DNA of 55,828 nucleotides from Bacteroidales bacterium (lineage in GTDB: Bacteria > Bacteroidota > Bacteroidia > Bacteroidales > F082). Both the position numbers and the translations under genes were made by a program. The stretch is from contig JAFYIE010000117.1 in the NCBI GenBank assembly GCA_017538795.1, positions 1-55,828 on the forward strand, in the 5' to 3' direction. The notes beneath the pieces were generated by a model. It was not told where the DNA came from, searched no databases, and saw only the letters and a program-made list of their open reading frames with translations. Below are positions 1 through 55,828 of the stretch, one piece after another (positions within the stretch are counted from its first letter, which is position 1; the number at the start of each line of letters is the position of its first letter).

Positions 1-1188
1 ATGTATACAAACTTTCAAGAGTATCTGAAGAAGGAATTGGCTCAGATTGAAGCCGATGGCCTCTATAAGAATGAACGTATCATTGAAAGCCCTCAGGGTG
101 CTGAAATCCTTGTGAAAGGCAAGAAATGCTTGAACTTCTGCGCAAACAACTACCTCGGACTTGGCAACAATCCGGAGCTTATCGCAGCAGCAAAGAAGGG
201 CATGGACGAGCGCGGTTTCGGAATGGCATCTGTCCGTTTCATCTGCGGTTGCCAGGACCTCCACAAGAAACTCGAGCAGAAAATCGCTGAGTTCTTCGGC
301 ACTGAGGATACTATTTTATATGCCGCTTGCTTCGACGCCAACGGCGGCGTGTTCGAGCCATTGCTCAACGAGCAGGACGCTATCATCAGCGACGCTTTGA
401 ACCACGCTTCTATCATCGACGGCGTGCGTCTCTGCAAAGCACAGCGTTTCCGCTATGCCAACGCCGACATGGCTGACCTCGAGAAACAACTCCAGGATGC
501 ACAGAAATGCCGCTTCCGCCTCATCGTCACCGACGGCGTGTTCTCGATGGACGGTAACGTCTGCCCTCTCGACAAGATTTACGAACTCGCACAGAAATAC
601 AACGCCATGGTGATGGTCGACGAGAGCCACTCAGCAGGCGTGGTCGGCAAGACAGGCCGCGGCGTGACAGAACGCTACAACCTCCGTGGCAAGATCGAAA
701 TCCTCACCGGCACACTCGGCAAGGCATTCGGCGGCGCCATGGGCGGCTTCACAACAGGCCGTAAAGAAATCATCGACATGCTGCGTCAGCGCTCACGTCC
801 TTACCTCTTCTCAAACTCAATGGCACCGGGCCTCGTGGCAGCAGGTATCCGTATGTTCGAGATGATGGCAGAGACCAACGAGCTTCAGGACAAGCTTCAC
901 GCCAACACCGATTACTTCATCAAGCAGATGCTCGCTAAGGGCTTCGACTGCAAACCGTCAGAGTCAGCTATCTGCGCCGTGATGCTCTACGACGCTCCGC
1001 TCTCACAGAAGTTCGCAGCCAAGATGCAGGAAGAAGGCATCTTCGTAACAGGTTTCTACTACCCTGTCGTTCCTAAAGGCCAGGCCCGAATCAGAGTTCA
1101 GATTTCGGCAGCACATGAGAAAGAACATCTTGACAAGTGCATCAACGCATTCGTGAAGATTGGAAAAGAATTAGGCGTTATAAAATAA
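1..1188 (+). CDS. kbl: Glycine C-acetyltransferase (2-amino-3-ketobutyrate CoA ligase)
   Basis: PLP-dependent alpha-oxoamine synthase, 395 residues, full family length. It cleaves 2-amino-3-ketobutyrate with CoA into glycine and acetyl-CoA, the second step of threonine catabolism. The protein aligns end to end with E. coli Kbl as I remember it: NFCANNYLGL near residue 47, DALNHASIIDGVRLCKA near 131, DESHSAGVVG near 208, and the PLP lysine in GTLGKAFGG (about Lys241). The first base of the window is the A of its ATG, and the N-terminus looks complete. The tdh-like gene follows after 8 bp, so the two are almost certainly one operon. Cytoplasmic enzyme. Confidence 0.96.
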   Translation: MYTNFQEYLKKELAQIEADGLYKNERIIESPQGAEILVKGKKCLNFCANNYLGLGNNPELIAAAKKGMDERGFGMASVRFICGCQDLHKKLEQKIAEFFGTEDTILYAACFDANGGVFEPLLNEQDAIISDALNHASIIDGVRLCKAQRFRYANADMADLEKQLQDAQKCRFRLIVTDGVFSMDGNVCPLDKIYELAQKYNAMVMVDESHSAGVVGKTGRGVTERYNLRGKIEILTGTLGKAFGGAMGGFTTGRKEIIDMLRQRSRPYLFSNSMAPGLVAAGIRMFEMMAETNELQDKLHANTDYFIKQMLAKGFDCKPSESAICAVMLYDAPLSQKFAAKMQEEGIFVTGFYYPVVPKGQARIRVQISAAHEKEHLDKCINAFVKIGKELGVIK

Positions 1189-1196
1189 GAAATTCA

Positions 1197-2144
1197 ATGA
1201 AAAAGATATTAATCGTTGGTTCCGGCGGTCAGATCGGAACAGAATTGGTGAAGAAGCTCCGTGCTACTTACGGCAACCAGAATGTGGTGGCATCGGATCT
1301 TCGCCCTTTGACAGGTGAGATCGTCGAGAACGGTCCTTTTGAGAGAATCGACTCGACACAGATGATGCAGATTGTCGAAGTGGTTAAGAAATATAACATC
1401 GACACTATTTACAACCTCGCGGCTATCCTTTCTGCAACAGCAGAGAAGAACCCGATGTTGGGTTGGAACGTCGGTATCGGCTCGTTGGTGAACTGCCTCG
1501 AGGTGGCGCGCGTGTTCAACTGCGCAGTGTTCACCCCATCGTCAATCGGTGCTTTCGGCGCATCGACACCGCACGACAACACACCTCAGGACACCATCCA
1601 GCGTCCTAACACCATCTACGGCGTGACAAAGGTGACAGGCGAGCTCTTGAGCGACTACTACTTCACACGTTTCGGCGTTGACACACGTTCAGTGCGTTTC
1701 CCTGGTTTGATTTCGAACCTCACATTGCCAGGCGGCGGCACCACCGACTACGCTGTCGAGATCTACTACGCAGCAGTGAAGGGCGAAAAGTTCTACTGCC
1801 CAATCAGCAAAGGCACCTACATGGATATGATGTACATGCCTGACGCTCTCGACGCCATGGTTGACATCATGGAGGCAGATCCTAAGAAGCTCGTGCACCG
1901 TAACTCATTCAACGTCACTGCAATGAGCTTCGACCCAGAAATCATCTACAACGCCATCAAGAAGTACTATCCGAAGTTCGAGATGGAGTACAAATTCGAC
2001 CCGATCCGTCAGGCTATTGCCGACAGCTGGCCGAACAAGATGGATGACAGCTGCGCTCGCGCTGAGTGGGGCTGGAACCCGAAGTACGACCTCGACAAGA
2101 TGACAGTCGATATGATTGAGACGCTGAAGAAGAAGCTTCTGTAG
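1197..2144 (+). CDS. tdh: L-threonine 3-dehydrogenase, NAD-dependent epimerase (SDR) type
   Basis: Extended short-chain dehydrogenase of 315 residues. The Rossmann motif GSGGQIG lies at residues 8-14 and the catalytic Tyr-x-x-x-Lys is YGVTK at about 141-145. This family oxidises L-threonine to 2-amino-3-ketobutyrate, the substrate of the Kbl encoded 8 bp upstream, so pairing and order support threonine dehydrogenase over a sugar epimerase. An in-frame start exists 60 bp upstream inside kbl, but the ATG at 1197 puts the Rossmann strand (MKKILIVGSGG) at the N-terminus as in homologues. A hairpin terminator follows 39 bp after the stop. Confidence 0.9.
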   Translation: MKKILIVGSGGQIGTELVKKLRATYGNQNVVASDLRPLTGEIVENGPFERIDSTQMMQIVEVVKKYNIDTIYNLAAILSATAEKNPMLGWNVGIGSLVNCLEVARVFNCAVFTPSSIGAFGASTPHDNTPQDTIQRPNTIYGVTKVTGELLSDYYFTRFGVDTRSVRFPGLISNLTLPGGGTTDYAVEIYYAAVKGEKFYCPISKGTYMDMMYMPDALDAMVDIMEADPKKLVHRNSFNVTAMSFDPEIIYNAIKKYYPKFEMEYKFDPIRQAIADSWPNKMDDSCARAEWGWNPKYDLDKMTVDMIETLKKKLL

Positions 2145-2183
2145 TATTTTTCTCCAGCGTGTCTCGACACAAAAAACAAATTA

Positions 2184-2220
2184 AAAAATAGCGGAAGTAA
2201 AAAAACCGCTATTTTTTTTA
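2184..2220 (+). terminator. Rho-independent terminator of kbl-tdh
   Basis: An 11-bp perfect stem, AAAAATAGCGG (2184-2194) with CCGCTATTTTT (2206-2216), an 11-base loop and a run of T. It closes the threonine operon and separates it from the accessory block. Confidence 0.85.
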
Positions 2221-2238
2221 TACATTTTAAAAATTTTG

Positions 2239-2246
2239 TATATTTG
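2239..2246 (+). promoter_or_regulatory. Bacteroidota -7 promoter element (TATATTTG)
   Basis: Exact match to the TAnnTTTG -7 element, in an AT-rich stretch just after the kbl-tdh terminator. Predicted transcription start is about 2251. I see no other TAnnTTTG between here and the ATG at 2570, so it drives the folded RNA and possibly also the three downstream genes. Confidence 0.7.
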
Positions 2247-2250
2247 CAGT

Positions 2251-2513
2251 GACAATAATTCGGTATTTAACAGTAACAAAATATTTGGCTTATGTAGAAA
2301 TCGCATTTAAAATGCACATCATAGAATAAGAAAAAGCGAAGTAGCTTGCACTGGAACTTTTGAAACTTGGACACTTTCAAAACGACATTCCCGGAGTAAA
2401 GCAACGGCGCTCCCGCCATTTGGCGTGGGCTTTACTCGTTGTAATTGGGAATGTCAAGGTAGTCCAAGACCTCAAAAGTTCCGATGAAGGCGAAAAAGTG
2501 CCACGCTTTTTTG
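2251..2513 (+). ncRNA. Long folded RNA element, 6S-RNA-like candidate
   Basis: Nested complementary arms form one long interrupted hairpin. AAAAAGCG (2331-2338) can pair with CGCTTTTT (2504-2511); GGAACTTTTGA (2353-2363) with TCAAAAGTTCC (2472-2482); CTTGGAC (2366-2372) with GTCCAAG (2462-2468); GACATTCCC (2384-2392) with GGGAATGTC (2447-2455); GAGTAAAGC (2394-2402) with GCTTTACTC (2429-2437); and CGCC (2414-2417) with GGCG (2422-2425) at the tip. An internal bubble lies at 2373-2383/2456-2461. A long rod with a bubble and its own promoter recalls 6S RNA, including the Bacteroidales-1 motif since reported as 6S RNA in this order. I cannot confirm the family. The alternative is a long structured 5' leader for the gene at 2570. 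The segment 2251-2330 is less structured and may not belong to the mature RNA. Confidence 0.6.
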
Positions 2514-2569
2514 TGTGCAAAAACTAATAATGGCACCATCACAAGATTCATTATTAACAAAACACACAA

Positions 2570-3925
2570 ATGAAAAAACTTTTTATTTTTCTTTTTTGCT
2601 TGGTATTATCAGTAGGTGCATTCTGTCAAAAGACTGTAGCAGTCTATGTCACATCAAGCGAAAGCGTTTCTCCTGAGACAAAAAGAATTTTAGGCAGCGA
2701 ACTCGTATCAGCAATAACCAGAACTAACGAATATGTCGCCATTGAAAGAACTGATGAGTTTATGGCGCAAGTTTCGCAAGAACGTGGCAATTATGAGATC
2801 GATGATGCGAAACTATTTGACTTAGGAAAAAAATTCGGTGCAAGTAATGTTTGTGTTGCTGATGTTACAAAATTCGGCGAAGAATATTATATCGTCGCGC
2901 GTCTATTGGATATCAGGACATCAAAAGTTTGGCGCACATCAAGGAAATACTCAAAACTAAACTCTCTCAAAGAACTTGTTGAGACTTCTGAATCATTGGC
3001 AGAAGGACTTTTTGGACAAACCAAAGAGTTTTCGACATACGCCAATGGTGACAACAAAGACAATCTGACACTTATCACAAAGATAGAGAATCGAGAAACA
3101 TATACCAAAGTAACCTTTAAAATTGTCACCATATCGCCATCACAACAAATAGGCATTTCAAGCGAAACATATATTGAAGATGTGGCAACAAGCATCAGAT
3201 ATCCGCTTAAAAACGCTTCCAACATTAATATTATTGACAAAAAGAATTCTAATTACAAAACAATTAATAAAGGTATAACAGAGTATTCTTTGTTTTTTGA
3301 ACTGTTACCTGAAGATGCATCTAATATAATGATAATTGAACCAGGCGGATATGAGTATAAGGATATAATTCTCAAACCTTATGGCAACGAAAATACATTT
3401 GTGTTTGAAGACAAATCGCAACAATTATATAATGAACGCTCTGGCGTAACACCTAATATTAATAATAGAGCTAACGCATCATCAAATACATCTTCTGATA
3501 TTTATGAATATGCGTCAGGCAACATCTATACCAATAATGCCACAAATGGTAAAAGCCATTATGTAGAGGAAGTAAAAAAAGAATCAAAAGATATGGCTTA
3601 TGAAACCGATAATACCGCATTGGAGCAGACAATCGTACGTTGGGATGTACAGTCGAGACCGCAGGGCGCAGACATTTTCTGGAGAGTTGTAAGCAAGGCG
3701 CCAGACGTGAAAAGCACGAACAACAACTACTTAATGACCACGCCTTACGAAGCTACCAGAGCATTGGACATCAAAGGTTTAACTAATCAGAATGCCAGCA
3801 ACGTTCGTATTATCTTGCGTTGCGAAAAAGATGGATATCTGTCTCAAGAAAAGGAGTTTAATGTAAGAATGGTTATGGATCAGGAGGAGATTTCTGCGTT
3901 TTTCAGATTGGTTAAAGAAGAATAG
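2570..3925 (+). CDS. Secreted CsgG-N/LpoB-like protein with C-terminal PEGA-like module
   Basis: 451 residues. A signal peptide (about 1-19, ending AFCQ) precedes a domain resembling the N-terminal fold of CsgG/TolB/LpoB-type proteins: KTVAVYVTSS strand, a helix with 'ETKRILGSELVSAIT', 'YVAIERTDEFMAQV', and 'FGASNVCVADVT...YYIVARLLDI' (to about 150). A variable Asn/Ser-rich middle follows. The last ~102 residues (from about 349) carry 'QSRPQGADIFWRVVSK', 'TTPYEAT' and 'CEKDGY', the layout of a PEGA domain (PxGA, TP, GY). The same module ends the next two genes nearly unchanged. First gene of a three-gene run (gaps 32 and 43 bp) that is AT-richer than the kbl and dcw genes. Function unknown; an envelope role is likely. 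Confidence 0.8.
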   Translation: MKKLFIFLFCLVLSVGAFCQKTVAVYVTSSESVSPETKRILGSELVSAITRTNEYVAIERTDEFMAQVSQERGNYEIDDAKLFDLGKKFGASNVCVADVTKFGEEYYIVARLLDIRTSKVWRTSRKYSKLNSLKELVETSESLAEGLFGQTKEFSTYANGDNKDNLTLITKIENRETYTKVTFKIVTISPSQQIGISSETYIEDVATSIRYPLKNASNINIIDKKNSNYKTINKGITEYSLFFELLPEDASNIMIIEPGGYEYKDIILKPYGNENTFVFEDKSQQLYNERSGVTPNINNRANASSNTSSDIYEYASGNIYTNNATNGKSHYVEEVKKESKDMAYETDNTALEQTIVRWDVQSRPQGADIFWRVVSKAPDVKSTNNNYLMTTPYEATRALDIKGLTNQNASNVRIILRCEKDGYLSQEKEFNVRMVMDQEEISAFFRLVKEE

Positions 3926-3957
3926 AATAATTTGTATTAACAATTAATTATTATATC

Positions 3958-4848
3958 ATGAAAAGACTTTTACTCATTTTGTCAATTGCTATCATTTCAG
4001 TCTTAGCATTAACAAGTTGTGGCGCTCAACAGAAAATGCATATGGCACAGTTCAATTCGATTGAAATCAAAAGAGCGCCTCAGGAACATTTTTCTAATTT
4101 GCAACGTGGCGTTGATATTAAAATTATTCCTACACAGCCACAAAAAGAAAACGATGGGTACACTTATCACATGTCTGGGAAAAGTTTTTATATCACACCA
4201 ACGATTCAGTATGTGCAGTCGATGGGATTTTCAGAGATGTCATCATCTTCAGATTACACATTAATCATTAAAATCAACCAAGCAGATGTTGACGGATTTG
4301 CAGGTAAATCTTACGTTGACATTGAAGTAAAACTTAAAGATGATGAGAATAATGATATATTTACTCAAAACTCCACAGGCAAAGGTAAATCCCTAACAAC
4401 TTTTTCTCATTTTGGTCTTGATAATGCTTATACAAATGCTCTTGAGCAAGTCAATTGGGGAAAAATCGCTTTATTTTTGAAAGAGGCGAAACAACCCAAA
4501 GAAGAACCTAATAAAAGTGTTAAAGGATATGGTGATACAGCTTTAGAGCAAACCATCATCCGTTGGGACGTACAATCAAGGCCACAGGGAGCCGACATTT
4601 TCTGGAGAGTTGTCAGCAAGACACCTGAAGTGAAAAGTTCAAATAACAAGTATCTGATGACGACTCCATATGAAGCGACTAAAGCTTTAGACATCAAAGG
4701 TTTAACATATCAAACATCAAGCAACGTACGTATTATATTGCGTTGTGAAAAGGACGGTTATATGCCACAGGAAAAAGAGTTTGACGTGAGAATGGTTATG
4801 GATCAGGAAGAAATTTCGGCATTTTTTAGATTAGTTAAAGAAGAATAA
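3958..4848 (+). CDS. Lipoprotein with C-terminal PEGA-like module
   Basis: 296 residues. A lipoprotein signal peptide ends in the lipobox LTSC (Cys about 21), so the protein should be lipid-anchored in the envelope. I do not recognise the central part (about 22-190). It contains 'DYTLIIKINQADVDGFAGKSYVDIEVKLKDD', a beta-rich pattern seen in small outer-membrane lipoproteins (quoted here only as a landmark: YTLIIKI and YVDIEVKL). The last ~102 residues (from about 195) are almost identical to the C-termini of the genes before and after it, and all three end in EEISAFFRLVKEE. Middle gene of the trio, 32 bp after the first and 43 bp before the third. Function unknown. Confidence 0.78.
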   Translation: MKRLLLILSIAIISVLALTSCGAQQKMHMAQFNSIEIKRAPQEHFSNLQRGVDIKIIPTQPQKENDGYTYHMSGKSFYITPTIQYVQSMGFSEMSSSSDYTLIIKINQADVDGFAGKSYVDIEVKLKDDENNDIFTQNSTGKGKSLTTFSHFGLDNAYTNALEQVNWGKIALFLKEAKQPKEEPNKSVKGYGDTALEQTIIRWDVQSRPQGADIFWRVVSKTPEVKSSNNKYLMTTPYEATKALDIKGLTYQTSSNVRIILRCEKDGYMPQEKEFDVRMVMDQEEISAFFRLVKEE

Positions 4849-4891
4849 TTCTATTTATTAATAAAAATTTACAACATTAAAATTCAAACAC

Positions 4892-5644
4892 ATGAAAAAA
4901 GTATTCATTATCGGATTGGCATTGATAACAATCCTCACGTCATGCGCGACAATTTTGTCAGGAACGAAAGCAAAAGTGACGGTATCAACATCAACAGGAG
5001 AACCTGCGACTATTAGAGTTGATGGCAGAACTTATAATGTAAATGGTCCTACCCGTATTCAAGTAAACAGAGGTTTTAAATCATCTAAAATTGAAGCAGA
5101 AAATGCGAACTCATACGGTTCGATAGATGTCAACAAAAAATTTAATGCCACAACTTTGTGGAATTTATTATTAGGCGGAATACCAGGTTTTGTTGTTGAC
5201 GGCGTTTCTGGTGCTATGGGTAAACCTGTAACCGACATGTACACCATTTACATGCAAGCTAAGAATAATCAACCTAAGAAAGAGGAACCTAAGAAAGAAG
5301 AGCCAAAGGAAAAGGTTCAAGGTTTAGGAACTACATCTTTGGAGCAGACAATAATTCGTTGGGACATTCAATCGAGACCACAGGGAGCCGACATTTTCTG
5401 GAGAGTTGTCAGCAAGACACCTGAGGTTAAGAGCACCAACAACAAGTATCTCATGACGACACCTTATGAAGCGACTAAAGCCATTGACATCAAAGGTTTA
5501 ACTTACCAAACTTCAAGCAATGTGAGAATCATTTTGCGTTGCGAGAAAGATGGTTACATGCCACAGGAGAAAGAGTTTGATGTGAGGATGGTTATTGACC
5601 AAGAAGAAATTTCTGCATTCTTCAGATTAGTAAAAGAGGAATAA
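4892..5644 (+). CDS. Lipoprotein (CATILSGT type) with C-terminal PEGA-like module
   Basis: 250 residues. A lipoprotein signal peptide ends LTSC (Cys about 18) and runs into ATILSGTKAKVTVSTSTG, a start typical of small lipoproteins that carry PEGA-type strands. A glycine-rich hydrophobic stretch lies around residues 88-110 (WNLLLGGIPGFVVDGVSGAMG). A Lys/Glu/Pro linker with repeated KKEEP then leads to the shared C-terminal module from about residue 147. The linker marks a clean boundary between the gene-specific part and the common module. Last gene of the trio; a strong hairpin terminator follows 29 bp after the stop. Function unknown; probably acts with its two neighbours in the envelope. 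Confidence 0.78.
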   Translation: MKKVFIIGLALITILTSCATILSGTKAKVTVSTSTGEPATIRVDGRTYNVNGPTRIQVNRGFKSSKIEAENANSYGSIDVNKKFNATTLWNLLLGGIPGFVVDGVSGAMGKPVTDMYTIYMQAKNNQPKKEEPKKEEPKEKVQGLGTTSLEQTIIRWDIQSRPQGADIFWRVVSKTPEVKSTNNKYLMTTPYEATKAIDIKGLTYQTSSNVRIILRCEKDGYMPQEKEFDVRMVIDQEEISAFFRLVKEE

Positions 5645-5673
5645 GAATTTTAGTTTTACAACATTGTTTTTGT

Positions 5674-5699
5674 AGCGCGCCTCACGGCGCGCTTTTTTT
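5674..5699 (+). terminator. Rho-independent terminator of the PEGA-module trio
   Basis: GC-rich 8-bp stem AGCGCGCC (5674-5681)/GGCGCGCT (5686-5693), loop TCAC, followed by a T run. It separates the trio from the Abi gene and its RNA. Confidence 0.88.
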
Positions 5700-5771
5700 C
5701 TTCCTTGCGTTATCTATACTGGTACAGGAAAAATATTTTTCAAAAAAAAGAAATTATATTAAAATATTTTG

Positions 5772-5779
5772 TATCTTTG
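5772..5779 (+). promoter_or_regulatory. Bacteroidota -7 promoter element (TATCTTTG)
   Basis: TAnnTTTG match preceded by AT-rich sequence. The predicted start (about 5785) falls right at the 5' foot of the hairpin at 5790-5832, so the small RNA and the Abi gene share this promoter. Confidence 0.75.
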
Positions 5780-5785
5780 CATCCG

Positions 5786-5841
5786 ATATGACCTCCCACG
5801 CTTCCCATTGGAACAGCGCACCCGGGGAGGTCTTCGAGTTT
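5786..5841 (+). ncRNA. Structured RNA upstream of Abi_2 gene (abiF-RNA-like)
   Basis: A perfect 8-bp stem GACCTCCC (5790-5797)/GGGAGGTC (5825-5832) encloses a second stem CGC (5799-5801)/GCG (5816-5818) and TTCC (5802-5805)/GGAA (5810-5813), with a CA bulge, loop CATT and an asymmetric internal loop (5819-5824). The hairpin ends 14 bases before the Abi start and is followed by TTCGAGTTTT. A conserved structured RNA, the abiF motif, is known upstream of abiF-family genes. Position and size fit, but I cannot check the consensus. It could be a leader or a separate small RNA. Confidence 0.6.
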
Positions 5842-5846
5842 TAATT

Positions 5847-6578
5847 ATGGTAAAAGAGCCTTATCAAAAGAGACCTATTTCAATACACGAGCAGGTATTG
5901 AAATTAAAACATCGCGGAATGGTTTTCGATGATGAAAAAAACGCTATGGATTATTTGTCGAATATCAGTTATTATCGTTTAAGAGCATATACATATCCAT
6001 TTCAGGACAACACAAATCCTCATAACGACCATCATTTCATCAGAAACGATATTCACTTCAATGACATCATTGATCTTTACCGTTATGACCGCCAATTAAG
6101 GATTCTCTCAACTCCTGATATGCCGCCTTCATGGATGACTTTGGAAGTCGTTTCCCTTGGCACGTTAAGCAGACTATATAAAAGTTTGAAAAAAGACAAA
6201 ACAAAAAGAGCTTTTGCAGAACAGTTTGGTATTAATGATGTGGAAATAATGGCTAATTGGCTACATGCCTTATCAAATCTCAGGAATTGTTGCGCTCATC
6301 ATAGCAGAATATGGAACCGCCGTTTCATGGTTCAATTGACAATGCCATACAACACCATCCACCCCTTCATAAATAAAGAATATCTTGGCAAGATCAAGCA
6401 AAACAAACTTTTTGCTTTGTTATCATGCATGAAATTTATTAGTGACATTATCAGTCCTAACAATGATTTAAAAACAAAATTAAAACAATTAAACAGCCAA
6501 GGAGGAGCCCTTTTATCGTTACGAGACATGGGCTTTCCTGACAACTGGGAAGAATTCCCTGTTTGGCATAAGAAATAA
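5847..6578 (+). CDS. Abi_2 (AbiF/AbiD) family HEPN-type abortive infection protein, central segment missing
   Basis: 243 residues. The family signatures are present: 'YRLRAYTYPFQ' near residue 43, 'DLYRYDRQLRIL' (76-87), 'PPSWMTLEVVSLGTLSRLY' (93-111) and 'LRNCCAHHSRIWNRR', which holds the HEPN Arg-x4-His motif (Arg146, His151). This superfamily includes RNases of abortive-infection phage defence. In the relatives I know, about 75 residues (a 'DAIERIE' helix and following helices) separate the DRxLR and PPSWM motifs; here they are almost fused, in frame. A frame opens upstream at 5769 but would translate the RNA hairpin, so I place the start at the ATG at 5847. The antiporter gene follows after 5 bp. 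Activity despite the deletion is uncertain. Confidence 0.85.
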   Translation: MVKEPYQKRPISIHEQVLKLKHRGMVFDDEKNAMDYLSNISYYRLRAYTYPFQDNTNPHNDHHFIRNDIHFNDIIDLYRYDRQLRILSTPDMPPSWMTLEVVSLGTLSRLYKSLKKDKTKRAFAEQFGINDVEIMANWLHALSNLRNCCAHHSRIWNRRFMVQLTMPYNTIHPFINKEYLGKIKQNKLFALLSCMKFISDIISPNNDLKTKLKQLNSQGGALLSLRDMGFPDNWEEFPVWHKK

Positions 6579-6583
6579 TAGTT

Positions 6584-7555
6584 ATGACCGCATTACTTCC
6601 ATTATTTCTACTTATTCTCGGCTTTGTGGCGCTGATTCTTGGTGCCAACTGGCTCGTGAATGGCGCTACAAGCGTCGGAGTGAAAGCTAAGTTGTCTCCG
6701 CTCATTATCGGCTTGACGATTGTGGCGTTCGGGACATCGTTGCCGGAGATGATTGTCAATGTGTTCTCGTGCGTCAAAGGGAGCCCGGGACTGGCAATCG
6801 GAAATATCATTGGAAGTAATACGATGAATATTTTGCTCATCTTAGGAGTGAGCGCGATGATTTATCCTATCGATGTGAGCAGGGTTTCGATAAGAAGAGA
6901 TATTCCTGCTGGATTCGTTGCCACTTTGGCGATAACGCTGATGGCAAATGATTTTTTTAGAGGAACCTCGGGAACAATCGACTGGATTGAAGGATTAGTG
7001 CTGCTTTTGATGGGAGCGGGATATCTTTGGCTGACTTTTAAGAAGAACTCGAAAACTTTAGAGAACTCGGAGACCTCAGAGAACTCGGAAACGCCAATAG
7101 AACTTCCTTGGAGCAAAACCATTTTCCAGCTCGTTCTCGGAATTATCGGGCTTTACATCGGAGGCGAGCTCGTCTCGAATAACGCGCAGAAACTGGCTTT
7201 GAGCTGGGGCATGAGCGAGAGCACCGTGGGATTGACAGTCGTCGCAACCGCCACTTCCCTACCCGAGCTCATCACCTCGATAGTGGCGGCATTAAAAAAG
7301 AACTCAGCAATCGCGATAGGCAATGTGCTGGGTTCCAATATCTTAAACATCTTTATGGTGCTCGGCGTGAGCTCGCTGATAATTCCACTACCGTTCGACT
7401 CGAAGATGAATCAACAGCTTCTGATATTATTTGCGGCAAACGCCATCATGCTGACGACTGTTTTCACTGGAAAAGGCCGTAAAATCTCGCGTTTCGAGGG
7501 AGTGATTCTCACCCTCGGCTACGTCGCTTTTATGTTATTTAGCCTCTACAACTAA
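6584..7555 (+). CDS. Calcium/sodium antiporter (CaCA, YrbG-like)
   Basis: 323-residue inner-membrane protein of the K+-dependent Na+/Ca2+ exchanger family. It shows the two inverted alpha-repeats: 'GLTIVAFGTSLPEMIVNVFS' with 'AIGNIIGSNTMNILLILG' (about 44-92), and 'GLTVVATATSLPELITSIVAA' with 'AIGNVLGSNILNIFMVLG' (about 215-265). The repeat glutamates (SLPE) bind the cation. About ten membrane segments, split by a hydrophilic Asn/Ser/Glu-rich loop near residues 145-168. It lies 5 bp after the Abi gene and may be co-transcribed with it. Its 3' end overlaps the convergent DUF389 gene by 21 bp. Confidence 0.93.
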   Translation: MTALLPLFLLILGFVALILGANWLVNGATSVGVKAKLSPLIIGLTIVAFGTSLPEMIVNVFSCVKGSPGLAIGNIIGSNTMNILLILGVSAMIYPIDVSRVSIRRDIPAGFVATLAITLMANDFFRGTSGTIDWIEGLVLLLMGAGYLWLTFKKNSKTLENSETSENSETPIELPWSKTIFQLVLGIIGLYIGGELVSNNAQKLALSWGMSESTVGLTVVATATSLPELITSIVAALKKNSAIAIGNVLGSNILNIFMVLGVSSLIIPLPFDSKMNQQLLILFAANAIMLTTVFTGKGRKISRFEGVILTLGYVAFMLFSLYN

Positions 7556-8872
7556 CACATTTTCGTTTTTCAGACGCACCTTAAGCCAGCGCTCGATCTG
7601 GTCGTGAAGAGTCTTGTCTAAATGCTCTTTACATGAGATGAACGCTATCACCTGCTCCGACTCGGTGAATGTATCGATGTCGACGACAGAGCCGCAAGTG
7701 ACGCTGATACTGGTAATTGAAGGGTGCACCGCAAACAGCTCCTGCGCTATCGCCTGCACCGAGATCTCTTTGTCTTTATAAGCCTCGAGACGCGCGTTCA
7801 GCTTAACGATACTGTCGTTCAGCACCTTTATCTGACGGTCGGTGTGCTCATAAATCTCTTTCAAAATCTCAGCCTCCGAAAGGTCTTCACGGACATATGT
7901 CGCGTCTTCATGGAACAAAATCTGACTGCGCATGATGCCATATTTCTCGGCGCTCATATAAAGCTTCTCTTTCGCCTCATCCGACAAGACGTCGCCTGCC
8001 ACAAAAATCTCCAATTTGGCCGATTTGCGGGAATAAATCGTCTTGTGGTCGTAGACGAAACTCTTGCCCATGTTCTTATTTTCCTGGACAAATTTAGCCG
8101 ATTTGATCTTGAAATCGTTTTCCTTCACCACGTTAAAAGCCGTCCAGATACTCGGGGCGATGATGACCGTGAGGATGATTGCATACCAGGCTTTCGACAT
8201 GCGTTTATGTTTTCCGTCGGCTGTCTCAACTGCAGGGAATTTAAAGAATTTCACCGCGAGGAAAGTCGCCAATGCGATGAAGATACTGTTTATCAGGAAC
8301 AGATAGAGGGCGCCGCCGATAAACGTAATGTTCAGTCTCGAGATGCCGTATCCAATGGTGCAGAGTGGTGGCATGAGGGCTGTGGCGATGGCCACACCGG
8401 AAATCACAGTGCCTTTCTCCTTGCGGGATGTCTCCAAGATACCGGCAAAGCCGCCGAACAAAGCGATGAGCACGTCATAGATGGTAGGATTGGTACGCGC
8501 CAACAGCTCCGACGGATTTTCCAAGGTGAGAGGACTCAAAAGGAAGTAAAAAAACGACGCGAAGATGCTGATAAGCACCATTATCGCGAAGTTTTTCAGC
8601 GAGTCTTTCATGAGGCTATTGTCTTCGGTGCCGAGACCGAGGCCGAAGCCTAAAATCGGGCCCATGACAGGTGAAATCAACATGGCGCCGATGATGACCG
8701 GGATTGAGTTGACGTTCAAACCCACAGACGCAATGATGATGGCGCATGCCAAAATGATGACGTTCGGGCCTTTAAACGCGATGTTTTTACGTATTGAGCT
8801 GTCGGCTGTCTGATAATCAACGTTTTCTCTGACATTGATTAAATCAGCTAATTTTTCGGAGTATTTATTCAT
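7535..8872 (-). CDS. DUF389 family membrane protein
   Basis: 445 residues. The N-terminal half has the DUF389 membrane core: 'NVIILACAIIIASVGLNVNSIPVIIGAMLISPVMGPILGFG' motifs around 37-78 and 'GVAIATALMPPLCTIGYGI' near 160-178, with about six or seven membrane segments. The C-terminal half (about 255-445) is soluble and contains an amphipathic stretch that could form a coiled coil. The molecular role of DUF389 is not established. It is the last gene of the long minus-strand operon, 12 bp after the DUF2147 gene, and runs tail to tail into the antiporter gene. Confidence 0.85.
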   Translation of the reverse strand: MNKYSEKLADLINVRENVDYQTADSSIRKNIAFKGPNVIILACAIIIASVGLNVNSIPVIIGAMLISPVMGPILGFGLGLGTEDNSLMKDSLKNFAIMVLISIFASFFYFLLSPLTLENPSELLARTNPTIYDVLIALFGGFAGILETSRKEKGTVISGVAIATALMPPLCTIGYGISRLNITFIGGALYLFLINSIFIALATFLAVKFFKFPAVETADGKHKRMSKAWYAIILTVIIAPSIWTAFNVVKENDFKIKSAKFVQENKNMGKSFVYDHKTIYSRKSAKLEIFVAGDVLSDEAKEKLYMSAEKYGIMRSQILFHEDATYVREDLSEAEILKEIYEHTDRQIKVLNDSIVKLNARLEAYKDKEISVQAIAQELFAVHPSITSISVTCGSVVDIDTFTESEQVIAFISCKEHLDKTLHDQIERWLKVRLKNENVLVVEAK

Positions 8873-8884
8873 AGTTTTTAATTT

Positions 8885-9292
8885 TTATTTAACCCAAGTC
8901 TGAGAACGTCCCAGCCAGCCTCGCTTATCGAGCGAACCCCTGATAATCAACGTGTTATCCTTGGCGTTATAAGAAATTTTGCCGTAATAGTTTTTATCTT
9001 CATGCGGCTCATATAATGTTCCGCCGACGAGTTTGCCGTCCTCTTCCTTGAAATCTTTTATAACTATCATCCCAATGAATTGAGGGTCAAACAGTTCCTT
9101 GCCGTTTTCGAAGACGCGCGTCGTTTTTCCGTAATACATACCGTTATCCGGATTTTTGTAAATCTCGACGACACCTGTAACCTCGCCAGTCTTATCGTCG
9201 ACCGACTTCCATTCACCTAAAATCTTATCTATTTGTGCATTGGAAATCAATGCGATAGCGAGAAACAGCGTTGTTACAAATATCTTTTTCAT
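8885..9292 (-). CDS. DUF2147 family secreted protein
   Basis: 135 residues with a signal peptide (about 1-19, cleavage after SNA). The DUF2147 layout is clear: 'ILGEWKSVDDKTGE' near 24, 'VVEIYK...YYGKTTRV', 'GGTLYEPHEDKNYYGKI' near 90-106, and the closing 'GSLDKRGWLGRSQTW'. Homologues are small periplasmic beta proteins of unknown function. It lies 23 bp after purN in the same operon. Confidence 0.85.
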   Translation of the reverse strand: MKKIFVTTLFLAIALISNAQIDKILGEWKSVDDKTGEVTGVVEIYKNPDNGMYYGKTTRVFENGKELFDPQFIGMIVIKDFKEEDGKLVGGTLYEPHEDKNYYGKISYNAKDNTLIIRGSLDKRGWLGRSQTWVK

Positions 9293-9315
9293 CTTAAATT
9301 TTTTTGCAAAAACAA

Positions 9316-9882
9316 TTATTTTTCAAGTAAGAGATTCTCTATCACCACCGGGAAGTTCATCTGTTCCAAGACATGGATTTTCGCCGCCACATCGTCGGGA
9401 GTGTCGTATTGCGAAAGCGCCACTTTGGTCTGGAAGATGATGTCGCCGCTGTCGTAGCGTTCGTTCACGTAGTGAATGGTGATGCCCGATTCTTTCTCGT
9501 GAGCCGCCACCACCGCCTCGTGAACATGATGTCCGTAGAAGCCTTTCCCGCCATATTTCGGCAGCAAAGCCGGGTGGATGTTGATGATTTTGTTCGGAAA
9601 AGCGTCAATGAGATGCTGCGGAATCAGCCAGAGGAAGCCCGCCAAGACGATCAAGTCGACGTTCATCGATTTCAGTTTATCGGAAAACGACTTGTCGTTA
9701 AAACTCTGACGGTCAATCATTATCAAAGGTATGCCGAGGTTCTTAGCCCTCTGGTTAGCATACGCGTCTTTGTTGTTACTCACAACGCACGCTATCTCTG
9801 CAACTTTTTTGGGTGCAAAATACTCCGCAATTTGTTGCAGATTAGTGCCGCCTCCCGATACAAAAATCGCCAATCGTTTCAT
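9316..9882 (-). CDS. purN: Phosphoribosylglycinamide formyltransferase
   Basis: 188 residues, normal length for PurN, which transfers formyl from 10-formyl-THF to GAR in purine synthesis. Signatures: 'FVSGGGTNLQ' (phosphate-binding loop), 'LAGFLWLIP', 'INIHPALLPKYGGKGFYG' with the catalytic Asn-x-His, and 'GITIHYVNERYDSGDII' with the catalytic Asp. The ATG at 9882 is 2 bp after the ftsZ stop (TGATTATG); a TTG two codons upstream is less likely. Its place after ftsZ suggests coupled translation. Confidence 0.95.
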   Translation of the reverse strand: MKRLAIFVSGGGTNLQQIAEYFAPKKVAEIACVVSNNKDAYANQRAKNLGIPLIMIDRQSFNDKSFSDKLKSMNVDLIVLAGFLWLIPQHLIDAFPNKIINIHPALLPKYGGKGFYGHHVHEAVVAAHEKESGITIHYVNERYDSGDIIFQTKVALSQYDTPDDVAAKIHVLEQMNFPVVIENLLLEK

Positions 9883-9884
9883 AA

Positions 9885-11558
9885 TCAATCAACGTTATCG
9901 TGAAGGAAAGAGTTCTCCTCACGCAGTCCCGATTCCTTGTTTACCGAGAAGCGAGACATCTCGTTATCTTCTTTAGCGATGTTCATGCCCATTCTGGCGT
10001 AAGCCGGGATGTTTTCGAGGCTCTCGAGGTTCGCCTGATTTCTGAAGTCGGTGTTGAACGACATGAAACGTTGACGGCGAAGCATTTCCTTCTGGTCGAG
10101 TTGTTTGACCTGAGCAGGAGCTATCTTTGTCGCCACCATGTTTTTAAAACCAGGCACGTCAACATCGTCGTCATCGAATCTAAACGGGTTGTCGTATCTC
10201 TTTACCGAAGGCGCCGCCGGCTCGTTGGAGCTCGTCTGGTCAGGCGTTATTCTTCTCACCTTGATACCGCTGTCGCCGCCGCCGTTGTCGTCGTAATCGT
10301 CATCATTTTCCTCTTCTTTTGACGAGAAGTCGTCATCGTAAAGGACATGACGCTTCACTGTCGGAGCAGGCTCTTCGCGTTTCTCTTCGACGACAGGCTG
10401 TTGCTCCTCCACTACCGGTTCTTCGACCTTTTGCTCTACCGGTTGTTCGATCTCTTGTTCGACCTTTTGCTCAACCTCTTCTTCATCATCCTGATCATCA
10501 AAGACGATGTTTACAGGCTGTTTTACGACCTCTTTTTCAGGCTCTTTCAGCTTGTTTTCGGCAAAGGTATGTCTTATCGGTTCTTCTTTCTTCTCTGGCA
10601 CTTCGCCGAATCCTGTGGCGATGAGTGTCACGCGCAGACCGTTTTCGAGAGAGAGGTCTTCGCCGTTGCCCCAGATGACTTCCGACACCTTACCGGTGGC
10701 ATCCTGGACGTATTCGTTGATTTCGGTGACTTCGTCGAGCGACACCTCTTCTGTTCCTGAGGTGATGTAAACCAAGATATTCTTTGCTCCTGTGATGTCG
10801 GAGTCGTCGAGAAGCGGTGAGTTGACGGCCTCTTCCACGGCGCGCAGTGCTCTATCTTCGCCTACAGCGTATCCTGAGCCCATGATGGCTTTTCCGCTGT
10901 TACGCATCACGTTGTTGACATCTTCGAAGTCGACATTGACATAGCCTGTCACGGTGATGATTTCGGCTATACCTTTCGCTGCTATCTTCAAAATGTCGTC
11001 GGCCTTTTTGAAAGCCTCCGTGAGCTTCATATTTCCGTATTCTTCACGCAGTTTGTCGTTGCTTATCACGAGCAGAGCGTCGACCTGTTTGCGCAGTTCG
11101 GCTATACCTTCCTGTGCCTGTTGCTGACGGCGTTTGCCTTCGAAGCTGAACGGCAGTGTCACGATGCCCACCGTGAGGATTCCGAGTTCGCGTGCTATCT
11201 TTGCCACCACAGGTGCGGCTCCTGTGCCTGTGCCGCCGCCCATACCGGCAGTGATGAACAACATCTTGGTGTCATCCTGAAGCGCCTCGCGGATCCTGTC
11301 CTCGGTCTGCTCAGCAGCCTGACGTCCCACCGCAGGTATATTACCGGCACCGAGAGCATGGTCGCCAATGTGCAACTTGTTTTCGACAGGACTTCTCTGC
11401 AAAGCCTGGTCATCGGTGTTGCAAAGGATGAAGTCAACACCTGTTATACCTTCCGAAAACATGTGCGTGACAGCGTTGCTGCCGCCTCCGCCAACACCCA
11501 TCACCTTTATGATGTTAGCTTTTTCTTCTGGTTCGTCAAATCTTACTAAGTCAGTCAT
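9885..11558 (-). CDS. ftsZ: Cell division GTPase FtsZ, with long acidic linker
   Basis: 557 residues. The tubulin-like GTPase core (about 1-320) has the signature GGGTGTG at 107-113 and 'NTDDQAL' near 47. The variable linker is unusually long and carries repeated Val-Glu-Gln/Val-Glu-Glu units (about 345-400) and a DDD/GGGD acidic stretch before the C-terminal part. Near the end, 'NIPAYARMG' resembles the conserved peptide that binds FtsA, but about 30 more residues follow. FtsZ polymerises into the Z ring at midcell. It lies 12 bp after ftsA and 2 bp before purN. Confidence 0.97.
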
Positions 11559-11570
11559 CGTTCTTATTTT

Positions 11571-12944
11571 TTAGTCAAGTTTTTCATTATCTATATCGTC
11601 TTCTTTGAGGAATTTGCCCGCGAATGTCGTGATAATCGACTGTCCCCAACGGCGGAAGAGACCGCCTTCTTTGTTATCTTTTATGATTTCCTGTTCTATA
11701 TCGATTTCCTCGTTGTCGTTATCCTCCTCGACTTCGTAGCTTTCCTTAACGCCGTTGTTTCTGGCGATCTGTCCGTGTTTCAGGGCGTTTTCGTAACGAG
11801 CGATACCCTCGATGACGAGTCCGACGCCGGTAGAATACATCGGGCTTGCGAGCTCTTCGGCAGTGTCGTTGGCAAGATATTCGTTCGGGTAACCGATACG
11901 CACGTCGAGACCTGTCTTGAACGCCGCGAGTTGTTGGATATGTTTCATCATCGCGCCGCCGCCTGTGAGGACGATGCCGGCGATGAGCTTATGTTCGCTA
12001 TTGACCTTCTGAATCTCGTAGTTCACCACGTCGAAGATTTCGCTAAGACGAGCCTGGATGATGTTGGCGAGGTTCTTGAAAGATATCTCTTTCGGCTCAC
12101 GGCCACGGATTCCAGGTATCGACACCACCTCGTCGTCGCGGTTCTCGCTTGCCACCGCCGAGCCGAACTTCACCTTAATCTCTTCGGCGTGTTTCTTGAT
12201 GATGGAGCAGCCCTGACGGATGTCTTCAGTGATGACGTTGCCGCCGAACGGGATGACCGCGGTGTGATAGATGATGTTATCGTAGAAGATGGCGATGTCG
12301 GTTGTGCCGCCGCCCATATCGACGAGCGCCACGCCAGCCTCTTTTTCGTCTTCGCCAAGGACAGCCTCGGCTGAAGCTATAGGTTCGAGAATCATGTGTT
12401 CCATCTCGAGACCAGCCTGTTTGATGCAAGTCACGATGTTGCGAGCTGCCGCCACCTGGCCGATGATGACATGGAAATTAGCCTCGAGCTTGCTGCCTAG
12501 CATGCCTTTCGGATGACGGATTCCCATCTCGTCGTCGACGATATATTCCTGAGGGATGACGTCGATGATCTCCTCGCCTGGTGTCATGCCGAGTTTGAAG
12601 ACATCCTGACGCAGTTTCTCGATTTCGTCCTCTGTAATCTCCAGATCAGGATTGTCGCGCATCAAGACACCACGGTGCTGCACGCTGCGGATATGATGTC
12701 CGGCGATACCCACGTTCACCGTCCTGATATCCACGTTCGACTGCTCCGATGCCATGTCGACAGCCCTGCGGATGGCGTTCACAGTCTCCTCAATATTGAA
12801 GACCATGCCGCGTTTCACACCAGTCGATTCCGTCTTGCCATAGCCACGGATGACGATTTTTCCATTCTCAACTTTTTCGCCGACGAAACAGGCGATCTTT
12901 GTAGTGCCGATGTCGAGGCCTACGATATACACAGGATTACTCAT
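11571..12944 (-). CDS. ftsA: Cell division protein FtsA
   Basis: 457-residue actin-like ATPase that tethers FtsZ to the membrane. 'GLDIGTTKIACFVGE' (phosphate 1) lies at 8-22, 'VALVDMGGGTTDIAIF' (phosphate 2) near 205 and 'IVLTGGGAMMKHI' (adenosine) near 325. The C-terminus 'GQSIITTFAGKFL' is a plausible amphipathic membrane-targeting helix, followed by a short acidic tail. Its start overlaps the ftsQ stop by one base (TAATG). Confidence 0.97.
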   Translation of the reverse strand: MSNPVYIVGLDIGTTKIACFVGEKVENGKIVIRGYGKTESTGVKRGMVFNIEETVNAIRRAVDMASEQSNVDIRTVNVGIAGHHIRSVQHRGVLMRDNPDLEITEDEIEKLRQDVFKLGMTPGEEIIDVIPQEYIVDDEMGIRHPKGMLGSKLEANFHVIIGQVAAARNIVTCIKQAGLEMEHMILEPIASAEAVLGEDEKEAGVALVDMGGGTTDIAIFYDNIIYHTAVIPFGGNVITEDIRQGCSIIKKHAEEIKVKFGSAVASENRDDEVVSIPGIRGREPKEISFKNLANIIQARLSEIFDVVNYEIQKVNSEHKLIAGIVLTGGGAMMKHIQQLAAFKTGLDVRIGYPNEYLANDTAEELASPMYSTGVGLVIEGIARYENALKHGQIARNNGVKESYEVEEDNDNEEIDIEQEIIKDNKEGGLFRRWGQSIITTFAGKFLKEDDIDNEKLD

Positions 12945-13681
12945 TATTTTTTGTTTTTATTTCTCGTACAAACAACTTGATTTTCAAAATTAAAATTTAT
13001 CTTGCAATAGTTCTTCAGCTCCGGCGAACCTTGCATCTGCTCAAGGAAATACTTCATATTCATCAGCTTCTCGTCAACATCCTGATCGTCGCCAAGAATA
13101 ACTTTCATGTCGACATTGTTCAACACAAGCTCGTAGTTTTTGCCGTCGAAATAAACTTGCTTCACGCAACAGCTTGAATATAAATTATTTAGAACACTTT
13201 TCATCACTTTAAAAACTTTCGGCAAATCGTCTTTCGTGATATTGCCGCTGCCTATCAGAAAATGCTCCGAATAGCCGCTTTTTGTCGGATAAACGTTGCC
13301 GTCAGCGTCGAGATAAACCGAGCGGCCGTTTTTGTCGTAGATTCGCATAATAGGCTGACATTCAACGATATTCACCTCCAAAACCTCATCAAAAGTAATG
13401 TTCGCCTCGGTGTAAACGGCCCACGGAATCGATTTTATGTAATTTCTAACGCTATCGAGAGGAATTTTCGTGATATCATTATTTTTTGCCGTATCACAGA
13501 TCCTCATAATCTTCTGATATTCAACATCTTTATCGATAAAACCATTCTCTTTTTGACGATGGATGGTGAGCTCGACGCCCTTCAAAGGATGCTCGATATG
13601 TTCCTTATGGGTAAAGAACCACAGGCAGCCAATCGCGGCGATTGTCAGCACCCAGACCAATATTTTAAGGAACTTTTTCAT
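12944..13681 (-). CDS. ftsQ: Cell division protein FtsQ
   Basis: 245 residues with an N-terminal membrane anchor (about 5-24) and a periplasmic part with the POTRA-like and beta domains of FtsQ/DivIB ('IPWAVYTEANITFDEVLEVNIVECQPIMRI' region near 88-117). Sequence conservation is low, as usual for the family, so the call leans on position between murC and ftsA and on length. It overlaps murC by ATGA. Confidence 0.88.
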   Translation of the reverse strand: MKKFLKILVWVLTIAAIGCLWFFTHKEHIEHPLKGVELTIHRQKENGFIDKDVEYQKIMRICDTAKNNDITKIPLDSVRNYIKSIPWAVYTEANITFDEVLEVNIVECQPIMRIYDKNGRSVYLDADGNVYPTKSGYSEHFLIGSGNITKDDLPKVFKVMKSVLNNLYSSCCVKQVYFDGKNYELVLNNVDMKVILGDDQDVDEKLMNMKYFLEQMQGSPELKNYCKINFNFENQVVCTRNKNKK

Positions 13682-15003
13682 TTCTTGAACATCTCTTCAA
13701 TTTGCGGCACGAAGCGGTCGATATCGCCTGCGCCTACAGTCATAACTAATTCAGGGTCAATATATTGTATCTTTTTCAGCAATTCATCTTTACTGCAAAG
13801 CATTTTTTCTTTCGCAGTGATTTTTTCGAGAAGCGCCGCTGATGTGACGCCTTCTATCGGGAGCTCGCGTGCCGGATAAATGTCGAGCAGAATGACTCTG
13901 TCGGCAAGCGACAGGCTCTCGGCGAAGCCATCCATGAAGTCGCGGGTTCTTGTGAACAGATGCGGTTGAAACACCACCGTCAGCTCCTTGTCGCGGAACA
14001 CTTTACGAGCAGCCAGCAATGCCGCTTTTATCTCCTCCGGATGATGTGCGTAATCGTCGATGTAAACATGTTTTTCGTCTCTAACACGAATGTCGAAACG
14101 ACGCTGAACGCCTTTGAAGGTTTCCAAGCCTTCGCGGATATCCTCTTGAGAAATACCAAGATACGAACAAACGACGATAGCGGCGAGGGCGTTCTGAACG
14201 TTGTGGTTGCCGTAGAGCTGCATTTTGAAAGAACTCGGAACGTTACCAGCAACCACAACGTCAAATTGCGTTTTTCCATCAACGATTTCTATATTTTTCG
14301 CAATCACATCGGCGTTTTCGAGGCCGTAGGTGATATGTTTCTTATCAGTTTTTATCGGCAGATTCTCGTGATAAACCACCAAGCCGTCGCTGGAGGTCTT
14401 GTTCACGAACTCGTTGAAACTGTCAACGAGATGCTGATAATCGCCGTAGATATCGAGGTGGTCGGCATCGATTGAGGTCACGACGCTCACGAATGGCGAC
14501 AGTTTCAGGAACGAGTGGTCGAACTCGTCGGCTTCCATCACTATCAGGTCGTCTTTTTCCTCGCCTATCACCACGTTGCTGTCGATGTTGCGTGCAATGC
14601 CTCCGATAAAGGCCGACAGTTTCTTGCTAGCGGTCATCAGGATATGCGTCACGAGAGCTGTTGTCGTGGTCTTGCCGTGCGTTCCGGCTATCGCGATGGC
14701 TTCGTGCTGGCGCGACAGCATGCCAAGCACTTCGGCGCGTTTTATAATCTCAACGTTTTTCTCTTTCAGATAGTTCAGTTCGCGCGAGTCGGCAGGTATA
14801 GCCGGTGTCAGCACAACGAACTCGATGTCTTCAGGAATCAAAGCAGGGTCGTCGGTATAGTGCACAGCGATTCCTTCGCCCTCCAGACGTTTTGTCAGAG
14901 GCGATGGGGTACGGTCGTATCCCGCCACTTTATAGCCTTTGGCTTTGAAATATCTTGCCAATGCACTCATACCGATTCCGCCGATTCCTAAGAAATATAT
15001 CAT
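13678..15003 (-). CDS. murC: UDP-N-acetylmuramate-L-alanine ligase
   Basis: 441 residues. Adds L-Ala to UDP-MurNAc. The N-terminal Rossmann motif GIGGIGMSALA lies at 6-16, the ATP loop 'AGTHGKTTTTALV' near 108-120, 'DADHLDIYGDY' in the middle domain near 185, and 'YAHHPEEIKAAL' in the C-terminal ligase domain near 318. All three Mur-ligase domains are present, unlike the MurD remnant in the same operon. It overlaps murG and ftsQ by 4-base ATGA junctions. Confidence 0.97.
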   Translation of the reverse strand: MIYFLGIGGIGMSALARYFKAKGYKVAGYDRTPSPLTKRLEGEGIAVHYTDDPALIPEDIEFVVLTPAIPADSRELNYLKEKNVEIIKRAEVLGMLSRQHEAIAIAGTHGKTTTTALVTHILMTASKKLSAFIGGIARNIDSNVVIGEEKDDLIVMEADEFDHSFLKLSPFVSVVTSIDADHLDIYGDYQHLVDSFNEFVNKTSSDGLVVYHENLPIKTDKKHITYGLENADVIAKNIEIVDGKTQFDVVVAGNVPSSFKMQLYGNHNVQNALAAIVVCSYLGISQEDIREGLETFKGVQRRFDIRVRDEKHVYIDDYAHHPEEIKAALLAARKVFRDKELTVVFQPHLFTRTRDFMDGFAESLSLADRVILLDIYPARELPIEGVTSAALLEKITAKEKMLCSKDELLKKIQYIDPELVMTVGAGDIDRFVPQIEEMFKK

Positions 15004-16127
15004 CCTAAAACCTTATCTATTTCGTTTACAATATCTTCCGCCGCGTTTGGTCTTGCAAATTTAGCAATATTTTCTTGCATTTTGCAAATTTTTTCTTCAT
15101 CTTTTATCAATTCGAAGACTGTGGGGATAAGTTTCTCCGGAGTCTCGTTGTTTTTCACGATAATAGCGGCGTCTTTGTCGACCAAACTCTGGGCGTTTTT
15201 GGTCTGATGATCCTCGGCAGCTGTCGGAAGCGGGACGAAAACCACAGCCTTTTTCACCAACGAAAGCTCCGAAATCGACATCGCGCCGGCGCGTGAGATC
15301 ACCACGTTGGCACAAGCGTAGGCCAAATCCATCCTGTCGATGAAAACCGTAGGCTTGACCTTGTCTTCAAGTCCGAGCTCCCTGATTTCTCTCTCCGCCT
15401 GCTCGATATAAAGTTTTCCTGTCTGCCAAATCAACTGATAATCGACGTCTTTAAACATCGCAAGTTTCGCCGAGATACCTTTGTTGATTCCGAGGGCGCC
15501 TTGGCTTCCGCCTACGAGCAAAATTATCGACTTTTGAGGGTCGAGACCGAAGAACTTCGCTCCTTCCTCACGTTTTCCTTCTATTGAAACGACGTTGTTT
15601 CTCAACGGGTTACCTGTCAGAACTATTTTATCTTTCGGGAACCAGCGTTCCATGTTTTCATAAGCCACGCATATCTTCGCCGCCTTAGGAGCCACAATCT
15701 TATTCGTCACGCCTGGAAACGAGTTCTGTTCCTGTATCACGACAGGTATACCAAGCGACGTAGCCTTGCGCATGGTCGGGCCGCTCGCGAAGCCGCCGAC
15801 GCCGACGACAGCGTCAGGTTTGAAATTCTTCAAGATACGTTTCGCCTTCCAGAGACTGCTTATCAGCTTGAACGGGAAGCTCAGATTGTCGAGAGAGAGC
15901 TCTCGTTTGAAACCGCTAATCCACAGTCCTTCAATAGGATAGCCTGCCTTAGGCACGCGTTCCATCTCCATTCTGCCCTTTGCCCCGACAAACAATATCT
16001 CCGCGTCGGGATGACGGCGTTTGAAAGCGTCGGCGATGGCTATAGCAGGAAAAATATGGCCTCCCGTTCCGCCTCCGCTAACTATCAGCCTCGGGCTCTT
16101 CTTCTGTATCTGGCTCTCTGTCTTCAT
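15000..16127 (-). CDS. murG: UDP-GlcNAc:undecaprenyl-PP-MurNAc-pentapeptide GlcNAc transferase
   Basis: 375-residue GT28 enzyme that makes lipid II on the inner face of the membrane. The glycine loop GGGTGGH lies at 18-24, the second loop 'VGVGGFASGP' near 100 and 'ISRAGAMSISEL' in the C-terminal UDP-GlcNAc site near 270. The ATG at 16127 lies 50 bp inside ftsW; I see no later ATG before the glycine loop, so this overlap is probably real. ATGA overlap with murC downstream. Confidence 0.96.
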   Translation of the reverse strand: MKTESQIQKKSPRLIVSGGGTGGHIFPAIAIADAFKRRHPDAEILFVGAKGRMEMERVPKAGYPIEGLWISGFKRELSLDNLSFPFKLISSLWKAKRILKNFKPDAVVGVGGFASGPTMRKATSLGIPVVIQEQNSFPGVTNKIVAPKAAKICVAYENMERWFPKDKIVLTGNPLRNNVVSIEGKREEGAKFFGLDPQKSIILLVGGSQGALGINKGISAKLAMFKDVDYQLIWQTGKLYIEQAEREIRELGLEDKVKPTVFIDRMDLAYACANVVISRAGAMSISELSLVKKAVVFVPLPTAAEDHQTKNAQSLVDKDAAIIVKNNETPEKLIPTVFELIKDEEKICKMQENIAKFARPNAAEDIVNEIDKVLG

Positions 16128-17286
16128 TATTTTTAACTTTTTCTACTTCTTTTGTCACACTGATAAGTATTCCTATCGAAAGTCCTGTAAACAACAGCGA
16201 CGTTCCTCCCATGCTGATGAACGGCAGCGGCTGTCCCGTCACCGGAAACAGTCCCACGGCGACGCCCATGTTCACCATCGCCTGCATCACGAGGCTGAAG
16301 GCGAGACCCATGGCAAGCAAGGCCGCGAACGACTGCGGCGCCGTCAGCATGATACGCGTCGCTCGGTACAGCAGGATAAGGTACAACGCCAACACGAAAA
16401 TGCCGCCCAAGAGTCCGTACTCCTCCAAGATGATGGCGTAGATGAAATCTGAGTAAGGATGCGGCAACACGTTACGCTGCGTGCTCTTTCCAGGCGACTT
16501 TCCAACGATTCCGCCTCCAGCGATGGCTATCTTCGACTGCATCACCTGGAAATTGGCGGTGTCGTCGGCTTCTTCCTCCTCGCTGCTGAAAAATCGTTCG
16601 ATACGGTTGACCCAAGTGGCACTGCGGTTGTCTTTTGAGAAGGCGAACGAGATAAGCATGAAAAACGCTCCCGCCACCATGATGATTCCGATAAATCCGA
16701 AGATAAACTTCAGCTTGACCTTGCTTAAAAACATCATCACAATACAGGTCGCGAAAAGCATAGCCGCCGTCGAGAAGTTCTCAGGGAAGATAAGACCCAC
16801 GATCACCAAAATCGGCAGCATCACCCTGATGCCAATCTCTTTATAGTTATTGAGTTCGTCACGACGAAGCGTCAGAACCCTTGCCAGGAATCCGATGAGT
16901 GCTATCTTCGCCAGGTCGCTGGTCTGGAACGTCACTCCCGCGATGCCGATGACACGCTGCGCATGGTTGAGGTTCTTACCGAAGAACAGGGTGTAGATCA
17001 GCAACGGGATGGCAATCCAGAAAAGCAGGAGCAGCAGCTTCGAGTAGCGTTTGTAGTTGAGGCGCGAAGCACCGAACATACACACCAAGCCAAGCAGCAG
17101 CATCATGGCATGACGCAGCAGCACAAAGGCATTGTTGCCGTTGTAGCTTCTGTTTGCCACCGACTCCGAGGCGCTGTACACAGCGAGCAACGATATCAAG
17201 GTGAGGAACGCAACCACCACCCAGATGACTTTGTCGCCTTGAAACAGGTTCTTAGTTTTCTCTATGACCGTCTCTCTGTCTATCAT
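16078..17286 (-). CDS. ftsW: Lipid II polymerase FtsW (SEDS family)
   Basis: 402-residue polytopic membrane protein with about ten segments. SEDS motifs: 'GKSPGKSTQRNVLPHPYSD' in the long periplasmic loop near 265, 'YSDFIYAIILEEYGL', and 'VTGQPLPFISMGGTSLL' near 345. It is the septal peptidoglycan polymerase that partners FtsI. The C-terminal acidic tail (about 385-402) is encoded in the 50 bp shared with murG. It follows the MurD stub with an ATGA overlap. Confidence 0.96.
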   Translation of the reverse strand: MIDRETVIEKTKNLFQGDKVIWVVVAFLTLISLLAVYSASESVANRSYNGNNAFVLLRHAMMLLLGLVCMFGASRLNYKRYSKLLLLLFWIAIPLLIYTLFFGKNLNHAQRVIGIAGVTFQTSDLAKIALIGFLARVLTLRRDELNNYKEIGIRVMLPILVIVGLIFPENFSTAAMLFATCIVMMFLSKVKLKFIFGFIGIIMVAGAFFMLISFAFSKDNRSATWVNRIERFFSSEEEEADDTANFQVMQSKIAIAGGGIVGKSPGKSTQRNVLPHPYSDFIYAIILEEYGLLGGIFVLALYLILLYRATRIMLTAPQSFAALLAMGLAFSLVMQAMVNMGVAVGLFPVTGQPLPFISMGGTSLLFTGLSIGILISVTKEVEKVKNNEDREPDTEEEPEADS

Positions 17287-17825
17287 GATAACTCTTTTGC
17301 CATTTTGACAAAAACTTTCTCCATTTTCCTAACGTCAACTCCTTGAATCTCGCAGCCTGGCGAGAAAAGGATGCTGTATCCGGAGACAGCCTTACACTCG
17401 GCTATCTTCATAGCTTCCTCGATAGTTTCAGCTTCTATCACACGGTTACGGACGAGGCAGCCCAAAGCCGAATGCATAGGCTGGACGTTGTCACCAACGC
17501 AGATTATCGTTCTAACATGTTGACGCACAACAGGAATCATCTCTTCATAATCCTCATTTCCTGCCAAAGCGATCCAAATGGTAGGCTCGTTGATACTCTC
17601 TATCGAGAACCATGTCGCCGAGAGGCTTTTCGCCGCGCTGTCGTTGATGTATTTCACGCCGTTGCGCACCGCCACGAGCTCGTTCCTGTGTTTGATGTGC
17701 TCACAATCAACGAAACTGTTCTTCAGATTTGTGTTTCGAGCATGACTGATGCTCTGGTTGATGGTGAACGCCGTCGTGAAAATCTCTTTTCTTCTACCTT
17801 GTTTTGCCAACTGTTCTAATGTCAT
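17283..17825 (-). CDS. MurD remnant: diverged C-terminal Mur-ligase domain only
   Basis: 180 residues at the position where Bacteroidota dcw clusters carry murD (~445 residues). It begins near the end of the central domain and covers the C-terminal domain: 'HIKHRNELVAVRNGVKYINDSAAKSLSATW' corresponds to the MurD 'H-R-E...Y-I-NDSKATN...STW' region. Only 12 bp separate it from mraY, so the N-terminal UMAG-binding and central ATPase domains are absent, not frameshifted. Key residues have changed: the DSKAT lysine and threonine are replaced (DSAAK, 62-66), DKG is GNE (89-91) and SPxCASF is SPGCE (155-159). The frame is intact and joins ftsW by ATGA, so the gene is maintained. It is probably not a ligase. 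Either a full murD lies elsewhere or this domain has another role. Confidence 0.85.
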   Translation of the reverse strand: MTLEQLAKQGRRKEIFTTAFTINQSISHARNTNLKNSFVDCEHIKHRNELVAVRNGVKYINDSAAKSLSATWFSIESINEPTIWIALAGNEDYEEMIPVVRQHVRTIICVGDNVQPMHSALGCLVRNRVIEAETIEEAMKIAECKAVSGYSILFSPGCEIQGVDVRKMEKVFVKMAKELS

Positions 17826-17837
17826 AATATCTATTTT

Positions 17838-19118
17838 TTATCTTATCTTCAATGTTAAAATCGCGAAAGCCACTAAAATGATTGTCACGATCCAGAATCT
17901 GAGTGTGATTTTCACCTCATGATAGAGGTTTTTAGGGCCTTTGTAAATCACCGTCGAGGTCGGGTCGCCGCTCAGCACCTGCTCCATCGATGTCCTGAAA
18001 TGGTCGTGGATAGGTGTGCGTTTCCACACTCTCTGATGCACTCCTTTTTTCTTTCCAGCTCTGAAATAAGCCTTTTGCACGATGACGGAAATGCTTTCCA
18101 ACAGGAATATTCCGCACATTATCGGCAGCAGCAGCTCTTTGTGGATTATCACAGCCGACACCGCGATGATGCCGCCTATCGTCAGGCTGCCAGTGTCGCC
18201 CATGAACACCTGTGCCGGGAAGGAGTTGAACCACAGGAAGCCTATCAGTGCGCCCACGAAAGAAGCCAGGAACACAGCCACTTCCTCGCTGCCCGGGATA
18301 TACATGATATCGAGGTATCCCGACAGCACCGCATTACTCGAGAGATACGCCAGAATGCCGATGCCGAATCCTATTATCGCGGAGTTACCCGCCGCCATGC
18401 CGTCCATGCCGTCGTTGAGGTTCGAGCCGTTGCTGACAGCAGCCACCACAAACACCGTCAACATCACGAAGAAGACCCATCCTGCCCAGTATTTGTATGG
18501 CTCGCCCATGAAATTGAAGATGTCGGCATAGTTCAAATTATGATTCTTAAAGAATGGAATGGTGGTTCTCGTCGACTTCACGTCAGGGCTCTTAATCACT
18601 ATTTCCTTGTTATCCTCGATTCTCGTCTCAACAATCTCGTTCATCACGACCTGAGGGCTGAAACGCAGCGTCAGTCCAACTATCAAACCCAACGTCACCT
18701 GACCTAAGATCTTATACCATCCGTTCAAGCCGTCTTTTCTCTTTTTGAAAGTCTTGATATAATCGTCGGCGAAGCCTATCCCGCCGAGGATGAGAGTCGT
18801 CACGAGCATCAGAATCATGTAGATATTCAGCACCTTACCGAAAAGTAGGCAAGGCACGAGAATTGATGAGATGATGATGATGCCGCCCATCGTCGGGACG
18901 CCTTTCTTGTTCACGTTGAACGGGTCAATCTTAGCGTCGCGCTGCACCTCCGAGATGTGACGTTTCTTCATGAAATCGATGAAGAAATTGCCGAACCACA
19001 CAGATATCACCAGCGAGAATATTATCGCGATGATGGCGCGCACAGTGACGTAGTCGAGCACGCCGGCGCCCGGCAGACCGAATCTCAAACTAAGATATTT
19101 CCAGAAATAGTATAACAT
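17838..19118 (-). CDS. mraY: Phospho-MurNAc-pentapeptide translocase
   Basis: 426-residue inner-membrane enzyme that attaches phospho-MurNAc-pentapeptide to undecaprenyl phosphate (lipid I). Signatures: 'KKGVPTMGGIIII' near 51, 'FADDYIKTFKKRKDGLNGWYK' near 117 with the DD pair, 'NLNDGMDGMAAG' near 233 and 'FMGDTGSLTIGG' near 307. It has the extra soluble insert (about 165-200) seen in Bacteroidota MraY, and the HxHH-like 'IHDHF' near 372. Confidence 0.97.
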   Translation of the reverse strand: MLYYFWKYLSLRFGLPGAGVLDYVTVRAIIAIIFSLVISVWFGNFFIDFMKKRHISEVQRDAKIDPFNVNKKGVPTMGGIIIISSILVPCLLFGKVLNIYMILMLVTTLILGGIGFADDYIKTFKKRKDGLNGWYKILGQVTLGLIVGLTLRFSPQVVMNEIVETRIEDNKEIVIKSPDVKSTRTTIPFFKNHNLNYADIFNFMGEPYKYWAGWVFFVMLTVFVVAAVSNGSNLNDGMDGMAAGNSAIIGFGIGILAYLSSNAVLSGYLDIMYIPGSEEVAVFLASFVGALIGFLWFNSFPAQVFMGDTGSLTIGGIIAVSAVIIHKELLLPIMCGIFLLESISVIVQKAYFRAGKKKGVHQRVWKRTPIHDHFRTSMEQVLSGDPTSTVIYKGPKNLYHEVKITLRFWIVTIILVAFAILTLKIR

Positions 19119-19127
19119 CTCCGCCTC

Positions 19128-20543
19128 CTATTTTTCGTTAAAAGCATTTTCAAGTTCTTCTCTGTCGTCGAAATGGTGTTTCACGCCCTTCACATCCTGA
19201 TAGTTTTCATGGCCTTTGCCCGCCACGAGGATGATGTCGCCACGCTTTGCCAACGCCACCGCCGTTCTTATCGCCTCACGACGGTCGGTGATGCACAAAA
19301 CCTTGTTGTAACACTCGCCAGGGACGCCGGCTTTCATCTGTCGGATGATCTCTTCCGGCTCCTCGAAACGCGGGTTGTCACTGGTGATGATGAGTCTGTC
19401 TGACAGCTTCACCGCCGCCGCTGCCATCTTCGGACGTTTGTCGGCGTCACGGTTGCCGCCCGCACCTGCCACGGTGATAAGCGTCTCGTTGTGTGTCCTT
19501 ATCTCGTTGATGGTCGAGAGCACATTTTCCAATGCATCAGGCGTATGGGCGTAGTCGACGATGCCCACGATGCTGTCTTTCGAGCTCACCATCTGGAAAC
19601 GTCCCGCCGCGCTGTGCAGCTTGCTGACTTCCTGCAGCACCTCTTCCTCAGGCATGCCAAGCAGAGAAGCAGCGCCGTAGATTGCCAGCAGATTCGAGGC
19701 GTTGAAACGCCCGACGAGATATGTCGAGACAGCTTTGTTGTTTATCTTCAGCTCCATGCCGTCGAAGTAGCTCTCCATCACGAGACCCTTGAAATCGGCG
19801 TCATGTTTGAGCGAATATGTCTTTTTCGTGGCTTTGGTGTTCTGCAGCATCACCATGCCGTTCTTGTCGTCGAGGTTCGTCAACGCGAACGCCGTCGCCG
19901 GCAGGTTGTCGAAGAATTTCTTCTTCGCGTCGCGGTAGTTGGCCAAGGTCTTATGATAATCGAGATGGTCTTGGGTGAGGTTTGTGAAAATGCCGCCTGC
20001 GAAATGCAAGCCCGCTATTCTGTCTTGGTCGATGCTGTGCGAGCTCACCTCCATGAAGGCGTATTCGCAGCCTGCCTCCACCATCTGCGCCAGCAACGAG
20101 TTGAGCTCCAGCTGGTCGCCGGTGGTATGTGTCGAAGGCACCACATTCTTCCCAACGATGTTTTCTATCGTCGAGAGGAGTCCGCACACATAGCCTGCGT
20201 CGGTGAAGAGACGATACAACAAGGTAGCGATGGTGGTCTTGCCGTTCGTTCCCGTCACACCCACAAGATGCAGCTTCTCCGAAGGCCTGCCGTAGTATTC
20301 CGATGCCGCCAGACCCAACGTCTTCGCGCTGTTCTCAACCACGAAATACTCCACGCCGTCGGCCAACGTCTCCGGCATCTTCTCGCACACAATCTTCTTC
20401 GCGCCGTTCTCAATAGCCTTCGCAATGTAATCGTGTCCGTCGACTTGTGTGCCGCGCACCGCGAAGAACACACTGCCATCAGTGCACTTCCTCGAGTCGA
20501 ACTGCAAATCCTTCGCACCTTTTAAATTCTCGTTTATATTCAT
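19128..20543 (-). CDS. murE: UDP-MurNAc-tripeptide synthetase (meso-DAP adding)
   Basis: 471 residues. Adds meso-diaminopimelate to UDP-MurNAc-L-Ala-D-Glu. 'VTGTNGKTTIATLLY' (P-loop) lies near 95, 'VDYAHTPDALENVL' near 340, 'SDNPRFEEP' near 390 holds the DNPR motif for meso-DAP, and 'AGKGHENYQ' near 445. DapD in this window fits the same chemistry. The frame opens 105 bp upstream inside ftsI, but the ATG at 20543 gives the expected N-terminus and lies 2 bp after the ftsI stop. The N-terminus is slightly shorter than in Bacteroides relatives. Confidence 0.95.
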   Translation of the reverse strand: MNINENLKGAKDLQFDSRKCTDGSVFFAVRGTQVDGHDYIAKAIENGAKKIVCEKMPETLADGVEYFVVENSAKTLGLAASEYYGRPSEKLHLVGVTGTNGKTTIATLLYRLFTDAGYVCGLLSTIENIVGKNVVPSTHTTGDQLELNSLLAQMVEAGCEYAFMEVSSHSIDQDRIAGLHFAGGIFTNLTQDHLDYHKTLANYRDAKKKFFDNLPATAFALTNLDDKNGMVMLQNTKATKKTYSLKHDADFKGLVMESYFDGMELKINNKAVSTYLVGRFNASNLLAIYGAASLLGMPEEEVLQEVSKLHSAAGRFQMVSSKDSIVGIVDYAHTPDALENVLSTINEIRTHNETLITVAGAGGNRDADKRPKMAAAAVKLSDRLIITSDNPRFEEPEEIIRQMKAGVPGECYNKVLCITDRREAIRTAVALAKRGDIILVAGKGHENYQDVKGVKHHFDDREELENAFNEK

Positions 20544-20545
20544 TT

Positions 20546-22660
20546 TTATTTCAATTTCAAAACTATGATTCCGCCTTTTTCTAATTTCGTCCCCGCCTTC
20601 ACGCTCTGGCTCTCCACCAAGCCTCTGCCGCTGAATCCCACCTTCCATCCCATCGACTCGAGGAGATACACGGCGTCCATCACGTTCATGCCGGTCATAT
20701 CAGGCACCACCTCGTTGTCAAGGTCGATGCTCTGAATCGTCACGCCGCCGTTCTTCGAAGGGCTCACCTTCACCCACTCCGAGCTCAGATCCGCGTCGAC
20801 CATCCTCACACCCGCCATAGTGCAGTAGTCGTTCACGTCTTCGTAATACGCCATCGTCGCCTTTGTATATTTGTCAGCGTTAGCCGGATAGCTGCTGGTC
20901 TCGTCTTTGATGCCGAGCTCTGTGGCATATACCTTCTCAGCGATCTCCTTGAAGACTGGCGCCGAGACCGAAGCTCCGTAGTATTTTCCGCCCATAGGGT
21001 TGCTGATAACCACGATGCAGGTATATTTCGGGTCGTCGGCCGGGAAATAGCCCACAAATGAAGCGGTGTAGTTCTTCTTGTTATATTTGCCGTTGCTCGC
21101 AATCTGAGCCGTTCCGGTCTTTCCGGCCACCGAGAAAGCGCATTTGCTCAAAAGCTTGGCGGTGCCGTTCTCGACCACGCCTCTCAACAGTCCCTGCAAC
21201 GTCTTGATGGTCCTCGGCGACGCTATCTGCTCGTTTATCACGATGGTGTCGAACCTCCGAACCACCTCGTTGCCACGACGAATCTCTTTCACAAACTGTG
21301 GCTTCACCATCCTGCCGTTGTTGGCGATGGCGTTGTAGTAAGTCAACAGCGTGATCGGCGTCACCGTCTCTTCGTAACCTATCGACATCCATGGCAACGA
21401 CACCTTCGACCACAGCCTGCTCGTGGTGCTCTTGATGTAAGGCTTGCCTTCGCCTTTTATGTCGAGGTTCAGCGGCTCGTTGATTTTTGTCTTGTAAATC
21501 AGGTCGATAAACTTCTGCGGATTATCTTCAAACGCTTCTGTAGTAAGGTATCCGAACGCGATGTTCGACGACTCCCAGAAGCATTGTTTCACCGTCGGGA
21601 CGCCCTCTCCCACCACATGCGAGTCGGTCATGATGCGGTTATGAAACTTCATCTTGCCTGTCTTGCCGAGATTCAGCACGCGGTCGATATTAAAGTTCGG
21701 GTCGTTTTCGAGCAATGCCGTCATGGTGATAGCCTTGAACGTCGAGCCAGGCTCCACATTCTCCGCGATGGCGAAGTTATACGACTCCTCGTATTTTTTC
21801 TTTTTCTCGTTATATTTCAGCGACGCCATCACCTCTATAAATCCCGATTTCACATCCATCATGATGACACAGCCCTGCAACGCCTCGTTCTCAGCGAGAC
21901 AGCGGCGCAGCGCCTCTTCCGCCACGTCCTGAATCTTCGCGTCGATGGAGGTATAGATGTCTTTTCCGTTCCTCGGCGTGATGTTTGTCGACGACGGCAC
22001 ATCGATGAAACGGCCTCCGTTGATACGACGGCGCATCTGCAGACCGTCCTTGCCGCTCAAACAGGTGTCGTAAGCGCCCTCGAGACCAACCATAACCGGT
22101 TTCAGTGTGTCGTTATAGTTGACATAACCTATCACTCGCATCGCGATGTCGCCGTACGGACGCTCTCTCACCAACTGCTTCTCCGAGATGAAACCGTTTC
22201 CAAGTCTCTCCTTAAAAATCGGGAACGTCTTGATTCGCTCGTATTCTTCAATCTTGAGCTTCTTGGCGATTTTCACATAACGCTTGTTGTTGTTTCTCGC
22301 CTTGGAAAACATATTCACATACTGCGACTTAGTGTGCGCCTTCAGCATCTTCGCGAGGCTGTCCGACAGCTTGTCGATATCTTCCTTAAACCTGTCTTCC
22401 GGCACCGCGACGGGGTCGAAATAAACGTCAAAAACCGGAATCGTGGTGGCGAGAAGTGTGCCGTTTTTCGAAAAGATATTGCCTCTCACGGCCGGAACCT
22501 TCACCACTCGGATATCGGCCTTGCGCGCGCTCTCAAGCAACTCTTCTCTGTCAACAGTCTGAATAACAACGACTTTAGCGACAATAGCCACCCCTACTAC
22601 GAGCATCAGCACGTATATCAGCACAACACGCCAAACATCGCTAAAATCCATCTTACTCAT
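20546..22660 (-). CDS. ftsI: Septal peptidoglycan transpeptidase FtsI/PBP3 with PASTA domain
   Basis: 704 residues. One N-terminal membrane anchor (about 11-33), the PBP dimerisation domain starting 'VPAVRGNIFSKNG', then the transpeptidase with SxxK as Ser306-Thr-Phe-Lys309, SSN near 366 and KTGTAQ near 516. A C-terminal PASTA domain ('VPDMTGMNVMDAVYLLESMGWKV') spans about 645-704. It crosslinks septal peptidoglycan made by FtsW. Bacteroidota FtsI proteins commonly carry a PASTA domain. Confidence 0.96.
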   Translation of the reverse strand: MSKMDFSDVWRVVLIYVLMLVVGVAIVAKVVVIQTVDREELLESARKADIRVVKVPAVRGNIFSKNGTLLATTIPVFDVYFDPVAVPEDRFKEDIDKLSDSLAKMLKAHTKSQYVNMFSKARNNNKRYVKIAKKLKIEEYERIKTFPIFKERLGNGFISEKQLVRERPYGDIAMRVIGYVNYNDTLKPVMVGLEGAYDTCLSGKDGLQMRRRINGGRFIDVPSSTNITPRNGKDIYTSIDAKIQDVAEEALRRCLAENEALQGCVIMMDVKSGFIEVMASLKYNEKKKKYEESYNFAIAENVEPGSTFKAITMTALLENDPNFNIDRVLNLGKTGKMKFHNRIMTDSHVVGEGVPTVKQCFWESSNIAFGYLTTEAFEDNPQKFIDLIYKTKINEPLNLDIKGEGKPYIKSTTSRLWSKVSLPWMSIGYEETVTPITLLTYYNAIANNGRMVKPQFVKEIRRGNEVVRRFDTIVINEQIASPRTIKTLQGLLRGVVENGTAKLLSKCAFSVAGKTGTAQIASNGKYNKKNYTASFVGYFPADDPKYTCIVVISNPMGGKYYGASVSAPVFKEIAEKVYATELGIKDETSSYPANADKYTKATMAYYEDVNDYCTMAGVRMVDADLSSEWVKVSPSKNGGVTIQSIDLDNEVVPDMTGMNVMDAVYLLESMGWKVGFSGRGLVESQSVKAGTKLEKGGIIVLKLK

Positions 22661-22665
22661 AATTC

Positions 22666-22995
22666 TTAATTCACCTTATTAATAGTTATCTTCTTCAACG
22701 GCTCAACCGATTCTTTTATACCCTTGTTTTTCAACATCTTAGCCAGCTCCGACTGTTTTGTCATCCTGGTTATCTCCGACTTGTTATAAACATATTCCAC
22801 ATGACGGTCCTCCATGAGCTTTGTCTTCGTAAGCACCTCACGGTTGATATCTTCAGCAATGTAAGTGTTTGTAATATAAAGCATTAGCAAAAACACCACA
22901 TACAACACAAACGGCAGCTGCTGTATCACCGTTTTTTTCGAGAAGACGTCACCTCCCAAATAATTGTTGAAAAACGAACCTTTTTTCTCTTTCAT
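22666..22995 (-). CDS. FtsL-like cell division protein
   Basis: 109 residues: a cytoplasmic N-terminus, one membrane helix (about 28-46) and a periplasmic coiled-coil-like segment rich in Glu/Lys. Size, topology and position between rsmH and ftsI match the FtsL-like protein of Bacteroidota dcw clusters; sequence alone would not identify it. The ATG at 22995 is preferred over the adjacent GTG. The leader 22996-23034 shares a repeated TTTAAAGT/TTTAGAGT pattern with the leader of the gene at 26941. Confidence 0.85.
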   Translation of the reverse strand: MKEKKGSFFNNYLGGDVFSKKTVIQQLPFVLYVVFLLMLYITNTYIAEDINREVLTKTKLMEDRHVEYVYNKSEITRMTKQSELAKMLKNKGIKESVEPLKKITINKVN

Positions 22996-23034
22996 CACGC
23001 TTTACACTTTAAACTTTTTAAACTACTCTAAACT

Positions 23035-23928
23035 CTACACTTTTTCAGCAATCCTTAATTTAGCACTTCTTGCCCTACTGTTTCTCGCGATTTCCTCGTC
23101 GCTTGGCACTATCGGCTTGTGTGTTATTAATTTATAAGGTGTGAGCTGATTCCCGAAGAAATCTTTCTCCACCTCGCCGTCGGCCTTGCCGCTCTTCATG
23201 AAATTCTTCACCAAACGGTCTTCCAACGAATGATACGACATCACCACCAACCTTCCACCTGGCTTCAAGACGTCGGCGCACTGCGTGAGAAACGCCTCCA
23301 GCACCTCCATCTCTTTGTTCACCTCAATCCTCAACGCCTGAAAAATCTGCGCTAGCACTTTGTTTTCCGAGCCTTTCGGCAGATGTGCGGCCACAGCGTT
23401 CTTCAAGTCAGTCGTCGTCTCAACAGGCTGCGTGTCACGAGCCATCTCTATATCGCGTGCTATCGCCATGGCGTTTTTCAACTCGCCGTAACGCGACAAG
23501 ACACTCGCCAAAGCCTCCACTTCGTATGTATTCACAATATTAGCCGCATCGACAGGGTCGTTCTGATTCATGCGCATGTCGAGGCGACCCTCAAAACGTG
23601 TCGAGAAGCCCTTCTCCGGCGTGTCGAACTGATACGACGACACTCCCAAGTCGGCCAAAATCCCGTCAACTTTAGTGTTAGCGTAAAGCTGCACAAAATT
23701 CTTCATGTATCTGAAGTTTTGAGGAATGAAGGTGAATCGTTCATCCTCGAAAGCGTTCTTGGCAGCGTCGGCATCCTGGTCGAAAGCATACAAGTGGCCG
23801 CCCTTCAACTTCTCGAGAATGGCGCGCGAATGACCGCCACCGCCGAAGGTCACGTCAACATAAACGCCCTCCGGATTGATGTTCAGGCCATCGATACACT
23901 CGTTCAACAACACAGGATTATGATACAT
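23035..23928 (-). CDS. rsmH: 16S rRNA (cytosine(1402)-N(4))-methyltransferase
   Basis: 297 residues, SAM-dependent RsmH (MraW). 'HNPVLLNECIDGL' at the start, 'VDVTFGGGGHSRAIL' (SAM loop) near 24, 'GILADLGVSSYQFD' near 93, 'FSTRFEGRLDMRMN' near 108 and 'VMSYHSLEDRLVK' near 230. Second gene of the dcw operon, 11 bp after mraZ. Confidence 0.97.
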   Translation of the reverse strand: MYHNPVLLNECIDGLNINPEGVYVDVTFGGGGHSRAILEKLKGGHLYAFDQDADAAKNAFEDERFTFIPQNFRYMKNFVQLYANTKVDGILADLGVSSYQFDTPEKGFSTRFEGRLDMRMNQNDPVDAANIVNTYEVEALASVLSRYGELKNAMAIARDIEMARDTQPVETTTDLKNAVAAHLPKGSENKVLAQIFQALRIEVNKEMEVLEAFLTQCADVLKPGGRLVVMSYHSLEDRLVKNFMKSGKADGEVEKDFFGNQLTPYKLITHKPIVPSDEEIARNSRARSAKLRIAEKV

Positions 23929-23939
23929 CTCACAAATTT

Positions 23940-24401
23940 TTATTCAAAATCAATATTTCCAAGACGGTCTTCAAGCATCTGCGAGAACTCCTCATCTGTC
24001 ATCTGCGCGTTGCTCTGCTCCATCTGTTCCTTGCCCCAGATCTGCATCCTGTCGGGCAATGACGTTATCACCACTTCCTTGATCAGGCCGCATTTCTCAA
24101 CGAGGTCTTTCGGAATCTGCAGACGACCGCTGCCATCCATCTCCACCAGTCGCGCACCGGCGTTGATGCGGCGCATCATCATCTGATTTTCCTTCTTAAA
24201 CGGGTTCAGCTTACCCAATTTCTCCTGTAATTTACGCCAATCGTCCCTTCCGTACACGTCGAGGCACGTCTCGAAAAGACCCGGGCGAAGCACGAATCCC
24301 TCACCCAACGCCTCTCCCAGCTGTTCCTTAAAACTGCTTGGAAGCAGGAGTCTTCCTTTAGCGTCTAACTTACAATAATATTCACCTATCGGATAATCCA
24401 T
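23940..24401 (-). CDS. mraZ: Transcriptional regulator MraZ
   Basis: 153 residues with two SpoVT/AbrB-like MraZ repeats: 'CKLDAKGRLLLPSSFKEQL' (about 10-28) and 'VEMDGSGRLQIPKDLVEKCGL' (about 91-111), each with the DxxGR signature. MraZ is the DNA-binding autoregulator of the dcw operon and recognises tandem TGGGN repeats; exactly such repeats lie 40-56 bp upstream of this start. Confidence 0.96.
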   Translation of the reverse strand: MDYPIGEYYCKLDAKGRLLLPSSFKEQLGEALGEGFVLRPGLFETCLDVYGRDDWRKLQEKLGKLNPFKKENQMMMRRINAGARLVEMDGSGRLQIPKDLVEKCGLIKEVVITSLPDRMQIWGKEQMEQSNAQMTDEEFSQMLEDRLGNIDFE

Positions 24402-24424
24402 TTGTATACAAATTTTTCAGGTTT

Positions 24425-24432
24425 CAAAATTA
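24425..24432 (-). promoter_or_regulatory. mraZ/dcw operon promoter -7 (TAATTTTG)
   Basis: On the minus strand this reads TAATTTTG, a TAnnTTTG match 24 bp upstream of the mraZ ATG. I see no comparably placed promoter inside the tightly packed downstream genes, so it probably drives most of the 17-kb operon. Confidence 0.75.
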
Positions 24433-24440
24433 TACATTTT

Positions 24441-24457
24441 TTCCCACTTATTCCCAC
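24441..24457 (-). promoter_or_regulatory. MraZ operator: two direct GTGGGAA repeats
   Basis: On the minus strand GTGGGAA occurs at 24457-24451 and 24447-24441, a 10-bp period that puts both on one DNA face. This matches the TGGGN repeats with 5-bp spacers bound by MraZ. They lie about 20 bp upstream of the -7 element, over the -33 region, consistent with repression by MraZ. Confidence 0.75.
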
Positions 24458-24482
24458 TTTTTTACAAAAAATTTTTAAAAAT

Positions 24483-24522
24483 TTATCAACAGAGTTATCA
24501 ACACTCAAAAAAGTTATTAACA
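24483..24522 (+). promoter_or_regulatory. Cluster of three DnaA-box-like nonamers
   Basis: TTATCAACA at 24483-24491 and 24495-24503, and TTATTAACA at 24514-24522, all in the same direction, next to a very AT-rich tract (24458-24482). They differ from TTATCCACA by one or two bases. Possible DnaA-binding or origin-like site between the divergent mraZ and engB genes; not proven. Confidence 0.4.
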
Positions 24523-24527
24523 ACACC

Positions 24528-24608
24528 TGTCATTTCGAGTGCAGCGAAGCGGAATCGAGAAATCTCCGACAAATTGGATGAGATTTCTCCACTTCGGTCG
24601 AAATGACA
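24528..24608. repeat. Bacteroidota TGTCATTTCGA palindromic intergenic repeat
   Basis: Perfect 11-bp terminal inverted repeat, TGTCATTTCGA (24528-24538) and TCGAAATGACA (24598-24608), with inner complementary segments GAGAAATCTC/GAGATTTCTC. This interspersed palindrome is widespread in Bacteroidota genomes. Here it sits directly upstream of the engB promoter. Confidence 0.75.
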
Positions 24609-24618
24609 AAAAAATTCG

Positions 24619-24626
24619 TATCTTTG
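24619..24626 (+). promoter_or_regulatory. engB promoter -7 (TATCTTTG)
   Basis: TAnnTTTG element ending 15 bp before the ATG at 24642. Because transcription must start downstream of it, it excludes the in-frame start at 24603. Confidence 0.75.
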
Positions 24627-24641
24627 CAAAAAATATCAACA

Positions 24642-25241
24642 ATGCTGATTAAGACCGCATCATTTCTGCAATCGAACACCAACGTCAACAAGCTTCCGAA
24701 GGCCGACAAGCCTGAGTATGCTTTCATCGGACGTTCCAACGTCGGAAAATCGTCGCTCATCAACATGCTGACGGGCAACAACAAATTGGCGAAAGTGTCA
24801 GCTACACCGGGCAAAACCATCACCATCAACCACTTCATTATCAACGACGAGTGGTATCTGGTCGACCTTCCCGGCTATGGCTTTGCAAAGCGTTCGCAAA
24901 AAGATCGTGAGATGTGGAAAAAGATGCTCGACGAGTATATTTTAGGCCGTCAGAACCTCGTAGCGACATTCGTCTTGGTCGACAGCCGCATCGAGCCGCA
25001 GAAAATTGATCTGGATTTCATATCCGGACTTGGCGAAAATCAGGTTCCCTTTGTGATAGTCTTCACCAAAGCCGACAAGCTCGGCAGCACGAAACTCGCT
25101 GAAAACATTGGTATTTACAAGAAAAAACTGTTGGAAGAATGGGAAGAACTCCCCACAATGATTGTCACCTCCTCCGAAAAGAAAATCGGAAGAGATGAAA
25201 TTTTGGATTTAATTGAAAAATACAATAAAGAATACCGATAG
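24642..25241 (+). CDS. engB: Ribosome biogenesis GTPase EngB/YsxC/YihA
   Basis: 199 residues, normal EngB length. G1 '[12 protein letters not shown]' near 29, G2 region '[13 protein letters not shown]' near 55, G3 '[11 protein letters not shown]' near 78, G4 'FTKADKL' near 143 and a G5-like 'VTSSEKKIG' near 175. It is an essential GTPase of large-subunit assembly. The start at 24642 is chosen because the promoter overlaps the upstream reading frame. It converges on the lipoprotein gene at 25248 with a 6-bp gap. Confidence 0.95.
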
Positions 25242-25247
25242 TCGAGC

Positions 25248-26816
25248 CTATCGCACAAGGCGCACAGACTGACCATAGACACAGCCGGTCGAGGCGCAAG
25301 GGCTCACGGCCGTGCCAATCCATCCGTCATCGAATCTCAATTGGTATATTTGATTGTCAGCGTAAGGATGATCAACATAAGGTGTAGAGGTCCAGTAGTG
25401 GCCCGTGCCATCATCGCTCATCACATGGTCCCCACTGCGATCGCTAGCGGCAGGCAAAAACACAGCGCCAACCGCCTCCATCGAAGACCAGTCATCTGCC
25501 GACACTTTGGTTCTAGTTTCATAATTATTATACGAATAACTACCTATACCACCACTGTATCCATCAGGGAATATGATAAGTCCATAATAATTCTTGCTAT
25601 TGGCAGTGATTTGAGCGTTTAGAAAACGATTCCCTTCCCTACAGTTGACACCAGGATTAGCATTATTCTTATTACCTATAAGCCATAACCATTCATCTTC
25701 CGAAAGGGTATACCAATGATATGATCCACCAGTTGGATCACCACAATAATCGCCCCAATCTTTAAACGTTTCATAATCATCAACATCGCTTGATGTTGTT
25801 GTTGGGTTGTCACCAGTTCCCCAGCCAAAGAGACTCACTATATTCTGCTTCGAATAGTTATCGCCGACATTTTGCCATGGAGTTTCCACCATGTCATATT
25901 GATGTTCCATGAAACTGTATTTTTGGGTTGTTTGGTCATACTGCAGGTTACCTAAACTAAAACGAACCACATTGCCATTCTTACTCACAGTAAACACTTT
26001 ATCTGTCGAAGGCGTCGTATTGTCAATAATATTGGTTGTTATATAATCATTGTTTGCAACCGCCGCCACAGCGCAGTCATAAGCGACACCGTTTATCAGA
26101 GCCAATCCGTCGGAGACAGCATCCTGCGGAAGAAAGATAGCCAATTTGTCAGTCTCGCTCTCCGATTTCAACGTGATAGCGTCTCTCTTGCCGTTTGCAA
26201 CGATAGGCTTGTCCGTGTCAGCGAAGTTGATGGTTGCGCCAGTCTTCATTCCGATAACCTTAACGGCTTCCGAAGTGCCATTAGTCAGGGTGAACTTCAC
26301 TAAGCCACACTTGTTGAGCAACATACAGCCGTAGGTTGTGAGGCCTTCAGTATATTTTTGTGTCGAATGATTATAGGAAAGAACTGGAAGGTTGCTGCTC
26401 TGATCGGAAATATCAACATTGAATGATGTGGTTTCGCCAACAGTGAGTAAATCTTCGTCAGGTGTGATATCGCCAAGCTCAAGTCCACCAACAAAATATA
26501 AATGCAGGTAGTCTGTCGTTTGAGGTCCATAGATTGTGCCGCCGAATTTGCCGTCATGGTATGTCAACATACCGATATATTTGCCGTCGTTTCCGACATA
26601 CAGTTTATCACCCTCGCTATACTCCACTATGCCTGTGTTAGGATATACTATATGCTTGCCGACGTTGTTAATATAAAGATTGATGTAAACTGGCTCGCCA
26701 ATAGGAGTCGCCGAGGTTATTGTGTCAATGTTTTTCTTTTTACATTGTGTTAAACCGAAAGCCAAAGCCACCATTAATAAAAGCATTAAAGCTTTCGCAT
26801 TTAAAAGCTTTTTCAT
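25248..26816 (-). CDS. FISUMP/DUF1566-type surface lipoprotein, paralogue 1
   Basis: 522 residues. A lipoprotein signal ends LTQC (Cys about 25) and is followed by KKK. The N-terminal half (about 45-245) shares 'HIVYPNTG', 'GDKLYVGNDGKYIG', 'LPVLSYNHST' and 'LLNKCGLVKFTL' with the proteins at 29545 and 46719, and looks like a fimbrillin-type beta domain. The C-terminal half (about 280-522) starts 'VRFSLGNLQYDQ' and ends 'GQSVRLVR', a Fib_succ_major/FISUMP pattern with 'YWTSTPY' and a Trp-rich core. Its own promoter lies at 26895. Probably surface exposed; ligand unknown. Confidence 0.82.
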   Translation of the reverse strand: MKKLLNAKALMLLLMVALAFGLTQCKKKNIDTITSATPIGEPVYINLYINNVGKHIVYPNTGIVEYSEGDKLYVGNDGKYIGMLTYHDGKFGGTIYGPQTTDYLHLYFVGGLELGDITPDEDLLTVGETTSFNVDISDQSSNLPVLSYNHSTQKYTEGLTTYGCMLLNKCGLVKFTLTNGTSEAVKVIGMKTGATINFADTDKPIVANGKRDAITLKSESETDKLAIFLPQDAVSDGLALINGVAYDCAVAAVANNDYITTNIIDNTTPSTDKVFTVSKNGNVVRFSLGNLQYDQTTQKYSFMEHQYDMVETPWQNVGDNYSKQNIVSLFGWGTGDNPTTTSSDVDDYETFKDWGDYCGDPTGGSYHWYTLSEDEWLWLIGNKNNANPGVNCREGNRFLNAQITANSKNYYGLIIFPDGYSGGIGSYSYNNYETRTKVSADDWSSMEAVGAVFLPAASDRSGDHVMSDDGTGHYWTSTPYVDHPYADNQIYQLRFDDGWIGTAVSPCASTGCVYGQSVRLVR

Positions 26817-26894
26817 ATTATTGATTTATTTTAAACAGTTAATTATGAACGAGCATCAGCTTTGATAGTCATAACTCTATTCATATTATGGGCG

Positions 26895-26902
26895 CAAAAA
26901 TA
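26895..26902 (-). promoter_or_regulatory. Promoter -7 (TATTTTTG) of the lipoprotein at 25248
   Basis: Minus-strand TAnnTTTG match 79 bp upstream of the ATG at 26816, leaving a leader of about 70 bases with no obvious hairpin. Confidence 0.6.
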
Positions 26903-26940
26903 AACAATAATATTAAATAATAAACAAAAAATTTAAATTT

Positions 26941-27441
26941 TTATTGATTCTCGAATTTCTTCACCAACTCTTCCGGTGTCAAGCCCAGGTTTTCTATTGA
27001 TGCACGGCAGCTTTCGGCAAATTCGCCATCAGGATACATCTCAAGATATTGCTCGTAAAGCTTTTTAGCCATGTCGAGGTTGCCGAATCTGGTTTCGAAA
27101 ATGAACGCCTTCACAAACAAAGCAGCCTGCGTGCGAGGATAATCGGGATATTCTTTCAACAGCTTATCAATGATATAAATAGTGCGCTGCGGCTCGTTGA
27201 GGTTCATCGAGACATCCACCGCCTTGAAAAGACACTCAGGCGCTTTAGCGTCATTCGGATTGGCATCGGCAAAATCACAGTACGCTCCAACCAGATCGCT
27301 CGCGACCTCAGGATTTACCGCCTCCTCAGTCGATAATAGCTGCTTCTCCAACTTCTCAATTCTCTTCGCCGGGTCGTTTGTGCCGCAACCGACAAAAACC
27401 AAAACGAGAACCAAAACAAAAAAAACTATAAACTTTTTCAT
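26941..27441 (-). CDS. TPR-like lipoprotein
   Basis: 166 residues. A lipoprotein signal ends FVGC (Cys about 19). The remainder is helical with tetratricopeptide-like pairs: 'AYCDFADANPNDAKAPECLFKAVDVSMNL', 'IIDKLLKEYPDYPRTQAALFVKAF' and 'AKKLYEQYLEMYPDGEFAES' segments, resembling BamD/YbgF-type repeats. It is probably an envelope scaffold or outer-membrane assembly accessory. It lies 41 bp after def, in the run ruvX-def-this gene. Confidence 0.78.
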   Translation of the reverse strand: MKKFIVFFVLVLVLVFVGCGTNDPAKRIEKLEKQLLSTEEAVNPEVASDLVGAYCDFADANPNDAKAPECLFKAVDVSMNLNEPQRTIYIIDKLLKEYPDYPRTQAALFVKAFIFETRFGNLDMAKKLYEQYLEMYPDGEFAESCRASIENLGLTPEELVKKFENQ

Positions 27442-27482
27442 CTTTCCACTTTAAACTTTTAAACTATTCTCAACTCTAAACT

Positions 27483-28052
27483 TTATCTGTGGTGTTTTTT
27501 ATTCGGAAATATCATCTTGTAATCGACATCGACATTTCCTTCCGAAATATTGCGTAACTTATTCTTCAGCAACATCTTACGCATTGAACTGATTCTGTCG
27601 ACATAGCATTTCCCTTCAAGATGGTCGTATTCATGCTGAATCACGCGCGCCACGATGCCGTCGAATTCTTCCTCATGTTCCACGAAATTCTCGTCCATGT
27701 AATAAATCTTCACCTTCTTCGGGCGCTCCACATCCTCTCCCATGTCGGGCAGACTGAGACAGCCTTCCCTAAACATCCACGTGTCTTCCGAGAACTCAAG
27801 AATCTCAGCGTTGATAAACACTTTCTTCACACCAGCGCCGTCAGGATATTTGTCCTTAAACGGGTCGCAGTCGATCACAAACAATCTTATCGATTTGTTG
27901 ACCTGCGGAGCTGCCAAACCGACACCCTCGGTATGATACATAGTCTCGAACATATCAGCGATAAGTTGCTGAATCTCAGGATTGTTTTCTTCAATATCTT
28001 CGGCCACGTGCTTCAACACCGGATGACCGTAAGCCACAACTGGTAATACCAT
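27483..28052 (-). CDS. def: Peptide deformylase
   Basis: 189 residues. Removes the formyl group from nascent N-termini. All three metal-site motifs are intact: GVGLAAPQ near 43-50, EGCLSLP near 96-102 (Cys ligand) and QHEYDHLEG near 138-146 (two His ligands and the catalytic Glu). It has a His/Lys-rich C-terminal end. It follows ruvX after 8 bp. Confidence 0.97.
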   Translation of the reverse strand: MVLPVVAYGHPVLKHVAEDIEENNPEIQQLIADMFETMYHTEGVGLAAPQVNKSIRLFVIDCDPFKDKYPDGAGVKKVFINAEILEFSEDTWMFREGCLSLPDMGEDVERPKKVKIYYMDENFVEHEEEFDGIVARVIQHEYDHLEGKCYVDRISSMRKMLLKNKLRNISEGNVDVDYKMIFPNKKHHR

Positions 28053-28060
28053 TTTATATT

Positions 28061-28474
28061 TTATTTTATCGATGCCATATACGATTGCAGGATTATCGTC
28101 GCGCTGATGGTGTCGACGAGCTCCTTGTTTTGCCGTGCCTTTTTGCCTAAACCGGCGTCGAGCATGGTCTGATGCGCCATCACGGAGGTGAAACGCTCAT
28201 CAAAACGTTTTACCGTCATGTCGGGTAGCGCTTTTTTCAACTGTTTCAGGAAAGGCTCGATGTACTGTGCCGACTCCGACGGGTTGTTGTGCATATCCTT
28301 CGGCTCGCCCACAACTATCTCGTCGACTTGCTCATTCTTTACGTAATCTTGAATAAAAGCAACCAAATCGCATGCCCTCACCGTCGTCAAACCGTTGGCG
28401 ATGATGCGCAGCGGGTCGGTCACGGCGATGCCGCAACGCTTTCTGCCATAGTCGATTGCCATTATTCTGCCCAC
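28061..28474 (-). CDS. ruvX: Holliday junction resolvase-like RNase RuvX/YqgF
   Basis: 137 residues, typical YqgF length. RNase-H fold motifs: 'AIDYGRKRCGIAVTDP' at 6-21 with the catalytic Asp, 'VVGEPKDM' near 55 and 'FDERFTSVMA' near 90. YqgF is implicated in 16S rRNA 5'-end maturation and/or recombination. The frame starts with GTG (28474); an ATG four codons later would remove the first residues of the core strand, so GTG is preferred. Confidence 0.92.
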   Translation of the reverse strand: MGRIMAIDYGRKRCGIAVTDPLRIIANGLTTVRACDLVAFIQDYVKNEQVDEIVVGEPKDMHNNPSESAQYIEPFLKQLKKALPDMTVKRFDERFTSVMAHQTMLDAGLGKKARQNKELVDTISATIILQSYMASIK

Positions 28475-28532
28475 CCTTGAAAAATTTTTTGCAAAAATAA
28501 TGAATTTTTTGCTTTCGTATTAAAAAAATGTG

Positions 28533-28540
28533 TACTTTTG
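28533..28540 (+). promoter_or_regulatory. tRNA-His promoter -7 (TACTTTTG)
   Basis: TAnnTTTG match 18 bp upstream of the tRNA. Confidence 0.65.
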
Positions 28541-28557
28541 CACCCGCAAATCCAGAT

Positions 28558-28632
28558 GGTAGATGTAGCTCAGCTGGTTAGAGTACCGGATTGTGGTTCC
28601 GTGGGTCGTCGGTTCGAATCCGACCTTCTACC
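28558..28632 (+). tRNA. tRNA-His (anticodon GTG)
   Basis: Cloverleaf with D-arm TAGCTCAGCTGGTTAGAG, anticodon loop TTGTGGT (GTG) and T-arm GTCGG-TTCGAAT-CCGAC. The extra 5' G (28558) facing C73 (28632) is the tRNA-His identity element. One T-T mismatch lies in the acceptor stem (positions 6-67). CCA is not encoded. Confidence 0.95.
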
Positions 28633-28633
28633 C

Positions 28634-29443
28634 TCAAACCTGAACATCTCTTAACGCTTCGTTGAGAGATGTTTTTTTATCCGTCGACTCGTTTCTCTTC
28701 TTGATAATCAACGCACAAGCCACCTGGAAGTCGCCTGCCGGGAAATGTTTCGTGTATGAGCCCGGCACCACCACCGAACGCGCCGGCACCACGCCTTTGT
28801 ATTCCTTAATCTCAGTTCCGGTGACATCCAAAATCTTCGTCGACTGCGTGATGACGGTATTCGCTCCAAGCACCGCCTCTTCCTCGATGCGCACTCCTTC
28901 CACCACAATGCAACGTGAGCCGATGAAACAGTTATCTTCGATGATTACAGGAGCCGCCTGCACGGGCTCAAGCACGCCGCCAATGCCAACGCCGCCGCTG
29001 AGATGCACGTTTTTCCCTATCTGCGCGCACGAGCCCACCGTCGCCCAGGTGTCGACCATCGTACCGCTGTCAACATAAGCACCTATATTAATATATGAAG
29101 GCATCAGCACCGCGCCACGGTTGATGAACGCACCGTAACGCACCGTCGCCGGCGGCACTACGCGCACTCCAGCCTGCTCGAAACCGCCCTTCAACGGAAT
29201 CTTGTCGTAATATTCAAAGATGCCGCTCTTCGACACATCCATATCGTTTATCGGGAAAAACATGATGACTGCCTTCTTCAGCCACTCGTTCACAATCCAC
29301 TGACCGTCAAGCTTTTCAGCGATACGGATCTCACCCTTGTCAAGAAGTCTCACAACCTCACGAATCGCCTCACGCGTCTCGTTTTTCGCCAGCAACGAGC
29401 GGTCGTCCCATGCTTTTTCTATGATATTTTGCAAATTTTTCAT
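28634..29443 (-). CDS. dapD: 2,3,4,5-tetrahydropyridine-2,6-dicarboxylate N-succinyltransferase
   Basis: 269 residues, family length. It succinylates tetrahydrodipicolinate in the succinylase branch of lysine/meso-DAP synthesis. N-terminal helical domain 'IIEKAWDDRSLL', then a left-handed beta-helix of hexapeptide repeats ('RYGAFINRGAVLMPSYINIGAYVDSGTMVDTWATVGSCAQIG', given here as landmark positions about 100-140), and 'GGVLEPVQAAPVIIEDNCFIG'. The frame extends to 29491, but the ATG at 29443 gives the conserved MKNLQNIIEKAW start. DAP feeds MurE of this window. Confidence 0.95.
   Translation of the reverse strand: MKNLQNIIEKAWDDRSLLAKNETREAIREVVRLLDKGEIRIAEKLDGQWIVNEWLKKAVIMFFPINDMDVSKSGIFEYYDKIPLKGGFEQAGVRVVPPATVRYGAFINRGAVLMPSYINIGAYVDSGTMVDTWATVGSCAQIGKNVHLSGGVGIGGVLEPVQAAPVIIEDNCFIGSRCIVVEGVRIEEEAVLGANTVITQSTKILDVTGTEIKEYKGVVPARSVVVPGSYTKHFPAGDFQVACALIIKKRNESTDKKTSLNEALRDVQV
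28643..28678 (+). terminator. tRNA-His terminator embedded in the dapD 3' end
   Basis: 12-bp stem AACATCTCTTAA (28643-28654)/TTGAGAGATGTT (28662-28673) with one G-T wobble, loop CGCTTCG, then a T run. It lies inside the last codons of the convergent dapD gene. Confidence 0.8.
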
Positions 29444-29491
29444 TACAATAATTTTTCGCAAAGTTAATAATTTTTTCAAATTCTCAAACAA

Positions 29492-29527
29492 AAAAGTCCG
29501 ATGCTTTCTTCAAAACACCGAACTTTT
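29492..29527 (-). terminator. Terminator of the lipoprotein operon at 29545-31415
   Basis: On the minus strand AAAAGTTCGGTG (29527-29516) pairs with CATCGGACTTTT (29503-29492) with two G-T wobbles, followed by T residues. It lies 17 bp downstream of the lipoprotein stop. Confidence 0.75.
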
Positions 29528-29544
29528 ATTGTGATTTTTAAATA

Positions 29545-31086
29545 TTATTTCATCGTCTTAGGTTTCACTGCCCTTACAGGCCGTCCTTCGTTGCGAATGA
29601 ATCCCACAGTACTTGAACCAGTTGGATCCCCGCTCGTCACACAGATGTGTTCAAGTGATCCTTCTGGATCATCTGGGTCATAACCATAGGTTGGGTCATC
29701 GATATATAAACACCACGCTTGGTACGGTTTGTCTGAGTCGATTTCGTTCGACCAGTATTCACCCACGGGCAGTCTGTCCGAATTGTAATAGCCCGCGTGT
29801 TGAGGACCGCTGTAAAAACCGGCAAAGGGCAGGAAGATACTCTTGCCATTCGTCGCTGTGAACCGTATGCCTCCTATGCCGTTCACCGTATCCAATGATG
29901 GGGTTGTTCCTGCTTTCAGTTCTTCCCATTCCGCTTTTGTGGGCGTACGCCAACCATTGCCCATAATGGCCAAAGCCGCGTCGTCACTGTCCTCCAAGGT
30001 GGTAATTTCGTCGGGGGTCTCGAATGATTCAGGGAGCCAAGTGTCTTGGGTGTTATACTTAGTGAGCCACAGATTGGGTCCATTATCACCAGGTTCCCAG
30101 TGAATTGTATCACCATCGTATGGGTTAGGGTCTTGGGCATACGGGTAGTGGCTCCAGCAGTATGAAGTCGTGGGTTTGGTATCGGCCCAAGCGAAGAATT
30201 TGCCGTAACCCTCGTGCGTGCATGATCCAACGTTGCAGGCAGCCCAATCCACTGAAAGTCCGAGGTCAACATATTCGAGTCCAACAGATATGCCGTTGTA
30301 TCCACCATAGTAAGTGTTGGCTTTTATGGCAGGCATGAAGATATTCTGGGCAATGTCATGGTTGTCTGCGTCTTTGTATGAGACCGTGGCTTCCTGCACC
30401 GAACTCTGCGGCAGCAGGATGGCCCACCTCTCGGCGGGATCAGAGCCACTAATCTTATGGAGCTTCACATCGTCAATGGCATCGGTGGAGGTTATACCAG
30501 GATTGGCAAAGTCGATGACAGCTGTGGTTTTCATCCCCGAAATCGTGACGAGAGTATTATTTTCAGATGGCGCTGGCCAAGCCCAGAATTTCACCAAGCC
30601 GCACTGGTTTTCAAGTATACATGAATAGACAGCTGTTGTGGTAGTGAATTTTTTTGTGGAATGACCGTATGAAAGAATAGGAAGCTTACTACCCGTTTGG
30701 TCAGCGATGCTCCATTCAAACGATTCTGTTACCGTCGCAACCAGGGAGCCAGTATATTCACCGCCAATAAAATAGAAGTGCAGATAATCATGGTAACTGG
30801 CTGTATCATTGTAGATGTCGCCACTGAAAGCACCGTCATAGTATTCCAAGGTGCCGATATAATGGCCATTGTTGCCCACATAGAGTTTGTCGCCATTTTG
30901 AAAGACGTAGGCACCTGATTCAGGATACACGACATGCCTGTCGCCATGTCCGGCATTCACCCTGATGTGAACTAAATTTCCGTTGACTTCAGGTGTAGCA
31001 GGTGTGATTTCTGCCACCTTTTTCTTGCACTGGATTAATCCTATTAATAAAGCTATAGTGATGGCAAATGTTATGATTCTCTTCAT
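29545..31086 (-). CDS. FISUMP/DUF1566-type surface lipoprotein, paralogue 2
   Basis: 513 residues. A lipoprotein signal ends LIQC (Cys about 20), then KKK. The N-terminal beta domain (about 40-260) has 'HVVYPESG', 'GDKLYVGNNGHYIG', 'LPILSYGHST' and 'LENQCGLVKFW', parallel to the proteins at 25248 and 46719. The C-terminal domain begins 'YVDLGLSVDWAACNVG', with 'FFAWADTKP', 'GNGWRTPTKAEWEEL' and 'GYYNSDRLPVGEYWSN', the form of FISUMP/DUF1566 domains common in gut Bacteroidales. It lies 5 bp downstream of the small-tail gene, so they are co-transcribed from 31441-31448. Probably surface exposed. Confidence 0.82.
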   Translation of the reverse strand: MKRIITFAITIALLIGLIQCKKKVAEITPATPEVNGNLVHIRVNAGHGDRHVVYPESGAYVFQNGDKLYVGNNGHYIGTLEYYDGAFSGDIYNDTASYHDYLHFYFIGGEYTGSLVATVTESFEWSIADQTGSKLPILSYGHSTKKFTTTTAVYSCILENQCGLVKFWAWPAPSENNTLVTISGMKTTAVIDFANPGITSTDAIDDVKLHKISGSDPAERWAILLPQSSVQEATVSYKDADNHDIAQNIFMPAIKANTYYGGYNGISVGLEYVDLGLSVDWAACNVGSCTHEGYGKFFAWADTKPTTSYCWSHYPYAQDPNPYDGDTIHWEPGDNGPNLWLTKYNTQDTWLPESFETPDEITTLEDSDDAALAIMGNGWRTPTKAEWEELKAGTTPSLDTVNGIGGIRFTATNGKSIFLPFAGFYSGPQHAGYYNSDRLPVGEYWSNEIDSDKPYQAWCLYIDDPTYGYDPDDPEGSLEHICVTSGDPTGSSTVGFIRNEGRPVRAVKPKTMK

Positions 31087-31091
31087 GATGG

Positions 31092-31415
31092 TTATTTTTT
31101 ATTATTATTTTTCCTTTTTTTGATTGCATATGTTACGCCTGTTATTGCCAGGACAACCAATCCTCCGCCGAGCGGCGCCTCTTGCCCAAACACTTGAGTC
31201 GTGATATTATATCCTCCATATACATCAGAACCAAAAATCTGTGTCCCTATATTGTAACCTCCCAATACGCCGTCACGGTCATTGTATAGCTCATTGTTAC
31301 GGAAGAAACCATCGCTATACTGGGCTCTCACCGGCGACACAAAACACGCCGTAAGCACCAATAAAAGCAGCAAAACCTTCCGATTCGGAAGTTTTTTCAT
31401 TATATAATTATTCAT
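31092..31415 (-). CDS. Small secreted protein with C-terminal sorting-tag-like tail
   Basis: 107 residues (start could also be the ATG at 31400, giving MKKLPNRKVLLLL). A signal peptide ends PVRAQ, then 'SDGFFRNNELYNDRDG', two imperfect repeats GGYNIGTQIFG and GGYNITTQVFG, and a tripartite tail: APLGGG motif, hydrophobic helix, basic KKRKNNNKK. The tail recalls short C-terminal sorting tags such as PID-CTERM, but I cannot confirm this. The same protein is fused to the N-terminus of the FISUMP lipoprotein at 46719, which supports a functional link with the lipoprotein 5 bp downstream. Confidence 0.7.
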   Translation of the reverse strand: MNNYIMKKLPNRKVLLLLLVLTACFVSPVRAQYSDGFFRNNELYNDRDGVLGGYNIGTQIFGSDVYGGYNITTQVFGQEAPLGGGLVVLAITGVTYAIKKRKNNNKK

Positions 31416-31440
31416 GGCTAACTACTCTTTTTCAGGGGCG

Positions 31441-31448
31441 CAAAATTA
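31441..31448 (-). promoter_or_regulatory. Promoter -7 (TAATTTTG) of the small-tail/lipoprotein operon
   Basis: Minus-strand TAnnTTTG match 26 bp upstream of the first ATG. Confidence 0.7.
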
Positions 31449-31511
31449 CACTTTTTTTAATATCATAATAAAGATTTATAATATTTTTTCACATTTTATA
31501 GATTATTGATG

Positions 31512-31565
31512 TCATTTGCAGAATTACGACTTACCACCAAGGTACTGAGAGTAATTCGAAAATGA
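31512..31565. repeat. Palindromic tip-conserved element, copy A
   Basis: Arms TCATTT (31512-31517)/AAATGA (31560-31565) and GAATTAC (31521-31527)/GTAATTC (31551-31557) enclose the conserved tip 31528-31550, GACTTACC-ACCAA-GGTACTGAGA. Its stem differs from the other copies yet stays complementary, and the small inner TACC/GGTA stem is kept although its loop is one base longer. Confidence 0.75.
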
Positions 31566-31597
31566 AATTAAAATTTCAAAACTAATAGCTTTTTTAT

Positions 31598-31605
31598 TAT
31601 TTTTG
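31598..31605 (+). promoter_or_regulatory. Promoter -7 (TATTTTTG) of the ABC permease gene
   Basis: TAnnTTTG element 11 bp upstream of the ATG, implying a nearly leaderless mRNA. Repeat copy A lies immediately upstream. Confidence 0.65.
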
Positions 31606-31616
31606 CAAAAAATTAT

Positions 31617-32711
31617 ATGATGAAAAACAACGAGTTTCTATCCCCCGGTCAGATAGCCTGGCGTCGCTACAAAAGCAACGTCGCCGGCATGATTTCGTTG
31701 ATTTTCATCATCTTATGCGCACTGATGGCGGTCTTCGCCTATTTCATCATTCCGGATAACACCCCGGACGCAAACACCCAGATTCTTGAGATTTCAACCC
31801 AAAAACCAGGCTTCGAGGTCGATATCCTGCTCGTCAACAAGCCGACGAAAGTCGAAGAAGTGGGCTTCTGGCACAAGCTGATGAGCGGACAGCCCTCGCC
31901 TTACCGCCAAATCCCGTTCGACTCACTGAAAATTGAAGAGAAAACGACGACAGTTTATATCTTCAATCCTGAGCATAGCGGCACCGTCCAGGAAGAGGTC
32001 GTGGATAACTCTCTTTTGCCTGAAAATCCTGTAATCCATCGCAAATATCACCTTGGCACCGACCAGTTCGGGCGTGACTTCTTAAGCCGCCTCGTCCTCG
32101 GTACTCGAATCAGCTTCAGCGTCGGCTTCATAGCTGTGTTCCTCTCTGTGGTCATCGGTCTGTTCGTCGGAGGCCTCGGCGGCTTCTTCCGCGGGCGCGT
32201 CGACGACGTCACGATGTGGCTCATCAACATAGTGTGGTCGCTGCCTACCTTGTTGATAGTCATAGCGATAACATTTGCATTAGGCAAGGGTGTCGTTCAA
32301 GTCTTCATCGCCGTAGGTCTCACCATGTGGGTCGAGGTGGCACGCGTCACCAGAGGTCAGATCCTCTCAATCCGTGAGACTACTTTCGTGGAAGCCGGAC
32401 GTGCCTTGGGATTCAAAAACACGAGAATAATCATAAGGCATATCATCCCGAACATCCTCAACCCTATCATCGTCATCTCAGCGGCTAACTTCGCCACTGC
32501 CATCCTCCTCGAAGCAGGATTGAGTTTTCTTGGCATCGGCGTGCAACCTCCAATGCCGTCGTGGGGCTCGATGATTAAGGAAAACTACGCTTACATCATC
32601 CTCAACGACGCCTACCTCGCCATCCTACCCGGCATCGCAATCATGCTGCTAGTGCTCGCTTTCATGCTCATGGGCAACGCCTTGCGCGAGGCTCTCAACG
32701 TAAAAAAATAA
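31617..32711 (+). CDS. Oligopeptide-type ABC transporter permease (DppC/OppC family)
   Basis: 364 residues. First membrane helix at about 22-47, then a periplasmic insert of about 100 residues before the core ('HLGTDQFGRDFLSRLVLGTRISFSVG' landmark near 143-168). The EAA loop 'EAGRALGFKNTRIIIRHIIPNILNP' near 260 contacts the ATPase. 'FLGIGVQPPMPSWGSMI' near 305 is the DppC/OppC C-terminal signature. Partners (DppB-like permease, ATPases, binding protein) are not next to it, so the gene is isolated, as is common in Bacteroidota. Converges on the DUF5723 gene (4-bp gap). Confidence 0.92.
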   Translation: MMKNNEFLSPGQIAWRRYKSNVAGMISLIFIILCALMAVFAYFIIPDNTPDANTQILEISTQKPGFEVDILLVNKPTKVEEVGFWHKLMSGQPSPYRQIPFDSLKIEEKTTTVYIFNPEHSGTVQEEVVDNSLLPENPVIHRKYHLGTDQFGRDFLSRLVLGTRISFSVGFIAVFLSVVIGLFVGGLGGFFRGRVDDVTMWLINIVWSLPTLLIVIAITFALGKGVVQVFIAVGLTMWVEVARVTRGQILSIRETTFVEAGRALGFKNTRIIIRHIIPNILNPIIVISAANFATAILLEAGLSFLGIGVQPPMPSWGSMIKENYAYIILNDAYLAILPGIAIMLLVLAFMLMGNALREALNVKK

Positions 32712-32715
32712 GGAT

Positions 32716-34212
32716 TTATCTGAAATTGGCATTCCAACACTCGTCTTTCCGAACTCTATTCGGACATTTTCCTTTGTAAAGGTTAAATTTCAACGCCACG
32801 TACACATCGAGACCATAAGATTCCCCATATCTTAGAAAATTAAAAATATTCTGTGTCCCGACAGTCAAAAATGCGAGTCTCATCTCCGCTCCAACCAAGA
32901 ACCTATGGTAATTATACAACGTAACCGGCAACGTAAAATCGAAGTAAGTACTCTCAAAACGCGGCTCTACGACAAGCTGCGGAGGACGGCTCACCGAATA
33001 TTCAAAGAAACGCACCGGCTGAATCCATGTGGCATTAACATAAAATTTGTTGTAAATGTTATAGTCGAACTGTACGCTCAAAGCCGTCGGCAGTCCCATA
33101 AGAAAACTGTCACCGGCAAAAGAATCGTCAGTGTTGTCATAAAAAGTCATGGTTATAGTGTCCATCATCGAGTCAAAATCCTTGACATCTTTCAATTTAT
33201 CAACATCGATAATCTTGTCGGTATCAGAATAAATATTATAAACTCTCGCATTTTTGTTGTAACGAATCGCACCGAAATCCAACAGCGAGACACCAAGCCG
33301 CCAAACATAAGGAATCTTCGGGAAGGTGCACGGACGTTTCACCACACCGGCCATCTTTTCTTCCCTCTTGTGAGTATAGGTCACACCGATATCAACACCG
33401 GCGCCCCATCCGTTGACTATCTTATTTTTATCAAACACCTCGCCATCAGCAAAGTCGGCAGAATAATCAATCGGAGCCGACATAGCCGCCGTCATGTCAA
33501 CTTTATGGATAATGGTCGAATCGCTGTTGATGATATATTTGTCAACCTCTTTGAGATTCACCGCAGCTGCGGCATAACCGAGCAGACCTTTCGCCGTAAC
33601 ACCGACATCAATCTTGTCATAATAGCGGTCTTTAACAGTCAAAGAATACGCAATTCCCACCTCCGACCAAGCCATAACACCGGCTTTTGAATTCTCCGAA
33701 TGATAATTTTTACCACTATAATCGCCGTCTTCCATTGAAACGACACCTATTTCAAGTATCTCCCAAGGAATTCTTGTCCCACTTGCATAAACACGATTGT
33801 TGACAAACAAACCAAAGGCATTTTTACCGTTGAAGTTATACATCGTCGAAAGGACTTTCAAATCAAGAGTTTCATAAAAATATTTCGGCTTTGTGTTCAT
33901 CACAAAGTCAAAATCATAACGCTTTCCATTCTTATAATAATCGGAAAAACCACCGCCTGTCAAGATATTATATAAATCAGAAGCTTTGACAAAGGCGAAA
34001 TTGTTGTATGCGGAAATCCCAACATTCAGTCCGAAATCAGAATATACAAACGACGTTGTCATCAATGACGGATTGACTGCGAGTCCGCTCGAACCTGAGT
34101 AATTCGTGGAGCTACCTAAAAACTGTGCCGAGATGTTGTTTGTAAAGAAAGAAAACAGTATCAAAACAAGAATTCCTGCTTTTCTAAAAATATGTCTATG
34201 TCTTTTCATCAT
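32716..34212 (-). CDS. DUF5723 family outer-membrane-type protein
   Basis: 498 residues with a signal peptide (about 1-29, ending ISAQ). It starts 'FLGSSTNYSGSSGLAVNPSLM', the typical opening of Bacteroidota porin-like (PorV/DUF5723) proteins in which 'NPA/NPS' follows a first beta strand. The body is a regular series of amphipathic beta strands with aromatic ends, consistent with an outer-membrane barrel, and ends in strand-rich 'YGLDVYVALKFNLYKG' before a Cys-containing tail. Function unknown. Confidence 0.78.
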   Translation of the reverse strand: MMKRHRHIFRKAGILVLILFSFFTNNISAQFLGSSTNYSGSSGLAVNPSLMTTSFVYSDFGLNVGISAYNNFAFVKASDLYNILTGGGFSDYYKNGKRYDFDFVMNTKPKYFYETLDLKVLSTMYNFNGKNAFGLFVNNRVYASGTRIPWEILEIGVVSMEDGDYSGKNYHSENSKAGVMAWSEVGIAYSLTVKDRYYDKIDVGVTAKGLLGYAAAAVNLKEVDKYIINSDSTIIHKVDMTAAMSAPIDYSADFADGEVFDKNKIVNGWGAGVDIGVTYTHKREEKMAGVVKRPCTFPKIPYVWRLGVSLLDFGAIRYNKNARVYNIYSDTDKIIDVDKLKDVKDFDSMMDTITMTFYDNTDDSFAGDSFLMGLPTALSVQFDYNIYNKFYVNATWIQPVRFFEYSVSRPPQLVVEPRFESTYFDFTLPVTLYNYHRFLVGAEMRLAFLTVGTQNIFNFLRYGESYGLDVYVALKFNLYKGKCPNRVRKDECWNANFR

Positions 34213-34222
34213 ATAACGACCG

Positions 34223-34230
34223 CAAAATTA
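34223..34230 (-). promoter_or_regulatory. Promoter -7 (TAATTTTG) of the DUF5723 gene
   Basis: Minus-strand TAnnTTTG match 11 bp upstream of the ATG. Confidence 0.68.
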
Positions 34231-34275
34231 TTAAAAAAAGTTGATTTTATTCATTTGATTTTCAAAAAAAAATTG

Positions 34276-34283
34276 TAATTTTG
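34276..34283 (+). promoter_or_regulatory. Promoter -7 (TAATTTTG) of tRNA-Leu
   Basis: TAnnTTTG match 18 bp upstream of the tRNA. No terminator lies between the tRNA and the trigger factor gene, so this promoter may also drive tig-clpP. Confidence 0.7.
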
Positions 34284-34300
34284 CACCCTCAAAAAAATCT

Positions 34301-34382
34301 GCGGATGTGGCGTAATTGGTAGCCGCGCCAGACTTAGGATCTGGTTCCGTAAGGAGTATGGGTTCGAGTCCCTTCATCCGCA
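34301..34382 (+). tRNA. tRNA-Leu (anticodon TAG)
   Basis: 7-bp acceptor GCGGATG/CATCCGC, anticodon loop CTTAGGA (TAG) with stem CCAGA/TCTGG, long class II variable arm TTCCGTAAGGAGT and T-arm GGG-TTCGAGT-CCC. Discriminator A at 34382; CCA not encoded. Confidence 0.96.
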
Positions 34383-34408
34383 CGAATAAATTAAATAACT
34401 TATTGATA

Positions 34409-35605
34409 ATGAAGACAACACAGACAGCAAAGGGCGACCTTCTCGCCACAATCCAAATCGACATCGACAAAGCAGATTACGCAGAAGATGTTAAAAAAGA
34501 ATTAAAGAACTATCAGCACAAAGCTACTCTTCCAGGCTTCCGTCAGGGCAAAGTACCGTTCGGAATGATCGAGAAGATGTACGGCTCAGCAGTCACTTTC
34601 GACAAATTGAACAAGAAGGTTTCAGAAGCTCTCAACAACCACATCGTTGAAAACAAACTCGACGTGATGGGTTACCCGCTGTCAGATCCTGACAAACAGC
34701 AGCCTACCGATCCTGAGACTCAAGAGACTATGAGTTTCTTCTTCGAAGTCGGCCTGAAGCCTGAAATCAAAGTCGACCTTGGCAAAATCGCGATTAACGA
34801 CTACAACATCAAGGCTTCTAAAAAAGAGATCGACGAGACTATCAAACGTATCCAGGAAGGCAACAAGAAAGACGACAAACCGGCTGAACTCAACGAAGAG
34901 CTCTTCAAGATGATCTTCCCTGGCAAGGACATCAAAGACGAGAAAGAATTCCGCAAGGAAGTCGCCGCCGAAATGGAACGCCAGTACGTGGTCGAGGCAG
35001 AACGTATGTTCTTCAACAACGCCATCGACAAACTCGTGAGCGAAATCAAGTTCGACATGCCTGACGCATTCCTGAAACGTTGGATCGTCGCCAACAGCGA
35101 AGGCAAAATCAACGAAGAAGACGTAGAGAAGAACTACGACAACACATATTCAAAGACCTTCAGATGGCAGCTCATCGAGGAAAGCATCGTCAAGGCTAAC
35201 CCTGAACTCGTCCTCAAAGAGGAAGAAATCCGCGAATTCGTGACAAAGATGTACTTCGGCAACCTCGACACAGCCAACATGGACGAGGATATGAAAGGCC
35301 GCCTCAACGGCATCGTCGACTCTATATTGAAAGACGAAAACCAGCGCCAGAACATCCAGAACCAGGTAGCCGACAACAAACTCACCGCTTTCCTGAAAAA
35401 GGCAATGAAGGTGACTGTCGTCGACACCGACTACGAAGGTTTTGTGAAAGCTGTCCTTCCAAAAGAAGAGAAGCCTGCCGCTAAGAAGACTACAAAGAAA
35501 ACAGCCGAGAAGAAAGAAGAAAAAGCTGAAGTGAAAGAAGAGAAGGCAGAGAAAGCTACGGCAAAGAAGACTACAGCAAAGAAAACCACCAAGAAAGCTG
35601 AGTAA
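34409..35605 (+). CDS. tig: Trigger factor lacking the PPIase domain, with histone-H1-like tail
   Basis: 398 residues. The ribosome-binding N-domain is intact: 'YQHKATLPGFRQGKVPFGMIEKMYG' region with GFRQGKVP at 43-50. After about residue 150 (IKRIQEGNKKDDKP) the sequence goes straight to 'AELNEELFKMIFPG' (159-172), which in Bacteroides trigger factor follows the FKBP-type PPIase domain. About 120-130 residues are therefore absent, in frame and at domain borders. The C-terminal chaperone arms continue to about 345. A Lys/Ala/Thr/Glu tail (about 350-398, repeated AKKTTKK) resembles histone H1. The frame opens upstream inside tRNA-Leu; the ATG at 34409 is the real start. Overlaps clpP by one base. 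Confidence 0.9.
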   Translation: MKTTQTAKGDLLATIQIDIDKADYAEDVKKELKNYQHKATLPGFRQGKVPFGMIEKMYGSAVTFDKLNKKVSEALNNHIVENKLDVMGYPLSDPDKQQPTDPETQETMSFFFEVGLKPEIKVDLGKIAINDYNIKASKKEIDETIKRIQEGNKKDDKPAELNEELFKMIFPGKDIKDEKEFRKEVAAEMERQYVVEAERMFFNNAIDKLVSEIKFDMPDAFLKRWIVANSEGKINEEDVEKNYDNTYSKTFRWQLIEESIVKANPELVLKEEEIREFVTKMYFGNLDTANMDEDMKGRLNGIVDSILKDENQRQNIQNQVADNKLTAFLKKAMKVTVVDTDYEGFVKAVLPKEEKPAAKKTTKKTAEKKEEKAEVKEEKAEKATAKKTTAKKTTKKAE

Positions 35606-36279
35606 TGAATAACAACAACGAATTCTATAAATACGCCACCAAGCACCGCGGCATCAACGGTTTAGGCCTCGAGAAATACGCCAACACCATCACTGACTAC
35701 ATCTCCCCGACCATCATCGAGGAACGTCAGCTCAACGTGGCACAGATGGACGTGTTCTCACGCCTCATGATGGACCGCATCATCTTCCTTGGCGACCAGA
35801 TTGACGACTATGTCGCTAACATCATCCAGGCACAGCTGCTCTTCCTCGAGTCAGCCGACCCGAAACGCGACATCCAGATCTATCTGAACTCTCCTGGCGG
35901 CTCGGTGTACGCAGGCCTCGGCATCTACGACACCATGCAGTTCATCCAGCCTGACGTGGCGACAATATGCACCGGCATGGCAGCCTCGATGGCGGCAGTA
36001 TTGCTCTGCGCCGGCGCCGACGGCAAACGCTCAGCGCTCAAGCATTCACGCATCATGATCCACCAGCCAATGGGCGGCATGCAGGGACAGGCTTCGGATA
36101 TCGAGATCACTGCACGTGAGATCCAGAAGGTGAAGAAAGAGCTGTACGAAATCATCGCCCTCCACACCAAACAGCCTTACGACAAGGTGTGGACCGACTC
36201 CGACCGCGACTACTGGATGACAGCGGAAGAGGCCAAGGCTTACGGCATGGTTGACGAAGTTCTTATTAAAAATAAATAG
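35605..36279 (+). CDS. clpP: ATP-dependent Clp protease proteolytic subunit
   Basis: 224 residues. Serine protease of the ClpXP complex. Catalytic Ser128 in GMAASMAA, His in 'RIMIHQPMGG' near 153 and the Asp region 'TDSDRDYWMTAEEA' near 200. It has the longer N-terminus (about 30 residues before 'ERQLNVAQ') usual in Bacteroidota. The ATG overlaps the trigger factor stop (TAATG), so translation is coupled; tig-clpP-clpX is a conserved order. Confidence 0.97.
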   Translation: MNNNNEFYKYATKHRGINGLGLEKYANTITDYISPTIIEERQLNVAQMDVFSRLMMDRIIFLGDQIDDYVANIIQAQLLFLESADPKRDIQIYLNSPGGSVYAGLGIYDTMQFIQPDVATICTGMAASMAAVLLCAGADGKRSALKHSRIMIHQPMGGMQGQASDIEITAREIQKVKKELYEIIALHTKQPYDKVWTDSDRDYWMTAEEAKAYGMVDEVLIKNK

Positions 36280-36282
36280 TCG

Positions 36283-36329
36283 TTAGTCTTTAGTCGTTAG
36301 TTGTTAGTAAACTAAGGACTAAAGACTAA
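36283..36329 (+). repeat. Hairpin built of reiterated TTAGT units between clpP and clpX
   Basis: TTAGTCTTTAGTC (36283-36295) is perfectly complementary to GACTAAAGACTAA (36317-36329). Inside, after a G-G mismatch, TTAGT (36297-36301) pairs with ACTAA (36311-36315), loop of 9 bases. Further AAAACTAA units continue to the clpX start. AT-rich with no T tract, so it is not an ordinary terminator. Confidence 0.6.
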
Positions 36330-36345
36330 AAACTAAAAACTAAAA

Positions 36346-37572
36346 ATGTCGAAAAAACAAGAAAATTTCTGTTCCTTCTGCGGACGCCCTGAGAGCCAGG
36401 TCAACCTCCTGATTTCAGGCATGAGTGGTTTTATATGCGACGAATGCGTCGGCCGCGCCCATCAGATGCTCAACGAAGAGATGGCGCACCGCAGCCGTGC
36501 CATGGTCCCCGACTTCAAGCTTCTGAAGCCATTGGAAATCAAGAATTTCCTTGACCAGTACGTCATCGGACAGGATGCGGCGAAACGTGTGCTTTCGGTC
36601 GCCGTTTACAATCACTATAAACGTCTCAACCAGAAAGAGACCGCCGACGAGGTCGAGATCGAGAAATCTAACATCGTGCTCGTGGGCGAGACAGGAACAG
36701 GCAAGACCTTGTTAGCCAAGACGATAGCGCGCATGCTTCATGTGCCGTTCGCCATCGCCGACGCCACAGTGCTCACCGAAGCAGGATATGTTGGCGAAGA
36801 CGTGGAGAACATCTTGGTGAAGCTACTGCAAGCTGCTGACTACGACGTGGCGGCGGCGGAAAAAGGTATCGTCTTCATCGACGAAATCGACAAGATAGCA
36901 CGCAAAGGCGACAACCCAAGCATCACGCGTGACGTGTCGGGTGAGGGTGTGCAACAGGCGATGCTGAAACTCCTCGAAGGAACTGTCGTCAACGTGCCTC
37001 CACAAGGCGGACGCAAGCACCCTGAGCAGAAGATGATCCAGGTCAACACCAAAGACATCCTCTTCATCGCAGGCGGCGCCTTCGACGGCATCGACAAGAT
37101 CATCGCCAACCGTGTGGGAACCAACGCAATAGGCTACGGCTCCGACCTCAAGAAACAGATCGACCGCGACAACATGCTTCAGTATATCGCGCCGTCGGAT
37201 TTGAAGAAATTCGGTCTCATCCCTGAAATCATAGGCCGTTTCCCGATTTTGACTTACCTCAACCCTCTCGACAGAGGTACTCTCAAACGTATCCTCACCG
37301 AGCCAAAGAACGCCATCACCAAGCAGTTTACAAAGCTGTTCGGAATGGACGACATCGAGCTCGTCATCAAAGACGAAGTCCTCGACTTCATCGTCGACAA
37401 GAGCATCGAGTTCAAACTCGGCGCCCGAGGCTTGCGCTCAATCCTCGAAGCAATACTCAACGACGACATGTTCGAGCTGCCGTCATCAGACCAAAAGAAA
37501 CTCGTCGTTGACCTCAACTACGCTAAAGAACGATTCGAAAAATCGAAAATCAACGAACTAAATATCGAATAA
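36346..37572 (+). CDS. clpX: ATP-dependent Clp protease ATP-binding subunit ClpX
   Basis: 408-residue AAA+ unfoldase. N-terminal zinc-binding domain with 'CSFCGRPE' and 'CDECV' Cys pairs (about 8-35). Walker A '[13 protein letters not shown]' near 114, Walker B '[11 protein letters not shown]' near 175, the RKH-type loop with '[13 protein letters not shown]' near 205, and sensor II '[10 protein letters not shown]' near 362. It unfolds substrates and feeds ClpP, encoded 66 bp upstream. Confidence 0.97.
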
Positions 37573-37606
37573 AAAAAGAGTGAAGCCTGCGGCTTCACTC
37601 TTTTTT
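37572..37606. terminator. Bidirectional terminator, clpX and the T9SS-cargo gene
   Basis: 16-bp perfect stem AAAAAAGAGTGAAGCC (37572-37587)/GGCTTCACTCTTTTTT (37591-37606), loop TGC. It serves clpX on the plus strand and the hutU/T9SS-protein transcript on the minus strand. Confidence 0.9.
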
Positions 37607-37623
37607 ATGTTTAATCTTGTCAA

Positions 37624-38379
37624 TTACTTTTTAACAACGAACTTGCTCGACTTCTCTGTCTTGCCGTTCACGATGAGGCTGTAGAAATAAACGCCGTCGG
37701 CGAGGTTGTTGACATTGACGCTTGCCTTGCCAGACACGCCAGTGATGGCATTTCTCAAAACTTCCTGTCCCATCATGTTGTAGACAGCGATCTCAGCGTT
37801 CACGTCTGAAGCGAAATTGTAGTCGAAATTCACTACATCGCGTGCAGGCACCGGATAAGCGTTGCTGAATGTGTCGACACTGTTGTTGTCATCAACTCCA
37901 TCCAAAGAATATTTGAAGACGATGTTGATAACGAATTTATCGTCCGGAGTAGCGGCTTCATAGAGATAATATGTCATGCTCAATTCCTGACCAAGAATCT
38001 CTGTATAACTGTGATCTATCTCCGCACCGTAGTGCATGCTATAAAGATCTGATGGATGATATTCATTAAAATCGACTGGAGCGGTAACATATGTTTCAGA
38101 TCCATAGCATAATCCGAAGCAAATGTAATTTCTGCTGTTTTCAACAGTATTGTTCTCCACTTTTTCGGCTACGAGTCTGACATTTCCAAATGCTGTAACC
38201 TCAAATTCAAGAAAAAGTTCCTCACCTACGCCCCAATATGAAGAACCGTCGTCAAAGATGTAATATGTGGCGCCGCTTTCAACTACGTTGCCTGTTTCTC
38301 TTTCAGTTACCTGAAAACTCTGTGCTGACAATGCGAACACAGAAAGCATTAATGCTAATGTTAGTAATAATTTTTTCAT
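37624..38379 (-). CDS. Secreted protein with T9SS type A C-terminal sorting domain
   Basis: 251 residues. Signal peptide (about 1-19, ending ALSA). I do not recognise the N-terminal beta-rich part (about 20-170). The C-terminus (about 175-251) is a type A CTD: 'AYPVPARDVVNFDY', 'IAVYNMMGQEVL', 'VNVNNLADGVYFYSLIVNG' and final 'SSKFVVKK'. It should be exported across the outer membrane by the type IX system and anchored or released. It lies 16 bp downstream of hutU and is probably co-transcribed. Confidence 0.82.
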   Translation of the reverse strand: MKKLLLTLALMLSVFALSAQSFQVTERETGNVVESGATYYIFDDGSSYWGVGEELFLEFEVTAFGNVRLVAEKVENNTVENSRNYICFGLCYGSETYVTAPVDFNEYHPSDLYSMHYGAEIDHSYTEILGQELSMTYYLYEAATPDDKFVINIVFKYSLDGVDDNNSVDTFSNAYPVPARDVVNFDYNFASDVNAEIAVYNMMGQEVLRNAITGVSGKASVNVNNLADGVYFYSLIVNGKTEKSSKFVVKK

Positions 38380-38395
38380 ACGTTCTATTTTTTAA

Positions 38396-40390
38396 TTATT
38401 TAACAATTTTTGCAATCATTTCGTCGCTTGCGATATTCGGCATTGTGACCTTCAGTCGTGGCTCGACCTCCATGGCGCGTTTGATGGCGAACATGGCCGG
38501 TTCGTTGCGAGCCCAGCTACGACGGGCGATTCCGTTGTTCACATCCCAGTGCAACATGCAGTGCAAGCGTCTGTCAGCCTCTGGTGTTCCATCAAGAACC
38601 ATGCCAAAGCCTCCGTTGATAACTTCGCCCCAGCCTACGCCGCCGCCGTTATGGATCGAAACCCATGTTGCGCCGCGGAATCCGTCGCCGATGACGTTCT
38701 GGACAGCCATATCTGCTGTGAATGATGAGCCGTCGTAGATGTTTGAAGTCTCACGGAACGGTGAGTCGGTACCTGACACATCGTGGTGGTCACGACCAAG
38801 AACTACAGGTGCTGTCAGGCGGCCGTCAGCGATGGCTTTGTTGAACTCAGCAGCGATCTTGGTACGGCCTTCGCAGTCGGCGTAAAGGATACGAGCCTGT
38901 GAGCCCACGACGAGGTGGTTGGCCTGTGCGCCCTTAATCCACTGGATATTGTCGTGCATCTGCTGCTGAATCTCCTTAGGTGATGACTTGGCGATGTCTT
39001 CCAAAACCTTGCATGCGATGTCGTCGGTGACCTGCAAATCCTCAGGTTTTCCTGATGTGCAGACCCAACGGAACGGACCGAAGCCGTAGTCGAAATACAT
39101 TGGTCCCATGATGTCTTGGACATATGATGGATAACGGAACTTACCGTCTTCTTTCAAGATATCTGCACCTGCACGGCTGCTTTCAAGGAGGAATGCATTA
39201 CCGTAGTCGAAGAAGTACATGCCTTTTGCGGTGAGCTTGTTGATAGCTGCCACATGACGGCGCAACGAAGCGTAAACTGCCTCTTTGAACTTAGCCGGTT
39301 CGTCTGCCATCATCTTCTTTGACTCTTCCAAAGAATAACCTACTGGATAATATCCGCCTGCAAATGGGTTGTGCAACGATGTCTGGTCGGAACCCAAATC
39401 CACCTGGATACCTTTGTTTGCTGCATATTCCCACAGGTCGACTACGTTGCCTTGATATGCAAATGAACGTGCGATCTTCTTTGCGCGGGCATCGTTGACT
39501 TTCTCAAACAACTCGTCAAGGTTCTCGTGAATCTCATCGACCCAGCCTTGGTTGTAGCGTTTCTGTGCCGCTGCCGGGTTAATCTCAGCTGTGATTGACA
39601 CCACGCCAGCGATGTTTCCAGCCTTTGGTTGAGCGCCTGACATGCCGCCGAGACCCGCTGTGATAAACAGCTTGCCTGCCGGTGTGCCACCTTGCTTACG
39701 TGATGCGTTCAAAACGGTGATTGTGGTGCCATGTACGATGCCTTGTGGTCCGATGTACATGTACGAACCCGCTGTCATCTGTCCGTATTGTGTCACGCCG
39801 AGGGCATTGTAACGCTCCCAATCGTCCGGTTTGCTGTAGTTTGGAATCATCATGCCGTTGGTAACGATGACGCGCGGAGCTTCTTTGTGCGAAGGGAACA
39901 ATCCCATCGGGTGACCTGAATACATCACCAATGTCTGCTCATCGGTCATGTTGGCGAGGTACTGCATCACGAGGCGGTATTGTGCCCAGTTCTGGAAGAT
40001 GGCGCCGTTGCCGCCGTAGATAATCAACTCATGCGGATGCTGTGCCACCGCCGGGTCGAGGTTATTCTGAATCATCAGCATGATGGCTGCTGCCTGACGG
40101 CATTTCGCCGGATATTCGTCGATCGGACGGGCATACATCTTGTACGAAGGACGATAACGGTACATGTAGATGCGGCCGTATTTCTCCAACTCCTCGTAAA
40201 ACTCAGGAGCCAACTGTGCGTGAAGTCTCTCCGGGAAATAACGCAGAGCGTTCTTCAAAGCGAGTCTCTTCTGCTCTTTCGTCAAGATATCCTTACGTTT
40301 CGGCGCATGGTTGATGTTCTTGTCGTATTCTTTTACTTCCGGCAATTCATTTGGGATACCGGCAAGTATTTCTTTTTGAAAATCATTCAT
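38396..40390 (-). CDS. hutU: Urocanate hydratase
   Basis: 664 residues. Converts urocanate to 4-imidazolone-5-propionate in histidine degradation, using tightly bound NAD+. Signatures: 'IIYGGNGAIFQNWAQYRLVM' near 125, 'YSGHPMGLFPSH' near 157, 'TAGLGGMSGAQPKA' near 243, 'DLGSDQTSLHNPFAGGYYPVG' near 337 and the 'GPFRWVCTSGKPEDL' Cys region near 440. No hutH, hutI or ftcD gene is in this window. Own promoter at 40432-40439. Confidence 0.96.
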   Translation of the reverse strand: MNDFQKEILAGIPNELPEVKEYDKNINHAPKRKDILTKEQKRLALKNALRYFPERLHAQLAPEFYEELEKYGRIYMYRYRPSYKMYARPIDEYPAKCRQAAAIMLMIQNNLDPAVAQHPHELIIYGGNGAIFQNWAQYRLVMQYLANMTDEQTLVMYSGHPMGLFPSHKEAPRVIVTNGMMIPNYSKPDDWERYNALGVTQYGQMTAGSYMYIGPQGIVHGTTITVLNASRKQGGTPAGKLFITAGLGGMSGAQPKAGNIAGVVSITAEINPAAAQKRYNQGWVDEIHENLDELFEKVNDARAKKIARSFAYQGNVVDLWEYAANKGIQVDLGSDQTSLHNPFAGGYYPVGYSLEESKKMMADEPAKFKEAVYASLRRHVAAINKLTAKGMYFFDYGNAFLLESSRAGADILKEDGKFRYPSYVQDIMGPMYFDYGFGPFRWVCTSGKPEDLQVTDDIACKVLEDIAKSSPKEIQQQMHDNIQWIKGAQANHLVVGSQARILYADCEGRTKIAAEFNKAIADGRLTAPVVLGRDHHDVSGTDSPFRETSNIYDGSSFTADMAVQNVIGDGFRGATWVSIHNGGGVGWGEVINGGFGMVLDGTPEADRRLHCMLHWDVNNGIARRSWARNEPAMFAIKRAMEVEPRLKVTMPNIASDEMIAKIVK

Positions 40391-40431
40391 TTAGCTATAT
40401 TTTTTTATATTAATTTCAATATTTTAACCTG

Positions 40432-40439
40432 CAAATTTA
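40432..40439 (-). promoter_or_regulatory. hutU promoter -7 (TAAATTTG)
   Basis: Minus-strand TAnnTTTG match 42 bp upstream of the hutU ATG. Confidence 0.65.
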
Positions 40440-40448
40440 ATAAATTTA

Positions 40449-40456
40449 TATCTTTG
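40449..40456 (+). promoter_or_regulatory. C10 peptidase promoter -7 (TATCTTTG)
   Basis: TAnnTTTG match 22 bp before the ATG at 40478, back to back with the hutU promoter. Confidence 0.72.
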
Positions 40457-40477
40457 CAGCATCAAATTAACACAAAA

Positions 40478-42988
40478 ATGAAGAAAAATTTTTTAAAAAT
40501 ATTTTTTTCGTTCGTCACGACTCTGCTTTTGGCAAATGGTTTGCTAGCACAAAACTTTGTAAATGAATCATTTGCAAAAGAGATCGGAACAAATTTCATT
40601 TCCAATAAAAGCGGGAAATCCAATGTCGAACTGACGCTTTTCCATACCGAATTGGGTTCCGACAACCAGCCTTGTCTGTACATTTTTAACAAGGAAGGCG
40701 GCGGTTTCGTGATTGTCTCAGCATCAAAAAACATGCGGCCTGTTTTGGCTTATTCGGTGAGACACAGCTACGAGGGCGAGATTCCGGAAACGGCGATGTA
40801 TTTCATCAACAATTACCGCAACAGCGTTGAATATTTGAACAGCATTGGCCAACCATTGAACGACGAAGTTGAAAAAGAATGGAAGTTATTGGAAAACAAC
40901 GAGTTACCTGCTGCTAAAAACACAAAAACCGTCGACCCGTTGACCCAGACTTTGTGGAATCAGGATTATCCTTATAATTATTACGCTCCTGAAACAGGAG
41001 GCGGCTGGTGGGGCGGTCCGGGCGGACACTGCTATGCGGGCTGCGTAGCGTGCGCCATGTCGCAGATCATGAAATATTGGGATCATCCTGTCCACGGTCA
41101 CGGCTCACATTCTTACATCCATGGCACTTACGGCGAACAGTCGGCGAATTTCGGCGCCACCACATATAACTGGGACATCATGCCGGTTCAACTTGGCAGT
41201 CAGGCTAACGAGGCGGCGAAGGCCGTGGCTCTGCTGATGTATCATTGCGGCGTCAGCGTCAACATGAATTTCGCTCCCGACGGCAGTGGCGCTTACTCTC
41301 CTGATGTGGAGACGGCATTGCGCCAATATTTCGGCTATTGCTCAGCGGTGTATAAACAGCGTAGCAGCTATACGACAGAGGATTGGATTGCACTTCTGAA
41401 GAGCGAGCTCGACAAGTCGCAGCCTCTGTATTTCTCGGGCACCAGCGACTCCGGCGGCGGTCACGCCATAGTCTGCGACGGCTACGACAGCAACAATTAT
41501 TTCAGCTTTAACCTCGGATGGAGCGGCTCGGGCAACGACTACTACAGCATCGACGACGTGGCCGGATATCACAACAACGAGGCTATCGTGATGAGCATCG
41601 TCCCGTTGGAGGTCAACCCCGACGAAAACGGCATCATTTATGTTGCTACCGACGGCACCGGCGACGGCTCTTCGTGGGAGAACGCCACACCTTATTTAGA
41701 ATATGCCACAGCGATGGCAACGGACGTCTCGAAGATGGTCTGGGTGAAAACCGGAACATACTACGGCGATGTTAACAGCGACAGCGGCTGCTTCCCGATT
41801 TACAGAAACAATCGCGTTTACGGCGGATTCGCTGGCAACGAAGGTCCTGACTTCAACCTCGACGACCGCGATTTTGAGGCCAACCCTACCATTCTCGATG
41901 GACAAAACGCGCATCGTGTCTTGTATCAAACCGACCATTTCGCAAATTACGAATATTCAATCTGGGACGGCTTTACAATCCAAAATGGAAGCTATGGCTC
42001 GGGCGCAGGTGCCTATCTGTGCTGCAACAGCCGCTTTGCAAATTGTAAGTTCTTGAATAACAACGCCAACGGCTTTGGCGGCGCCGCATATATCATCTCC
42101 GCTTTTTACGATAACGCAACCGTGAAGTTCACAAACTGCACCTTCAGCGGCAACACCGGCTCGCTCGGCGGCGCATTGTGCGACATGATGGGCGTGCAAA
42201 TCCTGAACTGCCGTTTCTCAAACAACACCGCAAATACCAAAGGTGGCGCTTACTACGTGTTCGCCAACAAGGAAAGCAAAATAGTGAACACCATCTTCGA
42301 CCATAACAACGCTCAACTTGGCGGCGGAATGTATAATAAAGGTAACATTTCCATGATAAACTGCGATTTTGTCAACAACGAGGCGACTGAAGACGGCGGC
42401 GGAATGTATAACGAGACGAAATACAGCAAAATCTACAACAGCATCTTCTGGGGTAATATCGCAAACGGAAACGCAAATCAAATAGTCGGCACCTCGAAAT
42501 ACACCAACTGCGGCATCCAAGGCGGCTTCGAGGGAACAAATATCATCAATCTGGATTCTGATAACGACGGCACCGAAAGCGGCAATTACCCCCGTTTCGA
42601 GAACCCTGACGAAGGCAATTACTACATCGACAGATATTCTGTGTGCGTCGACGCCGGCGACAAATCAGTGACAGGCGTCACAGGCCCTGACTTCCTTGGA
42701 AATCAACGTATCGTGAACAATCAAATAGACCTCGGAGCAATCGAATGTCAATATGGCTTGTCAGTAGACGACATCGATGCAAATTCATTCACAATGTATC
42801 CGAATCCTATTGACAATCAGTTGATTATCAAGATGGACGGAGCCCTGAAGATTGAAGTTTACAACGCTCTCGGACAAAGAATAATATCAGCTGAATCAAC
42901 CGACGAGATGACACTGAACACCTCCGACTGGAACAAAGGAGTATATCTAGTTAAAGTAAACGGAAAAACATTGAAAGTACTAAAATAA
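40478..42988 (+). CDS. C10 (streptopain-like) cysteine peptidase with beta-helix and T9SS sorting domain
   Basis: 836 residues. Signal peptide (about 1-21, ending LLAQ), then a SpeB-type inhibitory propeptide ('YIFNKEGGGFVIVSASKNMRPVLAYS' region, about 60-90). The peptidase follows with catalytic Cys189 (CYAGCVACAMSQIMKYW) and His329 (SGGGHAIVCDGY), plus 'YFSFNLGWSG'. From about 390 'GIIYVATDGTGDGSSWENAT' opens a right-handed parallel beta-helix (to about 755) with repeated 'FxNCxFxxN' turns and GG pairs. The end (about 770-836, 'MYPNPIDNQLII', 'IEVYNALGQRI', 'WNKGVYLVKVNGKTLKVLK') is a type A T9SS sorting domain. Expected to be a cell-surface or secreted protease with an adhesive or glycan-binding stalk. 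Confidence 0.9.
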   Translation: MKKNFLKIFFSFVTTLLLANGLLAQNFVNESFAKEIGTNFISNKSGKSNVELTLFHTELGSDNQPCLYIFNKEGGGFVIVSASKNMRPVLAYSVRHSYEGEIPETAMYFINNYRNSVEYLNSIGQPLNDEVEKEWKLLENNELPAAKNTKTVDPLTQTLWNQDYPYNYYAPETGGGWWGGPGGHCYAGCVACAMSQIMKYWDHPVHGHGSHSYIHGTYGEQSANFGATTYNWDIMPVQLGSQANEAAKAVALLMYHCGVSVNMNFAPDGSGAYSPDVETALRQYFGYCSAVYKQRSSYTTEDWIALLKSELDKSQPLYFSGTSDSGGGHAIVCDGYDSNNYFSFNLGWSGSGNDYYSIDDVAGYHNNEAIVMSIVPLEVNPDENGIIYVATDGTGDGSSWENATPYLEYATAMATDVSKMVWVKTGTYYGDVNSDSGCFPIYRNNRVYGGFAGNEGPDFNLDDRDFEANPTILDGQNAHRVLYQTDHFANYEYSIWDGFTIQNGSYGSGAGAYLCCNSRFANCKFLNNNANGFGGAAYIISAFYDNATVKFTNCTFSGNTGSLGGALCDMMGVQILNCRFSNNTANTKGGAYYVFANKESKIVNTIFDHNNAQLGGGMYNKGNISMINCDFVNNEATEDGGGMYNETKYSKIYNSIFWGNIANGNANQIVGTSKYTNCGIQGGFEGTNIINLDSDNDGTESGNYPRFENPDEGNYYIDRYSVCVDAGDKSVTGVTGPDFLGNQRIVNNQIDLGAIECQYGLSVDDIDANSFTMYPNPIDNQLIIKMDGALKIEVYNALGQRIISAESTDEMTLNTSDWNKGVYLVKVNGKTLKVLK

Positions 42989-42991
42989 AAA

Positions 42992-43023
42992 GCGACCTAC
43001 CACAGGGTACTGTTGAGCATTTT
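42992..43023. repeat. Palindromic tip-conserved element, partial copy B1
   Basis: 32 bp (GCGACCTACC...GCATTTT) identical to 43066-43097, 74 bp further on. It starts 3 bp after the peptidase stop; the left arm is missing. Forms a direct duplication with copy B2. Confidence 0.75.
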
Positions 43024-43042
43024 ACAATTATTATTGTTTAAA

Positions 43043-43115
43043 ATTTTTAATGTCCTTTTCTAAATGCGACCTACCACAGGGTACTGTTGAGCATTTTGAA
43101 AAGGACATTAAAAAT
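43043..43115. repeat. Palindromic tip-conserved element, full copy B2
   Basis: 18-bp perfect outer arms (43043-43060 with 43098-43115) plus AAATGC (43062-43067)/GCATTT (43091-43096), one T-T mismatch between, and the tip GACCTACC-ACAG-GGTACTGTTGA. It lies between convergent genes and could also act as a terminator, although it lacks a GC-rich foot. Confidence 0.8.
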
Positions 43116-43136
43116 ACCCCACCCCCCGAAAAAACT

Positions 43137-44315
43137 TTACCATCCCTTAGGTTTCGAAATAGTATTCCTGATACCTAACAAAGTGGTAAATAAGGTGAAG
43201 AAGATATCATAAAGAGGCGTAAAAAACAACCCTAACTTCTTCTCCCCCAACTGTTTAGCCGACTTTATATAAATCCAATCCATGCTGATGTAATGCAGAA
43301 GCATGAATCCACCTATTGCGACATAATAAACAGGACAATCCGTATTGCAATAAAATGCCGGCGACAGACAGAAAAGCACCGCTGCTGACGCATAATAGAA
43401 AACTCTGCTCGACAACAACAAACCTAAAATAATGTTCGTCGAACGCTTGTACATATTGGCCGTGGAATAATGACGCAACTTCTGATGAATCCAACTGCCA
43501 AATGTATGTTTAGGCTCCGACTCCACACGATTCTTCGGGTCAATGAAAATGCGAGTGTTTTTCTTGTTCGCCACCTGACTGATAAAAATGTCATCGTCAC
43601 CGGAAGGGATGGTATAATGCGACGTGAAGCCTTTGTTTTTATAGAAAAGCTCACGACGATACGACAAATTCCTGCCGACCCCCATGTAAGGCATCTTCGC
43701 CAAAGCCATCGAGAGATACTGAATGGCGGTATAAAGCGTGTCAAATCGTATAAGCTTGTTTAACAAACCCTTACGAGTAAAATAAGGACCATATCCAAGC
43801 ACCACCTCAGTGTTTTTACGGTAAGCGCCCACCATACCTTTAATCCATTGGTCGTTTTTCGGCAGACAGTCGGCATCAGTCAAAAGCAAAAGATCATGTT
43901 TTGCCGACTTGATTCCCATACTGAGCGGGAACTTCTTGCCATGAAAGAAATTCAGACTTTGCGTCAAAGAAACGACATTAACATCAGGATGCTGACGCAC
44001 AAGCTCATTGAGATAATATATCGTCTCATCAGTCGAGCAGTCGTTCACAATCACAAGCTCAAAATCAGGATAATCCTGCGACAAAATTCTCGGCACTAGG
44101 TCAACGAGATACTCGTAAGCGTCTTTAGCACAGACAATTACGGAGACTGGCTCGTAATCAGGTTTGTCGTTGTCATATTTTTTCTTATTTAAAAACGCCA
44201 ATCGACTGAAAATACCCCAGAAATAGCACATCTGAATCAGCCAGCACAAGCCAAAAATGCATAACGCAATGAAACTCAGAGATTTATAATTAAAAACAAC
44301 TTCCATCACATTCAA
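43137..44315 (-). CDS. Family 2 glycosyltransferase, membrane-bound
   Basis: 392 residues. N-terminal membrane helix (about 11-32), then a GT-A domain: 'PVSVIVCAKDAYEYL' near 56, 'ELVIVNDCSTDET' near 85, 'LLLTDADCLP' (DxD-type) near 145, and 'IPSGDDDIFI' near 235. Two or three membrane helices near the C-terminus (about 300-380). It transfers a sugar from a nucleotide donor to an unknown, probably lipid or envelope, acceptor. Stand-alone gene with its own promoter (44329-44336). Confidence 0.88.
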   Translation of the reverse strand: MNVMEVVFNYKSLSFIALCIFGLCWLIQMCYFWGIFSRLAFLNKKKYDNDKPDYEPVSVIVCAKDAYEYLVDLVPRILSQDYPDFELVIVNDCSTDETIYYLNELVRQHPDVNVVSLTQSLNFFHGKKFPLSMGIKSAKHDLLLLTDADCLPKNDQWIKGMVGAYRKNTEVVLGYGPYFTRKGLLNKLIRFDTLYTAIQYLSMALAKMPYMGVGRNLSYRRELFYKNKGFTSHYTIPSGDDDIFISQVANKKNTRIFIDPKNRVESEPKHTFGSWIHQKLRHYSTANMYKRSTNIILGLLLSSRVFYYASAAVLFCLSPAFYCNTDCPVYYVAIGGFMLLHYISMDWIYIKSAKQLGEKKLGLFFTPLYDIFFTLFTTLLGIRNTISKPKGW

Positions 44316-44328
44316 TATTTATAATTTG

Positions 44329-44336
44329 CAAAAATA
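44329..44336 (-). promoter_or_regulatory. Promoter -7 (TATTTTTG) of the GT2 gene
   Basis: Minus-strand TAnnTTTG match 14 bp upstream of the ATG; repeat copy C lies just upstream of it. Confidence 0.65.
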
Positions 44337-44351
44337 GTAAAAAATTAAATA

Positions 44352-44399
44352 CGACTTACCACAGGGTACTGAGAGTAATTCGAGAAAGATATTAAAAAT
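44352..44399. repeat. Palindromic tip-conserved element, copy C (right arm only)
   Basis: Tip GACTTACC-ACAG-GGTACTGAGA (44353-44374), then GTAATTCGAGAAAGATATTAA, which continues as a right arm ending ATTAAAAAT. The expected left arm has been replaced by the promoter region of the GT2 gene. Confidence 0.7.
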
Positions 44400-44421
44400 C
44401 TCTATCAATCAAAATTATTTG

Positions 44422-44429
44422 TATTTTTG
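44422..44429 (+). promoter_or_regulatory. tgt promoter -7 (TATTTTTG)
   Basis: TAnnTTTG match 14 bp upstream of the tgt ATG. Confidence 0.7.
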
Positions 44430-44443
44430 CACAAATTTTTCAA

Positions 44444-45577
44444 ATGAAGTACTCTTTGGTCAAAAACGATGCGAAAAGCAATGCGCGAGCCGGCGTCTTA
44501 ACCACCGACCACGGTGATATCGAGACCCCGATTTTCATGCCCGTCGGAACCGTTGGAAGCGTTAAAGCCGTGCATATCAGAGACTTAGAGGAAGAGATCA
44601 AGGCGCAGATTATCCTAGGCAACACCTATCATCTTTACCTTCGTCCTGGCCTCGACGTGCTGCACGAATGCGGCGGCTTGCATCAGTTTAACGGCTGGCA
44701 TCATCCTATTTTGACCGACAGCGGCGGTTTTCAAGTCTTTTCGCTGACCGACATCCGCAAAATGAGAGAAGACGGCGTGGAGTTTCGCTCGCATATCGAC
44801 GGCTCGAAGCATCTTTTCACACCTGAACGCGTGATGGACATCGAGCGCACCATAGGAGCCGACATCATGATGGCCTTCGACGAATGCGCGCCAGGTACTT
44901 CCGACTATAAATACGCGAAAGAAGCCATGGGACGTACCCACCGCTGGCTCGACAGATGCGTGAAACGTTTCAACGAGACGGAACCGCAATACGGTTATTA
45001 TCAGTCACTCTTCCCTATCGTTCAAGGCTGCACCTACCGTGACCTGCGTGAGGAATCAGCTGAGTTCATCGCCTCGAAAAACTGCGACGGTCATGCCATA
45101 GGCGGCCTCGCCGTGGGAGAGCCGACAGAGGTGATGTACGAGATGATAGAGGTAGTGAACGCCATACTGCCCAAGGACAAGCCTCGTTACCTCATGGGCG
45201 TGGGCACTCCAGCCAACATTCTGGAAGCCATCTCTCGCGGCGTCGACATGTTCGACTGCGTGATGCCGACAAGAAACGGACGCAACGGTATGCTTTTCAC
45301 ATCGGAAGGTATCATCAACATCAAAAACGAACGCTGGAAATACGATTTCTCACCTCTCGATGAAAACGGAATCACTTTTGTCGACAAACAATATTCTAAA
45401 GCGTATCTGCGTCATCTCGTGATTGCCAACGAACGCCTCGCCTCTATGATTGCCAGCGTACACAACCTCGGTTTCTACCTCTGGTTAGTGAAAACGGCGC
45501 GACAGCATATCATCGAAGGCGATTTCACTGAATGGCGCGACATGATGCTCCCTAAGGTAACAAACCGCATATCATAA
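44444..45577 (+). CDS. tgt: tRNA-guanine (queuine/preQ1) transglycosylase
   Basis: 377 residues, full length. Inserts preQ1 at position 34 of GUN tRNAs. 'DSGGFQVFSL' near 90 holds the catalytic Asp of substrate binding, 'IVQGCTYRDLREESA' near 188, 'GGLAVGEP' near 219 and 'MPTRNGRNGMLF' near 273 with the nucleophile region. The Cys-x-Cys-x2-Cys zinc ligands expected before 'YSKAYLRHL' are absent (the stretch reads DENGITFVDKQ), while the His in 'SVHNLGF' remains. I believe this is shared with other Bacteroidales enzymes. Forms an operon with the LptF/G gene 20 bp downstream. Confidence 0.95.
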   Translation: MKYSLVKNDAKSNARAGVLTTDHGDIETPIFMPVGTVGSVKAVHIRDLEEEIKAQIILGNTYHLYLRPGLDVLHECGGLHQFNGWHHPILTDSGGFQVFSLTDIRKMREDGVEFRSHIDGSKHLFTPERVMDIERTIGADIMMAFDECAPGTSDYKYAKEAMGRTHRWLDRCVKRFNETEPQYGYYQSLFPIVQGCTYRDLREESAEFIASKNCDGHAIGGLAVGEPTEVMYEMIEVVNAILPKDKPRYLMGVGTPANILEAISRGVDMFDCVMPTRNGRNGMLFTSEGIINIKNERWKYDFSPLDENGITFVDKQYSKAYLRHLVIANERLASMIASVHNLGFYLWLVKTARQHIIEGDFTEWRDMMLPKVTNRIS

Positions 45578-45597
45578 AACACGGAAAATCAACTGCG

Positions 45598-46671
45598 ATG
45601 AGAAAATTAGACTGGTATATCTTCAAAAAGTTCATTGGCACATTTTTCTTTGCCATCAGTCTTCTCATTGTAGTCGTGATAGTGTTCGACGTGTCGGAAA
45701 ACGTCGACAGTTTCATCAAAAACCACGCCTCGTTTTATGAGGTGGTGTTCCATTTCTACATCCCGTTTATACCTTATTTTATTAACCTCTTCATATATCT
45801 GTTCACATTCATCTCGGTCATTTTCTTCACATCGAAGATGGCCGGACACACCGAAATCATCGCCATCCTGAGCAGCGGCATCAGCTTCAGAAGATTCTTG
45901 TGGCCTTACATGATGGCTGCCTTGATGCTCGCCGGCGGTTCGTTCTACCTCGGTAACTTCTTGATACCCAGAATGGATACCGTGAGAAGAACCTTCAAAA
46001 ACCAATATATGGAAAATCTGGTGAAGAGCTCAGGTTACAACATCCATGTTCAGATAGAAAGAGGCACCTACGCCTACATGTCAAACTACGACTTGAAGCG
46101 CTCCACTGGCTATAAATTCACGTTGGAAAAGTTTCAAAATCATAAACTTACGTATAAACTAAGCTCCGATAAGATAATCTACGACACCGTAAACAACAAG
46201 TGGAATCTCATCAATTATGTTGAATATTCCTTCATCCCTGAAGAGATGCTTGTCAAAGGCAAAGCAAAAGACACGACGTTCAGCATGAAACCCTCTGATT
46301 TTTACTTCGTTAAGGAAGATTTCGAGGAGATGAACCTCATCGAGCTGAACCGATATATCGCGGAATCGAAGGAAAAAGGAGCCGACAACATTTTGCCTTA
46401 CGAAATAGAGAAGCACAAACGTTTGGCGTCGCCGGCGGCAATCATCATCCTGACGATAATCGGAGCGGCGTTGTCGAGCCGGAAAACAAGAGGCGGCATG
46501 GGTCTGAACCTCGGAATAGGTATCACCATCACGTTTACCTACATCATCTTTATGGAGTTTTTCAGGGTCTTCGCCATCTCAAGCATCATCTCACCTTTCA
46601 TGGCCGGATGGCTGCCCAATTTCATCTTCGCCATAATAGGCGTTTATTTTGTATTGAAAGCTCCTAAGTAG
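45598..46671 (+). CDS. LptF/LptG family permease
   Basis: 357 residues, YjgP/YjgQ family. Three membrane helices in the N-terminal third (about 12-35, 50-80, 95-120), a periplasmic beta-jellyroll (about 130-260) and helices near the C-terminus (about 275-355). 'LDWYIFKKFIGTFFFA' at the start is the family signature. It forms part of the LPS export ABC transporter (LptB2FG). Here it stands with tgt, as in many Bacteroidetes genomes. Which of LptF and LptG it is cannot be told from one copy. Confidence 0.9.
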   Translation: MRKLDWYIFKKFIGTFFFAISLLIVVVIVFDVSENVDSFIKNHASFYEVVFHFYIPFIPYFINLFIYLFTFISVIFFTSKMAGHTEIIAILSSGISFRRFLWPYMMAALMLAGGSFYLGNFLIPRMDTVRRTFKNQYMENLVKSSGYNIHVQIERGTYAYMSNYDLKRSTGYKFTLEKFQNHKLTYKLSSDKIIYDTVNNKWNLINYVEYSFIPEEMLVKGKAKDTTFSMKPSDFYFVKEDFEEMNLIELNRYIAESKEKGADNILPYEIEKHKRLASPAAIIILTIIGAALSSRKTRGGMGLNLGIGITITFTYIIFMEFFRVFAISSIISPFMAGWLPNFIFAIIGVYFVLKAPK

Positions 46672-46718
46672 ACTTGAATTTTTAAGAATCAAAGCTAAAA
46701 CAAAGTTTTTAAATTAAA

Positions 46719-48407
46719 ATGAAAACTCAAAGACTTAAAGTTCTAATGCTTTTATTGTTATTGGCAACAGGACTGATTTTCCCATCTGCTGCCGTTGCCC
46801 AGAGCGACGGATTTTTCCGTAACATTTCATACAATACCGACCGTGATGGTGAAAGCATTTATAACCTTAACAACCAGACGTTTGGTCAGGATGTGGTTCC
46901 ATTAGGCAGCGGATTACTGATTTTTATTGCTTTAGGTGCAAGCTATGCAGTGGTGCGTCGCAGACTGAAAAGAACAACCATATTTTTCATAGCGCTGTCG
47001 CTTCTATTTGGTTTGAACCAGTGCAAAAAGAAAGTTGACACAATAAATCCCAACAATCTTGGCGACGAGACAGTCTACATCAGAGTTAATGTCAATAACG
47101 GCACCAAACACATTGTTTATCCAAACACCGGCGAGGTGGTTTATAGTGAAGGCGACAAAATTTATGTCGGCAACGGAGACCAATATCTTGGCGAGCTCAC
47201 ATACGAAAGCGGTGGGTTCAGTGGCGAAATCACCAAACCTGCAGTGGGTGACTATCTGCATTTTTATTTCGTTGGCGGCTTGACATTAGAGAACTTTTCA
47301 TTGACATCAACAAAGGTGAGCATCAAAGACCAGAGTAGCAGTCTCCCTGTATTGTCATACGGTAAGTCAAACAGAGCATACACCGAAGGAAATGCCACTT
47401 ACAGCTGCACGTTGCTCAACAAATGCGCATTGGTCAAATTTGTTCTTGCCAAAGGAACTAACTATCCTGTGAAGCTGATTGACTTGGCAACATCAGCAAC
47501 TATCAATTTCCATGTCACCAATCCAGACAATGCTATCACCGAAGCTGGCTATAATGATGATATCACTCTCTATTCGGGAAGCGAGACTGAAAAATGGGCT
47601 ATCCTCCTTCCACATAATGCCGTCAATGGAGCCAACGTTGTCATAGGAGATGACTATTATAAGGTAAACGTTCCTAAAATAGAGGCCAACGATTATATCT
47701 CAGACGGCATCGGGATTGACAACACAGGTGTTGCAATATCGGTCAGCGAGAACAGTAAAGTATATTTTTCTCCTGGTAACTTGCAGTATAACCCCAGCAC
47801 TCAATCATGGAAGTTTGCTGATAATCAATATGTATTTATTGGCAGTGCCAATTCAAATATCTCCCCAACATATAATGGTTGGCTCGATTTGTTCGGTTGG
47901 GGCACAGGCGACAATCCTACCAATTCATCAGTAGAGAATGATGATTACGCCAATTTTACCGATTGGGGTGATAATTGCGGTGATCCTACAGGCCATGGTT
48001 ATGAATGGAAAACTCTTAATTCTGATCAGTGGCTATATCTATTCCAGCATCACACATATGGTCGTTGTACAGTTCATGGAGTTTTTGGTTATGTCGTTCT
48101 TCCTGACGGCGCGACAGCAGATATCCCTTGGTCATACACTGATGATGAATGGGAAGCATTGGAAGCTCAAGGTGCATTGTTTTTCCCTGCCGCTGGTTCG
48201 CGTGAAGGTACTATAGTTAGCTCCGTGGGCTTAAGCGGTGGTTATTGGTCGAGCACTAAGTACTTTTACAATAACGATGATGCGATCTGGTTGTACATCT
48301 ATGAGAATGATTATTACGTGAATGGATGCGAAAAAAGCATCGGCTCTAGTGTTCGTCTTGTCAGAGATGCCAGTTACACGGATCCACTGAATAAGGCCTC
48401 TAAATAA
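46719..48407 (+). CDS. FISUMP/DUF1566-type lipoprotein, paralogue 3, fused to the small-tail protein
   Basis: 562 residues. Residues 1-82 equal the small protein at 31092: signal peptide to AVAQ, 'SDGFFRN', 'DRDG', 'NNQTFGQ', then the tail PLGSG (61-65), hydrophobic helix and RRR. Residues 83-102 equal a lipoprotein signal ending LNQC (Cys102) and KKK. Codon 83 is CTG where the separate gene at 29545 has its ATG, so stop and start were both lost and the two genes became one frame. The rest matches the protein at 25248: 'GDKIYVGNGDQYLG', 'LPVLSYGKS', 'VYFSPGNLQYNP', 'DLFGWGTGDNPT', 'GGYWSSTKYF' and 'GSSVRLVR'. An internal lipobox implies either an N-terminal transmembrane hairpin or internal processing. 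Confidence 0.8.
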   Translation: MKTQRLKVLMLLLLLATGLIFPSAAVAQSDGFFRNISYNTDRDGESIYNLNNQTFGQDVVPLGSGLLIFIALGASYAVVRRRLKRTTIFFIALSLLFGLNQCKKKVDTINPNNLGDETVYIRVNVNNGTKHIVYPNTGEVVYSEGDKIYVGNGDQYLGELTYESGGFSGEITKPAVGDYLHFYFVGGLTLENFSLTSTKVSIKDQSSSLPVLSYGKSNRAYTEGNATYSCTLLNKCALVKFVLAKGTNYPVKLIDLATSATINFHVTNPDNAITEAGYNDDITLYSGSETEKWAILLPHNAVNGANVVIGDDYYKVNVPKIEANDYISDGIGIDNTGVAISVSENSKVYFSPGNLQYNPSTQSWKFADNQYVFIGSANSNISPTYNGWLDLFGWGTGDNPTNSSVENDDYANFTDWGDNCGDPTGHGYEWKTLNSDQWLYLFQHHTYGRCTVHGVFGYVVLPDGATADIPWSYTDDEWEALEAQGALFFPAAGSREGTIVSSVGLSGGYWSSTKYFYNNDDAIWLYIYENDYYVNGCEKSIGSSVRLVRDASYTDPLNKASK

Positions 48408-48469
48408 TTTTCAAAAATTTCGTCTCCATTTCAATATTTTTCGTATTTTAGCGAAAAATTTGGAGTACT

Positions 48470-49081
48470 ATGCATATCGCTATAGCTGGAAATATCGGGT
48501 CCGGAAAAACAACGTTAACTCGTTTATTATCAAAACATTTCGGATGGAAACCTCATTTTGAGGAAGTCGACAACAATCCATATCTGGAGAGTTTTTACGA
48601 AGATATGAAGCGCTGGTCGTTCAATCTTCAGATTTACTTCCTTAACAGCCGTTTCCGTCAGGTGATGGACATCCGCAAGAGCGGCGACGACATCATCCAG
48701 GACCGCACGATTTATGAGGATGCTTACATCTTCGCGGCAAACCTCTACGACATGGGCTTGATGGAGACTCGCGACTATCAGAATTATCAGGATCTTTTCG
48801 AGTTGATGAGCTCGTTCCTCCAGGCTCCTGACCTGCTGATCTATCTGCGCGCGAGCGTCCCTACCCTTGTGCGCCAGATTCAGAAGCGTAACCGCGACTA
48901 CGAGCAGTCAATCCGTCTCGATTACCTGAAAGCGCTCAACAAACGCTACGAAAACTGGATTTCAAGCTATAACAAAGGCAAACTTCTGATTATTGAGAGC
49001 GACGATATAGATTTGGAAAAACCAGAAGATTTAAGTGTCGTCATCGAACAAATTAATGGTTCTTTAAACGGATTATTCTGA
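48470..49081 (+). CDS. Deoxynucleoside kinase
   Basis: 203 residues. P-loop 'AGNIGSGKTTLTRLL' at 5-19, 'EEVDNNPYLESFYED' (dNK/dGK signature) near 34, 'QDRTIYEDAYIFA' near 78 and the lid 'IQKRNRDYEQSI' near 140. Phosphorylates deoxynucleosides in salvage; specificity (dA/dG or dC) cannot be told. 2-bp gap to kdsB. Confidence 0.93.
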   Translation: MHIAIAGNIGSGKTTLTRLLSKHFGWKPHFEEVDNNPYLESFYEDMKRWSFNLQIYFLNSRFRQVMDIRKSGDDIIQDRTIYEDAYIFAANLYDMGLMETRDYQNYQDLFELMSSFLQAPDLLIYLRASVPTLVRQIQKRNRDYEQSIRLDYLKALNKRYENWISSYNKGKLLIIESDDIDLEKPEDLSVVIEQINGSLNGLF

Positions 49082-49083
49082 TT

Positions 49084-49809
49084 ATGAAGATTTTAGGAAT
49101 CATACCGGCACGATACGGCTCGACACGTTTCGAGGGCAAACCTCTGGCACTCATCAACGGCAAGATGATGATTCAACGCGTGTACGAACAGGCAAAAAAA
49201 GCCGACAAACTCGCCGACGTGGTTGTAGCTACCGACGATCAACGTATTTTTGACGCTGTTATCGGCTTCGGCGGCAAGGCCGTGATGACCTCGTCGAACC
49301 ATAAAAGCGGCACCGACAGATGCTGCGAGGTGGTGAATAAAATCGGCGCCGGCTTCGATGCGGTGATAAACATCCAGGGCGACGAACCTTACATCAACCC
49401 TCTGCAAATCAACCAGATAGCTGAGCTGATTTCAGAAAAAGACACACCATTGGCATCGTTGTGCAAGCCGATTCACGACGAAGACGAGCTGAAAAGCCCA
49501 AACGCAGTGAAAGTGGTGTTCGACAAAAACGGCAAGGCTTTGTATTTCAGCAGGTTTGCCATCCCATATCTGAGAAATCAGGTGGAACGCACTTTCTACA
49601 AGCACATCGGCATCTACGCCTACAAATGCGACGTTTTGAAAGAAGTGGCGGCACTTCCACAGTCGGGGCTGGAACTTGCGGAATCGCTGGAACAGCTGCG
49701 TTGGCTTGAAAACGGATACACCGTCCGCATGGGAGTGACAGAGTTTGAGAGTTTCTCCGTCGACGTGCCTGACGACATTATTAAAATAGAAACAATTTTT
49801 AAGGATTAA
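49084..49809 (+). CDS. kdsB: 3-deoxy-manno-octulosonate cytidylyltransferase
   Basis: 241 residues. Activates Kdo to CMP-Kdo for LPS core synthesis. 'IIPARYGSTRFEGKPL' at 6-21 is the nucleotide-binding signature; 'VVVATDD' near 47, 'SGTDRCCEV' near 78, 'NIQGDEPYI' near 96 and 'LEQLRWLENGY' near 203. The kinase upstream is translationally close. Confidence 0.96.
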   Translation: MKILGIIPARYGSTRFEGKPLALINGKMMIQRVYEQAKKADKLADVVVATDDQRIFDAVIGFGGKAVMTSSNHKSGTDRCCEVVNKIGAGFDAVINIQGDEPYINPLQINQIAELISEKDTPLASLCKPIHDEDELKSPNAVKVVFDKNGKALYFSRFAIPYLRNQVERTFYKHIGIYAYKCDVLKEVAALPQSGLELAESLEQLRWLENGYTVRMGVTEFESFSVDVPDDIIKIETIFKD

Positions 49810-49810
49810 C

Positions 49811-49841
49811 TGACTAACTGAACAATTGACTAACTGAACAA
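49811..49841 (+). repeat. Tandem 16-bp repeat before the HU-SPOR gene
   Basis: TGACTAACTGAACAA occurs at 49811-49825 and 49827-49841, immediately downstream of kdsB and upstream of the next ATG. A low-complexity spacer of the same kind as those at 36283 and 52365. Confidence 0.65.
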
Positions 49842-49850
49842 CTTAAAATA

Positions 49851-50903
49851 ATGATAACAAAATATATATCAGAATTATTATTTGACCACGAATGCGTAAT
49901 CATTCCCGAGTTCGGCGCCTTCATCTCCAAGGAAGTACCCGCCACTATTGATTATGTCAATCATCGCCTGACGCCGCCTTCCAAAGAACTGGCGTTCAAC
50001 AGACAGCTGTTGTCCGACGACGGCTTGCTCGTCGACTATGTGGCAAAGCGCAAAAACATCACAAGAAATGAAGCTTCGAAACTGGTGCACGACTTTGCCC
50101 TGAGCAGCCTTGCTGTGGTTGAAACAAGCGGTGTTCTACGCCTCGACGGTATCGGCATCCTGAGCCGTGTCACAGATAAAGATTTTGTCTTCCAACTTGA
50201 CGAGAACCTGAATCTTTTCGGCGACGCTTTCGGACTCACCTCGTTCACAGTTCAACCGATCTACAGAAGAGAGACATATAAGCATATCGCGGAAAAGATT
50301 ACAATCGAGCAGAAAGAGCGCAACACCCCGATGACAGTCCACGAGGAGGAGAAGGTGCTGAAGCCGCATCGCGTGAACCGCCGCAATTACAAGTGGTTCC
50401 GCGCCGCCGCATACTCAATGATGATTGCTACCGTGCTCGTGATTTTAGGCTGGGGCGCCAACAAGAGCGACTCAAATTTTGCATCATGGAACCCGCTGTT
50501 TTATTCATCGCCAAATGAATTTATAGCCATGCACTTCAACAACAAAATTGAAGCGCGTGAAATTATAACTGTCGAGAAACTCACAGCCCTGAGAGCTCAA
50601 CTTCCTACCACCGACAATGATGTAAAATACATCCAACCAGTTGACGCTGAGCAGCTTAAGCCTGTCGATATAAATCAATATTATATCATCGGTGCTTCTT
50701 TGAAAACCGAGAAAGAAGCTCAGAGATGCGTGAAATCTTTTCAGAATCAAGGTTTCAGCAACGCCGTATCGCTTCCGATGAACGACAAAGGCAATGTGCG
50801 CGTGGCTTACGATCTCGTGATGGGCAAAGACGCAGCCATCAAGAAACTGGAGATCATAAAGAAAGAATACAACGAGGCCGCTTGGCTGTTACGCAAAAAA
50901 TAA
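49851..50903 (+). CDS. HU-CCDC81-like and SPOR domain protein
   Basis: 350 residues. The N-terminal part (about 1-105: 'YISELLFDHECVIIPEFGAFIS', 'LLVDYVAKRKNITRNEASKLVHDF', 'LRLDGIGIL') is an HU/IHF-like domain of the CCDC81 type known in Bacteroidota, followed by a basic linker ('VNRRNYKWFRAA') and one membrane helix (about 186-203). A periplasmic stretch ends in a SPOR domain (about 272-350, 'YYIIGASLKTEKEAQRCVKSFQ', 'VAYDLVMGKDAAIKKL') that binds denuded septal peptidoglycan. It could link nucleoid DNA or a cytoplasmic partner to the division septum. Confidence 0.88.
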   Translation: MITKYISELLFDHECVIIPEFGAFISKEVPATIDYVNHRLTPPSKELAFNRQLLSDDGLLVDYVAKRKNITRNEASKLVHDFALSSLAVVETSGVLRLDGIGILSRVTDKDFVFQLDENLNLFGDAFGLTSFTVQPIYRRETYKHIAEKITIEQKERNTPMTVHEEEKVLKPHRVNRRNYKWFRAAAYSMMIATVLVILGWGANKSDSNFASWNPLFYSSPNEFIAMHFNNKIEAREIITVEKLTALRAQLPTTDNDVKYIQPVDAEQLKPVDINQYYIIGASLKTEKEAQRCVKSFQNQGFSNAVSLPMNDKGNVRVAYDLVMGKDAAIKKLEIIKKEYNEAAWLLRKK

Positions 50904-50907
50904 AGCC

Positions 50908-51570
50908 GTGGGAAAGAAAAACAAACTCGAGCGTTTTGCCGAATGCAAGACTTTTGAAAACCTTTTCGAGTATTCATTCGAACGCATCCAGGAGGAAGGT
51001 TTCCCGCTGAAAGGCAGGTGGCGCGAATTCTTTGGCAACGACAACCCCATAGTGCTCGAACTCGGCTGCGGCAAAGGAGAATACACCATCGGTTTGGCAA
51101 AAGCGCATCCTGAAATAAACTACATCGGTGTCGACATCAAAGGCGCCAGGATGTGGGTCGGACTGAAACAAGGCATAGCCGAAGGCCTGAAAAACGTAGC
51201 ATTCGTGCGCACACGTATCGAGCTCATCGAGAACTTCTTCGGTGAGGATGAAGTCGACGAAATATGGATTACCTTCCCTGACCCTCAGATACTTAAGGCA
51301 CGCAAACGCCTCACCGCACCTATCTATCTCGAGAGATACAAAACGTTTTTGAAAAAAGACAGCTATATCAACCTCAAGACCGATAGCGACTTGCTTTATG
51401 AGTTTACCTTAGACGTTGTAAAAGAGGCCAACTATCCTATCATTTATAACTACGACGACCTTTACGCCAACGACGACGATCTGGAGGTCAAGACAATCCG
51501 CACCTACTACGAATCAATGTGGCTGAAGCAAGGATTGACAATTAAGTATTTGAAATTCAAGGTAAAATAA
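50908..51570 (+). CDS. trmB: tRNA (guanine-N7-)-methyltransferase
   Basis: 220 residues, GTG start at 50908, 4 bp after the previous stop; no ATG is available before the conserved core. SAM loop 'LELGCGKGEYTIGLA' near 49, 'GVDIKGARMWVGLKQ' near 71, 'ITFPDPQILKARKRL' near 117 (the catalytic D-P motif) and 'LKTDSDLLYEFTLD' near 155. Methylates G46 of tRNAs. Converges on pcm with a 1-bp gap. Confidence 0.94.
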   Translation: MGKKNKLERFAECKTFENLFEYSFERIQEEGFPLKGRWREFFGNDNPIVLELGCGKGEYTIGLAKAHPEINYIGVDIKGARMWVGLKQGIAEGLKNVAFVRTRIELIENFFGEDEVDEIWITFPDPQILKARKRLTAPIYLERYKTFLKKDSYINLKTDSDLLYEFTLDVVKEANYPIIYNYDDLYANDDDLEVKTIRTYYESMWLKQGLTIKYLKFKVK

Positions 51571-51571
51571 T

Positions 51572-52231
51572 CTAATCATTTCCGATGTTTTTTAACATCG
51601 GGACGAATCTGCAATCACCAAACTCTTCGCGGAGCATGCTGCCGTCGGCTTGTTTTGTGAGACGAAGCATTCGTTGCTTTGTGGCGTCGGTCTCATCATT
51701 TAACGGAATCACCATTATTCCGCCTGTTTTTAGCTGATTTACAAGAGCTTGCGGTATTACAGGAGCCGCTGCCGTTATCAAAACCCTGTCGAAAGGACCG
51801 TAAGTCGGAAGACCTTTGTTGCCATCGCCTAAAAAAGTCTTGATATGATATGGAAACTCCTCAAGAAAAGGCTTCGTTTTCAAATAAAGGTTTCGTTGCC
51901 GCTCGATAGTAAACACTTTCGCGCCCATCTGTGCGAGTATGCACGACTGATAACCGGAACCAGTCCCGATTTCAAGCACCTTCATGCCTTTTGTGATGTT
52001 CAAAAGCTGGCTCTGCATCGCCACTGTGAACGGCTGCGAAATCGTCTGCCCCGACCCTATCGGAAAAGCCTTGTCCTGATATGCGAACTCCACAAACGAC
52101 GATTCCAGGAAGACATGACGCGGCACAACGCTTATGGCATCGAGCACATTTACATCTGTAATGCCTTTATCCTTAAGCACTTGCACCAACTGCTGACGCA
52201 ACCCTTTGTGACGATAACTATCTTCCTGCAT
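51572..52231 (-). CDS. pcm: Protein-L-isoaspartate O-methyltransferase
   Basis: 219 residues. Repairs isoaspartyl residues. 'PRHVFLESSFVEFAYQDKAFPIG' region near 33-55, 'QTISQPFTVAMQSQLL' near 58, SAM loop 'VLEIGTGSGYQSCILAQ' near 79 and 'FDRVLITAAAPVIPQAL' near 145. All PCMT motifs present. Confidence 0.95.
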   Translation of the reverse strand: MQEDSYRHKGLRQQLVQVLKDKGITDVNVLDAISVVPRHVFLESSFVEFAYQDKAFPIGSGQTISQPFTVAMQSQLLNITKGMKVLEIGTGSGYQSCILAQMGAKVFTIERQRNLYLKTKPFLEEFPYHIKTFLGDGNKGLPTYGPFDRVLITAAAPVIPQALVNQLKTGGIMVIPLNDETDATKQRMLRLTKQADGSMLREEFGDCRFVPMLKNIGND

Positions 52232-52280
52232 ACTCCTGTTTTATTCTGCAAATATACTAAAAAGTTTTTTCTCATAAGAC

Positions 52281-52353
52281 ATTTTTAATGCCCTTTGCAG
52301 AAATGCGACTTACCACAGGGTACTGAGAGCATTTCGAAAAGGGTATTAAAAAT
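52281..52353. repeat. Palindromic tip-conserved element, full copy D
   Basis: ATTTTTAATGCCCTTT (52281-52296) pairs with 52338-52353 (one G-T wobble); GAAATGC (52300-52306) pairs with GCATTTC (52329-52335); tip GACTTACC-ACAG-GGTACTGAGA (52307-52328). Compared with B2, a T-A pair has become C-G in the outer stem, a compensatory change. Confidence 0.8.
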
Positions 52354-52364
52354 GTTAAAAAAAC

Positions 52365-52392
52365 TAATGGCTAATAGCTAATAGCTAATGGC
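52365..52392 (+). repeat. Four tandem heptamers TAATRGC
   Basis: TAATGGC, TAATAGC, TAATAGC, TAATGGC in perfect register, between palindrome copy D and the promoter at 52400. No function apparent. Confidence 0.7.
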
Positions 52393-52399
52393 TTTTTTG

Positions 52400-52407
52400 T
52401 ATCTTTG
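52400..52407 (+). promoter_or_regulatory. Promoter -7 (TATCTTTG) of the Gfo/Idh/MocA gene
   Basis: TAnnTTTG element 16 bp upstream of the ATG at 52424, which rules out the in-frame ATG at 52388. Confidence 0.72.
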
Positions 52408-52423
52408 CAAAAATTTTTTTAAT

Positions 52424-53419
52424 ATGTTAAAAATTGGAGTTTTAGGTGCAGGTCATCTCGGGAAAATCCACATCAACTGCATCAAGCAAATTGAGAAATA
52501 CGAACTGGTCGGATTCTACGATCAAGATGAAAATACAGCGAAAAAAGTAGCCGCCGATTTGGAGGTCAAAAACTATAAATCTATCGACGAACTCATTGAT
52601 TCTGTTGACGTTGTCGATATCGTGACACCTACAATCGCACACTTTGCATGCGCATCGAAGGCTATCGAGAAAGGCAAAAACGTGTTTATCGAGAAGCCAA
52701 TCGTTGCCACCGTCGACGAGGCTAACAAGCTCATCTCTCTCGCGAAAAAAGCCAATGTCAAGGTGCAAGTAGGCCATGTTGAGCGTTTCAACCCGGCTTT
52801 CATCGCCGCCGAGCCTCACATCCAGGATCCGGTCTTCATCGAGTCACATCGTCTGGCGCTTTACAACCCTCGCGGCTGCGACGTGCCTGTAGTCCTCGAC
52901 CTCACCGTTCATGACATCGACATCCTTCTCACAATAGTGAAGTCACCGATAAAATCAATAAACGCGAACGGCGTGTCAATCGTCAGCCCGACACCCGACA
53001 TCATCACCGCAAGAATTGAGTTCGAAAACGGAGCGGTGGCAAACCTCACGACAAGCCGTATCTCTCTGAAAAACATGCGCAAATTCCGCATCTTCCAGAA
53101 GGGCGCTTACATCACAATGGATTTCATGGACAAGAAAGCTGAGGTGGTGAGAGTCGACGATGTAAAAGGCGAGCCAGGCCCATTCGACATGACTTTGCCT
53201 CTCCCCGACGGCACAACAAAGAAAATCTCTGTCGAGGAACTTGAGACAAACCAGATTAACGCCATCAAGACTGAATTGGAACGTTTCCATGATGCCATCG
53301 TGACAAACACCGAACCGCCTGTAACAATCGAAGACGGCGTCGAAGTCCTTAAAGTCGCTTACATGATTCTTGATGAAATCAACAAACATCAAAAACAGCT
53401 TCAAAAACATTTGAGATAA
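52424..53419 (+). CDS. Gfo/Idh/MocA family oxidoreductase
   Basis: 331 residues. Rossmann motif 'GVLGAGHLGKIHI' at 5-17, 'DVVDIVTPT' near 63, and the family signature 'VFIEKPIVATVDEA' near 88 with the E-K-P nicotinamide-binding lysine. The C-terminal domain is a beta-sheet with 'HVERFNPAF' near 119. NAD(P)-dependent sugar or cyclitol dehydrogenase type; in Bacteroidota close relatives sit near LPS and lipid genes. Substrate unknown. Confidence 0.9.
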   Translation: MLKIGVLGAGHLGKIHINCIKQIEKYELVGFYDQDENTAKKVAADLEVKNYKSIDELIDSVDVVDIVTPTIAHFACASKAIEKGKNVFIEKPIVATVDEANKLISLAKKANVKVQVGHVERFNPAFIAAEPHIQDPVFIESHRLALYNPRGCDVPVVLDLTVHDIDILLTIVKSPIKSINANGVSIVSPTPDIITARIEFENGAVANLTTSRISLKNMRKFRIFQKGAYITMDFMDKKAEVVRVDDVKGEPGPFDMTLPLPDGTTKKISVEELETNQINAIKTELERFHDAIVTNTEPPVTIEDGVEVLKVAYMILDEINKHQKQLQKHLR

Positions 53420-53465
53420 GACAATATTATTAAAAATAATACGTTAAAGACAAAAAAGACTGCCT

Positions 53466-54398
53466 ATGAAGAGTCTTCGTTACATCTTTTTATTTGGAAT
53501 AGTTTTATTGCTTTTTTCTTGTAACAAATTCAGCGGAAACCAAGAAATTCCAGCATATCTGCGTATTGAGCCTTGGGATTTTTCTATTCCAAACAATGAT
53601 TATGATAATTACGGCGCGGCGACTCAAAGCATAACCGACGCCTGGCTTTATGTGAACGGAAGTTTTCAGGGCTGTTACGAGATGAAAAAGCACGAAGATG
53701 GTGTTTATGCTCAGATTCCTGTTTTGGAAGAAGGCGAGAAAAACCTTACTTTCTACCCTGGTATAAAGATGAACGGCATCTCATCAACGAGAATCCAATA
53801 CCCATTCTACAAACCTTACAAAATCAAACACACCTTTGTTCAACAGGAAATCGGAACCATTAATCCGAGCACAAGCTATTACGATATCGACAGCACAGTC
53901 CTCACATTCAAGTTAATGGAAGACTTTGAAAACGAGAACAATATCAAACTTTTCCGTCTCGACACGACATACGCTGAGCTCAACGTAATCAGACACGACG
54001 AAGACACTAACGCTTGGATGACTCCTTCAGACCCGCTTCACTATCGTTCAGGACATTTTCATTTGGCCGACAGCACTCTTCGTTTCGCGGTGGCAACTGG
54101 CGAGTTGACCGGGCTGCCTCACGACGGAAGATCATATGTTCTCATGGAGCTTGATTATAAGTGCAGCTCTGATTTCCTTATCGGAATGTACATAAAATCT
54201 TCGCTCGACGGCATCATGGATAAAGACCTCTACTATCTTAGAGCCACCGATGTATGGAAGAAAGCATATATGAATTTCACCCCTACAATTATTGAGAATT
54301 ACAACGCGGTATATTTCAAAATTTATTTCAAGGGTGCTGTTCTTGAAGGCGAAACTGGTGACTTTTATTTCGATAACATTAAATTGATTCACAATTGA
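53466..54398 (+). CDS. Lipoprotein of unknown function
   Basis: 310 residues. Lipoprotein signal ending LFSC (Cys about 19). Beta-rich body with 'YLRIEPWDFSIPNNDY' near 31, 'ITDAWLYVNGSFQGCYEM' near 53 and 'GDFYFDNIKLIH' at the end, the layout of the Bacteroidota 'ITDAWVYVND' lipoprotein family, with an N-terminal Ig-like part and a C-terminal jellyroll-like part. It overlaps the sugar transferase gene by four bases (TTGA). Confidence 0.75.
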   Translation: MKSLRYIFLFGIVLLLFSCNKFSGNQEIPAYLRIEPWDFSIPNNDYDNYGAATQSITDAWLYVNGSFQGCYEMKKHEDGVYAQIPVLEEGEKNLTFYPGIKMNGISSTRIQYPFYKPYKIKHTFVQQEIGTINPSTSYYDIDSTVLTFKLMEDFENENNIKLFRLDTTYAELNVIRHDEDTNAWMTPSDPLHYRSGHFHLADSTLRFAVATGELTGLPHDGRSYVLMELDYKCSSDFLIGMYIKSSLDGIMDKDLYYLRATDVWKKAYMNFTPTIIENYNAVYFKIYFKGAVLEGETGDFYFDNIKLIHN

Positions 54399-55822
54399 GC
54401 AGCAAAATCAATAAACGGAAACAGACTTTAAAATATGTCTTATGGGATTGGATCGCCTCTGTCGCGGCCTGGTTCATTTTCTTCTGCTATCGCAAAAAAA
54501 TTGAGGCAGATGGAGGGTGTGTCGATTTCAGTGTCATTTACGAAGACCAGAATTTCTGGATTGGCATCATATTTATCCCAATCGCGTGGCTGTTCCTTTT
54601 CCTGTTGTCAGGTGCATACAGCAAGGTTTATTTCAAATCGCGTGTTAGGGAGCTCGGACAGACGATATTGGTTACGCTTATCGGTACCATCATACTGTTT
54701 TTTGCCATCATTCTTAACGACAGAATAGTCAATTACAAGACATATTACACTTTATTTGTAATACTTTACTTCCTTGAATTTACACTTACTTACGCGGGAA
54801 GGCTTATTATAACGTCCATAACCGCTAAAAAAGTTCATAATGGCGAGATAGGTTTCAACTCTTTGATTATCGGCGGTAACGAAAACGCATGCAAGATATA
54901 TCAGGAAATAATGGAACAAAAGTTCTCTTCCGGAAATATCATCGTCGGTTTCGTCAACGTTTTTGAAAGAGATGTATACAAACTTGAGGAATACACGCCT
55001 CGTCTCGGCAACTACAAAGACTTGGCCGAAATCATCAAGAAACACGACATCGAGGAAGTCATTATCGCCATCGAACGTTCTGAGACAGAGAAGATTGAAC
55101 GTATCCTGGCGATGCTTGAGAGCACAAATGTCACTGTAAAAATCATCCCGTTGATGCATGAATTTGTGTTTGGCGCCGTCAAGCAGGAAGGTATCTGGCA
55201 TGCCTCACTTATCCAGATAACACCCGAGCCGATGCCGATCTGGCAACAGGTGGTGAAACGTCTTTTCGACATAATCGCCTCATTATTAGTGATTATCATC
55301 CTCTCTCCTGTTTACATTTTCACAGCGATAATGGTCAAACGCTCCTCCCCTGGCCCTGTCTTCTATCGTCAGGAACGCATCGGACAACATGGAGTTCCGT
55401 TTAACATGCTGAAATTCAGGAGCATGTATGTCAACGCCGAGAACATGGGACCGCAACTTTCGAAAGACGACGACCCTCGTATCACCAAATGGGGCAAGTT
55501 TATGCGCAAAGTGCGTTTGGATGAGATTCCGCAGTTCTTCACCGTCCTTGGCGGCAAAATGTCGATTGTGGGCTATCGTCCTGAGCGTCAATATTATATC
55601 GATCAGATTGTGCAAGTAGCGCCTCACTACAGGATGCTTCTCCGCATAAAACCTGGCATCACCAGCTGGGGCGAGGTTAAGTTCGGTTACGCCACTACCG
55701 TCGACGAGATGGTGGAACGTCTGAAATACGACATTCTTTACATCGAGAACATGAACCTCGCTGTCGACATCAAGATTTTGATCTACACTGTTTTGATTGT
55801 GATTCAAGGACGAGGAAAATAA
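54395..55822 (+). CDS. Polyprenyl-phosphate sugar-1-phosphate transferase (exopolysaccharide/O-antigen initiating)
   Basis: 475 residues, TTG start overlapping the previous stop; no ATG fits before the first membrane helix. Four membrane helices at the N-terminus (about 15-125), a CoA-binding-like Rossmann region ('NSLIIGGNENACKIYQEI' near 153) and a C-terminal bacterial sugar transferase domain: 'KRLFDIIASLLVIIILSPVY' near 289, 'GPVFYRQERIGQHG' near 321, 'LKFRSMYVNAE' near 337, 'DEIPQFFTVLGGKMSIVGYRPE' landmark near 375-398. It transfers a hexose phosphate to undecaprenyl phosphate, starting glycan assembly. It ends 6 bp before the window end. Confidence 0.92.
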   Translation: MSSKINKRKQTLKYVLWDWIASVAAWFIFFCYRKKIEADGGCVDFSVIYEDQNFWIGIIFIPIAWLFLFLLSGAYSKVYFKSRVRELGQTILVTLIGTIILFFAIILNDRIVNYKTYYTLFVILYFLEFTLTYAGRLIITSITAKKVHNGEIGFNSLIIGGNENACKIYQEIMEQKFSSGNIIVGFVNVFERDVYKLEEYTPRLGNYKDLAEIIKKHDIEEVIIAIERSETEKIERILAMLESTNVTVKIIPLMHEFVFGAVKQEGIWHASLIQITPEPMPIWQQVVKRLFDIIASLLVIIILSPVYIFTAIMVKRSSPGPVFYRQERIGQHGVPFNMLKFRSMYVNAENMGPQLSKDDDPRITKWGKFMRKVRLDEIPQFFTVLGGKMSIVGYRPERQYYIDQIVQVAPHYRMLLRIKPGITSWGEVKFGYATTVDEMVERLKYDILYIENMNLAVDIKILIYTVLIVIQGRGK

Positions 55823-55828
55823 AAAAAG

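Follow-up and report, generated by a model that had tools for sequence, protein, structure and literature searches.

A C-terminal domain of MurD occupies the murD slot of the dcw cluster in Bacteroidales genomes that carry MurD2 and MurL homologues

Introduction

MurD, the UDP-N-acetylmuramoyl-L-alanine--D-glutamate ligase (TIGR01087), has three domains. An alternative to it is the MurD2/MurL route of Xanthomonas oryzae, in which Glu197 and Arg358 distinguish MurD2 from MurD, replacing Asp182 and Lys348 of the E. coli enzyme; in E. coli MurD itself, it was the exchange K319T that allowed L-Glu to be accepted (excerpts of PMC8788868). The same excerpts list the route for Gamma- and Alphaproteobacteria and for actinobacteria only. 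Beyond catalysis, MurD and other Mur enzymes have been reported to recognise MreB, MraY and MurG (excerpts of PMC4929429), and the contact of MurD with MigC was placed at residues 53-103 rather than in the C-terminal domain (excerpts of PMC12208494).

Here we describe a gene in the murD slot of a Bacteroidales dcw cluster which, compared with MurD, lacks two of the three domains, the equivalents of Lys319 and Lys348 and the HN motif. GatD/MurT and other non-canonical relatives of the Mur ligases are multi-domain enzymes, whereas this stub is one domain. Its genome also encodes a pair of proteins that resembles MurD2/MurL of X. oryzae, as the excerpts of PMC8788868 describe it, in the adjacency of the genes, in Glu and Arg at the specificity columns and in that no MurI was found; it differs in that MurL of Bacteroidales reaches 260 bits where the cut-off, set for Xanthomonadales, is 700, that some genera have both proteins as one chain, and that a C-terminal remnant of MurD is kept. 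Neither MurL in Bacteroidales nor a MurD reduced to its C-terminal domain turned up in our searches of the open-access literature.

Results

The murD slot holds a C-terminal domain of MurD

In the window (the whole stretch of 55,828 nucleotides that was analysed), the frame between mraY and ftsW starts 12 bp behind the stop codon of mraY and ends in a TGA that overlaps the ftsW ATG (ATGA), with murE, murG and murC at their usual dcw positions around it (Table 1). For ftsW, the best match was TIGR02614, but at a score below the cut-off of that model. TIGR01087 aligned with residues 18-158 of the stub over profile positions 279-419 of 441 only (E 1.9e-18), scoring 66.8 bits where the cut-off is 211.95, so that by score and length the frame does not belong to the MurD ligases. 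Pfam Mur_ligase_C matched it with E 1.5e-5 and 26.3 bits, slightly below the 28.4-bit cut-off, and the AlphaFold2 model (pLDDT 80.8) has the fold of MurD C-terminal domains; by homology and fold the stub is thus a Mur_ligase_C domain. The UDP-binding N-terminal and the ATP-binding central domain are absent. The frame opens at the equivalent of MurD residues 265-273, where its first residue aligns with an internal Met of full-length MurD in related genomes, so that the stub is a MurD cut short at a Met that was already present and diverged since.

In E. coli numbering, the equivalent of Lys319 is Ala, that of Lys348 is a residue other than Lys, and the HN motif is lost; the equivalents of Asp317 and Arg302 are kept. 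Lacking both lysines, the stub cannot act by itself as a MurD ligase. The preliminary description of this locus had reported a 180-residue frame corresponding to the C-terminal part of MurD only, with the junctions given above and a set of changed motifs (DSKAT to DSAAK, DKG to GNE, SPxCASF to SPGCE), and had concluded that the ligase activity is lost; open reading frame and profile analysis agree with the former, and in the alignments the motif changes are real and the loss of Lys319, Lys348 and the HN motif is evident.

Table 1. Features of the dcw cluster around the MurD stub (window coordinates).
Feature	Position	Strand	Remarks
MurD C-domain stub	17283..17825	-	intact 180-aa ORF, ATG start, TGA stop; profile and AlphaFold2 fold match
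Stub start codon ATG	17823..17825	-	column is Met in 63/67 full-length MurDs examined
Stub N-terminal peptide and segment predicted with low confidence	17715..17825	-	
C-terminal domain proper, about residues 41-180	17283..17705	-	
mraY	17838..19118	-	TIGR00445; upstream neighbour of stub
ftsW	16078..17286	-	Pfam FTSW_RODA_SPOVE over cut-off; downstream neighbour of stub
murG	15000..16127	-	TIGR01133
murC	13678..15003	-	TIGR01082
murE	19128..20648	-	NF001126

The stub is conserved within the genus

A matching frame free of inner stops was present in 73 of the 75 genomes of the genus, well beyond what chance would give. Seventy-one of these frames have 179-222 residues, and the other two are longer (343 residues in G134; 420 in G118, where the stub lies behind an unrelated open stretch). 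All 20 loci from named records hold the stub, again free of inner stops, with an ATG start and 176-179 aa. Residues 1-12 (MTLEQLAKQGRR) are invariant in 21/21 stubs of the genus, and synonymous divergence is lowered over the first 14 codons (pS 0.38 vs 0.68-0.70). Of 13 pairs, 12 could be scored, and their dN/dS ratios for the stub lay between 0.018 and 0.171; the stub protein of the genus is under purifying selection. The conservation of the stub in other genomes rules out an assembly deletion or a frameshift. The preliminary view that the frame is not the product of a frameshift was therefore correct, and so, for the genus, was the view that the domain has been kept. At four of the 20 named-record loci (L018, L019, L020 and L024; about 7960-8010), the stub comes directly after murE, and no mraY was found between the two.

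Across the family, the stub model matched 142 of 149 genomes. We opened 16 regions that belong to 15 further genera of the family, and 15 of the regions hold a full-length MurD with intact motifs in the same slot. In the sixteenth, that of G004, a stub of 182 residues starts from the same Met and has nearly intact C-domain motifs, which makes it a transitional form. The preliminary description had named two signs of recent decay, a normal murD at this position in close relatives and stop codons or drift in the stub; the first was found in sister genera, but the second was absent.

The genome encodes MurD2 and MurL homologues and MurI was not found

Besides the stub, the genome contains a single murD match over the cut-off, a gene for 434 aa on contig C65 (321 bits, profile 1-440). 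It adjoins a MurL homologue (NF041275, E 2.1e-77, profile 5-406 of 447), whose 260 bits fall short of the curated cut-off of 700 of this Xanthomonadales equivalog model; the protein is accordingly a distant homologue, whose function is read solely from homology and from gene exclusion. At the columns of Asp182 and Lys348, the C65 enzyme carries Glu and Arg, as does Xanthomonas MurD2 and as do all 18 MurD2 rows aligned, and it has Ile at the column of Lys319; from these signatures the gene looks like MurD2. In a profile search of the genome MurI was not found (best E 0.16), and the best D-amino-acid-transaminase score was 46 bits against a cut-off of 277, in a weak test that 1 of 14 controls and 0 of 12 genomes passed. 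With MurD2-like and MurL genes present and MurI not found, the whole D-Glu step seems to have been replaced. The full-length murD that had been predicted elsewhere in the genome does exist as a MurD-like gene, but a canonical murD is ruled out, given the MurD2 signatures of the C65 gene and the adjoining MurL. Genome contamination was estimated at 6.59%, yet C65 is unlikely to be a contaminant contig, because MurL is found in 71 of the 75 genus genomes and its MurD2 shares 54-60% identity with the MurD2 of five other members.

In two other genera of the family, MurL and MurD2 form one continuous frame with MurL first (880 aa at L095:2074-4716; 929 aa at L098:627-3416), and further genomes have frames matching MurL that are 880-1005 aa long.

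MurL and MurI exclude each other in Bacteroidales

MurL was detected in 141 of the 149 family genomes and MurI over the cut-off in none; weak MurI-like matches below the cut-off occurred in 25, none of them in the genus of the window. Among 197 Bacteroidales genomes, 66 have MurL (about a third). MurI scored over the cut-off in 0/66 genomes with MurL vs 123/131 without it (Fisher 7e-44), with no genome carrying both and 8 carrying neither: in this sample, MurL and MurI exclude each other. G006 has lost MurL, MurD2 and MurI, and its transaminase match reaches 160 bits, below the cut-off. Together with G219 and G313, which likewise have a full-length murD, no MurL, no MurI over the cut-off and transaminase scores within 95-160 bits (against 277), it may perhaps use a third route to D-Glu. 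G099 and G103 have a stub but no match to MurL or to a full-length MurD-family protein, possibly owing to missing contigs.

Truncated murD is associated with MurL

A C-domain-only murD was present in 28 of 61 scorable genomes with MurL vs 1 of 94 without (Fisher 8e-13, relatedness uncorrected). From this comparison, 40 of the 197 genomes were left out (4 with MurL, 36 without) since their rows were unlisted or absent, and 2 genomes were set aside as contig-edge frames, which for G197 is an assumption. The lone stub without MurL is that of G161, in which neither MurL nor MurI was found. The very diverged stub of G161 (L134 / L193) lies between mraY and ftsW.

For trees and residue comparisons we used 99 dcw loci with a gene in the slot, a chosen set made up of all order-level stubs known and selected full-length genes. 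It comprises 32 stubs from 18 families (31 with MurL, 1 without) and 67 full-length genes (47 with MurL, 20 without); MraY and FtsW were both found at 95 of the 99 loci. At L143, L173 and L186, frames of 818-835 aa were assigned to MurC and a separate MurG was missing, and these are apparent MurG-MurC fusions, a type mentioned in excerpts of PMC4929429. An empty murD slot was not found among the loci, which had been picked by match. When four genomes without a slot match were opened, the contigs of G016, G143 and G075 ended before the slot, and that of G145 showed a MurC-like match of 27% but no dcw gene that could be recognised; four further genomes with MurL (G165, G221, G268 and G294) were left out of this check.

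His267, Asp317, Lys319, Lys348 and Ser415 are kept in 67/67 full-length rows, whether or not MurL is present, and no full-length MurD that is catalytically broken at the tested columns was found among them. The 32 stubs kept His267 in 1 case, Asn271 in 7, Lys348 in 8, Lys319 in 20 and Ser415 in 21, and Asp317 and Arg/Lys302 in every case. As the full-length rows are intact and the stubs eroded, truncation came first and catalytic erosion after it. Outside the genus several stubs are very diverged, and the selection figures given above cover the genus only. Full-length murD is kept by 33 of the 61 scorable genomes with MurL; the tested catalytic columns are intact in 47/47 full-length rows with MurL, and MurI was not found in MurL-carrying genomes. 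MurL alone therefore does not make the ligase dispensable.

Twenty-one of the 32 stubs begin exactly at the column that is commonly Met in full-length MurD (Table 1), and the rest begin near it or are too diverged to be placed. The 20 bases before this internal Met are AT-rich in full-length genes (0.75 vs 0.60 with MurL, 0.69 vs 0.57 without). We do not claim a dedicated internal start in full-length murD, as the AT-richness is also seen in genes without MurL and may reflect loop composition.

Truncation occurred repeatedly

In a FastTree tree of MurE, MraY, FtsW, MurG and MurC, the stubs fell into 14 stub-only clades, assuming that a lost N-terminus is never regained. A tree of the C-terminal domain (96 rows, leaving out three cut at contig ends) required at least 9 changes between stub and full-length gene, and placed the stubs of f47 and f70 beside full-length genes of the same family. 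In an IQ-TREE tree of the five flanking genes from 27 rows, the stub and full-length pairs of f70, f32, f47 and f89 were sisters (SH-aLRT 100), and a topology with the ten stubs as one clade was rejected (AU p 0.00015), which for these 27 chosen rows rules out a single ancient truncation or the spread of one stub. Together, these trees indicate that murD has been cut to its C-terminal domain repeatedly in Bacteroidales, almost only in genomes that carry MurL. A second dcw locus of G032 (L083, G032:C39) grouped with families f6 and f46 and is probably a contaminating contig.

Discussion

We propose, with about even confidence, that MurD2/MurL made the ligase part of MurD dispensable and that its C-terminal domain still serves a purpose other than catalysis, possibly that of an adaptor in the lipid II complex of MraY, MurG and FtsW. 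The N-terminal (UDP-MurNAc) and central (ATP) domains have been lost, and the frame beginning at the internal Met encodes the C-terminal domain that is left. In the genus this domain would have been retained for a task without catalysis, the likeliest being to bind within the complex by which UDP-MurNAc-pentapeptide is passed to MraY, MurG and FtsW. The adaptor role is a guess, prompted by coupled operon expression, by a conserved N-terminal peptide whose fold is predicted with low confidence, and by the reports that Mur enzymes recognise MreB, MraY and MurG; the preliminary description, too, had suggested a structural or regulatory part in lipid II assembly. Less easily fitted in are the 33 of 61 genomes with MurL that keep a full-length murD, the stub of G161, the stubs of G099 and G103 and the 25 weak MurI-like matches in the family. 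A more general reading, to which we give slightly less than even weight, is that in Bacteroidales the C-terminal domain of MurD also serves lipid II assembly, in a second, non-catalytic way that can be parted from ligation. Each time MurD2/MurL relieved the ligase, the protein would have been cut down to this domain, and the series of natural truncations would expose a moonlighting activity hidden in ordinary MurD.

The main rival is a nucleotide sensor, because the residues kept in the stubs sit on the hinge and the nucleotide side. The stub would bind a nucleotide or muropeptide by means of the hinge and ribose-side residues that persist, and would modulate MraY, MurG or FtsW. Asp317, which has a role at the ribose, and Arg/Lys302 are preserved throughout the 32 stubs, whereas Lys348 is preserved in only 8. 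In the closed form of MurD, Arg302 is in contact with the ADP alpha-phosphate (excerpts of PMC4816537). However, the stub has no P-loop domain, the role of Asp317 may be structural, and Lys319 and Lys348 are lost in the protein of the window, so that we consider a sensor unlikely.

Quite improbable is that the frame is kept for operon reasons only, as a spacer with translation coupled to ftsW. Such a spacer would account for the ATGA overlap and for the lowered synonymous divergence of the first 14 codons, but it would not need 180 conserved residues; amino-acid selection in the genus acts along the whole frame, the fold is kept, and the gap to mraY varies from 0 to 274 bp, with one apparent overlap of 58 bp. 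We give a similarly small chance to a split or swapped enzyme, in which the stub would act in trans, paired with domains one and two of MurD2 or of another Mur ligase. MurD2 and the stub are co-inherited in the genus and hinge residues are kept in the stubs, but the MurD2 of this genome is complete with its own C-terminal domain, the stub has lost its glutamate-binding residues, and in the same genome no separate N-terminal piece of MurD was found at E <= 1, apart from one match over 58 positions (E 0.109). Lastly, a dying gene or an assembly deletion, which would explain the erosion of catalytic motifs in stubs and the full gene in relatives, is highly improbable overall and is refuted for the genus by its conserved frames and dN/dS values, stubs moreover occurring in 18 families.

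Returning to a kept, non-catalytic domain as the preferred reading, what is new is that many uncultured Bacteroidales carry the remnant domain of an enzyme already known, linked with an alternative pathway that is itself known but new to this group, and the surprise lies in the repeated truncation. The conservation of the stub hints at a second job for the last third of MurD, as a non-enzymatic piece. If the proposal is right, the MurD2/MurL route would extend to about a third of the sampled Bacteroidales (66/197), genomes from the ruminant and horse gut included. Whether Mur ligases have a structural role in the lipid II complex is difficult to ask of an essential enzyme; the question would become testable with a domain that stands free of catalysis.
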